From Sinohyriopsis cumingii (Eukaryota; Mollusca; Bivalvia; Unionida; Unionidae), in contig CM068825.1 of NCBI GenBank assembly GCA_028554795.2, positions 94,980,951-95,044,950 of the forward strand: a stretch of DNA of 64,000 nt. The letters are read 5' to 3'. Both the position numbers and the translations under genes were made by a program. Shown here in pieces: positions 1-64,000 of this stretch (its first letter is position 1; the number at the start of each line of letters is the position of its first letter). Below the pieces are notes generated by a model, which did not search any database, had not been told where the DNA came from, and saw nothing but the letters and a program-made list of their open reading frames with translations.

Positions 1-14
1 CCTTTAGCGTGTTT

Positions 15-760
15 TTAATCAAAATGTCTAGCACTCTTTATAGCTGAGCAAGATTGGAAGAGATCGAATGCGATGTGGGTGTGAGTCCGCATAATGGGCA
101 ATGTGGAAACTCGAAACCTGTTGGCGAGAAAGGACATTACCGAGTTTGTTATGTAATCCAAATACCTTTTTACCGTAACAAGATATTTGAGACAAGAGAG
201 TACAAATTTCCCAACGAAGTCCACGAAGATCGTGTCCTTAAAATATTGCTTGTTTATGATTTTATCTAAGGTTTGATTGTCGGATGGAAATATATGTCTG
301 TATTGTTCTCCGCAGACAGAATTGGTGAATCGATGTGGTAAATTTCTAGAAGAGTAATATTTTGATATGATCATGTCTGATCCCGGTCCGTAGAAAAAAA
401 TGTATTGTTAGAAAGGCACCGTATCCGATAGAGGCAGAAGCATCTTTGTACAAGTCCAATGAGGCAGAAGTTATCAAACGATCAGCACACTGATCGACGG
501 TAAAAACCGTTGGTTCGCCAGGCGTTTAAAATCTTCTTTCACCTCCTTTGTTATTCTAATGTGTCGATGCGGCTTGAGATACCAATTGTCAAGTTTATGA
601 GCCGCCTAAGGGAAGCTCCTCCTGGCAAAGCTACTGAGCAAGCAAATTTAAGAGTACCTATAATGGATTGCAACTCCTTGAGTGTGATTTTACCGCGATT
701 CAGATATAACTGCATGAGTATATTACATTGTTCTATAGTTGGTTAGCGGGAAGACGAACC
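15..760 (-). pseudogene. DIRS/Ngaro-like tyrosine-recombinase retrotransposon remnant (RNase H region)
   Basis: Read on the minus strand, an open stretch from about 715 to 551 contains KELQSIIGTLKFAC followed by LRRLINLTIGI. These match the conserved segment between RT and RNase H in DIRS/Ngaro-type elements (family knowledge). Further on (about 465-396) LDLYKDASASIGYGAF resembles the RNase H active-site strand, and near 160-100 HNKLGNVLSRQQV resembles the end of that domain (usual form ADALSR). The three pieces lie in the right order but in different frames with stops between them, so the copy is dead. No tyrosine recombinase is visible; it would lie beyond the window start. The family call rests on motifs recalled by eye, not on an alignment. 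Confidence 0.55.
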
Positions 761-1347
761 TCCATTCTCACTTAATCCAATTCGTATCCTAGTTTGTTTT
801 TTTTTTAAATGGCTGTTGATGGGGCAATGTTTATCCGCAGCCATAGGAACGACGATTTCGGCACATACTGTTAGTAAGAGATCAAGCGTACGCTGGCTTT
901 TGACACGAGTTGCTTTTAGTATAAAATACCAAATACCGAAATATGTGTTGTGTGTGTTATTTATAATTTTGTGTTTGGTATCCAGTGAAAAAGTTGCTAA
1001 AGGTCTCAAATTTCCGGCAACTGGACCTACAACCAATTGGTAAGAATTTATCGCAATAATACATGTTTCGCCACAAAAATTCCTAAACAATTATATTGTA
1101 AAACGAAGCATGTGGAATACATTTGATATGAATGTTTTGGTCATAAAGCACCCCCTACCTAGTTGATTTATACATGTAATGTCATTATCGATAACATTGC
1201 AATGAACTGCTGATTGTTGGGTCGGAATTCCATCGTAAACCGAATACACCGGAAGGAGAGGTGATGAATAAGTCTGTATGAACCAGGGATTTTATTTAGG
1301 ACTTAACCCAATTGTGAAATGGGTAAATTAGGGAATGGTTTTGTATG
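761..1347. other. intergenic, no feature seen
   Basis: AT-rich sequence. Short open frames exist on both strands but none shows a domain, codon bias or conserved motif that I can recognise. Confidence 0.5.
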
Positions 1348-1801
1348 CAGGGCCGGTGCTACCATAGTTTTGAAAAATAAATAAATACATTTCAGTTTTA
1401 TTGAGGGTTGTTTTTTATCCTGGTTTATTTCATGCAGGGACAAATAATCGGGTAGGTTCAGTCTGACCGAAACACCAGGCTGACCGGAACAAGCAAAATG
1501 AGTGAGTGAAAATCGCGCGTATACGAATCTTTCAGGACGTAATTACGTTCTTGTGTTTTTATAGGCCACGAGCTTTTTTCCGTGGAATCACGCGTATACG
1601 AAACCTTCAGTTTGCCGCGGAAACCAAATTGAGGGGGGTAACTCCTTATTTTAATGGTATAAACAAGGAAAGAAATGGCCTATGTGGGGTGTGCTTCAGG
1701 AACTTTATTGTTTAAATATTTTGAAATTGATATTTTCCGGGGGGGGGGGGCGCCAGAATCTAACCTTGGCTAGGGCGCCAGATAGTCTGGCGCCGGCCCT
1801 G
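1348..1801. mobile_element. hAT-type non-autonomous element (454 bp)
   Basis: The ends are inverted: CAGGGCCGGTGC on the left and GCGCCGGCCCTG on the right. The element is flanked by a perfect 8-bp direct repeat TTTGTATG at 1340-1347 and 1802-1809. Eight-bp duplications with CAGGG-type ends are diagnostic of hAT transposons. It carries a run of G at 1739-1750 and no coding sequence. It is the same family as the element at 53,062-53,241 but in the opposite orientation; both share a GGCGCCAGA-type subterminal block. Confidence 0.85.
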
Positions 1802-1809
1802 TTTGTATG

Positions 1810-4566
1810 GAAAGGATATGCAAAGCAACCCGCTGTCAATTATTTCTGTATCGTTTCTTTAGTCATTTAGGCATTTCTTTGAGCTGATTTTAAGGTCTTA
1901 CACGCGTGTGTGTCCCTTTAATATCGAAACTCTTTTTAAAAATAAATGAAGAGTGAATATTTCTTATCTGGCCAACCAGCTAGTTAAATCATATTTTCTT
2001 GAAAATTTCAAAGGACAACACACACAACAAACCTACTCCAGATATGCGAGTTCTGTTTTATTTTCCTCGAATGACGCCTGCAAAGGAAAGAGGTAGTCAT
2101 CATGTTTCAGTGTGCTGTTTTCGATCATGCGTTCATCAATAACATTCTACATTTACTCTATGATAAAGAAAATTTCATGTAAAAATTGGTCTGGAGTCAC
2201 AACATTTTCTTTGACGAAGAGGTATTTTAATTAGTTTCTTAAATGGTATTATATACGATTAGGTAATTATCCTGTTCTAATGTGAATAAAAGTTGGGGCA
2301 TAAAGCTTAAATAAAGACCATATGAAATTTATCAAAGGTTTACAGAAAAGCAGTTTCACGAGCACTAGAATAATTTTTATATATCAGAATACAAGAAGTT
2401 ATTCATTTTAATTGATTTTGGGACTGTATATCAGCTTTTGAATATATATTCAATTTAACTGAATTTCGGACTTTATACCAGACTTTGAATATATTTTCAT
2501 TTTAATTAATTTTATAGCAGCGTTTGAATATATATAGATTGTTAATATGTGACAGATTAAGATTCATCGAACATAAGTAGTATGTGATTTTAAAAAAATA
2601 AGCTATTTTTGCTCAAGAGAAAGCACATATGTTAGATTCAATAATCATTTATGTTTATCTGATGGGACAACCAGCCAATCAGAGAAGGGCTGTTATCGGT
2701 GACCAACAGTTCCCGGGTCAAATACGTCCATTCTCTCATACTTCTTTATCCCATGTATCATTTTACTCATAAATAATGGTTCATTAAAATCTCAGTAAAA
2801 TTAGAAATGCACAAAATATGTAAGACTTTTAATACCATAGTAAACTTAGACATGCTCAAAATATATTTTGTGTAAAATTTTCATTTCAGGACAAGCACTT
2901 TCTTTTTAAAATGCACTTTTGCACGATTCACTACATAATACAGACGGTCTCCCCACCCACCTATCCATGTCATGCATAAAGAGGACAATATAACATTGAT
3001 AAATATGGATTATTATCGCTTGCATGTTTCGTGTTATGTACACTATTCTTATGTAATAAACGACATTTTTCTTGCTTGTAGGTGAGAAAGCCAATCCAAT
3101 ATTATCGGATTACTGTTCCTTTTATTCATTTACATCGCTCTTATGTAATATTTCTCTTCCATAGTTAACATTTCTTGTATGATGTTACAGTCCAGTAAAG
3201 AATTACACATGTACATCGAGAAAAACAAAGCATAAATACCCGTATCTATGAAACCAAGTCTATTCTATAAAAAAAGGTCACAGCAAACCCTTCAATAGTA
3301 AGCCGACAAAAATGGTCCTATACAATCTATTTTGCTTAGATCTGCTCTGTTTAAATAAGTCACGTTCAAAAGGATTAAAGTCTTTCCCATGCAATTAATT
3401 TATACCAACTGGGAGAAAAAAGATTCTTCCTCCTGGAACTCCAGTATAAAATTTAGTAGAATGGATTATTATTGTGTTTTAAGGGACATATTCATTCCTT
3501 CGTGTGAAGTTCATGACCCCTCGTGTGAACCAATGCTACGTGGAAGTAATTAGTACCAACACCTCTCACACTATATCCTGGTCTGTAGTCGCAGTGGACT
3601 ATAAAGTACTTATCTTTATTTCTTTTGGTTTGATTTTCTGTATGTTGCATTGTGTTTATTTAATCTGCTGAGAAAATGTACTAGATATAAAAAGCAAATG
3701 GATTCAGACTTTTCTAAACAATCAAGTCTTCTCCTGACACAAAGTTCTTGAGGCAGCTGTTGAGATTCTTTTTCATGCTTTTTCTCTTCTGGCTAAATAC
3801 AAACTATACAAAATTTTGTTTAGTCAGGGAAAACAAAACAAAACTTCTACAAATTGGTTTAGTCTACTCAGTGAAATCAAAACAAAACATACAAACTGGC
3901 TTGCTCTAATCAGAGAAAACATTTGAAACTGGCCTTTTTATGGATTATCAACTCATTGATTAGGATTTTATAAAGTAATGAGTGAGCGAGTGTGTTTTCC
4001 TTTCAACACACTCAGATCTATTGCATCATTTCCATGACATTTTAATAATTAAAAAATTAAAACGTTATACGCGCATTTATTCATTGTAGTTAAATTTCAT
4101 TTTCTTATAATTACATATCACATTCTAACAACATATATCTTGCCGTTTGTGAAACCACGTAGGAAGACCACCAAAGATTCAGAATTTTAAAAAATCGATT
4201 TTTCAGGGCGACGAGCTTTTTTACGAGGGCACAAATGAGATTTATTTAGACTTTTCAATTATACTCTTAATCTAAATGGTAAAGTTTATATTCGAACCTC
4301 GTTCATTCGCGTTATCAGTTTATCCGAGACAAAAGTATTTCCTCCACGCTTGCGTATTTGTTACAACCCAAACTCGTTCATATGAACTTCTTATGTCTCA
4401 ATGCTTCTGTGTCCCCCAGATGAGTTTGCAAGTGGGAATCTACTGAGCTTGCTTCAGTCAGCTAATCTGGAATGGTGTATACCGATTTAATGAAAAATCC
4501 CAAAGTATGGTCAGCACATGATAACGTGATGTCTTTAGGGTGGAATAGACCAAACTGCAAATTGTC
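1810..4566. other. intergenic, no feature seen
   Basis: Long AT-rich non-coding stretch. No open frame above about 60 codons with recognisable content, no RNA gene, and no clear repeat apart from short A/T tracts. Confidence 0.5.
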
Positions 4567-4887
4567 ATGGAATATTATTTTTCAACGACTGTCAGATTTA
4601 GTTGTGTAAGCTTAAAGGCACGTGGTTTTATTTGTCATGGGCTTTTAGATGAATCAAACACCGTTTCTCTAAAACAAGAAATAAAGAAAACTATCAATAG
4701 CCTTTTACACCAAGTCAAAAATGACAGTTTAACGATATTTATCAATTGTAGGCGGACTTTATTCCTTTCAGATCAGTTACAGTCCACGCTGGATACATTA
4801 GCAGAGCCACAACAAAAGACATCGCCATGGTCCACCTCAGCAGGCAACCTAGTTCGAACGTCTACTACAATTAGTAAAGGTGCATAA
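4567..4887 (+). CDS. unidentified open frame, 106 codons
   Basis: ATG-initiated frame in otherwise non-coding sequence. The product would be Leu- and Lys-rich in the middle (EIKKTINSLLHQVKND) with a Thr/Ser-rich end. No signal peptide, membrane segment or known domain can be seen. Its last few codons run into the start of the repeat that begins near 4,870. It could be a degenerate exon or chance. No splice context or downstream exon was found. Confidence 0.15.
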   Translation: MEYYFSTTVRFSCVSLKARGFICHGLLDESNTVSLKQEIKKTINSLLHQVKNDSLTIFINCRRTLFLSDQLQSTLDTLAEPQQKTSPWSTSAGNLVRTSTTISKGA

Positions 4888-5900
4888 TAATCCCGTTTTG
4901 TAATGCATGTTTCATCCTTGTTTTGGTCACCTAATTAGACTGTTGCTGTTTTAATTAATATTATACCCAACATTTACTCAAGATTACAGTTATTTTTCGA
5001 TGTACATTACTCAGTTCAATTATGGTCATCTTTTTACGTATATACAGCAGTTTGGAAATTTACAAGGTATTTCTTATCTCAATATTTCGATGATAAATAC
5101 GTCATTAGTTGTATCATGTATTAAAGTATTTGTTACAAATAGATAACTTTTAACATTACATGTAGTGTAACAATTGTTTGAAAATGTTGTAAAAGTATAT
5201 TTTGTAGATATTTTAGGTTTAGAATTCCACAATAATACTGCAGTAAGTTCTGGACTATTATGTTCTGATTAATTTCGCATCTGCCGAACATTCAGTCGTC
5301 AAGCAAATTTAGGCTTGGGTTCAAATCCCACATCTGACACCATGTTAGGTTTAAAACTTAGTAGTAGAATACCTGGATCCAGTCCTCGACTTCATTCATT
5401 CTAGTTAAAATGCCCCTAGATTGATTTCAGTTAGAGATAGAATAGACACTCTCAGACTCACAAAAATTCTACTCTGTAACTATAAGCATTTGTTCATTAG
5501 TGACATCGGTGACCTGAGTTTACCCTATCAACATGCGAGTCCAGAGTAATTATCAGTCTAGCCTTTGTAGAGGCATTTTACCAACAGAATTCTCATATTC
5601 TTATATAAATATTTTGAATGGACTTATTTTTGTAAAGTATCATGCACACAGGATTTAATACTATTCTTTAGAATTGATATTCATATATGTAGTTTACATA
5701 CATTGTCATCGATCTGTTTGCACATGTGTTGGGATTTTAATGTATCTCATACATCTAGTTTTATTGTAAATATGTTCCAAACGCCTTCCTCTATGTTTGA
5801 CATTGTAGTAATTGGTTTGTTAATTAACTCGACTAGAGGAACTATTTTTTATGTTACAACGGTTACCAGCTTTAATAGAAATTTGTGAATGTTGCATCTG
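4870..5900. repeat. old paralogous segment A (left copy)
   Basis: This segment matches 26,075-27,095 and 49,740-50,765 with scattered substitutions and small indels. A shared landmark is the block around GGGTTCAAATCCC. Similarity to 26,075-27,095 is clearly lower than between the two 23-kb units, so this duplication is older. The homology crosses the left breakpoint of the recent duplication at 5,420 without a change. Confidence 0.75.
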
Positions 5901-6479
5901 CATATGTCTATTAATTTCCTACCTCTTGTCGCAGTTTAAAAGACTGAAAAATCATCTTACAAATCACATGGCCAATAACAGTCTTTTCAAGTGCACTGGA
6001 TCCAGCAAGGGAACACGTGTGTCACGGATTGATTAAGATAAATGCAATGAACTGACAACGAACAGTGCAAAACTAGTATCTAAGTAGCCTAAGCGCTTTC
6101 GACTCTTAATGAGTCTTTTTCAAAGGCAAAAAACAAAACATAGAAAAGACAAACAAACAAAACACAAAAACCGTTGTGTTTGCAAAACTGTACATGTCTG
6201 TTTCTACGGGAATTAAACCTTTAAATGTATTATGTTTCAACTAGTTTATTTCAACTTGTTGCGGATGCTCGAAAATATTTTTATTTCTTTAGAAATCGAT
6301 GAGCCATAACGACATCTGTTTTTTATGTAAATCTATGGAAGCGCAAATTCTATCCCAGAAATTTCATTATTATAGTAGTAAGTATAGGCTATTAAGCAAA
6401 TTTAGAGAATTATTTTAAAAAAATGTGTCGGCTGCAGAAGATAATTTTATTTGTGCATGGCTGTCTTTTTCTAGTCTCT

Positions 6480-6719
6480 TTAGTTTAAGCTGCTTGCTTT
6501 CAATGTTCTAAGGCGGCGTATCCAGTAAGATTCCTTTTCTTTCCTAGTTTCAGAACTCAAGTTGGGGTTGTGAGCAATTACAATAAGTGTTATATCACTG
6601 AAAGTGTGGCCTACTAAAATATGGAAAAAAAGGAAAAGGCTGATAGGATACCATTTATCCTGATCTACCATCCAGACAACCCCAAAGTAGGTAATTTTCA
6701 TCGAGAAACACTGGCCCAT
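6480..6719 (-). pseudogene. Penelope GIY-YIG endonuclease, C-terminal fragment
   Basis: The minus-strand frame ends with GHTFSDITLIVIAHNP, then ESYWIRRLRTLKASSLN and a stop. This is the typical ending of Penelope-like element proteins, where the GIY-YIG nuclease closes with an ESxWIxxLRT block. Only about the last 45 codons (near 6,614-6,480) look authentic; the preceding residues are read-through. The rest of the domain is missing on this strand, so this is a truncated piece placed head to head with the plus-strand fragment. Confidence 0.7.
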
Positions 6720-6720
6720 C

Positions 6721-7213
6721 GTGGAATCCTCAGACGTACTAAAGTTAATCCTCCCGAATAAACCTGTAGTAGCCTACCGGAGACAAAAAAACATCAAAGG
6801 CATCCTAGTCAGGGCGAACCTAACGCCAATAACTAATCAAGAACACCCTTGTCAATCTGGACCCTGTGGCGATAAAAGGTGCAAAACCTGTCAACATATG
6901 ATAGAAACCTGGCTGTTTTCTAGCAACTTGACTAGAAAAAAACCTAAACTTACATGGTCCAAACAAAATGTGCAAAACAGATAATGTAATTTATCTCATC
7001 ACATATAAAATGTGTAGCCTTCAGTTTGTCGGAGAAACTGAAAAGCTACACAAAATGATCGACCTTCATAGATCTGATTGGATGACAAAGAAACTGTACA
7101 GAAGCCCGATCGCAGAAAACTTCTCCCCATGCCACATTTTCAGTAACATAACACTTATTGCATTTGTTATATTTGCCTTTGAAAAAGACTCATTAAGAGT
7201 AGAAAGCGCTTAG
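6721..7213 (+). pseudogene. Penelope-like element, cysteine motif and GIY-YIG fragment
   Basis: The first frame (6,721-6,984) contains NKPVVAYRRQKNIKGILVRA and then CQSGPCGDKRCKTCQH, the Cys-rich linker that precedes the nuclease in Penelope elements. The second frame (6,968-7,213) continues with NVIYLITYK, FVGETEKLH and HRSDW, the GIY-YIG core in its usual Penelope form, then ITLIAFVIF, where the frame decays. A frame change lies between the two near 6,968-6,984. The RT domain that should come first is absent. The protein would nick DNA to prime reverse transcription; this copy cannot. Confidence 0.75.
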
Positions 7214-7384
7214 GCTAGATAGATACTAGTTTTGCATTGTTCGTTGTCATTATTGCATATATATGTTATGGAATTTATACTCTAAATTTTATACGACTAC
7301 ATTCTGCCACTCTAGAGTTACTGCGACTATTCTTGCACACTATCTCTGCTTGGTCGAAGAATTATGTCTTGAGATTCTTCACAG

Positions 7385-7685
7385 TTGACGTTGCACTAAT
7401 GTAGATAAAAGAATGTTGTTTTTTTTTTAAACAATGTAAGACTAAATTCCAATTTACCATCGAAACAATATGTTTAATGCGATGGTTTTCATCACTTGCG
7501 TCGAGACACACAAAGGTGTGGTAAACGTCGATACAAAAGATTATAATACAAAATCAAGAACTACAAAGCTTTAGAGGACGTAAAACATTTACAAACAGCT
7601 CAAGGAGGGGGCTTGTTTAATTTGACGTTGCACTAATGTAGATAAAAGAATGTTGTTGTTTTTTAAACAATGTAAGACTAAATTT
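7385..7685 (+). repeat. pair of about 64-bp direct repeats
   Basis: A block starting TTGACGTTGCACTAATG at 7,385-7,448 recurs at 7,622-7,685, differing mainly in T-tract length. The 173-bp spacer is unrelated to the repeat. The same arrangement is present in unit 2 near 30,558-30,858. It sits just downstream of the Penelope fragments and could be part of an element's pseudo-LTR, but this is not shown. Confidence 0.7.
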
Positions 7686-8309
7686 CACAGTTATTAAACA
7701 GAATAAAGTTGGTCGCATTGATGAAGACGTACCGCATCCTTTATTCGTCTTCTTTTATTATTATATCTCATGCGATCAATGTCATTATAAAAACAGTTCC
7801 CCTCAAGTTTTGCTAATTATTTGTTTTTATACCAGAAAGGTGATTTTAAATGATTTTCTCTGGCATCAAATTGTTTCAATCCTGTTTTACATTTAGATCA
7901 ATACAAATTTCATACATTTAATACATTTCAAACGAAAACTATCAAAGAAAACTTGATTGTGCGACAAATTAACACACAAATTAACCAGGCGTAAATTTTC
8001 CTTAAAGGGTTGTTTGTAATTTTGTTTATTGAAATCGTATCTCTTTCAAAACTAAAATGACTTCATAGAAGGGAAATGTAGAATTTATATTATATCTGTA
8101 TGATTTCCAAATCATTTCAAAGCCAAAATTTGCCGTTTTCTTGAATAAAATAGGTGATGGTGAGACAAGTGTTTAAAATCAAATTAAAATAATGGAAATA
8201 GTTGTATAATGTTTGCAATGTTTTTGAAAGATTGCATAAGATTATTCAGTGTGTTTCATAAATTTATTACAAATGAGTACTCATGAAAATCCTGATTTAA
8301 TTCTTCCTC
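7686..8309. other. intergenic, no feature seen
   Basis: AT-rich with no recognisable coding or RNA feature. Confidence 0.5.
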
Positions 8310-8528
8310 ATACAATCATACATACATACATAACCACACACATACAGACATACATACATACATACATATACACACACACTAACACACACACATAGAGACA
8401 TACATACATACATACAGACATACATACATATATACATACCCACACACCCACACACATACAGACATGCATACATACATACATAACCACACACCCACACACA
8501 TACATACATACATACATACATACATACA

Positions 8529-8561
<33 letters not shown>
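8310..8561. repeat. TACA-type microsatellite, interrupted
   Basis: About 250 bp of CATA/TACA repeats broken by CCACACA and GACA variants. Open frames through it (MYVC repeats on the minus strand) are artefacts of the repeat. The unit 2 allele at 31,482-31,698 is shorter and differently interrupted. Confidence 0.95.
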
Positions 8562-9769
8562 TATTTACTTTTCTTCGCACAAATTCCTCGCTCTTGTCTT
8601 ATAGCCACTATAAATGAAACTTTAAAAAGCGTAATAAATGAAGTCGTGTTATTTGTTACGTGTTTAGGCTCGAATAAACAGTAACACAGAAAGAGTGACA
8701 ACAAGTTTTTTAAAATTTAACAAACAATTTATTTTCCTTAACAATATTCTGTAAAAATGAAAAAAGGAGAAGAACTTACGGTTTCAAGAAAATTTCTGTG
8801 TGAGCACTCCTCAAAAAATTGCCAGAGAATAAAGAATTAATCCTTCTGAAATCCAACTGATCTGAATAAAATTATAGCTCAAGATCTGGTTACAACAAAC
8901 TAACTTGACATCAGTGTAAAAAGCCCCAAACTGAGATCTCTCTCTCTCTCTCTCTAAAACAAAGGTTATATTGTAATATAAGACGCAGTTTCGAAATTCC
9001 CCTTAGCTGCGAAATCAAAATGGGGGTCACGTGATCAATGTTTATATCACGTAGACAGAATATGGCCTTGATTAGAAAAATAATTTTCTCTAAATTAAAA
9101 TAATAAAATAAAAAGTTGTTTACATCTTAAACCATGTAGGCCCATCATGACCTTGGAAACAACCAATCATTGAAAATAAAATAGAACTTTGTTTACTAAT
9201 TATGAATCAAGGTCAGCATCCATGCCAACACCTGGTGTTTATGAAAAGAATGAGTCAGGTAAACCAATTTTCTGGAAAAATATCATCTCTAGTGAATAAA
9301 TTTACATTATAATAGCATATAATAGAATAAAAATTTTAAAACTGACAAACAAAAATTTAAAATAAATATGAAGTAAATCAGATATACGTAACATATTCCC
9401 TTTGTGTATACCTTTGTTTTCAAGGTTTCAACCCTCTTGTTCAAATTTCCCATTATAAATGTCCATATTATCACCGTATTCCTCGTAACTTGCACGTAGC
9501 GATATTAATTTTGAAATATTAGTAATGTACCTTAGCTGAGGGAATCTTGTCGCTGCCATCGTGACACGTAACAATTAACATTAAGGAATGGGCTAGGGCA
9601 CCGCCATAAATCTCTAGTCTGAAATGGATTAATGTTCCTGTTTGAGACATGATTTATTTTTAATAGGGATAAGAGTTTGAGTCAGGACGAGGCAAAGTGA
9701 ATGTTGGTTTAAATAGCGATAAAAAACGAGAAAGGGAAGACAATCCTGACAAAGTTTTGAAAAAAGTGT
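8562..9769. other. intergenic with short CT tract
   Basis: AT-rich. A CT dinucleotide tract lies at about 8,937-8,956. No gene or element could be recognised. Confidence 0.5.
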
Positions 9770-10407
9770 CATAAAATGAACTTTTTTAGAAATAAATGTT
9801 AATATAGGATGAATAGATAGAAATATTCTAACTTAATTGGCGTGTTAATGTTTTGCCGTTAGATAAAGTTAATCCTTAATAAGGGGGTGTGCTTCCCAGG
9901 CGAAACTGTTTTAAGTATTCTCCCCAGAAAATTTCGCCAGTTTAAGTTTCTGTGGTTAAGAAAAAACGTTGACTCCAAGATTAGTAGAAAGTAATTTTCT
10001 CGTATAAATTGTACATGGGACGGTTTCTGGAAGTGGAGGGACACGGAAGGCACAAGGTATGGTCTCAATCAATACGTTCATTGATATAAGTTTGTTATTA
10101 TTTATTGTATTTATTCATACATCAATCTTCATAAGTTATTACATGCATTCATTTGTCTTGAAAGGGATATGACTCAGATATTCTAAGAATTGCATACAAT
10201 ATTTCTTTGATATAAATGTGTTCAAATGTTCTCATTTTTATGTAGTAAGAGTCATGTATTCTATGGATTTCATGCTGGTAATGTTCTCATTTCTCTGTTT
10301 TGAATTATGTGGATCGTGTAGGCTAGGAATTGATTTTTGATGTATCTGGAAATTCTAGGCAAGTAAAGTAGTTAAGATAAGACGTGAAGTCCATTAATTC
10401 ATTTGTG
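9770..10407 (+). repeat. LTR-like sequence, left inverted arm
   Basis: Read in reverse complement this segment matches 21,675-22,370, so the two form inverted arms about 11 kb apart. Its inner part also resembles, in the same orientation, the sequence ahead of the gypsy gag at 13.97-14.6 kb (shared blocks around AATAAGGG, GTAGTTAAGA and ATTCATTTGTG). The most likely reading is solo or partial LTRs of one family inserted in both orientations. Exact LTR ends are not resolved. Unit 1 lacks about 55 bp here that unit 2 retains (near 33,181-33,232). Confidence 0.5.
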
Positions 10408-10818
10408 TCATTAAGTTGTGAATTATTTTCAACCGAGAATCGTGCACCTACCAATTGATTTAGTTCAGTCAGTGATTTATGATCCACAGCAGGAGCGTAC
10501 GATGAGTTTATTACGATGTCTAGTTATGTCATAGTTGAACTAGGAATGCTGAATAACCGCGAGGGAGAGGCATTAATGTTATGGTATCAAAACTGTGCTT
10601 ATCTCTGTCAGGCTAAATACTGACCCATATTAACCATAGTTTATGTTGTATTTCGATCAGATGATACCTGACGTAACAAGAGTGAGAATATTGTTCGATC
10701 CCAGAAGATCAAAACCTGACAAAGATTTCGGTTACCTTTTTATTATTTGAAATTTAAAATAGCTCCACACCTGTACTATACAGTGAGAAAAGAGAGCAGC
10801 AGACAACCCGAAAGTGGC

Positions 10819-10876
<58 letters not shown>

Positions 10877-10960
10877 GAGAGAATACGGAAAGGACGGATG
10901 CAACCAGGTTATGCAGGGAGGTCGGCAATAGATTTATATCATTCACTCCATTCTAGGATG
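10408..10960 (+). repeat. continuation of LTR-like sequence with GA microsatellite
   Basis: The sequence continues in parallel with 14.6-15.1 kb (both show a GAGGGA(G)A block, then a TAACRAGARBGGAGAAT-like block, then AAATAGCTCCAC). A GA tract occupies 10,821-10,882; in unit 2 it is shorter (34,005-34,048). Confidence 0.45.
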
Positions 10961-13900
10961 ATATTTGTATAAACTGAACGGCTAATTGCATTTATTTTAG
11001 AGCTTGGTAATTTTATTTCTAAGACACGTGTATTGTTCATATGTCATGTTCAATTTCCAGTTTCTTTATGTAACTAGTTAAATGGTTATTTTATACATAA
11101 TGTGGCTTGTGTTGCTCTATTCTATATTTCCGCTCAGATCCCTGTTATTTCATTCATTAATTTCATAGTTTTTATATTAATTTTTCTATCCGGTCATCTC
11201 CTAAATAACCATAACCACACCAAAGCCACATAACTAGGGGGAGGAGGCCAGACCCACCATATATCATTCCAAATGATTGCTTCATTTTCCTCTTCATTTT
11301 ATCTTGTTCAAAATTCTTGACCTACCTTTGGAAACACGCCAACCTTTGTAATTTAGAGTTGATTCTCTACAAATTTAAACTTGTCTCTTTCATGTAGGCA
11401 TATTATTCCCGGAAACTATCATCGTATGTAGCAGGGGAGAGAGCAATGTGACTGCTGAATTTTGCGACAGCTTAACGGTGGGCACATATAAAAAAAATGC
11501 AAACTGCTATATGAACCCTCATCGATATTTGCTTCACCCAAATGCACGAGAAGAAATGCAGGGTGCATATATTGTGCAATTCAATATGCAAAAAGGTATA
11601 TGATAGAAACATGACCTAAAATCTACCAGTCGTAAATACTCCCACAATGACCATCGTTTCTTGCCAATGAATGTGACAACGCGGCTGCTTTTCCATGTGA
11701 AGAGTCGATTTGCATGTGATTTGTGGGATGTTTTTCTATCCGCTGAAGAAGAAATCATTATCTTTTTCCATATATTGAATGATATATTTTTCAACTTAGC
11801 ATATCAGTCTTCTATTTGCACATCTTCCACCCTCCCACCGTCCACAAACAAAAAAAAAGACGTAAAGAAAAAAATAAGCAAAATGTATATTCAGTCTTTA
11901 CGCGTCAATATCGGATCAGGCGAAATCGTTCTCACTTGGACGATAAGATTAAAAATAAAAAAAAAAAACGAAAGTTAAAACGCATCGTGACATAGTGTAA
12001 ACGTTTGGCAGAATGATTATGTTTGAACAAAGCTTCTTCTTCTATCCTTAATAGAAAATCAGTGATAACCAGTACACAATACCAGACTGAAATACGCTTT
12101 TGATTAATGGTTTTGAGAAATTGTATAATTCGGTATACTGTGGTATTTAATTCCCACCAGATTATCACTAGTACTAATGTCACAGGATTCTTTTATTTGA
12201 AGCTTTTCAAGAAACCTGAATTTGAAAAACACATTCTAATTTCTTCTTCTAAATATCCATTCACGGCACTGTAAGTAAGCTAATTTCGACTGAATTCTCT
12301 TTTCCAGTATGTAATTTGCAAAACTGTGATCATAACAATGAACAATTTTTAATCGCTCCTCGTATTCTTTATGTAACTTAATTAAAATGCTGCTTATTTA
12401 TTTTGGGGTCGATAACACAAAGTTTTTCACTTTCATTCTGCATGGCACAGGTAAATGCATAAAACGGCCTTTGTTATGTTCTGCTTTCCATCCCTTTGCC
12501 AGGGTCTGTTTTCACAAATCTTTCGTTATCCATGTTTGTGTATGTGAATCAAGTAATGTAGTTGTTGCTATGAGACTGGAAACTAAACACATAGCAGCTG
12601 TGTGGTGTCGAAAACCAGGTTGCTTCACTCATATATCTATTTCTTCCTGGCCAAACCCTTAGTGATCCAATGGGCCAAGGCACTTTAATTTTACAGAGCG
12701 AACTGTATGCAATGTATAAAAGTGGCTGTACTTGCAGCACAGGACACTATATCAACGAGCGCTTTGTAATTCCAGTGAATAACTTAAATAAATGATTCCT
12801 CTCACATTATATCTGTACACAACTAAAAGCTCTGATTATAGATTCCCAAAGAGGATATGAAATAAGAATGAAGAATTGTTTCCTAAAACCTGTTCTTATA
12901 GAAACTGTCTCCTGACCTATGCTGCAAAAACATGTTGCCGGGAAACTAATGATTTCAAAATATAAAAAAAAATTCACTAATTCATAAATAAGTCGGTCCT
13001 TGAACTTAATTTTAATAAGTATCTCAATCAAGGACAAAGGTTAAGAAAACAATATAAATTAAACATAAATAACATTATATACTTTATGCAGGATGGGCAA
13101 TATGTATCATCCCTACTTTTGATTGATCTGATACATATACTCTAAACGTAATTCAGTATATTTAAGAACCACTCTTTGCGGAGGCAATTTCATTACTTCA
13201 AATGAACATAATTACATCGTTCACTGATGCATAAAAACAACGCAAAATTTCAACAAGGACGAGTTCTTACATCTATTTCAAACAGAACTCAAACATTATT
13301 AATGTTTAACGATTGACCTTTATCAATATTTTTGTGTGTTCGTAACGTATATGATTTTAATGTCATTGTGTGATATGGATGTTATGACTCCTACATTGCT
13401 GTACTGTTTAAAATATCCATATCCGCGCCTGAAACATAGTTCTACAAATTTATTTTGTCTCCAGTTCCGGACAACCTTCTTTTATCTTCAGCCTGAATAA
13501 TACCAGTTTGACAATATGCGACGTCACATACACGTTTTTACCCCGTATACCGTACTGGCCTATTTCTCCAATTTTTGTCAGTGCAATTCAGTAAAAAGGT
13601 CCAACCATTTAAGACGAGACTAATAGAGTAGTATCGTCATCTTCTAGACAATTGTAAGAGGAGATAGAGGATTTATAAACTGATGCACCGGAAATATAAG
13701 CGACGAAACCTGGCTGTAGGGATGCAAATTTATGTCGATCTATAACGAGCACATTACTTTTGGACAGAGAACAATTAATTAGATTTATGGGGACATGTGC
13801 TTGTTAAATATCTATATTGCAATGATTTCTAATGCATGTGTCGGGAAGTGATTCTTAATTAAGCCTTCGTTTACTTAATCATTAGACAACTAGAAAGGGA

Positions 13901-13969
13901 AGGATAACTTTGATTTTATATCGAAACTGTCTGGTTTTTCCAGAATCAGTTGTTTGGAAATCTAGAAGT
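10961..13969. other. intergenic, no feature recognised
   Basis: AT-rich. Open frames of 80-105 codons at 11,534-11,794 (minus), 11,661-11,978 (plus) and 12,387-12,662 (plus) lack known domains and carry differences between units that do not look coding. I would not call genes here. Confidence 0.45.
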
Positions 13970-15480
13970 CAGGCTGTCTACAATTTTGGTGCCTGGTTAA
14001 ACTAAATAAGGGCGTGGTTCCCACACGATATTTATTGGGTTTAAATTTCCCTCATCGAAAAGATCTAGTCAGTCTGCAATTTTCCTGCAACAGTGAATAT
14101 TTAAGGGACTACGAGATTGAATTTGGAAGAAATTCTCTCGCAAAACATTGGTCATAGGGACAGGATGTCTGAAAAGTCAACGGACACAATTCTGGCGGTA
14201 AAAGCGAACAAAGCTTAAAAGCACAAGGTATTTGCGTCAATCTCGTGTAATTAGTTGATACCAATATATTGATTTGCTTGAATTTAATTGTTTATATTTG
14301 TATGAGTTTATTTGTTTAAATCCGTAGATCAAATCTCTTGATAGGAATGTAGCTGTGTTGAGTTCATCTATCTGAATTCATACAATGATCTTCTTTATAT
14401 ATGTTTGACGAATTCGTTGAATTTGTCGTCTTGATTGTTGGGATTTAAGAATTTCATGCATTACTTTTATGGATAATCCGTTTGAATTCACCGTTCTTAG
14501 ATGATTTCATGTATGTTAAGACTCTAATGTGTGTATTCTCGGAAAATAATGTAGTTAAGACATGTAATGAAATTTAATTCATTCATTTGTGAAATTGAGA
14601 CGATAATGGAACTGTTATGTCTCGTTTGATGTTAATGTAAGTCATGAGGGAATAGCCATCAGGAAGTACATTAATATTAAGAAACTATGTTTGTTTATGG
14701 TCTGCCATGTTTAGCTTGACGAGATAGCCTTTGGTATCTGTTTGAATACCGATAGAACGATATCTGACATAACGAGAAGGGAGTAATGATCCGTTCAGAA
14801 AAGGACAACTGATAGAAGATTTAGGCTGCTTCTCTGTTTATTTTGAAAGAGGAAATAGCTCCACGGACGTATCCACTGGATTATCCAAGGACGTATCCAC
14901 GTACCTAATTAAGTATCTACGTACTTACATATCCACTTGCCCACACAAAATTTGAGGGCCAAAAAAAGGGAGGAGACAGTAGGGAGATCGGAGAAGAAGA
15001 AAGCGAAAGGACCGAGAAGAACACAGTGAAATTAGAGTGAACCGGAATAAGCAGGTTATGAAGTTGTACAAGGAAATGACTTCGATCGTTCATTCGATTA
15101 TATGATGAAATAATTTCATCATTTAAAACAGATCGGCTATTCATATAAATATATTTGTGTTTGAACTTCGGTGAAAGATTTATTTTAACAAGAAGTATAC
15201 CTTCCTAATGTAATGTATTGCAACAGTTGTTTATGTAAGTGATTAAATTTTTGTTTTTCCTTGTACAGGGGCTGTGTCATTATGTTCTATATATCTGCTC
15301 AGGTTTCTATTCGGTCTATAAGTTTCACACTTTATTTTAATATTTATTCGATCCAGGAAACAATACCGTGGGCGATCACTCTCTAGATAACGATAGCCAA
15401 ATAAATCGGACACCTTGTAAGTAGATACAAACTCAGAACAACGCAACCAGTAGCACCGCTACAAAGCGAGGGCTCTTCCA
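13970..15480 (+). repeat. probable 5' LTR or leader of plus-strand Ty3/gypsy element
   Basis: It lies directly upstream of the gag remnant and shows the same block order as 9.84-10.96 kb, as expected of related LTRs. It contains short tandem GGACGTATCCAC motifs near 14,868-14,900. The LTR boundaries, primer binding site and polypurine tract could not be fixed by eye; the end near 15,480 is a guess. Confidence 0.4.
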
Positions 15481-16013
15481 GGGATCAGAACATTTTATTC
15501 GAGTACAGAGTCTGAGCAAATGTAGAATAGAATATGTATCTAGACTGTGATAATTTCAATGGTACTTGTCAAGAAATAGCGATCCGAGTGAATCGAATCA
15601 TTGTCTGCTTATTTTGTTTTATATTCTGTGCATGCAATTTTCTTGCCATTTCTTTTATACTGTGATGAAAATATTGTATGAGAATGAGGCAAATTCCTTG
15701 CGGTTCGGGTCGTATTCTAAATTTGTGAAGAAAAGTGAAGAATTACCTTTGTATTCTTTTGAGAGAAGAGATATTCACATAAACCCGGAGTAGTAATCAC
15801 GCCTTGAGTGTGTAAGCGTTGCGCTGAATTTGGGGAGACATTCTAGCTGTGTACTGACCGTTTATCAATTGTTGGTGAAAGGATAGTTGGTGTAATTGAG
15901 TAGGCCATACTAGAAGTAGGATAAATACGTGTGGGTCTATTTTCGAGTAGGGCAGTAAAATTTAACTGTAGGTAAATGACTTAATTATTGTGTCACCGTA
16001 CAAGTAGACCAGG
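15481..16013. other. leader between LTR-like region and gag
   Basis: No coding signal. An open frame at 15,566-15,793 shows no recognisable domain. It probably belongs to the 5' untranslated leader of the gypsy element. Confidence 0.35.
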
Positions 16014-17031
16014 ATGGCGACAGACAGACAATTAGAGAATTTAAGTCGATTGGTAAGAACAGTTTATATTTCGAAGGTGCCCATTTAGCTGAATTTACTG
16101 AGCGGAGAGTTAGAGAACACAATGAGCAACTAGCGAACGAGAGCTCGAACTAGCCAGATAGCAGGCCGAAGAAAAATCTAGAGAAAGCGAGCATATGATA
16201 GCCATGGAGAGGCTGAGTATCGAAGTAGAGTCCAGAAGGGATGAAGAACTGAATAAACGTTCAGGACCCACAAGTAGACAATCTGAAGATAGACGACCAA
16301 TACAGATCACCATGTCCATGTTCAACGACAAGGACGAAATCATTGACAACTTCTTGACGCAGTTCGAAAAGTTGGCACTGGTTCACCAGCTACCCAATAA
16401 CCTGGGCTATCGATGTTTCGGCATTCTTACAGTGAGCCGCAAAATAGGTCTACCATAATATGACACCGAACGAAATAGACGAATACGTTTTCTCTGAAGA
16501 AAGCGCTACTACGGCACTATGAGCTGTCGGCGAAAACGTTTCTGAAACTCTTCAGAGAATCGTTGAAGAGAGCTACAGAAACGCACGCGGAATTCCATAG
16601 CCGCGTACGCGAATGGATGAAAATGTCTGGTACCGCGCTAATGAATGAAGGCATAGGCAAGGAAATTTTTAAAGAGCACGTCTTAAGTGCATGCAGGAAA
16701 GACTTAATAGTGTTCTTAGCAGAGCATGAATTCTCAGCCTTGGATGATATAAGCGTGATGGCCGAGGGCTATTAGAGCGCTCACTCGCATCAAACAACCT
16801 AGGTTGGCAGGGGCCGACCTGGCATCTGCGAGCAAAGAAAGACCATTGAGGTGGTGCCCTAATAACGGAATTGTCAGAATAATGGCAGGCGAGGGGCCGG
16901 AAATCTCAACCGAGAGCATTTCCGTGGGTCGGAGGAGATTCAGGGGGCAGCGAATGATACCACGGGGAGGAAAGGTGAGCTGGTGTGTTACGGCTGAAAC
17001 AGACCAGGCCATGTCGTCAAGGATTGTATGA
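16014..17031 (+). pseudogene. Ty3/gypsy gag remnant with zinc knuckle
   Basis: The start is likely ATG 16,014 (MATDRQLENLSRLVR), which stops after about 24 codons. The capsid-like frame resumes at 16,195-16,458 (DEIIDNFLTQFEKLA, a capsid N-terminal helix pattern) and 16,563-16,775 (ETHAEFHSRVREWMK). A zinc knuckle of the CX2CX4HX4C type is encoded at 16,986-17,027, but its second Cys codon is TGA (16,995-16,997). Unit 1 has an extra T in the run near 16,490 compared with unit 2. Gag would form the retrotransposon particle; this copy is dead. Confidence 0.75.
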
Positions 17032-17132
17032 ATTACCGTCCGACAACGATTAATTCGGTAACTCCGAAATATTTTAAGAAACAAAAAAGAGTGGAGTTGG
17101 CTAACACAGCGGTAGCTACGGTTAATGGTTAG

Positions 17133-17400
17133 ATGGCTACCGTGTTGTATGATACCGGCTGTAGTTATCCGGCCTTGGTAGATAGTAGATATGTCAAGCC
17201 TGGAGATTACACAGGCGAGACGGCTAAGTCCAGTTTGCTAACCGGAGGAAAGATTCGTTTCCGGTCGTTAACATTGATCTTGATTCGCTGTATGTAAAGG
17301 GACGAATTCAAGCAGCGTGTTTGACGGAACTGTCTCGTGACGTAATATTAAGGTGCAGGTATATGTTGCCACGGCTGAGACGAGGCCTATGAAAGCGAAC
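17133..17400 (+). pseudogene. Ty3/gypsy aspartic protease remnant
   Basis: The reading frame gives VLYDTGCSYPALVD; DTG is the catalytic motif of retroviral-type aspartic proteases, which cut Gag-Pol. A TAG stop lies just before the ATG at 17,133, where the flow of the frame suggests a sense codon. Unit 1 has lost one base near 17,223 compared with unit 2, so the unit 2 copy (40,294-40,554) has the longer frame. No RT or RNase H follows; the sequence passes directly to integrase. Confidence 0.65.
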
Positions 17401-17425
17401 GACAGGATCAAAGCCGCTAAGACTC

Positions 17426-18146
17426 ATGACTTTGCCCATAGACAGTTTGCTACCTGGTGAGTTGAGGAAACTTCAAGAGGAAGATTTGTCTCTCAACAAG
17501 GTACTCAGATACGTAAAAGATGGGTCCATACGGAAATTGTCAGAATCGTTTAAACAAGTTGTTGTGTCCATAGCGAAGCGAGCAGAAGTGCTTAACCTGG
17601 CACATGAGAGTCTACTTGGAAGCCACAATGGCGTGCCGAAGACCAGAGATAGGTTAGTGAGGATACTCTACTGGCCAGGTGTGTACGGGGGATGTTCTAA
17701 GGTTTTGTTTATCGCGTGACAAGTGTCAGTGGGTGGCACCTAAGACCTCTCATCGCTCAGTGCCACCCCACTGATTGACGAATCTTTCTCGAGGGTGGCA
17801 ATGTACCTAGTAATTCCGATAAAACCGGCGGCAGAAAACGGTAATCGTTATACACTAACGATAGTCGATTACGCCACCCGGTACCCGGAGATCGTGGCCT
17901 TGGAAAACATTGTCTCAGAAAAACATTGACTCAGTCACGGTGGCTGAGGCATTATTGGGATATTGGTCGAGAGATTGTGTCCCTGAGGAGATACTAACTA
18001 CCCAGGGGACGCAGTTTGTGAGCCAGGTGATGTACGAGGTAAACAGATTACTGTCCATTTGGCACAAGACAACTACCCTAAACAAATTCGGTTTCATATT
18101 TCAAAAGTGCTCTGATTGTCTCTGTCACTATAGAACATATTTGTGA
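17426..18146 (+). pseudogene. Ty3/gypsy integrase remnant
   Basis: HESLLGSHNGVPKTRDRL is the His pair of the H2C2 zinc domain. The Cys pair follows in another frame (FCLSRDKC) with one Cys changed to Arg. The catalytic core appears as VDYATRYPEIVALEN (first Asp) in one frame and DSVTVAEALLGYW with EEILTTQGTQF in another. In gypsy integrases the last motif normally has Asp before QG; here it is Thr, so the second catalytic residue is lost. The frame then runs into the opposite-strand element near 18,100. Confidence 0.7.
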
Positions 18147-18830
18147 TAAATTTCGTTAGGTAGTTGGCTGTACCCAGTAAGCTTTCAATTCCTTTCTTGT
18201 CCATCAGAGCGGGCATTTCTGTGATTGCTATTACTTTTTCTGAGTCAGGTTTAATACATTTGTCCATACGTATCACACTTCTGTTAGTCCAAATTGGCAT
18301 TTTTCCAAATTCAGTGTCAGATTTCTTTCCTGGCATCTCTTTAAAACATATATCAGATTTCCATCATGATCTTCCTTTGATGTTCCCCAAACAATTATGT
18401 CATCTATTTCAGTCTCCACCCCCGGCAGGTCTTCAAAACATTATGCCATACGTTTCTGGAACACTTTTTGAGTAGATTTAATGCCAAAAGGCATTCTCAG
18501 GCAGCAATATCTACCAAACGGAGTGTTAAATGTTGTCAATGACTTACTTTCCTCATCCAGGGGTATTTGCCAGTAACCATCATTGGCATCTAGTTTGGAG
18601 AAAACCTGAGCTCCAGCCATCCTAGTGGTTGTATCTATAATTGTAGGAAGTTGATAATGCTCTCGCTTGATTGATTGATTCAAGTTTCTCGGATCTAGAC
18701 AAAGTCGTAGTTTTTCAGACTTGTGTTTTTCAACAACTTCTAATGAACTGACACATTCTGTTGGTTCATGTACTTTACGTATTACATTTTTCCGTTCCAT
18801 CTCTTTCAAAGTTGATTTAAGTGGTTCTCA
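18094..18830 (-). pseudogene. Ty3/gypsy reverse transcriptase remnant
   Basis: The minus-strand frame 18,809-18,441 shows RT fingers and palm: LRLCLDPRNLNQSIKREHY, FSKLDANDGYWQI, TPFGRYCCLRMPFG. After a stop at 18,441 the same frame continues with EIDDIIVWGTS, where the DD pair of the active site is kept. A further frame (18,336-18,094) gives KKGIESLLGTANYLTKF, the thumb and connection region. RNase H and integrase are missing; the fragment ends against the plus-strand integrase. In unit 2 a G is lost near 41,731, which breaks this copy earlier. Confidence 0.85.
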
Positions 18831-19367
18831 TAAAGATGAAGGAGACTTCCACGGTGGATTGATGACAAGATTCACACTTTTGTCAATTACGACATGATAT
18901 ATCTGTTTTAGGCATCCCATATCTTCGAACACACTGGGAAATTCTTTCACAATATTATTTTCCTTATTCCAGTGAACATTACAAAATACTTGTATTACGT
19001 ACAAATCTTGAAACACTTTGAATGAAAGAATAGGCGGTTGGTTTGTCTCTGTGATATAAAAATCAAGTTCTTGATTCATGCAGTTTAGTATGCATTTGCC
19101 TAAAGCAATTAGTTTGTCACCCGAGTAGATTGTGAGACAGGTCTTGGTTGGTTTTACTTCAACGTTGTCAATGTTCATTGTTACAAAAATGTGATTTGGA
19201 ATGATGTTTACTTGCGAGCAAGTATCAATTTTAAACTTGACATCAGTACCACGAAGAGTCAGAGTGACATAACATTCTTTGTCAATGATTTCAGAGTTTG
19301 CCTTTGTCACTGTTCCTATAAAAGATGTTTCTTCCTCTTCACTTGAGTATTCTTGCATACCACGCAC
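18828..19367 (-). pseudogene. Ty3/gypsy protease and RT linker, 179-codon open frame
   Basis: An uninterrupted frame. Residues about 40-110 form a retroviral-type protease (KFKIDTCSQVNIIPNHIF), in which the usual catalytic DTG is DTC. The end (PSVFEDMGCLKQIYHVVID and INPPWKSPSSL) is the standard linker leading into gypsy RT, which follows downstream after a frame break. Unit 2 keeps the same frame (41,997-42,536) with a few substitutions. The Gly to Cys change at the active site argues that it is inactive despite the open frame. Confidence 0.8.
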
Positions 19368-19379
19368 CCGTTTTGTCTT

Positions 19380-19764
19380 GCAGCATTTCAGAAAATGATG
19401 CTGTTTTCGACACCTTTAGCAAGTTTTTCCATAGGCTGGACACCTACCTTTTGCATGTAATTTCCCACAGTTTCCACAGTTAAATAATCTGGAGTCTGAG
19501 TTCATATATAATATTTCCGCTTTCTTTGGTTGTGCCATTTTCTTTTTTTTTCTTCTTCATTTTCACACCATGAACATCTGATGTAGCTGCTTCATTTTGC
19601 AAACTTTGAATCTGCTTTTTGGATTCTTCGTATGCTCTGCAGATAGCCAGTGCTTTTTGTAATGTCAGTTGATCTTCTCGTAAACGTTTTTCTTTAACTT
19701 TTTCAGAATTAGTCATATTTTGTGCAGCGACAATACATGCATTTTTACCAATTATAAAGTTCAT
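19380..19764 (-). pseudogene. Ty3/gypsy gag C-terminus and zinc knuckle
   Basis: The frame 19,764-19,480 encodes a helical, charged gag tail (KALAICRAYEESKKQIQ, then a run of Lys). Downstream, 19,479-19,380 reads CGNCGKLHAKGRC, a CX2CX3-4HX4C-type knuckle, followed by a stop (TAA) and RCRKQHHFLKCC, a probable second Cys/His cluster. The order gag, knuckle, protease, RT is the canonical Ty3/gypsy order. The N-terminal half of gag is missing. Confidence 0.7.
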
Positions 19765-20005
19765 GCAAGATGCAACATTACCTTTAAATCTGTAGGGCCG
19801 TCTCTTTTTAATTTCGCCATAATTTGTATGAGTATCATATTGTATTAGAATTCACCACATAGTCTGTATAATTTGCATATATTATGTGCAGTTAAATATT
19901 TTTGATTTTACAACGTATCACGTTTGTGATTCTGATTGGTCCAAATAAACCCATTAAATTCTTATGCAGTATTATATTTATTGATTGGCCGCGATCATGA
20001 TCAAT
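19765..20005. other. intergenic, no feature seen
   Basis: Short AT-rich stretch between the minus-strand gag remnant and a compound microsatellite. Confidence 0.5.
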
Positions 20006-20027
20006 CACACACACACACATACATACA

Positions 20028-20122
<95 letters not shown>
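20006..20122. repeat. compound microsatellite CA / TACA / TA / GA
   Basis: Four adjoining simple repeats in the order CA, CATA, TA and GA. In unit 2 (43,178-43,291) the CATA block is gone and TA is greatly expanded. Open frames across it are artefacts. Confidence 0.95.
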
Positions 20123-20125
<3 letters not shown>

Positions 20126-21265
20126 GTGATATGTTTATTTATGTATATAGTTCTGAGGAAGGGACAATCGTTGACAGACAGAGAAAGAGAAATCAGGCAA
20201 ACGAATATCGATCGATTTATAGACAACCAATGTCTCTGTTTGCTTATTTATCTGTTCGAAGCAATGCGTCCATTATTTACCTTTGAAAATTCATGTCTAT
20301 ATCTCACGTGGATTATCGAGTATTAAATTCAACCTTGTAACTCGAATCGTGATCTGACAATCCGCCTTGACTGGATTTTGTACACTAAGAGAGTATGGTA
20401 GTTTTTATAGCTATTCACCAGTTTTTATAGCTACTTTCAGTTACACTGGGCCATAAGTATCCATTTATCCGGGCCTCTACTTACAGGTCATAAAATTAGC
20501 CTTTGATACCATTTTTGCATGGTTTCTAGCCCCTTAATAGTCATAAAATGAACCTTATGTACCACTGTAGCATGACCTATAACTAATTACAGATCATAGA
20601 ATGCCACCTAGGTACTAGTTTAGAATGGCCTGTAGCTGTTTGCTGTTGTAATACAATGAATCTTATGTACTATTTCAGCAAGTAAGTCCTTGCAAGTGAT
20701 GAAAATGAGTCTAATATACCAGTTCAGCATGACCTCTTCGATTTGCGGATGTTAATCATTACTCTTTATTTCAGCATTAAGTTATGTGAAAGTTATACAT
20801 TCGATATTTTGTGAATTTTATTAAGTAATGTTCACTATAACGTTTCACATGGAAAAATTGATTTAAGCACATCAGTTTTTGTATATTATAATGAAAACAA
20901 ACGCATGCATAACAAGAGCCGAAACATCAGTATAGAAGGTATGTTTGTCCGGTCTCCAATAGATAAAAAACTTCTATTCAGGTTGATCTTAAATATAAAA
21001 AATGAGATATAAAAGACACTTCAACTGGGTTCCCTTTTAATCATTTTATATGTATATGTTTAGACAATAATGATTGCTTTCTTTATATTTTCTTGAAAGC
21101 AGAATCGGCCCGATAAAGGATCGAGCAAAACTTTTAAAGGTTAGGTAAACTTAACTGGCGTGAACTTGAGAAGGTTATCCAATATGCTGGACAAAATGTG
21201 TATAACACCATGTCTAGCTTAATATTAATAGTATCCAATCTACATTTCAATGAACGCAGTCTAGA
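20123..21265. other. intergenic with a deletion scar relative to unit 2
   Basis: No gene seen. At 20,415-20,435 the motif TTTTTATAGCTA occurs twice within about 25 bp. At the same place unit 2 carries 374 bp (43,593-43,966) that are absent here. Confidence 0.55.
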
Positions 21266-21267
21266 AT

Positions 21268-21600
21268 AACAGTGAAGGTTGTCCATAACAACAGTGAAGG
21301 TTGTCAGAACAACAGTGAAGGTCGTCCAGAAAAACAGTGAAGGTTGTCCAGAACAACAGTGAAGGTTATCCAGAACAACAGTGAAGGTTGTCCAGAACAA
21401 CAGTGAAGGTTGTCCAGAACAACAGTGAAGGTTGTCCTGAATGAACAGTGAAGGCTGTCCATAATAACAGTGAAGGTTATCCAGTTTAAACAGTGAAGGT
21501 TGTCCAGAATAAACAAAATAACACTGAAGATTGATCAGAATAATAGTGAGGATTGTCCAGAACAACAGTGAAGGGTGAAGGTAGTGCAGAAAAACCAGAA
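21268..21600. repeat. 22-bp minisatellite (unit 1 allele)
   Basis: Tandem units of 22 bp containing ACAGTGAAGG and TTGTCCAGAA, with degenerate units toward the right end. Since 22 is not a multiple of 3, each three units translate as a 22-residue repeat in every frame, giving long but meaningless minus-strand frames (to 177 codons). Unit 2 has five more units. Confidence 0.95.
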
Positions 21601-21674
21601 TATCAGTGACGATTGTCCAGAATACGTACAATAAGAGTGATGATCGTCCAGAAATGGAGGCAATCAATTAGACT

Positions 21675-22370
21675 TACACAAATGAATGAATGGACTTCAC
21701 GTCTTATCAAAACTACTTTACTTGCCCAGCATTTCCAGATACAGTAAAATCAATTCCTAGCCTACACGATCCACATAATGTAAAACAGAGAAATGCGAAC
21801 ATTCTCAGCATAAAATTCATAGAATACATGACTCTTACTTCATACAAATGAGTAAATTCGAACACATTTATATCAAAAAAATATTGTATGAAATTCTTAG
21901 AATACAAATGAACGCATGCAATTAACTTCCGAACTCAAGGAAGACTGGTGTATGAATTTGAAACGAATAAATGCAATATATAATTACAAATTTATATCAA
22001 TGAACATATTGAATGCGATTGAGACCATACCTTGTGACTTCTTTAGACTCGTTGTTACTATGCAACCGAATCTCTTTGTTTCGTTTTGTTCCGTACCCTT
22101 CCACTTCCATGACACCCATCCCATGTACAATTTATACCAGAAAATTACTTTCTACTAATCTCAGAGTCAACGTTTTGGCTTACCACAGAAACTTAAACTA
22201 ACGAAACTTTCGGGGGTAGAATACTTAAAATATTGAGTTTCGTCTGCGTAGCACACCCCCTTATTAAGGATTAACTTTATCTAACAGCAAAACATTAACA
22301 CGCCAATCGAAGTTAGGATAATTCTCTCTATTTCTCCTTTATTAACAACTATTTCTGGAAAATCTCATTT
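21675..22370 (-). repeat. LTR-like sequence, right inverted arm
   Basis: Inverted counterpart of 9,770-10,407. It shares the TAAGGGGGTGTGC-type block and the TTTTGCCGTTAGATAAAG-type block in reverse complement. Unit 2 (45,324-46,043) has 23 bp here, near 45,556, that unit 1 lacks. Confidence 0.55.
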
Positions 22371-22373
22371 TAT

Positions 22374-22865
22374 GACAGTTAATGGGGTTTACATCATTCG
22401 GACAAAAGGGAGACAACCCTCTGTTAGAGAAGGGATACATAACCATTAGATTAGAGAGAAAACAGGAATAGTAATATACCCGCTACCCTTCATAAGGGAG
22501 ATAATCGTCAAACATATGGAAGTATACTTGTCAGGCTTACCTATCAAATTACCAATAGAGGCCACAATGCAAAGGTTCGACGAAACGCTTAAACTCAACA
22601 CCAAGAACTATAAAATGGCAAAATTCCAATCATGACCAAAAATACAACCTGGATCAAGAATCATGGAAATCCTGTGGGAAGATGCAACAAAACTGAGAAA
22701 ACATTTCGGCCTCCATGGTTTCCTAGTAAGAGCCTGCTACCGTTGATGGATATTTGACCAAAAATGTAGCAACTGCAGATGCAAATACCATGCATCAAGA
22801 AAATGTAGGAGGGAAATAACAGACAACGAGATACATAGCCAAACACTGGAACCACAACCAACGTA
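22374..22865 (+). pseudogene. gag-like remnant with a CCHC zinc knuckle
   Basis: The frame starting near 22,374 (MTVNGVYIIRTKGRQ) is broken by a stop in unit 1 near 22,447, but open for 87 codons in unit 2 (46,044-46,307). After a frame break the region encodes CSNCRCKYHASRKC at 22,765-22,806, an exact CX2CX4HX4C retroviral-type zinc knuckle. In unit 2 the last Cys codon is TTT (Phe). This looks like a decayed gag or nucleic-acid-binding protein of a retroelement whose other parts I could not find. Confidence 0.5.
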
Positions 22866-25800
22866 AATAAATATAATTGCCAACTGTAACACCGATTGGA
22901 AAAGAATTACAAACAGTGGGTGATACAGCCGTAGTTGAAAAAGAGAAAGCTACCACATACAAATATATTATAAATGTCTCACCTCCAAAGGACTTAGAAG
23001 GGCTTAAAAGGAAGACTCTTTCATTTTGGGATACAAAAAGAGTAAATGTATCATAGACTTATACAAAAATATGGATATATAATAAAAACGCAGCTTGGAT
23101 AATCAATACCATCGCTGGTTCATGAATACGCACCATTTTATATTAAATATCTCTTTTAGAGCTGTCATAAACGGTTTAATTGCAAATAAAATAATTAGCA
23201 GCAGTATATGAAAATTGATTTATCTATTTTAACTCAAACAACTCAACACTATCTGACAGCTCAAAGTAAGTGGACGACTGAGATATGTGGGAAAACGACA
23301 AAACTCACTCCCTTACAGTTTTTATAGAGGAAAAACACCAGACACAGATTTTCATAACCATTAATACTAAATGGAACATTTTCATCTATCCAAAATACGC
23401 TAAAAAATTTTACATAATAAAGGCTGTAAAGAGTTTTTAAAATCTTGATCAATAAATTTAGTTCCCAGTCCTCACAGACCTGTTCCGGGATAGTTATTGA
23501 TGACCTTTCGGGTGGTACTATTGTCACTAGCAACAGTCGTGTTGCGGGTGTAGGTTTTCATGTAAACCATAAGGATATCGAATGAAATGAATGCATTTTC
23601 CCCTCTTCCCGAGTTGTCTGCATTTGGTAAATCAAATTTAATTTTTCTCCTGCACGATATTTTAGGAGGAGAGGGCTGCATACTCAGACTTTATTCTGCT
23701 ATATTGAATATCGAAAGGTTAGGGAACTGGAGCATCAATAGCGTGAAGGGAATAGTGTTACTACTTTCCTTCGATTTTGTATCACCTGCGTACAAATGTT
23801 TATGCCATCCATTGAACAGATGTTACCACTACAATTAATATTATCAAAATCAAGGCCTTAATCCCTTCATTAACTTTGTTTCAACTTTTATATAGCCTCA
23901 CCCTCTCCTTTTTATTTGCTTCCCTTTCAACAGTCGATGACAAAATCAGATTTAAGCCAATAAATGCACAAACACTGCCTCAGTTAAGTCAGTTTTCTTC
24001 AGAAAAGTGCATATATCTTTAAAAAACTTGAAAATATCCTAGGAGATCCAACGAATCATAAATAAAATGACATAGGAAACTTTCTGTGAGATGATGGCGA
24101 CTCGTGGAGCAGACTGCAACATAGATATCGTCCATCTTTAATTTTAATGTCACCTACCAATAATGTAAGCAATCATGCATATAAAATATGAAACTAAACA
24201 ATCTACTTAAATTATGCATATTGCACAACACTCTAAGGACACGAAAAACTCATCATCAAGGAAGCATTATTACATTATTCCTGGAAGCATAAAAGCACAC
24301 AAAAGGCAGATAAGGATGAGTATAACCCCATCTTCCAAAACAGAGGGCAAAAGTTTTGATTGGTGTTTTAGAATATATTCTTAATTATCAAAGTGATTAA
24401 AGTAATACAATAACTTATATTATTCCCAACTACGAATTTCACATTCTAATATAGGTGTTGTAACTCCCTCATTTGGCGTAGCAAACAAAGTTTTTAACCG
24501 TTCCTGAAACACACTGATGCAAATTATTCCATTTTACCTCCCATTCAAGACAACCTTCCTTTAATTCCATTGTTAATTATGCCACTATTACATTATGCAA
24601 GGTAAAGCGCTGTTGTCTGTATACTGTACTGGTCAGTCATTTAAATTTCAGTCATTGCAATTCAGTTCTAAGATCCAAGATTTAAAGTTGATATTGGAAT
24701 CAATTATCGTGATCTTCGAGACAGATTCAAGAGGTGATCGACTGTTTCCAAATTAAAACTATGGAAAACTATGAACGGAAGTAGCCATTATACGCAGACC
24801 ATTCTCTCCTCCGATTTTTTCAGTATGAAACCAAACAGAAATACGTCAGAAAGTCAGTATAATATCAGTGTAAACACCTGCATCTTTAGGTACTACATAA
24901 AACTACCTATAGAAAAACATCATTCATTTCATTAGTGTTTATATTTCGACCATGTTGAAGAATTTCCTATTTACATGCCAGAGCATTGTAAAGTGTTTTA
25001 ATCAATTATTCCCTTTGCATAGTTTAAAGAGAAGAAATGAATTATCTTAAAATTCAGGATATTTTACCTTTTATCTCAATTGTAACATAATGATACATAA
25101 ACAACGAACAACAAAATCAACCATGCTTACCCATTGCAAAGCGAATTCCATTAACAATAAGTAACTGAGTTTAAAAGGCAACCAGAAAGTATTATTTTTG
25201 CTCAAGTTGATATTTACATCACTTAACATAAGCACTGCTTTCACGTGCAGTTTTCACCTTTACCTGGAAACAATCGGTGGGCCCATATTTAACTTAATGA
25301 TATTTACAACAATGGGCCATAACCAGTCAAGACTTACTCCACAGTGGGGTCAATTATCATGTATTTCCTAAAAGTACGAGGTAAGATAGATGTAAATACG
25401 AAAATAATAACAGCATTAAAACCCTGCGAAGTTCAACTGGAAACTTTTCTGTCATGATAAAGGACTGATCATGAATGAACAGTACATTTCATATGGAAAT
25501 GGTCATAGCAATCTTGATTACGTGAGATCATGCGCAAAAGAGAGAATTTGTATGTGGCAGTTCTGGGATGAGGTTTTACACGGCAATGCAGCTATTGTCC
25601 AAATACACTAAAATATTGGGAAAATCGCTTCAGGAGGAAATGTTTGAAAGAATTCGCTAAGATCAACATCGAATGAAAAAATTTAATCAAAGGGCGATTG
25701 ATATTACGTTTTGTCAAGGAATGATGGTTCAAATCAGAATATGTCAAGAGCATAGAACTGCAAACCAGGAAGTGCCCATGGTACCAACAAGACTGACTGA

Positions 25801-26074
25801 TACATGCGAAACAGTTGGATCTATTCCAAGTTTCTCGAAAATGCATAGTGGAAAACTCCATAGTTTAAACAGTGGTTTAAAGTAAATTTATTTTCTCATG
25901 GCATGGTATTCAATATAAAGTTCGAACATGACTCCTAAAAAAAACAGTCCACAACAGAATCATACAGAGCAAGTTCTGGGAGACTGATGAAGAAGACAGA
26001 AAAATTCAAAGATATTGTCGAATGTCAAGTGTGCCCGAAATTCAAGGAGCGTGTGTAATCCCATATAGTTGGTA
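22866..26074. other. intergenic, no feature recognised
   Basis: AT-rich. Open frames of 70-90 codons near 23,261-23,838 and 25,592-25,885 overlap on opposite strands and show no known domain. No RNA genes seen. Confidence 0.5.
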
Positions 26075-27095
26075 AAAGTGAACAATAATTCCGTTTTGTA
26101 ATGCATGTTTCATCCTTGTTTAGGTCACTTGATTAGATTGTTGCTGTTTTAATTAATATTTATCCAACATTTATTCAAGATTACAGTTATTTTACGATGC
26201 TCATTACTCAATTCAATTCTGATCATCTTTTTACGTATATACCGCAGTTTGAAAATTTACAATTTATTTCTTATCTCAATATTTTGATAATAAATACGTC
26301 ATTAGTTGTCTCATGTATTAAAGTATTCGTTACAAATAGATAACTTTTAAGATTTCCTGATGTAAAAAATTTGTTTGAAAATGCTGTAAAAATATATTTT
26401 GTTAATATTATAGGTTTAGAACTCCACAATAATACTGCAGTAAATTCTGGACCATTATGTCCTGAATTATTTCGCATCTGCCAAACATTCAGTCGTCAAG
26501 CAAATTTAGGCTTGGGTTCAAATCCCACATCTGACACCATGTTAGGTTTAAAACTTAGTAGTAGAATACCTGGATCCAGTCCTCGACTTCATTCATTCTA
26601 GTTAAAATGCCCCTGGGATGATTTCAGTGAGATAGAATAGACACTCTCAGACTCACAAAAAGTTTACTCTCTAACTATAAGCATTACATCATTAGTAACA
26701 TCGGTGACCTGAGTTTACCCTTTCAACATGCATGTGAGTCCAGAGTAACTATCAGTCTAGCTTTTGTGGAGGCATTTTACAAACAGAATTCTCATATTAT
26801 TATATAAATGTTTTATATGTACGTATAATGTGAAAAATCATGCACACATGTTTTAATATTATTATTATTTAGAATTATTGCTCATATCTATATTATACAT
26901 ATACTGTCATCCATCTGTTTGCTCTTGTATGGGGATTTTAATTAACCTCATATATCTAGGTTTAAGGTAAATATGTAATGTACGTGTACCTCTCAGTCTG
27001 ACAATGTAGTAATTAGTTTATTAATTGACTCGTCTAGAGGCATTATTTTTATGTTACAACGGTTACCAGAATTGAAAGAAATTTGTGAATCTTGT
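26075..27095. repeat. old paralogous segment A (copy inside unit 1)
   Basis: Diverged copy of 4,870-5,900, lying about 21.2 kb from it. It includes a 76-codon plus-strand frame (26,371-26,601) over the GGGTTCAAATCCC block, which resembles a tRNA B box but without a foldable tRNA around it. Confidence 0.75.
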
Positions 27096-28590
27096 ATCTC
27101 GAATAAACAAACGTCTTACTCTTACGGACGGATGCAATACTAGTGATTGTAAACTTGTTTCACCACAAGCTAAGAATGAGATGCAAGCTAGTGACCACAA
27201 AAGCAATCTCATTTCCCCTCATGCTCTTTCAACGTAACCTGTCTGAGTGACATGTGTGTATGCAGACCTACGTATCTATATATCTGTGTTGCATTTTAGC
27301 TTTTTTATGGATTCGAACAGCCCGATACAAGGTATTACTATACTCTTTATTTGCTTCGTCTCTACTCAAGAAAGCAGCAAAATTTGAACCTGTATAATCG
27401 GTTTTATTATTTTTCATGAACGTGGATCTATTACCAATGAAAGAGGCAGGTGGTTCTTAGAAGAGGAATCAGATTTTAAAAAAAAATAATGTCAAAAGAG
27501 TAAAAGCTACTGAGTTGTTGACGTTATTATATATAATTATTTTAGAAATATCTCAAAGCTATTAGTATTTTTACTTTTATTAAGGAAATTAGAAGGTAAT
27601 ATCGTCAAATTATGGACAAAGTACCTTACTTTTCAATATTTTAATATATGCAACTTTTGGTAGACTTAAATATTTGCACGGAAACTCACTTTTCATAGAT
27701 AATTAAGGGCTATAGAGCATACAAGTCGTCTTTACTTCAGATGTACACCTGAAAACAACTGCTAGCGTCGCTTGCTCATTTCCTCGTTCTTAATACAAAG
27801 AAAATTGTAGAAAAGAAACGAACTGATAACATATTTAAATTTTATACATCTTTTAATTCATTCATTGCACTTTCCGAAGGTGGCATTGTGCTCTCGAGTC
27901 AAGATCGTTTTATCTATGTCAAGTAACTGATAAAGTTAGTGTACTTTGGACTAGTTCACACACATTTTTCAAGGAAATGGTAGCAGCCATTATGGTCAGC
28001 TGTGTTCATATATTATGTGCAATTTCCACAAACACAATATCAAAAGAAATTTTAGCCACGTACATGAAAGTAGCATACAGGTATGCCAACATTCGTTGAA
28101 TGGTGCATGTTTTAAACGCAAACAACTTTATCTTACACTTGTCACTTTCTCAGAAGTATTAATGTCCATTTGTCATTTGAATCAAATTTCTGTAAATAAA
28201 CTTGATTATATTTCATATGCGTTGTCGAATGAGTTTGAATATTTTAGTTCCAGATCATCATACTATCGAATACCATTAATATCATCCTAAAACCCTCCGG
28301 GGAAAGCAGAACATTATTTTGCATGACAATCAGAAACCCCATGAGAATTACAAGAACATCTTTTAGAAGATTTCCAATGGAAAATAGAAGAACATGTATT
28401 ACCACATGTATGGTAGTTGGGGTGGGGTATTTCATCTTTTGCTATGTTTCTTTATTTTCTCAGGGTTTTTTTCTGGAACTATTTTATTTGAAGACAATAT
28501 ACATTGTTCGTCGTGGTACAAAGATCCATGAAACAATGTGTGCCAACTTAATGAAACGTTCTGAAAGTTTGCAAAAAGATATTAAACTTG
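27096..28590. other. end of unit 1, with an uncharacterised open frame
   Basis: No recognised gene. A frame at 28,323-28,590 would encode a basic N-terminus followed by one hydrophobic segment (VVGVGYFIFCYVSLF). In unit 2 it is 98 codons (51,966-52,262) with a different end because the duplication junction cuts it here. No homology could be recognised, and chance is likely. Confidence 0.3.
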
Positions 28591-29213
28591 ATTGATTTCA
28601 GTTAGAGATAGAATAGACACTCTCAGACTCACAAAAATTCTACTCTGTAACTATAAGCATTTGTTCATTAGTGACATCGGTGACCTGAGTTTACCCTATC
28701 AACATGCGAGTCCAGAGTAATTATCAGTCTAGCCTTTGTAGAGGCATTTTACCAACAGAATTCTCATATTCTTATATAAATATTTTGAATGGACTTATTT
28801 TTGTAAAGTATCATGCACACAGGATTTAATACTATTCTTTAGAATTGATATTCATATATGTAGTTTACATACATTGTCATCGATCTGTTTGCACATGTGT
28901 TGGGATTTTAATGTATCTCATACATCTAGTTTTATTGTAAATATGTTCCAAACGCCTTCCTCTATGTTTGACATTGTAGTAATTGGTTTGTTAATTAACT
29001 CGACTAGAGGAACTATTTTTTATGTTACAACGGTTACCAGCTTTAATAGAAATTTGTGAATGTTGTATCTGCATATGTCTATTAATTTCCTACCTCTTGT
29101 CGCAGTTTAAAAGACTGAAAAGTCATCTTACAAATCACATGGCCAATAACAGTCTTTTCAAGTGCACTGGATCCAGCAAGGGAACACGTGTGTCACGGAT
29201 TGATTAAGATAAA

Positions 29214-30429
29214 TGCAATGAACTGACAACGAACAGTGCAAAACTAGTATCTAAGTAGCCTAAGCGCTTTCGACTCTTAATGAGTCTTTTTCAAAGGCAA
29301 AATACAAAACATAGAAAAGACAAACAAACAAAACACAAAAACCGTTGTGTTTGCAAAACTGTACATGTCTGTTTCTACGGGAATTAAACCTTTAAATGTA
29401 TTATGTTTCAACTAGTTTATTTCAACTTGTTGAGGATTCTCGAAAATATTTTTATTTCTTTAGAAATCGATGAGCCATAACGACATCTGTTTTTTTATGT
29501 AAATCTATGGAAGCGCAAATTCTATCCCAGATATTTCATTGTTATAGTAGTAAGTATAGGCTATTAAGCAAATTTAGAGAATTATTTAAAAAAAATATGT
29601 CGGCTGCAGAAGATAATTTGATTTGTGCATGGCTGTCTTTTTCTAGTCTCCTTAGTTTAAGCTGCTTGCTTTCAATGTTCTAAGGCGGCGTATCCAGTAA
29701 GATTCCTTTTCTTTCCTAGTTTCAGAACTCAAGTTGGGGTTGTGAGCAATTACAATAAGTGTTATATCACTGAAAGTGTGGCCTACTAAAATAATGGAAA
29801 AAAGGAAAAGGCTGATAGGATACCATTTATCCTGATCTACCATCCAGACAACCCCAAAGTAGGTAATTTTCATCGAGAAACACTGGCCCATCGTGGAATC
29901 CTCAGACGTACTAAAGTTAATCCTCCCGAATAAACCTGTAGTAGCCTACCGGAGACAAAAAAAAATCAAAGGCATCCTAGTCAGGGCGAACCTAACGCCA
30001 ATAACTAATCGAGAACACCCTTGTCAATCTGGACCCTGTGGCGATAAAAGGTGCAAAACCTGTCAACATATGATAGAGACCTGGCTGTTTTCTAGCAACT
30101 TGACTAGAAAAAAACCTAAACTTACATGGTCCAAACAAAATGTGAAAAACAGATAATGTAATTTATCTCATCACATATAAAATCTGTAGCCTTCAGTTTG
30201 TCGGAGAAACTGAAAAGCTACACAAAATGATCGACCTTCATAGATCTGATTGGATGACAAAGAAACTGTACAGAAGCCCGATCGCAGAAAACTTCTCCCC
30301 TGGCCACATTTTCAGTAACATAACACTTATTGCATTTGTTATATTTGCCTTTGAAAAAGACTCATTAAGAGTAGAAAGCGCTTAGGCTAGATAGATACTA
30401 GTTTTGCATTGTTCGTTGTCATTATTGCA
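29214..30429. mobile_element. Penelope-like fragments, unit 2 copy
   Basis: Same inverted arrangement as at 6,043-7,257: minus-strand GIY-YIG C-terminus at 29,652-29,891, plus-strand Cys motif and GIY-YIG at 29,893-30,385, and inverted arms at 29,214-29,301 and 30,344-30,429. Small changes only. Confidence 0.65.
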
Positions 30430-30557
30430 TATATATGTTATGGAATTTATACTCTAAATTTTATACGACTACATTCTGCCACTCTAGAGTTACTGCGACT
30501 ATTCTTGCACACTATCTCTACTTGGTCGAAGAATTATGTCTTGAGATTCTTCACAGT

Positions 30558-30858
30558 TGACGTTGCACTAATGTAGATAAAAGAATGTTGTTTTTTTTTT
30601 AAACAATGTAAGACTAAATTCCAATTTACCATCGAAACAATATGTTTAATGCGATGGTTTTCATCACTTGCGTCGAGACACACAAAGGTGTGGTAAACGT
30701 CGATACAAAAGATTATAATACAAAATCAAGAACTACAAAGCTTTAGAGGACGTAAAACATTTACAAACAGCTCAAGGAGGGGGCTTGTTTAATTTGACGT
30801 TGCACTAATGTAGATAAAAGAATGTTGTTGTTTTTTTAAACAATGTAAGACTAAATTT
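30558..30858 (+). repeat. pair of about 64-bp direct repeats, unit 2 copy
   Basis: Counterpart of 7,385-7,685 with slightly different T-tract lengths. Confidence 0.65.
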
Positions 30859-31481
30859 CACAGTTATTAAACAGAATAAAGTTGGTCGCATTGATGAAGA
30901 CGTACCGCATCCTTTATTCGTCTTCTTTTATTTTTATATCTCATGCGATCAATGTCATTATAAAAACAGTTCCCCTCAAGTTTTGCTAATTATTTGTTTT
31001 TATACCAGAAAGGTGATTTTAAATGATTTTCTCTGGCATCAAATTGTTTCCATCCTGTTTAACATTTAGATCAATACAAATTTCATACATTTAATACATT
31101 TCAAACGAAAACTATCAAAGAAAACTTGATTGTGCGACAAATTAACACACATATTAACCAGGAGTAAATTTTCCTTAAAGGGTTGTTTGTAATTTTGTTT
31201 ATTGAAATCGTATCTCTTTCAAAACTAAAATGACTTCATAGAAGGGAAATGTAGAATTTATATTATATCTGTATGATTTCCAAATCATTTCAAAGCCAAA
31301 ATTTGCCGTTTTCTTGAATAAAATAGGTGATGGTGAGACAAGTGTTTAAAATCAAATTAAAATAATGGAAATAGTTGTATCATGTTTGCAATGTTTTTGA
31401 AAGATTGCATAAGATTATTCAGTGTGTTTCATAAATTTATTACAAATGAGTACTCATGAAAATCCTGATTTAATTCTTCCT

Positions 31482-31698
31482 CATACATACATACATACAT
31501 AACCACACACATACATACATACATACATATACACACACACTAACACACACACATACATACATACAGACATACATACATACATACATACCCACACACCCAC
31601 ACACATACAGACATACATATATACATACATACATACATACATACATACATACATACATACATAACCACACACTCACACACATACATACATACATATAT
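31482..31698. repeat. TACA-type microsatellite, unit 2 allele
   Basis: Interrupted CATA/TACA repeat, shorter than in unit 1, with the CCACACA interruptions in different places. Confidence 0.95.
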
Positions 31699-32900
31699 TA
31701 TTTACTTTTCTTCGCACAAATTCCTCGCTCTTGTCTTATAGCCACTATAAATGAAACTTTAAAAAGCGTAATAAATGAAGTCGTGTTATTTGTTACGTGT
31801 TTAAGCTCGAATAAACAGTAACACAGAAAGAGTGACAACAAGTTTTTTAAAATTTAACAAACAATTTATTTTCCTTAAAAATATTCTGTAAAAATGAAAA
31901 AAGGAGAAGAACTTACGGTTTCAAGAAAATTTCTGTGTGAGCACTCCTCAAAAAATTGCCAGAGAATAAAGAATTAATCCTTCTGAAATCCAACTGATCT
32001 GAATAAAATTATAGCTCAAGATCTGGTTACAACAAACTAATTTGACATCAGTGTAAAAAGCACCAAACTGAGATCTCTCTCTCTAAAACAAAGGTTATAT
32101 TGTAATATAAGACGCAGTTTCGAAATTCCCCTTAGTTGCGAAATCAAAATGGGGGTCACGTGATCAATGTTTATATCACGTAGACAGAATATGGCCTTGA
32201 TTAGAAAAATAATTTTCTCTAAATTAAAATAATAAAATACAAAGTTGTTTACATCTTGAACCATGTTGGCCCATCATGACCTTGGAAACAACCAATCATT
32301 GAAAATAAAATAGAACTTTGTTTACTAATTATGAATCAAGGTCAGCATCCATGCCAACACCTGGTGTTTATGAAAAGAATGAGTCAGGTAAACCAATTTT
32401 CTGGAAAAATATCATCTCTAGTGAATAAATTTACATTATAATAGCATATAATAGAATAAAAATTTTAAAACTGACAAACAAAAAATTTAAAATAAATATG
32501 AATTAAATCAGATATACGTAACATATTCCCTTTGTGTATACCTTTGTTTTCAAGGTTTCAACCCTCTTGTTCAAATTTCCCATTATAAATGTCCATATTA
32601 TCACCGTATTCCTCGTAACTTGCATGTAGCGATATTAATTTTGAAATATTAGCAATGCACCTTAGCTGAGGGAATCTTGTCGCTGCCATCGTGACACGTA
32701 ACAATTAACATTAAGGAATGGGCTAGGGCACCGCCATAAATCTCTAGTCTGAAATGGATTAATGTTCCTGTTTGAGACATGATTTATTTTTAATAGGGAT
32801 AAGAGTTTGAGTCAGGACGAGGCAAAGTGAATGTTGGTTTAAATAGCGATAAAAAAACGAGAAAGGGAAGACAATCCTGACAAAGTTTTGAAATAAGTGT

Positions 32901-34004
32901 CATAAAATGAACTTTTTCAGAAATAAATGTTAATATAGGATGAATAGATAGAAATATTCTAACTTCATTGGCGTGTTAATGTTTTGCCGTTAGATAAAGT
33001 TAATCCTTAATAAGGGGGTGTGCTTCCCAGGCGAAACTGTTTTAAGTATTCTCCCCAGAAAATTTCGCCAGTTTAAGTTTCTGTGGTTAAGAAAAAATTT
33101 TGACTCCAAGATTAGTAGAAAGTAATTTTCTCGTATAAATTGTACATGGGACGGTTTCTGGAAGTGGAGGGACACGGAACTAACAGAAACAAACAGATTC
33201 GGCTGCAATGTAAGAACGAGTCTAAAGAAGGCACAGGGTATGGTCTCAATGGCAAACAATACGTTCATTGATATAAGTTTGTTATTATTTATTGTATTTA
33301 TTTATACATCAATCTTCATAAGTTATTACATGCATTCATTTGTCTTGAACGGGATATGACTCAGATATTCTAAGAATTGCATACAATATTTCTTTGATAT
33401 AAATGTGTTCGAATGTGCTCATTTTTTTGTAGTAAGAGTCATGTATTCTATGGATTTCATGCTGGTAATGTTCTCATTTCTCTGTTTTGAATTATGTGGA
33501 TCGTGTAGGCTAGGAATTGATTTTTGATGTATCTGGAAATTCTAGGCAAGTAAAGTAGTTAAGATAAGACGTGAAGTCCATTAATTCATTTGTGTAATTA
33601 AGTTGTGAATTATTTTCAACCGAGAATCGTGCACCTACCAATTGATTTAGTTCAGTCAGTGATTTGTGATCCACAGCAGGAGCGTACAATGAGTTTATTA
33701 CGATGTCTAGTTATGTCATAGTTGAACTAGGAATGCTGAATAACCGCGAGGGAGAGGCATTAATGTTATGGTATCAAAATTGTGCTTATCGCTGTCAGGC
33801 TAAATACTCACCCATATTAACCATAGTTTATGTTGTATGTCGATCAGATGATACCTGACGTAACAAGAGTGAGAATATTGTTCGATCCCAGAAGATCAAA
33901 ACCTGACAAAGATTTCGGTTGCTTTTTTATTATTTGAAATTTAAAATACTCCACACCTGTACTATACAGTGAGAAAAGAGAGCAGCAGACCACCCGAAAG
34001 TGGC

Positions 34005-34051
<47 letters not shown>

Positions 34052-34130
34052 CGGAAAGGACGGATGCAACCAGGTTATGCAGGGAGGTCGGCAATAGATT
34101 TATATCATTCACTCCATTCTAGGATGATAT
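32901..34130 (+). repeat. LTR-like sequence with GA microsatellite, unit 2 copy
   Basis: Counterpart of 9,770-10,960. It retains about 55 bp near 33,181 (around AACAGAAACAAACAG) that unit 1 has lost; the inverted arm at 22.0 kb also has this stretch, so unit 1 carries the deletion. The GA tract is at 34,005-34,048. Confidence 0.5.
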
Positions 34131-37100
34131 TTGTATAAACTGAACGGCTAATTGCATTTATTTTAGAGCTTGGTAATTTTATTTCTAAGACACGTGTATT
34201 GTTCATATGTCATGTTCAATTTCCAGTTTCTTTATGTAACTAGTTAAATGGTTATTTTATACATAATGTGGCTTGCGTTGCTCTATTCTATATTTCCGCT
34301 CAGATCCCTGTTATTTCATTCATTAATTTCATAGTTTTTATATTAATTTTTCCATCCGGTCATCTCCTAAATAACGATAACCACACCAAAGCCACATAAC
34401 TAGGGGGAGGAGGCCAGACCCACCATATATCATTCCAAATGATTGCTTCATTTTCCTCTTCATTTTATCTTGTTCAAAATTCTTGACCTACCTTTGGAAA
34501 CACGCCAACCTTTGTAATTTAGAGTTGATTCTCTACAAATTTAAACTTGTCTCTTTCATGTAGGCATATTATTCCCGGAAACTATCATCGTATGTAGCAG
34601 GGGAGAGAGCAATGTGACTGCTGAATTTTGCGACAGCTTAACGGTGGGCACATATAAAAAGAAATGCAAACTGCTGTATGAACCCTCATCGATATTTGCT
34701 TCACCCAAATGCACGAGAAGAAATGCAGGGTGCATATATTGTGCAATTCAATATGCAAAAAGGTATATGATAGAAACATGACCTAAAATCTACCAGTCGT
34801 AAATACTCCCACAATGACCTTCGTTTCTTGCCAATGAATGTGACAACGCGGCTGCTTTTCCATGTGAAGAGTCGATTTGCATGTGATTTGTGGGATGTTT
34901 CTCTATCCGCTGAAGAAGAAATCATTATCTTTTTCCATATATTGAATGATATATTTTTCAACTTAGCATATCAGTCTTCTATTTGCACATCTTCCACCCT
35001 CCCACCGTCCACAAACAAAAAAAAGACGTAAAGAAAAAAATAAGCAAAATGTATATTCAGTCTTTACGCGTCAATATCGGATCAGGCGAAATCGTTCTCA
35101 CTTGGACGATAAGATTAAAAATAAAAAAATAAAAAACGAAAGTTAAAACGCATCGTGACATAGTGTAAACGTTTGGCAGAATGATTATGTTTGAACAAAG
35201 CTTCTTCTTCTATCCTTAATAGAAAATCAGTGATAACCAGTACACAATACCAGATGAAATACGCTTTTGATTAATGGTTTTGAGAAATTGTATAATTCGG
35301 TATACTGTGGTATTTAATTCCCACCAGATTATCACTAGTACTAATGTCACAGGATTCTTTTATTTGAAGCTTTTCAAGAAACCTGAATTTGAAAAACACA
35401 TTCTAATTTCTTCTTCTAAATATCCATTCACGGCACTGTAAGTAAGCTAATTTCGACTGAATTCTCTTTTCCAGTATGTAATTTGCAAAACTGTGATCAT
35501 AACAATGAACAATTTTTAATCGCTCCTCGTATTCTTTATGTAACTTAATTAAAATGCTGCTTATTTATTTTGGGGTCGATAACACAAAGTTTTTAACTTT
35601 CATACTGCATGGCACAGGTAAATGCATAAAACGGCCTTTGTTATGTTCTGCTTTCCATCCCTTTGCCAGGGTCTGTTTTCACAAATCTTTCGTTATCCAT
35701 GTTTGTGTATGTGAATCAAGTAATGTAGTTGTTGCTATGAGACTGGAAACTAAACACATAGCAGCTGTGTGGTGTCGAAAACCAGGTTGCTTCACTCATA
35801 TATCTATTTCTTCCTGGCCAAACCCTTAGTGAGCCAATGGGCCAAGGCACTTTAATTTTACAGAGCGAACTGTATGCAATGTATAAAAGTGGCTGTACTT
35901 GCAGCACAGGACACTATATCAACGAGCGCTTTGTAATTCCAGTGAATAACTTAAATAAATGATTCCTCTCACATTATATCTGTACACAACTAAAAGCTCT
36001 GATTATAGATTCCCAAAGAGGATATGAAATAAGAATGAAGAATTGTTTCCTAAAACCTGTTCTTATAGAAACTGTCTCCTGACTTATGCTGCAAGAACAT
36101 GTTGCCGGGAAACTAATGATTTCAAAATATAAAAAAAATCACTAATTCATAAATAAGTCGGTCCTTGAACTTAATTTTAATAAGTATCTCAATCAAGGAC
36201 AAAGGTTAAGAAAACAATATAAATTAAATATAAATAACATTAGATACTTGAAGCAGGATGGGCAATATGTATCATCCCTACTTTTGATTGATCTGATACA
36301 TATACTCTAAACGTAATTCAGTATATTTAAGAACCACTCTTTGCGGAGGCAATTTCATTACTTCAAATGAACATAATTACATCGTTCACTGATGCATAAA
36401 AACAACGCAAAATTTCAACAAGGACGAGTTCTTACATTTGTTTCAAACAGAACTCAAACATTATTAATGTTTAACGATTGACCTTTATCAATATTTTTGT
36501 GTGTTCGTAACGTATATGATTTTAATGTCATTGTGTGATATGGATATTATGACTCCTACATTGCAGTACTGTTTAAAATATCCATATCCGCGCCTGAAAC
36601 ATAGTTCTACAAATTTATTTTGCCTCCAGTTCCGGACAACCTTCTTTTATCTCCAGCCTGAATAATACCAATTTGACAATATGCGACGTCACATACACGT
36701 TTTTACCCCGTATACCGTACTGGCCTATTTCTCCAATTTTTATCAGTGCAATTCAGTAAAAAGGTCCAACCATTTAAGACGAGACTAATAGAGTAGTATC
36801 GTCATCTTCTAGACAATTGTAAGAGGAGATAGAGGATTTATAAATTGATGCACCGGAAATATAAGCGACGAAACCTGGCTGTAGGGATGCAAATTTATGT
36901 CGATCTATAACGAGCACATTACTTTTGAACAGAGAACAATTAATTAGATTTATGGGGACATGTGCTTGTTAAATATCTATATTGCAATGATTTCTAATGT
37001 ATGTGTCGGGAAGTGATTCTTAATTAAGCCTTCGTTTACTTAACCATTAGACAACTAGAAAGGGAAGGATAACTTTGATTTTATATCGAAACTGTCTGGT

Positions 37101-37139
37101 TTTTCCAGAATCAGTTGTTTGGAAATCTAGAAGTCAGGC
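34131..37139. other. intergenic, no feature recognised (unit 2)
   Basis: Counterpart of 10,961-13,969. The open frames here mirror those of unit 1 with frame-changing indels and no known domain. Confidence 0.45.
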
Positions 37140-38650
37140 TGTCTACAATTTTGGTGCCTGGTTAAACTAAATAAGGGCGTGGTTCCCACACGATATTTAT
37201 TGGGTTTAAATTTCCCTCATCGAAAAGATCTAGTCAGTCTGCAATTTTCCTGCAACAGTGAATATTTAAGGGACTACGAGATTGAATTTGGAAGAAATTC
37301 TCTCGCAAAACATTGGTCATAGGGACAGGATGTCTGAAAAGTCAACGGACACAATTCTGGCGGTAAAAGCGAACAAAGCTTAAAAGCACAAGGTATCTGC
37401 GTCAATCTCGTGTAATTAGTTGATACCAATATATTGATTTGCTTGAATTTAATTGTTTATATTTGTATGAGTTTATTTGTTTAAATCCGTAGATCAAATC
37501 TCTTGATAGGAATGTAGCTGTGTTGAGTTCATCTATCTGAATTCATACAATGATCTTCTTTATATATGTTTGACGAATTCGTTGAATTTGTCGTCTTGAT
37601 TGTTGGGATTTAAGAATTTCATGCATTACTTTTATGGATAATCCGTTTGAATTCACCGTTCTTAGATGATTTCATGTATGTTAAGACTCTAATGTGTGTA
37701 TTCTCGGAAAATAATGTAGTTAAGACATGTAATGAAATTTAATTCATTCATTTGTGAAATTGAGACGATAATGGAACTGTTATGTCTCGTTTGATGTTAA
37801 TGTAAGTCATGAGGGAATAGCCATCAGGAAGTACATTAATATTAAGAAACTATGTTTGTTTATGGTCTGCCATGTTTAGCTTGACGAGATAACCTTTGGT
37901 ATCTGTTTGAATACCGATAGAACGATATCTGACATAACGAGAAGGGAGTAATGATCTGTTCAGAAAAGGACAACTGATAGAAGATTTAGGCTGCTTCTCT
38001 GTTTATTTTGAAAGAGGAAATAGCTCCACGGACGTATCCACTGGATTATCCAAGGACGTATCCACGTACCTAATTAAGTATCTACGTACTTACATATCCA
38101 CTTGCCCACACAAAATTTGAGGGCCAAAAAAGGGAGGAGACAGTAGGGAGATCGGAGAAGAAGAAAGCGAAAGGACCGAGAAGAACACAGTGAAATTAGA
38201 GTGAACCGGAATAAGCAGGTTATGAAGTTGTACAAGGCAATGACTTAGATCGTTCATTCGATTATATGATGAAATAATTTCATCATTTAAAACAGATCGG
38301 CTATTCATATAAATATATTTGTGTTTGAACTTCGGTGAAAGATTTATTTTAACAAGAAGTATACCTTCCTAATGTAATGTATTGCAACAGTTGTTTATGT
38401 AAGTGATTAAATTTTTATTTTTCCTTGTACAGGGGCTGTGTCATTATGTTCTATATATCTGCTCAGGTTTCTATTCGGTCTATAAGTTTCACACTTTATT
38501 TTAATATTTATTCGATCCAGGCAACAATACCGTGGGCGATCACTCTCTAGATAACGATAGCCAAATAAATCGGACACCTTGTAAGTAGGTACAAACTCAC
38601 AACAACGCGACCAGTAGCACCACTACAAAGCGAGGGCTCTTCCAGGGATC
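37140..38650 (+). repeat. probable gypsy LTR or leader, unit 2 copy
   Basis: Counterpart of 13,970-15,480. Boundaries are equally unresolved. Confidence 0.4.
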
Positions 38651-39175
38651 AGAACATTTTATTCGAGTACAGAGTCTGAGCAAATGTAGAATAGAATAAG
38701 TATCTAGACTGTGATAATTTCAATGGTACTTGTCAAGAAATAGCGATCAGAGTGAATCGAATCATTGTCTGCTTATTTTGTTTTATATTCTGTGCATGCA
38801 ATTTTCTTGCCATTTCTTTTATACTGTGATGAAAATATTGTATGAGAATGAGGCAAATTCCTTGCGGTTCGGGTCGTATTCTAAATTTGTAAAGTAAAGT
38901 GAAGAATTACCTTTGTATTCTTTTGAGAGAAGAGATATTCACATAAACCCGGAATAGTAATAACGCCTTGAGTGTGTAAGCGTTGCGCTGAATTTGGGGA
39001 GACATTCTAGCTGTGTACTGACCGTTTATCAATTGTTGGTGAAAGGATAGTTGGTGTAATTGAGTAGGCCATACTAGAAGTAGGATAAATACGTGTGGGT
39101 CTGTTTTCGAGTAGGGCAGTAAAATTTAACTGTAGGTAAATGACAATTATTGTGTCACCGTACAAGTAGACCAGG

Positions 39176-40191
39176 ATGGCGACAGACAGACAATTAGAGA
39201 ATTTAAGTCGATTGGTAAGAACAGTTTATATTTCGAAGGGGCCCATTTAGCTGAATTTACTGAGCGGAGAGTTAGAGAACACAATGAGCAACTAGCGAAC
39301 GAGAGCTCGAACTAGCCAGATAGCAGGCCGAAGAAAAATCTAGAGAAAGCGAGCATATGATAGCCATGGAGAGGCTGAGTATCGAAGTAGAGTCCAGAAG
39401 GGGTGAAGAACTGAATAAACGTTCAGAACCCACAAGTAGACAGTCTGAAGATAGACGACCAATACAGATCACGATGTCCATGTTCAACGACAAGGACGAA
39501 ATCATTGACAACTTCTTGACGCAGTTCGAAAAGTTGGCACTGGTTCACCAGCTACCCAATAACCTGGGCTATCGATGTTTCGGCATTCTTACAGTGAGCC
39601 GCAAAATAGGTCTACCATAATATGACACCGAACGAAATAGACGAATACGTTTCTCTGAAGAAAGCGCTACTACGGCACTATGAGCTGTCGGCGAAAACGT
39701 TTCTGAAACTCTTCAGAGAATCGTTGAAGAGAGCTACAGAAACGCACGCGTAATTCCATAGCCGCGTACGCGAATGGATGAAAATGTCTGGTACCGCGCT
39801 AATGAATGAAGGCATAGGCAAGGAAATTTTTAAAGAGCACGTCTTAAGTGCATGCAGGAAAGACTTAATAGTGTTCTTAGCAGAGCATGAATTCTCAACC
39901 TTGGATGATATAAGCGTGATGGCCGAGGGCTATTAGAGCGCTCACTCGCATCAAAAACCTAGGTTGGCAGGGACCGACCTGGCATCTGCGAGCATAGAAA
40001 GACCATTGAGGTGGTGCCCCAATAACGGAATTGTCAGAATAATGGCAGGCGAGGGGCCGGAAATCTCAACCGAGAGCATTTCCGTGGGTCGGAGGAGATT
40101 CAGGGGGCAGCGAATGATACCACGGGGAGGAAAGGTGAGCTGGTGTGTTACGGCTGAAACAGACCAGACCATGTCGTCAAGGATTGTATGA
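39176..40191 (+). pseudogene. Ty3/gypsy gag remnant, unit 2 copy
   Basis: Same organisation as 16,014-17,031. A G to T change creates a new TAA stop at 39,751-39,753 (codon after ETHA) that unit 1 lacks, while the T-run expansion near 16,490 of unit 1 is absent here. The TGA in the zinc knuckle (40,155-40,157) is shared and therefore older than the duplication. Confidence 0.75.
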
Positions 40192-40293
40192 ATTACCGTC
40201 CGACAACGATTAATTCGGTAACTCCGAAAAATTTTAAGAAACAAAAAAAGAGTGGAGTTGGCTAACACAGCGGTAGCTACGGTTAATGGTTAG

Positions 40294-40554
40294 ATGGCTA
40301 CCGTGTTGTATGATACCGGCTGTAGTTATCCGGCCTTGGTAGATAGTAGATATGTCAAGCCTGGAGATTACACAGGCGAGACGGCTGAAGTCCAGTTTGC
40401 TAACCGGAGGAAAGATTCGTTTCCGGTCGTTAACATTGATCTTGATTCGCTGTATGTAAAGGGACGAATTCAATCAGCGTGTTTGACGGAACTGTCTCGT
40501 GACGTAATATTAAGGTGTAGGTATATGTTGCCACGGCTGAGACGAGGCCTATGA
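40294..40554 (+). pseudogene. Ty3/gypsy protease remnant, unit 2 copy
   Basis: Open for 86 codons with DTGCS at the active site. It lacks the one-base deletion of unit 1 and so preserves the better protease frame. Confidence 0.65.
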
Positions 40555-40589
40555 AAGCAAACGACAGGATCAAAGCCGCTAAGACTCGT

Positions 40590-41316
40590 GACTTTGCCCA
40601 TAGACAGTTTGCTACCTGGTGAGTTGAGGAAACTTCAAAAGGAAGATTTGTCTCTCAACAATGTACTCAGATACGTAAAAGATGGGTCCATACGGAAATT
40701 GCCAGAAGGGGCCAATCGTTTAAATAAGTTGTTGTGTCCATAGCGAAGCGAGCAGAAGTGCTTAGGCTGGCACATGAGAGTCTACTTGGAAGCCACAATG
40801 GCGTGCCGAAGACCAGAGATAGGTTAGTGAGGATACTCTACTGGCCAGGTGTGTACGGGGGATGTTCTAAGGTTTTGTTTATCGCGTGACAAGTGTCAGC
40901 GGGTGGCACCTAAGACCTCTCATCGCTCAGTGCCACCCCACTGATTGACGAATCTTTCTCGAGGGTGGCAATGTACCTAGTAATTCCGATAAAACCGGCG
41001 GCAGAAAACGGTAATCGTTATACACTAACGATAGTCGATTACGCCACCCGGTACCCGGAGATCGTGGCCTTGGAAAACATTGTCTCAGAAAAACATTGAC
41101 TCAGTCACGGTGGCTGAGGCATTATTGGGATATTGGTCGAGAGACTGTGTCCATGAGGAGATACTAACTACCCAGGGGACGCAGTTTGTGAGCCAGGTGA
41201 TGTACGAGGTAAACAGATTACTGTCCATTTGGCACAAGACAACTACCCTAAACAAATTCGGTTTCATATTTCAAAAGTGCTCTGATTGTCTCTGTCACTA
41301 TAGAACATATTTGTGA
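40590..41316 (+). pseudogene. Ty3/gypsy integrase remnant, unit 2 copy
   Basis: Counterpart of 17,426-18,146 with the same loss of the second catalytic Asp (LTTQGTQF). It carries extra damage near 40,707 (a short insertion around GGGGCC) and a start-codon change ahead of the zinc domain. Confidence 0.7.
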
Positions 41317-41998
41317 TAAATTTCGTTAGGTAGTTGACTGTACCCAGTAAGCTTTCAATTCCTTTCTTGTCCATCAGAGCGGGCATTTCTGTGATTGCTA
41401 TTACTTTTTCTGAGTCAGGTTTAATACATTTGTCCATACGTATCACACTTCTGTTAGTCCAAATTGGCATTTTTCCAAATTCAGTGTCAGATTTCTTTCC
41501 TGGCATCTCTTTAAAACATATATCAGATTTCCATCATGATCTTCCTTTGATGTTCCCCAAACAATTATGTCATCTATTTCAGTCTCCACCCGCGGCAGGT
41601 CTTCAAAACATTATGCCATACGTTTCTGGAACACTTTTTGAGTAGATTTAATGCCAAAAGGCATTCTCAGGCAGCAATATCTACCAAACGGGGTGTTAAA
41701 TGTTGTCAATGACTTACTTTCCTCATCCAGGGTATTTGCCAGTAACCATCATTGGCATCTAGTTTGGAGAAAACCTTAGCTCCAGCCATCCTTGTGGTTG
41801 TATCTATAATTGTAGGAAGTTGATAATGCTCTCGCTTGATTGATTGATTCAAGTTTCTCGGATCTAGACAAAGTCGTAGTTTTTCAGACTTGTGTTTTTC
41901 AACAACTTCTAATGAACTGACACATTCTGTTGGTTCATGTACTTTACGTATTACATTTTTCCGTTCCATCTCTTTCAAAGTTGATTTAAGTGGTTCTC
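41264..41998 (-). pseudogene. Ty3/gypsy RT remnant, unit 2 copy
   Basis: Counterpart of 18,094-18,830. Loss of one G in a GGGG run near 41,731 shifts the frame after DGYWQIP. The DD pair and thumb segments are otherwise kept. Confidence 0.8.
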
Positions 41999-42536
41999 AT
42001 AAAGATGAAGGAAACTTCCACGGTGGATTGATGACAAGATTCACACTTTTGTCAATTGCGACATGATATATCTGTTTTAGGCATCCCATATCTTCGAACA
42101 CACTGGGAAATTCTTTCACAATATTATTTTCCTTATTCCAGTGAACATTACAAAATACTTGTATTACGTACAAATCTTGAAACACTTTGAATGAAAGAAT
42201 AGGCGGTTGGTTTGTCTCTGTGATATAAAAATCAAGTTCTTGATTCATGCAGTTTAGTATGCATTTGCCTAAAGCAATTAGTTTGTCACCCGAGTAGATT
42301 GTGAGACAGGTCTTGGTTGGTTTTACTTCAACGTTGTCAATGTTCATTGTTACAAAAATGTGATTTGGAATGATGTTTACTTGCGAGCAAGTATCAATTT
42401 TAAACTTGACATCAGTACTACGAAGAGTCAGAGTGACATAACATTCTTTGTCAATGATTTCAGAGTTTGCCTTTGTCACTGTTCCTATAAAAGATGTTTC
42501 TTCCTCTTCACTTGAGTATTCTTGCATACCACGCAC
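41997..42536 (-). pseudogene. Ty3/gypsy protease and RT linker, unit 2 copy
   Basis: 179-codon open frame with the same DTC active-site change as unit 1, plus a few substitutions (for example Gly to Ser near residue 40). Confidence 0.8.
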
Positions 42537-42548
42537 CCGTTTTGTCTT

Positions 42549-42937
42549 GCAGCATTTCAGAAAATGATGCTGTTTTCGACACCTTTAGCAAGTTTTTCCA
42601 TAGGCTGGACACCTACCTTTTGCATGTAATTTCCTACAGTTTCCACAGTTAAATAATCCGGAGTCTGAGTTCATATATAATATTTCCGCTTTCTTTGGTT
42701 GTGCCATTTTCTTTTTTTTTTTTTCTTCTTCATTTTCACACCATGAACATCTGATGTAGCTGCTTCATTTTGCAAACTTTGAATCTGCTTTTTGGATTCT
42801 TCGTATGCTCTGCAGATAGCCAGTGCTTTTTGTAATGTCAGTTGATCTTCTCGTAAACGTTTTTCTTTAACTTTTTCAGAATTAGTCATATTTTGTGCAG
42901 CGACAATACATGCATTTTTACCAGGCATAAAGTTCAT
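42549..42937 (-). pseudogene. Ty3/gypsy gag C-terminus, unit 2 copy
   Basis: Counterpart of 19,380-19,764. A longer run of A in the Lys tract near 42,712 changes the frame at the end of the helical segment. Confidence 0.65.
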
Positions 42938-43177
42938 GCAAGATGCAACATTACCTTTAAATCTGTAGGGCCGTCTCTTTTTAATTTCGCCATAATTTGT
43001 ATGAGTATTATATTGTATTAGAATTCACCACATAGTCTGTATAATTTGCATATATTATGTGCAGTGAAATATTTTTGATTTTACAACGTATCACGTTTGT
43101 GATTCTGATTGGTCCAAATAAGCCCATTAAATTCTTATGCAGTATTATATTTATTGATTGGCCGCGATCATGATCAA

Positions 43178-43296
<119 letters not shown>

Positions 43297-43592
43297 GTGA
43301 TATGTTTATTTATGTATATAGTTCTGAGGAAGGGACAATCGTTGACAGACAGAGAAAGAGAAATCAGGCAAACGAATATCGATCGATTTATAGACAACCA
43401 ATGTCTCTGTTTGCTTATTTATCTGTTCGAAGCAATGCGTCCATTATTTACCTTTGAAAATTCATGTCTATATCTCACGTGGATTATCGAGTATTAAATT
43501 CAACCTTGTAACTCGAATCGTGATCTGACAATCCGCCTTGACTGGATTTTGTACACTAAGAGAGTATGGTAGTTTTTATAGCTATTCACCAG

Positions 43593-43966
43593 AATCACAT
43601 ATAAAGAAGTATTAAACTTAAACTTGATTTATCCATTATTAAACTACGCATAAGCTATACTAGATTTTGAACTTAATATTTCTCTTCAGATTTTAAAACT
43701 TACCGAAATTTCAACATATAAAACCGCTTATGTGGTATACTTGGCATATGCATGGTACTAACGATGTTGTCTAAATAAATTATTAAATAAATAAACGAAC
43801 ACGATACGTGCGATTCAATCTCCGCCATCCATCTACTCAGATGTTCTGCCTATTTACGTACAATATACATCTGTAATATTGGAAAATATGACACCCTACT
43901 AATTTCGAGAACAAATCTACTCACAGGTCTGATTATGAGCATTAGGTACCAAGTTAGCATGGCCTG
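43593..43966. other. 374-bp block present in unit 2 only
   Basis: No element ends or target duplication can be seen. The unit 1 junction contains a short local duplication, so deletion from unit 1 is the better explanation than insertion here. Confidence 0.6.
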
Positions 43967-44804
43967 TAGCTACTTTCAGTTACACTGGGCCATAAGTATC
44001 CATTTATCCGGGCCTCTACTTACAGGTCATAAAATTAGTCTTTGATACCATTTTTGCATGGTTTCTAGCCCCTTAAAAGTCATAAAATGAACCTTATGTA
44101 CCACTGTAGCATGACCTATAACTAATTACAGATCATAGAATGCGACCCAGGTACTAGTTTAGAATGGCCTCTAGCTGTTTGCTGTTGTAATACAATGAAT
44201 CTTATGTATTATTTCAGCAAGTAAGTCCTTGCAAGTGATGAAAATTAGTCTAAAATACCAGTTCAGCATGACCTCTTCGATTTGCGGATGTTAATCTTTA
44301 CTCTTTATTTCAGCATTAAGTTACATGAAAGTTATACACTCGATATTTTGTGAATTTTATTAAGTAATATTCACTATAACGTTTCACATGGAAAAACTGA
44401 TTTAAGCACATCAGTTTTTGTATATTATAATGAAAACAAACGCATGCATAACAAGAGCCGAAACATCAGTATAGAAGGTATGTTTGTCCGGTCTCCAATA
44501 GATAAAAAAATTCTATTCAGGTTGATCTTAAATATAAAAAATGAGATATTAAAGACACTTCAACTGGGTTCCCTTTTAATCATTTTATATGTATATGTTT
44601 AGACAATAATGATTGCTTTCTTTATATTTTCTTGAAAGCAGAATCGGCCCAATAAAGGATCGAGCAAAACTTTTAAAGGTTAGGTAAACTTAACTTGCGT
44701 GAACTTGAGAAGGTTATCCAATATGCTGGACAAAATGTGTATAACACCATGTCTAGCTTAATATTAATAGTATCCAATCTACATTTCAATGAACGCAGTC
44801 TAGA

Positions 44805-45250
44805 ATAACAGTGAAGGTTGTCCAGAACAACAGTGAAGGTTGTCAGAACAACAGTGAAGGTCGTCCAGAAAAACAGTGAAGGTTGTCCAGAACAACAGTG
44901 AAGTTTATCCAGAACAACAGTGAAGGTTGTCCAGAATAACAGTGAAGGTTGTCCAGAACAACAGTGAAGGTTATCCAGAACAACAGTGAAGGTTGTCCAG
45001 AACAACAGTGAAGGTTATCCAGAACAACAGTGAATGTTGTCCAGAACAACAGTGAAGGTTGTCCAGAACAACAGTGAAGGTTGTCCTGAATGAACAGTGA
45101 AGGCTGTCCATAATAACAGTGAAGGTTATCCAGTTTAAACAGTGAAGGTTGTCCAGAATAAACAAAATAACACTGAAGATTGATCAGAATAATAGCGAGG
45201 ATTGTCCAGAACAACAGTGAAGGGTGAAGGTAGTGCAGAATAACCAGAAT
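44805..45250. repeat. 22-bp minisatellite (unit 2 allele)
   Basis: Same 22-bp unit as at 21,268-21,600, with five more units; coordinate offsets on both sides of the array differ by 110 bp. Confidence 0.95.
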
Positions 45251-45323
45251 ATCAGTGACGATTGTCCAGAATACGTACAATAAGAGTGATGATCGTCCAG
45301 AAATGGAAGCAATCAATCAGACT

Positions 45324-46043
45324 TACACAAATGAATGAATCGACTTTACGTCTTATCAAAACTACTTTACTTCCCCAGCATTTCCAGATACAGTAAAATC
45401 AATTCCTAGCCTACACGATCCACATAATTTAAAACAGAGAAATGCGAACATTCTCAGCATAAAATTCATAGAATACATGACTCTTACTTCATACAAATGA
45501 GTAAATTCGAACACATTTATATCAAAAAAAATATTGTATGAAATTCTTAGAATACCTAAGTCATATACCATTCAAGACAAATGAACGCAAGCAATTAACT
45601 TCCGAACTCAAGGAAGACTGGTGTATGAATTTGAAACGAATAAATGCAATATATAATTACAAATTTATATCAATGAACATACTGAATGCCTTTGAGACCA
45701 TACCTTGTGTCTTCTTTAAATTCGTTGTTACTATGCAGCCGAATCTCTTTGTTTCGTTTTGTTCCGTGTCCTTCCACTTCCATGACACCCATCCCATGTA
45801 CAATTTATACCAGAAAATTACTTTCTACTAATCTCAGAGTCAACGTTTTGGCTTACCACAGAAACTTAAACTAACGAAACTTTCGGGGGAGAATACCTAA
45901 AATATTGAGTTTCGTCTGGGAAGCTCACCCCCTTATTAAGGATTAACTTTATCTAACGGCAAAACATTAACACGCCAATCGAAGTTAGGATAATTCTCTC
46001 TATTTCTCCTTTATTAACAACTATTTCTGGAAAATCTCATTTT
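45324..46043 (-). repeat. LTR-like right inverted arm, unit 2 copy
   Basis: Counterpart of 21,675-22,370; inverted relative to 32,901-33,594. Confidence 0.55.
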
Positions 46044-46531
46044 ATGACAGTTAATGGGGTTTACATCATTCGGACAAAAGGGAGACAACCCTCTGTTAGA
46101 GAAGGGATACATAACTATTGGATTAGAGAGAAAACAGGAATAATAATATACCCGCTACCCTTCATAAGGGAGATAATCGTCAAACATAAGGAAGTATACT
46201 TGTCAGGCTTACCTATCAAATTACCAATAGAGGCCACAATGCAAAGGTTCGACGAAACGCTTAAACTCAACACCAAGAACTATAAAATGGCAAAATTCCA
46301 ATCATGACCAAAAATACAACCTGGATCAAGAATCATGGAAATCCTGTGGGAAGATGCAACAAAACTGAGAAAACATTTCGACCATGGTTTCCTAGTAAGA
46401 GCCTGCTACCGTTGATGGATATTTGACCAAAAATGTAGCAACTGCAGATGCAAATACCATGCATCAAGAAAATTTAGGAGGGAAATAACAGACAACGAGA
46501 TACATAGCCAAACACTGGAACCACAACCAAC
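46044..46531 (+). pseudogene. gag-like zinc-knuckle remnant, unit 2 copy
   Basis: The 87-codon frame is open here. The zinc knuckle downstream has its last Cys changed to Phe (TGT to TTT), and a 3-base deletion near 46,380 removes part of the GLHGF segment. Confidence 0.5.
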
Positions 46532-49500
46532 GTAAATAAATATAATTGCCATCTGTAACACCGATTGGAAAAGAATTACAAACCGTGGGTGATACAGCCG
46601 TAGTTGAAAAAGAGAAAGCTACCACATACAAATATATTATAAATGTCTCACCTCCAAAGGACTTAGAAGGGCTTAAAAGGAAGATTCTTTCATTTTGGGA
46701 TACAAAGAGAGTAAATGTATCATAGACTTATACAAAAATATGGATATATAATAAAAACGCATCTTGGATAATCAATACTATCGCTGGTTCATGAATACGC
46801 ACCATTTTATATTAAATATCTCTTTTAGAGCTGTCATAAACGGTTTAATTGCAAATAAAATAATTAGCAACAGTATATGAAAATTGATTTATCTATTTTA
46901 ACTCAAACAACTCAACACTATCTGACAGCTCAAAGTAAGTGGACGACTGAGATATGTGGGAAAACGACAAAACTCACTCCCTTACAGTTTTTATAGAGGA
47001 AAAACACCAGACACAGATTTTCATAACCATTAACACTAAATGGAACATTTTCATCTATCCAAAATACGCTAAAAAATTTTACATAATGAAGGCAGTAAAG
47101 AGTTTTTAAAATCTTGATCAATAAATTTAGTTCCCAGTCCTAACAGACCTGTTCCGGGATAGTTATTGATGACCTTTCGGGTGGTACTATTGTCACTGGC
47201 AACAGTCGTGTAGCGGGTGTCGGTTTTCATGTAAACCATAAGGATATCGAATAAGATGAATGCATTTTCCCCTCTTCCTGAGTTGTCTGCATTTGGTAAA
47301 TCAAATTAAGTTTTTCTCCTACACGATATTTTAGGAGGAGAGGGCTGCATACTCAAACTTTATTTTGCTATATTGAATATCGAAAGGTTAGGGAACTGGA
47401 GCATCAATAGCGTGAAGGGAATAGTGTTACTACTTTCCTTCGATTTTGTATCACCTGCGTACAAATGTTTATGCCATCCATTGAACAGATGTTACCACTA
47501 CAATTAATATTATCAAAATCAAGGCCTTAATCCCTTCATTAACTTTCTTTCAACTTTTATATAGCCTCACCCTGTCCTTTTTATTTGCTTCCCTTTCAAC
47601 AGTCGATGACAAAATCAGATTTAAGCCAATAAATGCACAAACACTGCCTCAGTTAAGTCAGTTTTCTTCAGAAAAGTGCATATATCTTTAAAAAACGTGA
47701 AAATATCCTAGGAGATCCAACGAATCATAAATAAAATGACATAGGAAACTTTCTGTGAGATGATGGCGACACGTGGAGCAGACTGCAACATAGCTATTGG
47801 ACATCTTTAATTTTAATGTCACCTACCAATAATGTAAGCAATCATGCATATAAAATATGAAACTAAACAATCTACTTAAATTATGCATATTGCACAACAC
47901 TCTAAGGACACGAAAAACTCATCATCAAGGAAGCATTATTACATTATTCCTGGAAGCATAAAAGCACACAAAAGGCAGATAAGGATGAGTATAACCCCAT
48001 CTTCCAAAACAGAGGGCAAAAGTTTTGATTGGTGTTTTAGAATATATTCTTAATTACCAAAGTGATTAAAGTAATACAATAACTTATATTATCCCCAACT
48101 ACGAATTTCACATTCTAATATAGGTGTTGTAACTCCCTCATTTGGCGTAGCAAACAAAGTTTTTAACCGTTCCTGAAACACACTGATGCAAATTATTCCA
48201 TTTTACCTCCTATTCAAGACAACCTTCCTTTAATTCCAATGTTAATTATGCCACTATTACATTATGCAAGGTAAAGCGCTGTTGTCTGTATACTGTACTG
48301 GTCAGTCATTTAAATTTCAGTCATTGCAATTCAGTTCTAAGATCCAAGATTTAAAGTTGATATTGGAATCAATTATCGTGATCTTCGAGACAGATTCAAG
48401 AGGTGATCGACTGTTTCCAAATTGAAACTATGGAAAACTATGAACGGAAGTAGCCATTATACGCAGACCATTCTCTCCTCCGATTTTTTTCAGTATGAAA
48501 CCAAACAGAAATACGTCAGAAAGTCAGTATAATATCAGTGTAAACACCCTGCATCTTTAGGTACTACATAAAACTACCTATATAAAAACATCATTCATTT
48601 CATTAGTGTTTATATTTCGGCCATGTTGAAGAATTTCCTATTTACATGCCAGAGCATTGTAAAGTGTTTTAATCAATTGATCGCTTTGCATAGTTTAAAG
48701 AGAAGAAATGAATTATCTTAAAATTCAGGATATTTTACCTTTTATCTCAATTGTAACATAATGATACATAAACAACGAACAACAAAATCAACCATGTTTA
48801 CCCGTTGCAAAGCGAATTCCATTAACAATAAGTAACTGAGTTTAATAGGCAACCAGAAAGTATTATTTTTGCTCAAGTTGGTATTTACATCACTTAACAT
48901 AAGCACTGCTTTCACATGCAGTTTTCACCTTTACCTGGAAACAATCGGTGGGCCCATATTTAACTTAATGATATTTACAACAATGGGCCATAACCAGTCA
49001 AGACTTACTCCACAGTGGGGTCAATTATCATGTATTTCCTAAAAGTACGAGGTAAGATAGATGTAAATACGAAAATAATAACAGCATTAAAACCCTGCGA
49101 AGTTCAGCTGGAAACTTTTCTGTCATGATAAAGGACTGATCATGAATGAACAGTACATTTCATGTGGAAATGGTCATAGCAATCTTGATTACGTGAGATC
49201 ATGCGCAAAAGAGAGAATTTGTATGTGGCAGTTCTGGGATGAGGTTTCACACGGCAATGCAGCTATTGTCCAAATACACTAAAATATTGGGAAAATCGCT
49301 TCAGGAGGAAATGTTTGAAAGAATTCGCTAAGATCAACATCGAATGAAAAATTTAATCAAAGGGCGATTGATATTACGTTTTGGCAAGGAATGATGGTTC
49401 AAATCAGAATATGTCAAGAGCATAGAACTGCAAACCAGGAAGTGCCCATGGTACCAACAAGACTGACTGATACATGCGAAACAGTTGGATCTATTCGAAG

Positions 49501-49739
49501 TTTCTCGAAAATGCATAGTGGAAAACTCCGAAGTTTAAACAGTGGTTTAAAGTAAATTTATTTTCTCATGGCATGGTATTCAACATAAAGTTCGAACATG
49601 ACTCCTAAAAAAAACAGTCCACAAAAGAATCATACAGAGCAAGTTCTGGGAGACTGATGAAGTAGACAGATAAATTCAAAGATATTGTCGAATGTCAAGT
49701 GTGCCCGAAATTCAAGGAGCGTGTGTAATCCCATATAGT
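46532..49739. other. intergenic, no feature recognised (unit 2)
   Basis: Counterpart of 22,866-26,074; nothing recognised. Confidence 0.5.
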
Positions 49740-50765
49740 TAGTAAAAGTGCATAATAATTCCGTTTTGTAATGCATGTTTCATCCTTGTTTAGGTCACTT
49801 GATTAGATTGTTGCTGTTTTAATTAATATTTATCCAACATTTATTCAAGATTACAGTTATTTTACGATGCTCATTACTCAATTCAATTCTGATCATCTTT
49901 TTACGTATATACCGCAGTTTAAAAATTTACAATTTATTTCTTATCTCAATATTTTGATAATAAATACGTTATTAGTTGTCTCATGTATTAAAGTATTCGT
50001 TACAAATAGATAACTTTTAAGATTACCTGTAGTAAAACATTTGTTTGAAAATGCTGTAAAAGTATTTTTTGTTGATATTATAGGTTTAGAACTCCACAAT
50101 AATACTGCAGTAAATTCTGGACCATTATGTCCTGAATTATTTCGCATCTGCCAAACATTCAGTCGTCAAGCAAATTTAGGCTTGGGTTCAAATCCCACAT
50201 CTGACACCATGTTAGGTTTAAAACTTAGTAGTAGATTACCTGGATCCAGTCCTCGACTTCATTCATTCTAGTTAAAATGCCCCTGGGATGATTTCAGTGA
50301 GATAGAATAGACACTCAAAAACTCACAAAAAGTCTACTCTCTAACTATAAGCATTACATCATTAGTAACATCGGTGACCTGAGTTTACCCTTTCAACATG
50401 CATGTGAGTCCAGAGTAACTATCAGTCTAGCTTTTGTGGAGGCATTTTACAAACAGAATTCTCATATTATTATATAAATGTTTTATATGTACATATAATG
50501 TGAAAAATCATGCACACATGTTTTAATATTATTATTATTTAGAATTATTACTCATATCTATATTATACATATACTGTCATCCATCTGTTTGCTCTTGTAT
50601 GGGGATTTTAATTAACCTCATATATCTAGGTTTAAGGTAAATATGTAATGTACGTGTACCTCTCAGCCTGACAATGTAGTAATTAGTTTATTAATTGACT
50701 CGTCTAGAGGCATTATTTTTATGTTACAACGGTTACCAGAATTGAAAGAAATTTGTGAATCTTGT
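49740..50765. repeat. old paralogous segment A (copy inside unit 2)
   Basis: Near-identical to 26,075-27,095 and more diverged from 4,870-5,900. Confidence 0.75.
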
Positions 50766-52233
50766 ATCTCGAATAAACAAACGTCTTACTCTTACGGACG
50801 GATGCAATACTAGTGATTGTAAACTTGTTTCACCACAAGCTAAGAATGAGATGCAAGCTAGTGACCACCAAAGCAATCTCTTTTCCCCTCGTGCTCTTTT
50901 AACGTAACCTGTCTGAGTGACATGTTTGTATGCAGACCTACGTATCTATATATCTGTGTTGCATTTTAGCTTTCTTATGGATTCGAACAGCCCGATACAA
51001 GGTATTGTGATTTATACTCTTTATTTGCTTCATCTCTACTCAAGAAAGCAGCAAAATCTGAACCTGTATGATCGGTTTTATTAATTTTCATGAACGTGGA
51101 TCTATTACCAATGAAAGAGGCAGGTGGTTCTTAGAAGAGGAATCAGATTTTTAAAAAAATAATGTCAAAAGAGTAAAAGCTACTGAGTTGTTGACGTTAT
51201 TATATATAATTATTTTAGAAATATCTCAAAGCTATTAGTATTTTTACTTTTATTAAGGAAATTAGAAGGTAATATCATCAAATTATGGACAAAGTACCTT
51301 ACTTTTCAATATTTTAATATATGCAACTTTTGGTAGACTTAAATATTTGCACGGAAACTCACTTTTCATAGATAATTAAGGGCTATAGAGCATACAAGTC
51401 GTCTTTACTTCAGATGTACACCTGACAACAACTGCATTTCCTCGTTCTTAATACAAAGAAAATTGTAGAAAAGAAACGAACTCATAACATATTTAAATTT
51501 TATACATCTTATAATTTATTCATTGCACTTTCCGAAGGTAGCATTGTGCTCTCGAGTCAAGATCGTTTTATCTATGTTAAGTAACTGACAAAGTTAGTGT
51601 ACTTTGGACTAGTTCACGCACATTTTTCGAGGAAATGGTAGCAGCCATTATGGTCAGCTGTGTGCATATATTAAACACAATATCAAAAGAAATTTCAGCC
51701 ACGTACATGAAAGTAGCATACAGGTATGCCAACATTCGTTGAATGGTGCATGTTTCAAACGCAAACAACTTTATCTTACACTTGTCACTTTCTCAGAAGT
51801 ATTAATGTCCATTTGTCATTTGAATCAGATTTCTGTAAATAAAATTGATTATATTTCATATGCGTTGTCGAATGAGTTTGAATATTTTAGTTCCAGATCT
51901 TCATACTGTCGAATACCATTAATATCATCCTAAAACCCTCCGGGGAAAGCAGAACATTATTTTGCATGAAAATCAGAAACCCTATGAGAATTACAAGAAC
52001 ATCTTTTAAAAGATTTCCAATGGAAAATAGAAGAGCATATATTACCACATCTATGGCAGTTGGGGTGGGGTATTTCATCTTTTGCTATGTTTCTTTATTT
52101 TCTCAGGGTTTTTTTCTGGAACTATTTTATTTGAAGACAATATACATTGTTCGTCGAGATACAAAGATCCATGAAACAATGTGTGCCAACTTAATGAAAC
52201 GTTCTGAAAGTTTGCAAAAAGATATTAAACTTG

Positions 52234-53061
52234 TGTGCTGGTATTGGAAGCTTGCATTGTAATTATGAGTATGAAACAGATGTATGTGTGTTGGGATCAG
52301 AATACACACATTGCTACAACGTACAACAAATAATTATCTATTCATTTTGGTAGGTCAGAATCTTTGATATAAAGACTGTATATTCGGTATTTACATCAGG
52401 CCAACTGTTAGGCTCCAAGAATGCCATCTATAATTGCATGGCCTCTGTAAGACATGTGCTTAAATTTTGTTGATGATCAGTTGTATATCTCTCTGAAATA
52501 GTACTAAGGTCACTTCTTGTGAACTGAGCGAGGTACCAATCTTGAGAATGCGGAACATTTCATACCATGCCTACATCCAATACTTTGAAATGGAGCTATT
52601 CAGGATGACTAGTCTATCGACGTACTTTTCTTATTTCAAGAATTTTACTTTTCTTACGTCACATTTATTGTCATTCATTATTTGCATTATGTATACCGTA
52701 GACCTTATTGGTATGCTTCCTCTCTTTAAATACGTTTCACCCTGATTTCATGTTCAATATGTGAGAATTCCACGTGGTGTTTAAATCTAGTAACCATTAA
52801 TATGTTTAAGATTCATTCTAAAAAAAGGTAATGATATGGCTCTCATATTTCCGATGTAAGTGTACCATGTATTCACATTTTCTCTTCTAGGAATATCCAT
52901 TATTTTCTTTGAACTTTTGAAATATTTTCAATCTTCTATTCAAGTTAACTTTGACACAAGGAATATCTCCAAGGAATCTATTAATAGCTCCGTTTAAGTC
53001 GAATCGTAGGTTTAAAATCTGGCATTTTTAGGCATCTCGAATCCTCCACTCTCTCCCTCTC
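52234..53061. other. single-copy right flank, no feature seen
   Basis: AT-rich sequence after the duplication. No gene recognised. Confidence 0.5.
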
Positions 53062-53198
53062 CAGGGCCGGCGCCAGACTATCTGGCGCCCTAGGCAAGGT
53101 TAGATTCTGCCCCCCCACCCACCCACCCCCCGGAAAATATCAATTAAAAAATTTATAAACAATAATTTTTTAAAATTGCGCCCCCTGAAATCAGCGCT

Positions 53199-53230
<32 letters not shown>

Positions 53231-53241
53231 CGCCGGCCCTG
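53062..53241. mobile_element. hAT-type MITE (180 bp)
   Basis: Termini CAGGGCCGGCGC and GCGCCGGCCCTG are perfect 12-bp inverted repeats. It is flanked by a perfect 8-bp duplication TCCCTCTC at 53,054-53,061 and 53,242-53,249. A C-rich block near 53,110-53,133 mirrors the G-run of the 454-bp relative at 1,348-1,801. Confidence 0.92.
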
Positions 53242-53873
53242 TCCCTCTCTCACTCTCTTGAACGCTTGTCTGGTAAACGAACCAAGTGATCAAACAAAGG
53301 TAGTAATGGATAGCCGCTGTTAACTAATGCTTTGTCTAGATGTGCACGTGCAGCTTGTTGTCTCTATTTACATTTGGTCGATGCACTGTTTATAGCCTCA
53401 CCTAGTTTTTGCTGTAGATTAGAGGGACATAGACACAATTTTGATGGCGAAAACTCACGTCATTAGGTTAAGAAAAAAGTTACACCAGGGAATTTACGCA
53501 TTATGGAAACAGAACTATCCGTCAAACCTGATCATTTATCTTCGACAACGCTATCCAAATAAAAGCGTGCATGAGGCGGAGCTAATTATATCTGTGTACC
53601 AATAAGTATGTTTCAGAGGCAGGGACACATTCATCCCCAGAAAGAAATTAAAGAAACCGGGAATTAAAAATCCGCCATCCAAAAGCTGAATTGGATGTTG
53701 ATTCTGATATTTAGTCTTGACCCCCAATTAATTTACGTAATTGATTTATGTGTCATACGTAACTGGGTCCTTTCGTCCATTTATGAATACGGTTATAGTC
53801 ACCTGCGGAACCTCTAGTGCATAATCGATTAGATCAAAACGGAAGGTAGTTAAATGAAGCTTTAATCTCCAGT

Positions 53874-53907
<34 letters not shown>

Positions 53908-54211
53908 CTGTTTTAAGACCCTATAAGGTCGACATCAGTTCATTATTTGGGATCATATCGTTAATTCTCTCCCTTAATCTCATGTCATCATATTTTGTCG
54001 AAAAGTTCGTCGACATAAAATCGTGAAATCTTACTCCTACGGTTAGTCTTATATGGAACTATTACTAGATTCACGTGAATATAAATTTTAAATCTTTGAT
54101 AAGTCCATGGACTAAAATGTATATTCCTTCAAGAGAATATGTTTAAATATGTTTAATATGCATGATATGCTTACAGTGGAAATGTGAGAGCCGTTTCCAT
54201 TACCTTATTTA
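53242..54211. other. intergenic with GA microsatellite
   Basis: AT-rich, no gene recognised. A GA tract lies at 53,876-53,905. Confidence 0.6.
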
Positions 54212-54455
54212 CAGTGCCGGATTACCAAATAGGCAGAGTAGACACCGGCCTATGGGCCCATGCCTTTTAGGGGCCCCGCGACAACGGATATCATAAAATG
54301 TTAATTTGTGTAACATTAATAATTGTTAATAGTTGTTTTGTGTAATAGAATTGGTTTATTAAAATTGTTGCTTGGTAAAATTATAAACGTATTGCGTGGG
54401 GAGGGGGCAAGATTTCGGTTGCCTATGGGCCTCCACGTGGTTTAATCCTCCACTC
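54212..54455. mobile_element. hAT-type short element, second family (244 bp)
   Basis: The left end CAGTGCCGGATTA pairs with the right end TAATCCTCCACTC at 10 of 13 positions. Flanks CTTATTTA (54,204-54,211) and TTTATTTA (54,456-54,463) match at 7 of 8, consistent with an old 8-bp target duplication. A GGGGCCC-rich block follows the left end. No coding sequence. Confidence 0.65.
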
Positions 54456-54572
54456 TTTATTTAGAATACTTAAAATTCCCATTCACCTCCATCCTCAGCT
54501 CTGTCCTAACACTAATCCCTCGTAACTCTGAGGGTCAAGCGAGGCAGTTGCTTGTAAGTAGTGAATAGGGAT

Positions 54573-54835
54573 AGTATAGCGTCAATGGGACTTATCATTA
54601 AAAACACCCCTGGGAACATATAGCGTCAAGGGAAATTTAACATGGAGAAAAATCGTGGGAACATATAGCGTCAAGGGAATTTAACATAGAGAAAAATCGT
54701 GGGACGATATAGCCTCAAGAGGAATTGAACATGGGAATTGGGACTGTATAGCGTCAAAGGAATTTAAACAGGGTGGGACTGTATAGCGTCAAGGGAAATT
54801 GAACATGGGATTTTTTTTTAAAATTTTTTTTAAAA
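54573..54835. repeat. TATAGCGTCA tandem repeats, candidate left terminus of the virus-like element
   Basis: Six copies of TATAGCGTCA (one has TATAGCCTCA) start at 54,575, 54,619, 54,664, 54,708, 54,747 and 54,782, spaced 44, 45, 44, 39 and 35 bp, within longer imperfect units containing GGGAA..TTAACAT. The block separates AT-rich host-like DNA from the gene-dense element. Polinton ends begin with AG; AGTATAGCG at 54,573 would fit. The matching right end would lie outside the window, so this is inference. Confidence 0.5.
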
Positions 54836-54856
54836 AAGGGTAGGCAATGGAAAGGC

Positions 54857-54896
54857 TATCTCTTTTCGAGAAATATGGCTGGCCCTGAAAAGGGCC
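54857..54896 (-). terminator. histone-type mRNA 3' stem-loop and downstream element (basic protein gene)
   Basis: On the minus strand AAAGGCCCTTTTCAGGGCC (stem-loop 54,896-54,881) is followed by AGCCA and, about 14 nt on, CTCGAAAAGAGA. The 6-bp stem with TTTC-type loop and AAA/ACCCA-type flanks matches the metazoan replication-dependent histone consensus, and the purine-rich block matches the U7-binding downstream element. The stem starts 25 nt after the stop codon of the 77-codon gene. A 1-base departure from consensus occurs in the 3' flank (AGCCA instead of ACCCA). Confidence 0.88.
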
Positions 54897-54920
54897 TTTG
54901 GGTTTATGTTAATGTATTCA

Positions 54921-55154
54921 TTAACATAAAGGGCACCGCATTGGTCTTCTTCTTGTCCTTAGGCTGCGTCTCACTGTTGGTCCGTAAATCAGCACTCTTT
55001 TCAGGCATCCTTGTCTTTCGACGTAGATCCTACGTATCCACAGGCTGGTGTTTGTCCTGTGGACAACGGTCCATTTGGATCGGACATACATGAGCATGTC
55101 CGTCCGGAACATCAATGAAGACACAAGCGTAGAAGATTGCACATCCGTCCACAT
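54921..55154 (-). CDS. small basic protein, function unknown
   Basis: Frame of 77 codons. The start ATG at 55,154 lies in the context TTCAAGATG, the same as the polymerase gene, and 52 bp after a TATA box. The product is strongly basic, with Arg clusters toward the end (TVRRSLRTRRRPMRC) and no acidic region, signal peptide or membrane segment. It is not a core histone by sequence. Basic, small and S-phase-type processed, it could be a DNA-condensing virion core protein, as basic core peptides are in adenovirus-like viruses; that is inference. It is divergently paired with the 195-codon gene. A shorter alternative frame (MPEKSADLRTNSE, 35 codons, ending near 54,903) overlaps its end and is less convincing. 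Confidence 0.6.
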   Translation of the reverse strand: MWTDVQSSTLVSSLMFRTDMLMYVRSKWTVVHRTNTSLWIRRIYVERQGCLKRVLIYGPTVRRSLRTRRRPMRCPLC

Positions 55155-55373
55155 CTTGAAGCGACGAGAACAGGTGAATCAATGCACTGAACTGCGCTTA
55201 TTTATAGGTACAGGTAGGATTGAAACGGATTGAGTTCATTCACCAATCCGAACACGCGTTACAAAATTCAGTTAGCCCGCATCCAATCCGAAGAGAGCAG
55301 TCTGTGACGTCTGTTGGTCTATATAGATTCGCTAGCGCTTGTGCGCAGTCAATCTATGCGACAGTGATTCAAC
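55155..55373. promoter_or_regulatory. bidirectional promoter of the divergent pair
   Basis: A 219-bp gap between opposite start codons. The minus-strand TATA box TATAAATA lies at 55,206-55,199 and the plus-strand one, TATATAG, at 55,320-55,326. CCAAT boxes lie at 55,243-55,247 and 55,283-55,287, each followed by CCGAA. Compact divergent promoters with TATA and CCAAT boxes are typical of H2A-H2B pairs, which fits the histone-type 3' ends of both transcripts. Confidence 0.7.
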
Positions 55374-55961
55374 ATGACGGAAACTCAGAAAACGATCCAT
55401 TGGGCTGCACCAACAGGGGAGACTGCCCAAGGGAACCCGGACTTACTTTCAGAAGAGGTGAACTGGGATTTTGTGGATTTTCTCTCCTCGCAAGAATTAG
55501 TTCCGGAACCTGCGTTACCTTCTTCATTACCGCAAGTGGAGAATTTTAGACAGAGACAGAAAGAAGAATTGGAGAAATTTATACAACGACAAAAGGAAGC
55601 GGAACAAGCTTTTCTCCTACAGCAACAGCAGCAAGAAGAAGAGGTAAGAAAAAAACAACAGCAACAACAGCAAGAAGAAGTAGCAGCAGCAAAGAAACAA
55701 GAGGGTGAAAATCAAACGGTCACGGTACTGTTGGACATTTTAGCGGAGTTAAGGAGTCTGAAACAAATGTATCAGACTTCTTTATTACGACCGAAGAGAA
55801 TACGACCTTCCCGAGCTAAACACGTCAGCCCTGTGACTAAGCCTACTGTACCACCCTTAGTGATTTCAACCCAATCATTATCATCATCATCAACATTACG
55901 CAGTCCAGAAGTAGGCCTTGGCCGTGGCAAAGGCTTAAGGCAGTTAAAGTTGATTGCTTAA
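55374..55961 (+). CDS. glutamine-rich coiled-coil protein, function unknown
   Basis: Frame of 195 codons starting 54 bp after a TATA box. Residues 1-50 are acidic and polar. Residues 55-110 form a charged coiled coil with two Gln tracts (83-87, 95-100). Residues 115-135 are a leucine-rich helix (VTVLLDILAELRSLK). Residues 139-150 are basic (RPKRIRPSRAKH), a possible nuclear signal, followed by a Pro/Ser-rich end with GLGRGKGLRQLK. No enzyme motif. The stop codon is 26 nt before a histone-type stem-loop, and no polyadenylation signal is close. It could be a structural or scaffolding protein; I do not recognise a family. Confidence 0.75.
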   Translation: MTETQKTIHWAAPTGETAQGNPDLLSEEVNWDFVDFLSSQELVPEPALPSSLPQVENFRQRQKEELEKFIQRQKEAEQAFLLQQQQQEEEVRKKQQQQQQEEVAAAKKQEGENQTVTVLLDILAELRSLKQMYQTSLLRPKRIRPSRAKHVSPVTKPTVPPLVISTQSLSSSSTLRSPEVGLGRGKGLRQLKLIA

Positions 55962-55987
55962 ACTCACCCCTTCACCATGAAGAAAAA

Positions 55988-56025
55988 GGCCCTTTTCAGG
56001 GCCACCCACATTTCTCGAAAAGAAA
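55988..56025 (+). terminator. histone-type mRNA 3' stem-loop and downstream element (coiled-coil gene)
   Basis: AAAAAGGCCCTTTTCAGGGCC (stem-loop GGCCCTTTTCAGGGCC at 55,988-56,003) is followed by ACCCA, the exact histone 3' flank, and then CTCGAAAAGAAAT at 56,015-56,027. Every conserved position of the stem-loop-binding-protein site is met. The whole block is a near-perfect inverted copy of 54,857-54,900. Confidence 0.93.
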
Positions 56026-56027
56026 TA

Positions 56028-56250
56028 CAATTTCAATTTGCCAATAACTCAAAAAAAACCACCCATTTTACCCTTATAGTACGTGTCTGTGTATGAGTGC
56101 GTGAGTGTACGTTCTTATTTTAAAATCAAAACTCAAAGACACTTACCTTATATCATTAATTTATTCTTTTATCCATTTTTTACAATCCAATTCACAATTC
56201 ACAACACAACACTTTAATAAAAAGTTCATTGACTTCTTCTTTCTCCTTGT
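56028..56250. other. convergent intergenic region with polyadenylation signals
   Basis: Between the plus-strand coiled-coil gene and the minus-strand zinc-knuckle gene. AATAAA on the minus strand at 56,165-56,160 lies about 86 nt after the zinc-knuckle stop and would serve that gene. A plus-strand AATAAA lies at 56,216-56,221, about 210 nt past the histone-type end, and could act as a fallback signal. Confidence 0.55.
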
Positions 56251-56724
56251 TTAGTCTCTCTGTTTTTTAAATTTCTTCACTGTCTTTTCCTCATTATCTT
56301 CCCTTCTTCTTTTCTTCTTCTCCTGTTTCTTTGCCTCTTGTAAATAGAATTGTCTTCTTTCTTCCTCTTCTTCCTCTGAAGAATCCCTCTCTTCTTCCGA
56401 AGAATCCCTCTCTTCTTCTGAAGAATCCCTCTTTTCTTCTCACTCCTCTTGTTTCTTTTTTGGGCAATCTGGAGACCAATGTCCTTTTTCTTTACAATAA
56501 TAACAGGTATCTTGACTTTTGTCTTTTTTAGTCCCTGTTTTTGTTCTTTTTTGACGGTCTGGACACTCTGAAGACCAATGCCCTTTCTTCTGACAGATAT
56601 AGCAAGTATCTTGACTTTTATCTCGAAAGGAAGGAGAGTAGTCCGTAGGCTGGTCTGAAGAGAATTTTCTAATGACCCCTCGCAAAGTTCTGACGAAACG
56701 TTCCATCTGGTTAGTCTCTTCCAT
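56251..56724 (-). pseudogene. CCHC zinc-knuckle protein with acidic RDSSEEE tail, one in-frame stop
   Basis: The start is ATG at 56,724 (MEETNQMERFVRTLRG), 63 bp after a TATA box. Two retroviral-type knuckles follow: CYICQKKGHWSSEC and CYYCKEKGHWSPDC, both CX2CX4HX4C. A TGA at 56,442-56,440 then interrupts. The same frame continues past it with three RDSSEEE repeats, a poly-Glu stretch and a Lys/Arg-rich end, stopping with TAA at 56,253-56,251. The repeat regularity in this frame argues that the tail was coding, so the TGA is probably a lesion. Knuckles of this type bind single-stranded nucleic acid; a retroelement origin is possible. A parallel open frame over the same bases gives only low-complexity peptide. 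Confidence 0.7.
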
Positions 56725-56858
56725 CGTTGTGCTCGGCTTGAGAGTGAAATGAATAGTGAAAGGACAAGACACACACCCTTTTATATACGCTGGTCTGCTA
56801 TGACTATAAAGTAGCTCATGGTGTTTGAACTTGAGTCATTTGACTTTTTGCTTTCAAG
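56725..56858. promoter_or_regulatory. bidirectional promoter, zinc-knuckle gene and polymerase
   Basis: Minus-strand TATATAAAAG at 56,787-56,778 and plus-strand TATAAAG at 56,805-56,811 lie only 18 bp apart, 63 and 54 bp from their start codons. The two genes are thus divergent with overlapping promoter elements. Confidence 0.65.
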
Positions 56859-59800
56859 ATGAAACGATCTAATTCATTCGAGAAGAAAGAAGAAGAAGAA
56901 AGTAAGAGGCAGAAAAGTGATCTATCGCCTCGTACCAGGGCTGAAATCTTGGCACAAATTCATGCCAGTGATTTTGAAGAGGACATGAGTGAACCAGAAT
57001 CAGAACCCTCTAAACCAAGTTCACCACCCTTAGTCAACCCTGAAAAGTACTATTCCATTCGAGAGACGGAAAAGCGTTCCTCTAGAAAATTTAGAACCAC
57101 GGCTTACAAATACACAGTGAAGTTTAAAGATTTCAAGGCTGAAGTGCCGTTAGAGAAAGCAGAAGTGTTCATCACTGAGGTGTGGGATTCTTTGCTCACT
57201 GCACTCAAGCAACAATGTCAACCCAAAGAAGACGACCGCTTGAGACTTTCCATACAACACGACGGTTTGAAATCCCATGTTTGGATCGAGTTTAGCACCC
57301 CTGCAGAATTGACCGCTTCCAAAGTCATGGACAAGATTCAACACGTGCAACAATCTAATGACCAGTTTGACATCACCGATGGAAAAGCCACATTGGACAT
57401 GACCCACGTCTCTCCTCCTCAAGGGACCGGACGCAAAAAGATGTTATTGGTGAACGAGCTTCGCAGCATTAAGCGTAGCCGTGTCCAAATTCACAATCCT
57501 CATGACCAGATGTGTTTAGCCCGTGCCATCGTGGTGGGACGAACCTATGCCAACAAGAACGACACGGTAGAATGGAAAAGAGCCTGGAAAACTATTCAAC
57601 AATCGGACAGAGCCAAACAACGAAACGAAGCAGAACTCCTGTTGCAACAAGCTGGCCTGTCCAAAGATACACCCTGTGGCATTCCTGAGATGCAAAAATT
57701 GCAAGATGCCCTAGCTCCACGATACACCTTGAAAGTGCACCCTCAAGAAGTGCGCGGGCCTCTGTTGTTTCGAGGGCAAGATTTTAAGGACGGAAAATAC
57801 ATTCATGTTTATCATCACGATGACCATTTCGATACCATTACCAGTATCACCGGATTCCTGGGATACGGTTATTACTGTGAGAAATGTGACCATGGTTATA
57901 ATAATCGAGAGCAACACAAGCATTGTGGATTGAAATGCTCAGGATGTTTGGCCTCTTCACCCTGTCTGAGCGAAGAACCAGTGCCTTGTTCAACTTGTCT
58001 GTGCACGTTTGTCAGCCCTACCTGTTACCAACAACATCTGAAAACGCAAGGTTCACAGAAGAAATGTGCTTGTCAACTCCTGAGATTGTGCCCTACGTGT
58101 GAACAAGTCATATGTACCAATGCTGCCAAGGCACACGTATGTCGAGGAAAGAAAAAATGTCACATTTGTCACCACATTGTGGACTTGGAACACCAATGCT
58201 ACGTGCAAAAATACCAACCCCCACCAGAAAAAGAGGACGGTCACAAGAAGAAAGGCAATTTCATCTTTTTCGATTTCGAATGCATGCAAGAGACCGGCAT
58301 TCACATTCCTAATTTCTGCGTGGCTCATCGAGCGTGCGAGAAGTGCATTCAAGAACCTATCTTCAGTCATTGCCCTCACTGCAGCAAGATTCCTGGAGGA
58401 CGTGAAAAAATCTTTCGGGGACCGAACACGCTAGCCGATTTTGCCCAATGGGTCTTAGACCCGTCGACAAGACGTGGAGCCAAGAGGACATCGAACGTTA
58501 CGGAGATTGTCATCGTCATGCCACGGTGATGGCTCACAATTTTTCCGGATACGATCGACAGTTTCTTCTCAGATACTATACGGAACATGGCACCGAGCGT
58601 CCTAAAGTGACTTTGAACGGAGCCAAAATCATTTTCATGCAAGTGGGACAAGTACAGTTTAAAGATTCGATGAGCTATTTGGCCATGCCTTTGAGTCGAA
58701 TGCCTAAAACGTTTGGAATGACAGAAATGGCTAAAGGGTACTTTCCACACTTTTTCAATACGGAAGCCAATCAACACGCCGTTCTACCCCATTTACCTGA
58801 GGCTCACTATTACGACCCCGACAACATGCGTACCGAACAACGAGAAGCTTTCTACGCTTGGTACCAGGCTCACGCCTCGGACCCTTTCGACTTTCAGGAA
58901 GAAATGCTAAAGTATTGTCGTTCCGACGTGGACATTTTACGGCGTTGCTGTGGAAAATTTCGAGAACTGTTCATGGAACACGGAGGGGTCGATCCTTTGA
59001 AAGAAGCTTGCACCATTGCCAAAGCGTGTTCCTTAGTGTATCGACAACGATTCATGCCTGAAAACACCGTGGCTGTCATCAGTCCTCAAACGACCCACTT
59101 TGTCAAACGTCAATACTCGGTCAAAGCCCTACGTTGGTTACATTACTTGTGCGACAAGGAAGTCAAGTGGATTCAGCATGCCCGCAACGGAGGGGGCGAA
59201 AAGACCATCGGAACGTATTCGGTCGATGGCTGGGACTTAGAAAACCCCAAGATCGTGTACGAGTTTAACGGTTGCTTATTTCACGGATGTCCCGTCTGTT
59301 ACCCTGACCGTGGCACTAAAAATCAGTTTTTGCAACGAACCATGGAAGACTTGTACCAGGACACTTGTCAGCGTCGCCTAAAGTTAGAACAGCAAGGATA
59401 CCAAGTGGTGGAAATGTGGGAACACGAGTACGATCACCGTATGAAAACCGATCTCGAGTTTAAACGCCTCGTGGAAAGTTACCAGTTAATGGACCCGCTG
59501 AACCCGAGGAAAAGTTTGTAAGGAGGAAGAACCAATGCCACCTGTTTGCTGTACCAAGCCGACGAAGAGAAAGGAGAAGAAATCAAATACTTGGACGTGT
59601 GTTCGCTGTATCCCTACGTGTGCAAATATTGTCGCTTTCCTGTAGGGCACCCGCAATTGCTGACGGAACACATCGACCTGGTCAACATTCGACAATACGA
59701 AGGCTTGATCAAGTGCAAAGTTTTGCCTCCCACGAACCTATACCATCCCGTCTTACCTCACCATTGTCAAGGCAAACTGATGTTTCCCTTGTGCCGTACT

Positions 59801-60910
59801 TGTGCCGAAACGTGCAACCAAGACCAACCTTGTCAGCACAGCCAGGAAGAACGGGCCTTGACGGGAACCTGGGTCAGCGTAGAATTGTTCAAAGCTCTGG
59901 ACATGGGATACCAACTGTTAGAAGTGTACGAAATTTGCCACTTTCCCAAGACACAACAATACCGCAAGGGTGACCCTACTCAGAAAGGCATTTTCGCCGA
60001 CTACGTGGATGCCTTTTTGAAACTGAAGCAAGAAGCCAGCGGCTATCCTTCCTGGTGTCACACTCCCGAAGACCAAATAAAATTCAAAGAGAAATACTAC
60101 GAACAAGAAGGCATCACTTTAGACCACATCGAGAAAAACGAAGGCAGGCGATCGTTTGCCAAAGTGATGTTAAATTGCTTGTGGGGTAAAATGGCACAAC
60201 GACCGTGTTTACCCAAGACGGAATATTTGACAGAACCTTCCCGCTACTTCCAGATGATTCACGACAAAACCAAATACATGAAACACGTGGACGTCGTTCG
60301 AGAGAATTTGATCTTGGTCAATTACGAAGAAGATCTGGACTTTGTACAAGACGACCCTTTTGGAAATGTCATCATTGCGGCTTACGTGACAGCCCATGCT
60401 CGCTTAAAATTGTACGAAGCTTTAGAACTGTTAGAAGAACGCGTCCTGTACTTTGACACGGACAGTTGCATTTACATCCATCACCCGATTCAACATCACC
60501 CTGACATCGAAGGAGACCGTTTAGGAGCCTGGACAGACGAGCATCCCGACGACAAGATTCTAAGTTTCGTCAGTGGCGGTCCCAAAAATTACGGCTACGA
60601 ATACCGGGACAAACAAGGAGAAGTGCACACGACGTGCAAAGTGAAAGGACTGACTCTGAATTATCGTACCAGTCGTGTGGTCGACTTTGGGGTATTGAAA
60701 GAAGCCTTGCAATCGGGAGAGGATGGAAACTTTAAAGTGACCACCTATCAACCGAACAAGATTGTACGTTTACCCACTCACCACATCGTCAGTCGACCCT
60801 TGGAAAAAGTCTATCAAATTGTATACCAGAAGCGAGTTCGACTTCCCAATCATTTCACCTTACCGTACGGTCACGTCGGTATTGGTCTGTATATAAAAAA
60901 GGAACCCTAG
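56859..60910 (+). pseudogene. polB: family B DNA polymerase, Polinton/adintovirus type, two breaks
   Basis: Replicates the element, by family precedent with a protein primer. Frame 1 (56,859-58,529) has a charged N-terminus, a Cys/His-rich region (residues about 345-455) and Exo I (FFDFEC, near 472). Frame 2 (58,448-59,521) has Exo II (AHNFSGYD), a KGYFPHFFN block and Exo III (YCRSDVDIL). After an in-frame TAA at 59,519-59,521, frame 2 continues with GGRTNA, palm motif A (DVCSLYPYV), motif B (KVMLNCLWGKMAQR), motif C (YFDTDS) and KVKGLTLN, ending at 60,910. The frame changes near 58,450, between ADFAQWVLDP and the Exo II segment. All exonuclease and polymerase residues are kept, so decay is recent or the lesions are sequencing errors. 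About 1,350 codons in total. Start context TTCAAGATG. Confidence 0.93.
60890..60899 (+). promoter_or_regulatory. TATA box of the BIR gene
   Basis: TATATAAAAA lies 66 bp before the BIR start codon and overlaps the last codons of the polymerase frame, so promoter and coding sequence share bases. Confidence 0.65.
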
Positions 60911-60955
60911 GCAAGATCGATAGTTCATTGTGACTACCAAGACCGAGCGAACAAG

Positions 60956-61693
60956 ATGAATACTTTGAAAGAGACATCGTTCCAGTTTGGGGATTGTAAA
61001 AAAGTTGTATCTTCCTCTAGTGTGACTAATACTGGATGGATAAGACCCAGGCATTGCGACGGAAAATGTCCGGAAGGAAACTGCGATTGTCCATGTGGTT
61101 ACCATTGTAATTGCGTAACGGAGTTTGCAGACGAGTGCGATTGTGAGCCTTGCGATGTGTACGATGCTGTACGTTGTGACCTGAGCGATGCCGTAAAGCA
61201 TCATGGGAACTTTGTTCTCACTGCCCCTGTCATGGAAAGTGATGCTGTGCGTGTCAAACCTGAGGGATGCGAAAGCGATGCCGCTCGTCCTGTTAGACAT
61301 TTTACCGTGTTTAAAGGGGAATGTTCACCTTCACGTCTACCCCCCTACGGATGTCATCCAGCCCTGAGCAAACTCCTGTTCCTGTCACCCAACCCTCATC
61401 GAAACGAACCTGTGAAAAACGAATATTCGTTTCCTGTGCGTTTGTCGGAATACTGTGACTTTGAAAATCGTCTTCAATCGTTCAAAGGAAAATGGCCTAA
61501 GTATCTGGGAGGACCGACCCCCGAAGAATTAGCCAGAGCCGGATTTTTCTACTTGGGCGAAGGAGATAAAGTCAAGTGCTTCAGTTGCGGTGTGTCACTT
61601 CATCACTGGGAACCGCAAGATTCGGCCTACGTAGAACATGCTCGATGGTCACCGAATTGTCATTACTTACCCTTAGTGGGACCGAGACATTGA
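60956..61693 (+). CDS. BIR-domain protein (inhibitor-of-apoptosis-like) with Cys-rich N-terminus
   Basis: Frame of 245 codons starting AACAAGATG. The C-terminal domain (about residues 165-237) is a complete BIR: RLQSFKGKWP, ARAGFFYLGEGDKVKCFSC, then W-E-P-D and VEHARWSPNC. Zinc ligands follow CX2CX16HX6C exactly. BIR proteins of insect DNA viruses and hosts block caspases or act in cell division. There is no RING finger after the BIR. Residues 30-75 hold a dense Cys cluster (CDGKCPEGNCDCPCG, HCNC, CDCEPCD), and residues 75-120 contain repeated SDAV/SDAA motifs; I know no family with this N-terminus. Probably captured from a host; target unknown. Confidence 0.85.
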   Translation: MNTLKETSFQFGDCKKVVSSSSVTNTGWIRPRHCDGKCPEGNCDCPCGYHCNCVTEFADECDCEPCDVYDAVRCDLSDAVKHHGNFVLTAPVMESDAVRVKPEGCESDAARPVRHFTVFKGECSPSRLPPYGCHPALSKLLFLSPNPHRNEPVKNEYSFPVRLSEYCDFENRLQSFKGKWPKYLGGPTPEELARAGFFYLGEGDKVKCFSCGVSLHHWEPQDSAYVEHARWSPNCHYLPLVGPRH

Positions 61694-61721
61694 AGTAACT
61701 TCTTACCATAATAATCTGTTC

Positions 61722-62177
61722 ACGGATACTTTGCTAGAGAACATTCGTGCCTTGCCTGTGGAATTGAGAGAATGCATTTACCGAGAGCTGGTCAAAATAC
61801 AAGTGAAACGTAAAGAACAATTGCATCCGTTACGTCACCGGTGTTTGAACCACTGGTACCTTCAGGCTATACAAGGACTGATTGAGTTGAAAGTGTTCCA
61901 TTGGACAGACATTGATCAACGACCTCCTGGTCATAAAAAGGAATGGTTTGGTATTGACGATTCTATCTACTACATTGTAAACGTACTGCATCGAATTCCA
62001 GAGGAAGAGTTAACGAATTACCAACATCTTTCACGCAATGTCAACTTGGTGAAAGAGGAAACTTCTGAACGAATTGTAATGTGTAGATTAGTGGTGAAAC
62101 GATTTAGATTCGACAATGAATTCAAACCATGTTTGTGCAAACAGTACATTTCTTGTGTCAGACCAAAGAGGATTTAG
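61722..62177 (+). CDS. unknown protein, first of a tandem paralogous pair, ATG changed to ACG
   Basis: Aligned with the second copy, translation should begin at 61,722, but the codon is ACG instead of ATG; the next codons (GAT ACT TTG CTA GAG) are identical. About 148 codons follow without a stop. The N-terminus (ENIRALPVELRECIYREL) is helical and loosely F-box-like (LPxEL), while the rest (HWYLQAIQGLIELK, EEELTNYQHL, RFRFDNEF) is conserved in pattern with the second copy. ACG can be a weak start, so the gene may be dead or poorly translated. No TATA box is evident ahead; it may depend on the BIR transcript. Confidence 0.55.
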   Translation, partial: TDTLLENIRALPVELRECIYRELVKIQVKRKEQLHPLRHRCLNHWYLQAIQGLIELKVFHWTDIDQRPPGHKKEWFGIDDSIYYIVNVLHRIPEEELTNYQHLSRNVNLVKEETSERIVMCRLVVKRFRFDNEFKPCLCKQYISCVRPKRI

Positions 62178-62189
62178 TATGACCTATTC

Positions 62190-62708
62190 ATGGATACTTT
62201 GCTAGAGAACATTCGTGCCTTGCCTGTGGAATTGAGAGAATGCATTTACCGAGAGCTGGTCAAAATACAAGTCAAACGTAAAGAACAGTTGCATCCGATA
62301 CGTCACCAGATCTTTAACCACTGGTACCTGAATGGTATAAGAGAACTGATTCGTCAGAAATTCTTTCAATGGTCAGACATTGTTCAAAACTTTGAGGTCG
62401 CTAATGATCGACATGTTCATGATTATGGTTACTTCGAGATTCACCTCGTGCAACGCATTGAGGAAGACAAGTTAAAGGATTACAAACATATTTTACGTGG
62501 AATCTGCTTAGCGGAAGAGGAAACACCTAAACGAACTCTGACGTTTCGGTTACAGTATGCAAGATTTAGATTCCCTACTGGAGAACGAAGATCTCTGGCT
62601 AGAAAGTACGTGTATTGCATCCGAAAAAAAGAGAATATAAGAACAGGCTGCCATGCCACGGTTTATGTCACATGTCATCCAACAGATTCCGTGGAAGGAA
62701 CTCAATGA
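62190..62708 (+). CDS. unknown protein, second of a tandem paralogous pair
   Basis: ATG-initiated frame of 172 codons (MDTLLENIRALPVELREC). The first roughly 110 nt are nearly identical to the upstream copy. Then identity drops sharply although shared positions persist (HWYLNGIRELI, RIEEDKLKDYKH, EEETPKRTL, YVYCIRKK). Compared with copy 1, which ends PKRI, this frame runs on for about 25 extra codons into the next gene, so its native stop may have been lost; a run of seven A lies at 62,623-62,629. Possible F-box-like N-terminus, weak. Function unknown. Confidence 0.6.
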   Translation: MDTLLENIRALPVELRECIYRELVKIQVKRKEQLHPIRHQIFNHWYLNGIRELIRQKFFQWSDIVQNFEVANDRHVHDYGYFEIHLVQRIEEDKLKDYKHILRGICLAEEETPKRTLTFRLQYARFRFPTGERRSLARKYVYCIRKKENIRTGCHATVYVTCHPTDSVEGTQ

Positions 62709-62877
62709 TCATATTCAAACCGTGGATCATTACCATCAATTATTACAAGAACTGTATCCATTCAATTTGGGACGACAAGTGGTGTGTGTCTTAGTGACTT
62801 GTTTTCTGGGATTTCGTTTACCAGCCGATTCTTTGTGGACTCTTTACGATCAGTACTTACCACCCAAATGGCCTTAA
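62653..62877 (+). CDS. small unknown protein, 74 codons
   Basis: ATG at 62,653 in context GCTGCCATGCC; overlaps the end of the preceding frame by 56 bp. The product has a polar N-terminus (IPWKELNDHIQTVDHYHQLL) and one moderately hydrophobic stretch (VVCVLVTCFLGFRL) that could be a short membrane segment. Its TAA stop overlaps the start of the next gene by 10 bp (ATGGCCTTAA, 62,868-62,877), suggesting coupled expression from one transcript. No family recognised. Confidence 0.45.
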   Translation: MPRFMSHVIQQIPWKELNDHIQTVDHYHQLLQELYPFNLGRQVVCVLVTCFLGFRLPADSLWTLYDQYLPPKWP

Positions 62878-63375
62878 ATGGTCACGAAAAACTCCTTTTG
62901 CTCAAAGCCTTGCGGTTTCATCTGGATACTTCTCGACCTCAACAGGAAAAAAAGATTCGTCAACTTTTAGCTACCCAAGACGTGTATGACGATGTGTGTG
63001 TAGCTTGTGACTTACATCCCCATTGGACAGATGTCCGTGCCTGGAAAGAATGGGGTTTTGAGGCTTGGACCCAAGAAGTGGCCCAGTATGCACGAGAGTT
63101 GTTCAAGGAAAAAAGTTACTTTTCAACCCGTGTTAGTGACGGTGCCAGAAGAACCCGTCACCCAGGACGGGACTGTCGTGGACAGGCCTAAAAGACCCTT
63201 TCGGGAGGACACTTGTGTGACCTTACCCCCTACTATAGAACTGGTTAGAACATTACCCAAAACATGTTGTACAGACACTTGTGTTTATTCCACGTTCATA
63301 GTTATCATGTGCCTTTTATTCTTGTACTTAAGCCTTTGGCTTTTATGTATTTTTGTCTTTCGTATTCATGTTTGA
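62868..63375 (+). pseudogene. unknown protein with C-terminal membrane anchor, frameshifted
   Basis: The first frame starts at ATG 62,868 (MALNGHEKLLLLKALRF) and reads sensibly to ARELFKEK. The second frame takes over with VTFQPVLVTVPEEPV and ends with CCTDTCVYS and a hydrophobic segment (TFIVIMCLLFLYLSLWLLC) before the stop at 63,375. The change falls on a run of six A at 63,109-63,114 and corresponds to one extra base. The native product would be about 168 residues, soluble head first, membrane-anchored at the end. A polyadenylation signal follows at 63,388. It could be a minor virion membrane protein; there is no family evidence. Confidence 0.6.
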
Positions 63376-63387
63376 AAAAAAACATTC

Positions 63388-63393
63388 AATAAA
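63388..63393 (+). terminator. polyadenylation signal
   Basis: AATAAA 12 nt after the stop of the membrane-protein gene. It lies just 15 bp before the TATA box of the ATPase gene. This gene group therefore ends in an ordinary poly(A) signal, unlike the histone-type pair. Confidence 0.65.
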
Positions 63394-63408
63394 CGTGTTC
63401 TGAAAAAG

Positions 63409-63416
63409 TATATAAA
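63409..63416 (+). promoter_or_regulatory. TATA box of the packaging ATPase gene
   Basis: TATATAAA 55 bp before the ATG at 63,464, the same spacing as the other genes of the element. Confidence 0.65.
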
Positions 63417-63463
63417 CTCTTGTCTTGTTTGTTTTTCGTGTCACAAGTGACATTTCTCACACC

Positions 63464-64000
63464 ATGGCTACCTCTGCTGTCTCTGCTCCCTCTTCCTCTA
63501 CTGTCAAAGTCATCGACGAACACTTAGATCGTGCCAGTTGGGAGGCTTTGTATCTTCGCCATCCCTTTAACATGCTCATTGCTGGACCTAGCGGTTCTGG
63601 CAAAACCGAATTCGTCAAACGTTTGATCGAACATAAACATCATTTGATCGATCGGCCACCGCAGCGGATCGTGTGGTGTTACAAAGAGTGGCAATCGGCG
63701 TACAACCTCTTGCGAGAAAGTCAAGGCGATTCCATCGTGCTTGCGGAAGGCATTCCTAAAGAAGACGACGGCATCGTCTCTGACTCCCGTCAAACCCATT
63801 TTGGTCATTTTCGACGACATGTTAGGAGAAGACGAAGAAGAAATTAAACTGTGGTTCACGCGCAAAGGGCATCACCGTAATGCCAGTGTCATTTACATCA
63901 CCCAAAATTTGTTTCAACAAAGTAAAGCCCATCGCACCATCAGTCTCAATGCGCATTACGTGGTCTTGTTTAAAAGCCCTCGAGATAAATCGCAAGTGCA
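63464..64000 (+). pseudogene. A32/FtsK-like DNA-packaging ATPase, frameshifted and cut by the window end
   Basis: ATG at 63,464 (context CACACCATGG). A Ser/Ala-rich lead of about 20 residues precedes HPFNMLIAGPSGSGKTEFV, a Walker A P-loop in the form typical of A32-like ATPases that pump genomes into capsids of Polinton and nucleocytoplasmic viruses. IVWCYKEWQ follows. Around 63,770-63,785 the frame changes by +1; the new frame gives PILVIFDDMLGE (Walker B), then VIYITQNLFQQ (sensor-like) and HYVVLFKSPRDKSQ at the window edge. All motifs remain, so only the single-base break disables it. The rest is beyond the window. Confidence 0.9.

Follow-up and report, generated by a model that had tools for sequence, protein, structure and literature searches.

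Histone-type mRNA 3′-end signals at the terminal genes of a Polinton/adintovirus-type element in Sinohyriopsis cumingii

The locus described here raises the question of why two virus-like genes should end in the signals of replication-dependent histone mRNAs. The window analyzed is a stretch of 64,000 nucleotides of the Sinohyriopsis cumingii contig CM068825.1 (GCA_028554795.2; positions 94,980,951 to 95,044,950, forward strand), in which the initial annotation had noticed two genes diverging from one promoter, each followed by a histone-type stem-loop. Metazoan histone mRNAs are a unique class without poly(A), as stated in the available text of PMC12775136, and a hairpin together with an HDE leads to a cleaved, non-polyadenylated mRNA via SLBP, U7 snRNP, and CPSF73 (available part of PMC9756948). 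We assign a probability of about 0.77 to the reading that an accessory-gene class at both ends of an amplified Polinton/adintovirus-type element uses the host replication-dependent histone 3′-end machinery.

A divergent gene pair with histone-type stem-loops

The pair and its signals comprise the following features:

54856..54901, minus strand: Histone3 stem-loop and purine block of the minus gene (hairpin 54881-54896; Rfam)
54921..55154, minus strand: minus-gene ORF, 77 aa, basic (pI 11.6), without Pfam or PHROG match
55199..55206, minus strand: TATA-like box TATAAATA of the minus gene (sequence read on the minus strand)
55243..55290, plus strand: two CCAATCCG boxes (starts 55243 and 55283) of the common divergent promoter
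55320..55325, plus strand: TATATA box of the plus gene
55374..55961, plus strand: plus-gene ORF, 195 aa, pI 7.9, one long predicted helix (residues 53-137)
55983..56027, plus strand: Histone3 stem-loop and purine block of the plus gene (hairpin 55988-56003; Rfam)

The two ORFs diverge from a spacer of 219 bp. In its short ORFs and in the TATA/CCAAT promoter from which they diverge, the element's pair resembles histone gene pairs.

Only two Rfam matches were obtained in the 64 kb window, both to Histone3 (RF00032; curated gathering score 34 bits) and both at gathering threshold, with 41.2 bits (E 9.6e-9) at 55983-56027 for the plus gene and 35.6 bits (E 1.2e-6) at 54856-54901 for the minus gene; the scores span all 46 positions. 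The hairpins lie 26 nt (plus gene) and 24 nt (minus gene) past the stop codons, and GAAAAGA starts 13 nt past the hairpin in both genes. On these grounds the canonical histone 3′ signals noticed at the outset are real, and they proved to be part of something larger. The element shares with the histone mRNA 3′ end (RF00032; SLBP, U7 snRNP) the 6-bp stem, a UUUC or UUUA loop, an A-rich 5′ flank, an ACCCA-type 3′ flank, a hairpin 24-32 nt past the stop, and, in the pair, the purine block 13 nt on.

Exactly two copies of the 16-mer GGCCCTTTTCAGGGCC, each perfect, are present in the window, against an expectation of 0.13 even when up to three mismatches are allowed. The hairpin with a GAAAAG block was found in none of 300 first-order Markov windows, in which the hairpin alone appeared 11 times. 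Stretches of 49 nt around the two sites fold with the hairpin at z-scores of -3.4 and -2.3, and 1 and 5 of 200 shuffles, respectively, folded equally well.

Both genes of the pair look to be selected as proteins (pN/pS <1). Measured against the window copy, pN/pS of the minus gene was 0.14 in both copy sets described below (n = 17 of 18 and 28 of 29), and that of the plus gene was 0.49 in the hairpin-fetched set (n = 13 of 18) and 0.22 in the protein-fetched set (n = 29 of 29). Matches that spanned <75% of the protein were left out, and the copies are not independent. Inner stops were present in 2 of 13 and 4 of 29 plus genes and in 2 of 17 and 1 of 28 minus genes of these sets. That the minus ORF might be spurious was rejected on the basis of its pN/pS of 0.14 and its two homologues. 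When it was compared with one of these homologues (P0021), 60 of 77 codons were identical, as were 2 of the 12 codons upstream of the ATG and 18 of the 28 preceding these. Several copies in the protein-fetched set carry a minus gene with approximately 40 synonymous differences from the window, while the adjoining plus gene is 96-98% identical, a pattern as if two old alleles were shuffled between elements.

The predicted structure of the plus protein, whose C-terminal part is basic, is one long helix (mean pLDDT 69), and that of the minus protein consists of four strands at a mean pLDDT of 49, from which no interpretation was drawn. The plus-protein structure had no match in BFVD at E<=0.001 (three at E<=10); by sequence, the PDB yielded two weak matches to the plus-protein alignment, none convincing, and none to the minus protein at E<=10. 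Neither protein matched a histone or any other family in Pfam, and the idea that the two proteins descend from those of a host histone gene pair was rejected for want of histone likeness in Pfam, PDB, and tblastn. A DNA-binding role, or one at the capsid surface like that of the 'Cah' class in the available text of PMC11071296, is possible for these proteins.

The carrier element and its other gene ends

The pair lies at one end of a complete insertion of 20,371 bp, which continues beyond the window in two 10-kb stretches (L151 and L152). Its further features are:

54551..54556, no strand: left copy of the target-site duplication CTTGTA (right copy L152:928-933)
54557..54905, no strand: left terminal inverted repeat (99.1% over 350 nt against L152:927-579)
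56440..56724, minus strand: two-knuckle zf-CCHC ORF (Pfam)
56859..60910, plus strand: PolB region in three pieces (56859-58529, 58448-59521, and 59780-60910), broken in the window copy
60956..61693, plus strand: BIR-domain (inhibitor-of-apoptosis) gene (Pfam, 83.8 bits)
63464..63847, plus strand: P-loop ATPase piece, FtsK/A32-like (PF01580, 24.4 bits, cut-off 24)
L151:8352-8711: ORF119, hairpin 32 nt past the stop (31.2 bits)
L151:9224-9532: ORF102, hairpin 30 nt past the stop (31.1 bits)
L152:561 (end of stop): outermost right gene, broken between two frames, hairpin of the terminal repeat 26 nt on (35.6 bits)

Polintons/Mavericks are recognized by terminal inverted repeats (TIRs), a 6-bp target-site duplication, and a length of approximately 15-25 kb. 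The element is of Polinton/adintovirus type by its PolB, rve integrase, ATPase, TIRs, target-site duplication, and size, which bears out the virus-like character first assigned to it. PF03175 matched the second and third pieces of the PolB region (E 6.5e-16 and 1e-8), and the first piece, without a Pfam match, was assigned by eye against P0025. Of 876 candidate PolB relatives, 674 reached E<=1e-5, the first named being from Ostrea edulis and Mercenaria mercenaria. Like Polintons/Mavericks and adintoviruses, the element, at about 20 kb, further combines an rve integrase (PF00665, E 1.9e-13) bearing a chromo domain (E 1e-7; L151:2688-3797), and the FtsK/A32-like ATPase, on which Pox_A32 scored 20.2 bits, below its cut-off of 22.8. 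A match to the adenain-like protease was weak and under its cut-off (PF00770, 16.2 bits against a cut-off of 21.3, E 0.0084). Three ORFs considered for a capsid role (L151:4638-5156, 5168-5587, and 5601-6905) had no Pfam match. Different from these known elements, its terminal genes have histone-type 3′ ends.

The outermost 30 nt of the TIRs are identical, and CTTGTA flanks both sides. A tandem array lies inside the left TIR, with a stem-loop and HDE-like block at its inner edge, and inverted arms (I1) of 63 nt are 83% alike. The array, of degenerate 35-45 nt units (TATAGCGTCAAGGG...), makes up much of the outer TIR (54567-54808, and approximately 675-917 of L152). Among other observations, the same frame stays open for 62 more codons beyond the end of the zf-CCHC ORF, and positions 5416-28590 and 28587-52233 of the window form a tandem duplication of approximately 23.5 kb, 95-98% identical in long pieces, both copies of which contain retroelement-like ORFs (labelled by eye).

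At the right end, outside the window, three more Histone3-type stem-loops follow stop codons at 26-32 nt. At least five gene ends of one element therefore carry the signal, 24-32 nt past the stop at all five, and the pair is not singled out as had first been supposed. The gathering score of 34 bits was reached at three of the five ends, the hairpins of ORF119 and ORF102 falling below it. These inner right-end hairpins read AGCCCU..AGGGCU rather than the GGCCCU..AGGGCC found elsewhere, with A-U instead of G-C as the closing pair; the full A-U form was seen in 10 cases. Two of the five signals belong to the outermost genes, one at either end of the element, and are placed at the inner edge of the TIRs, so that each TIR would also form the 3′ end of an outermost gene transcribed outward. 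In contrast to histone mRNAs, the genes concerned are viral and without histone likeness, five different ends belong to one mobile element, and two of them sit inside TIRs.

The companion claim that the other genes of the element use AATAAA gave way to a mixed picture. When six further ORF ends in the window were inspected, AATAAA was found within 300 nt of three, two of which, from overlapping ORFs, share one site, and it was absent within 600 nt of the ends of PolB, BIR, and ORF172. It also stands 255 nt downstream of the plus-gene stop and approximately 110 nt past the ORF119 stop, and poly(A) use by these two genes is therefore possible.

Copies in the genome and homologues elsewhere

A Histone3 search of the 2.9 Gb assembly gave at least 75 scored matches, all over the cut-off, from 589,472 first-look candidates; the window's own two hairpins are not among these 75, so that the true number is higher. 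The best 30 loci of these at least 75 comprise 18 copies of the pair (the hairpin-fetched set) and 12 loci with other genes, and tblastn with core-histone queries found no core histone in the 3 kb around any of the 30. An ORF of >=40 aa ends 15-21 nt ahead of the hairpin in 9 of the 12 other-gene loci, and 10 of the 12 have an additional A-type hairpin within the 3-kb locus, with six pairs in eight. Further charged, Lys/Arg-rich proteins end shortly before the same hairpin in other copies (L121, L124, L125, L126, L135, L137, and L140); they form at least two families, several members having a C-terminal pattern like KIRSWWRNRR.

Matches to the plus protein in the genome numbered at least 150 scored from 31,810 candidates and were 94-100% identical; counted by hand, 137 of 150 had no inner stop and 13 had one. 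The 30 best of these at least 150 matches (L153-L182, 96-100% identical, the first being the window's own) form the protein-fetched set. A plus hairpin with six pairs (G-U counted) is present in all 30 and the minus hairpin in 29, failing in L179. In the hairpin-fetched set, the plus hairpin is present in 16 of 18 copies (13 with six pairs, three with five) and the minus hairpin in all 18; L133 has no plus hairpin, and the place reported for L147 is spurious. Pooled over both sets of 48 copies, the hairpin follows the plus gene in 46 and the minus gene in 47, the opposite of the absence from related elements that the initial annotation had named as speaking against its proposal. Nearly all of the copies listed retain both the purine block and a flank of ACCCA or AGCCA, the minus-gene block being cut short in L122 and L123.

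The 30 protein-fetched copies are young and alike, and hairpin presence among them is therefore weak evidence of selection. Fifteen of the 18 hairpin-fetched copies were recovered through the minus hairpin, which makes their plus hairpin an independent test: it is present in 13 of the 15 (10 with six pairs, three with five), with plus proteins 76-94% identical to that of the window. Hairpins within the TIRs could be kept alike by recombination. In a set of 18 hairpins chosen by hand, 15 of them distinct, standard pairs fill 94.4% of the pair cells, compared with at most 64.4% when the pairing is slid. For the same hairpins, the covariation score and the paired cells were each reached by 19 of 500 shuffles, two-sided cell changes by 45, two-sided changed pairs by 376, and further pair types by 497, and all two-sided changes (G-C/A-U) fall in one hairpin pair. 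Covariation thus backs the reading as supporting, not strong, evidence.

Metagenomic protein homologues at E<=0.01 were obtained for the plus gene (20) and the minus gene (2). One homologue of each (P0008 and P0021) has a longest contig of 1455 nt and the same sources, which suggests that they come from one contig. The plus-gene homologue P0020 runs on into sequence resembling the first PolB-region ORF of the element, which shows that elsewhere, too, the plus gene is carried by an element of this kind. P0011 reads past the usual stop, and its tail encodes the hairpin site, with at least three pairs under every codon choice, all six under 48 of 1152 choices, and a GARAAR block in frame (back-translation by hand). 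The read-through tail of P0022 encodes a weaker version, in which the closing pair is impossible under any codon choice.

Searches of IMG/VR with the plus protein, a PolB piece, and the minus protein yielded no confirmed relative, and neither did a search of the genome contigs collection with the plus protein. When IMG/VR was scanned with three hairpin patterns, 5, 95, and 20 stretches were obtained; the C/A-loop pattern occurs 115 times in these 120 loci, 67 occurrences being pairable (G-U counted) and many of them one repeated sequence. None has a histone-like downstream block by reading, and Rfam found no Histone3 in the 13 of the 120 loci scanned. Since no relative of the element was recovered from IMG/VR, these negative results carry little weight.

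Proposed processing and its significance

If the signals act as they do in histone genes, host SLBP would bind the element's hairpin, U7 snRNP would pair with its purine block, and the pre-mRNA would be cut a few nucleotides past the hairpin, giving short, intronless, non-polyadenylated mRNAs. SLBP/U7 processing and the absence of poly(A) are inferred from the signals, their placement, and the copies. Such mRNAs would accumulate during S phase, or at any time when replication of viral DNA holds the cell in an S-like state, because this is the known behaviour of SLBP-type mRNAs. We also find it rather probable, with less assurance than the main reading, that at least five genes form a regulon working through the histone 3′-end pathway, the signal being built into the TIRs in such a way that a single module provides both the integration end and the mRNA end, and that this regulon, one of whose genes has at least 150 matches in the genome, may compete with host histone mRNAs for SLBP/U7.

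The hairpins might have arisen by chance, or one copy might recently have captured the end of a host histone gene; nothing but the likeness to host-type signals favours this, and it is scarcely credible when the hairpin recurs in 46 of 48 and 47 of 48 copies, at five ends of one element, and in the read-through tail of a metagenomic relative, with no core histone near the 30 best Histone3 loci. Two of the five hairpins lie within the TIRs and the I1 arms are inverted, as would fit a structural by-product of the terminal repeat with a role in DNA replication or integration and an incidental histone likeness. We consider this very improbable, given that the other three hairpins lie outside the TIRs, each on the coding strand and right behind a stop, that the ACCCA/AGCCA flank and the purine block are nearly always kept, and that the Rfam scores draw on all 46 positions.

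A different use of the same 3′ ends deserves more weight and still seems unlikely, namely that the signal allows escape from poly(A)-dependent control, for example by keeping messages translatable or exportable during shut-off, and does not serve S-phase timing. Identical cis signals would serve this end, and the other gene ends are without a clear common poly(A) pattern, so that genes could be sorted by 3′-end type. However, regulation over the cell cycle is the default for mRNAs of the SLBP type, and timing would accompany the signal.

In the literature searched, to which the adintovirus founding paper did not belong, no such gene class, TIR-embedded signals, or conservation is described. 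The initial annotation, which knew of no description in Polinton-like elements, was nearly right; the exception is the available part of PMC12220804, which gives, as a count only, six histone 3′UTR stem-loop matches in a scan of 8300 PLV/virophage genomes. Those matches belong to the same Rfam family and to the wider PLV group, but in that part they come without gene, arrangement, or conservation, and none is from the cryptophyte PLVs that are the topic of the paper. Viral histones (PMC9145170) and 'Histoid' genes (PMC11071296), as far as the available texts describe them, are likewise cases of DNA viruses borrowing from the histone world, but there the protein is borrowed and in this element the mRNA end. 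The terms stem-loop, SLBP, polyadenyl, and replication-dependent are absent from the searched text of PMC9145170.

If the main reading is true, a mobile DNA virus can take over the entire SLBP/U7 route for non-histone genes, and poly(A)-selected RNA-seq misses part of viral expression. The element's genes are natural non-histone substrates for testing the effect of the signal itself. For at least five genes of the element, message making and destruction may be in step with DNA replication, which, if true, would explain how an integrated virus senses S phase without a protein sensor.
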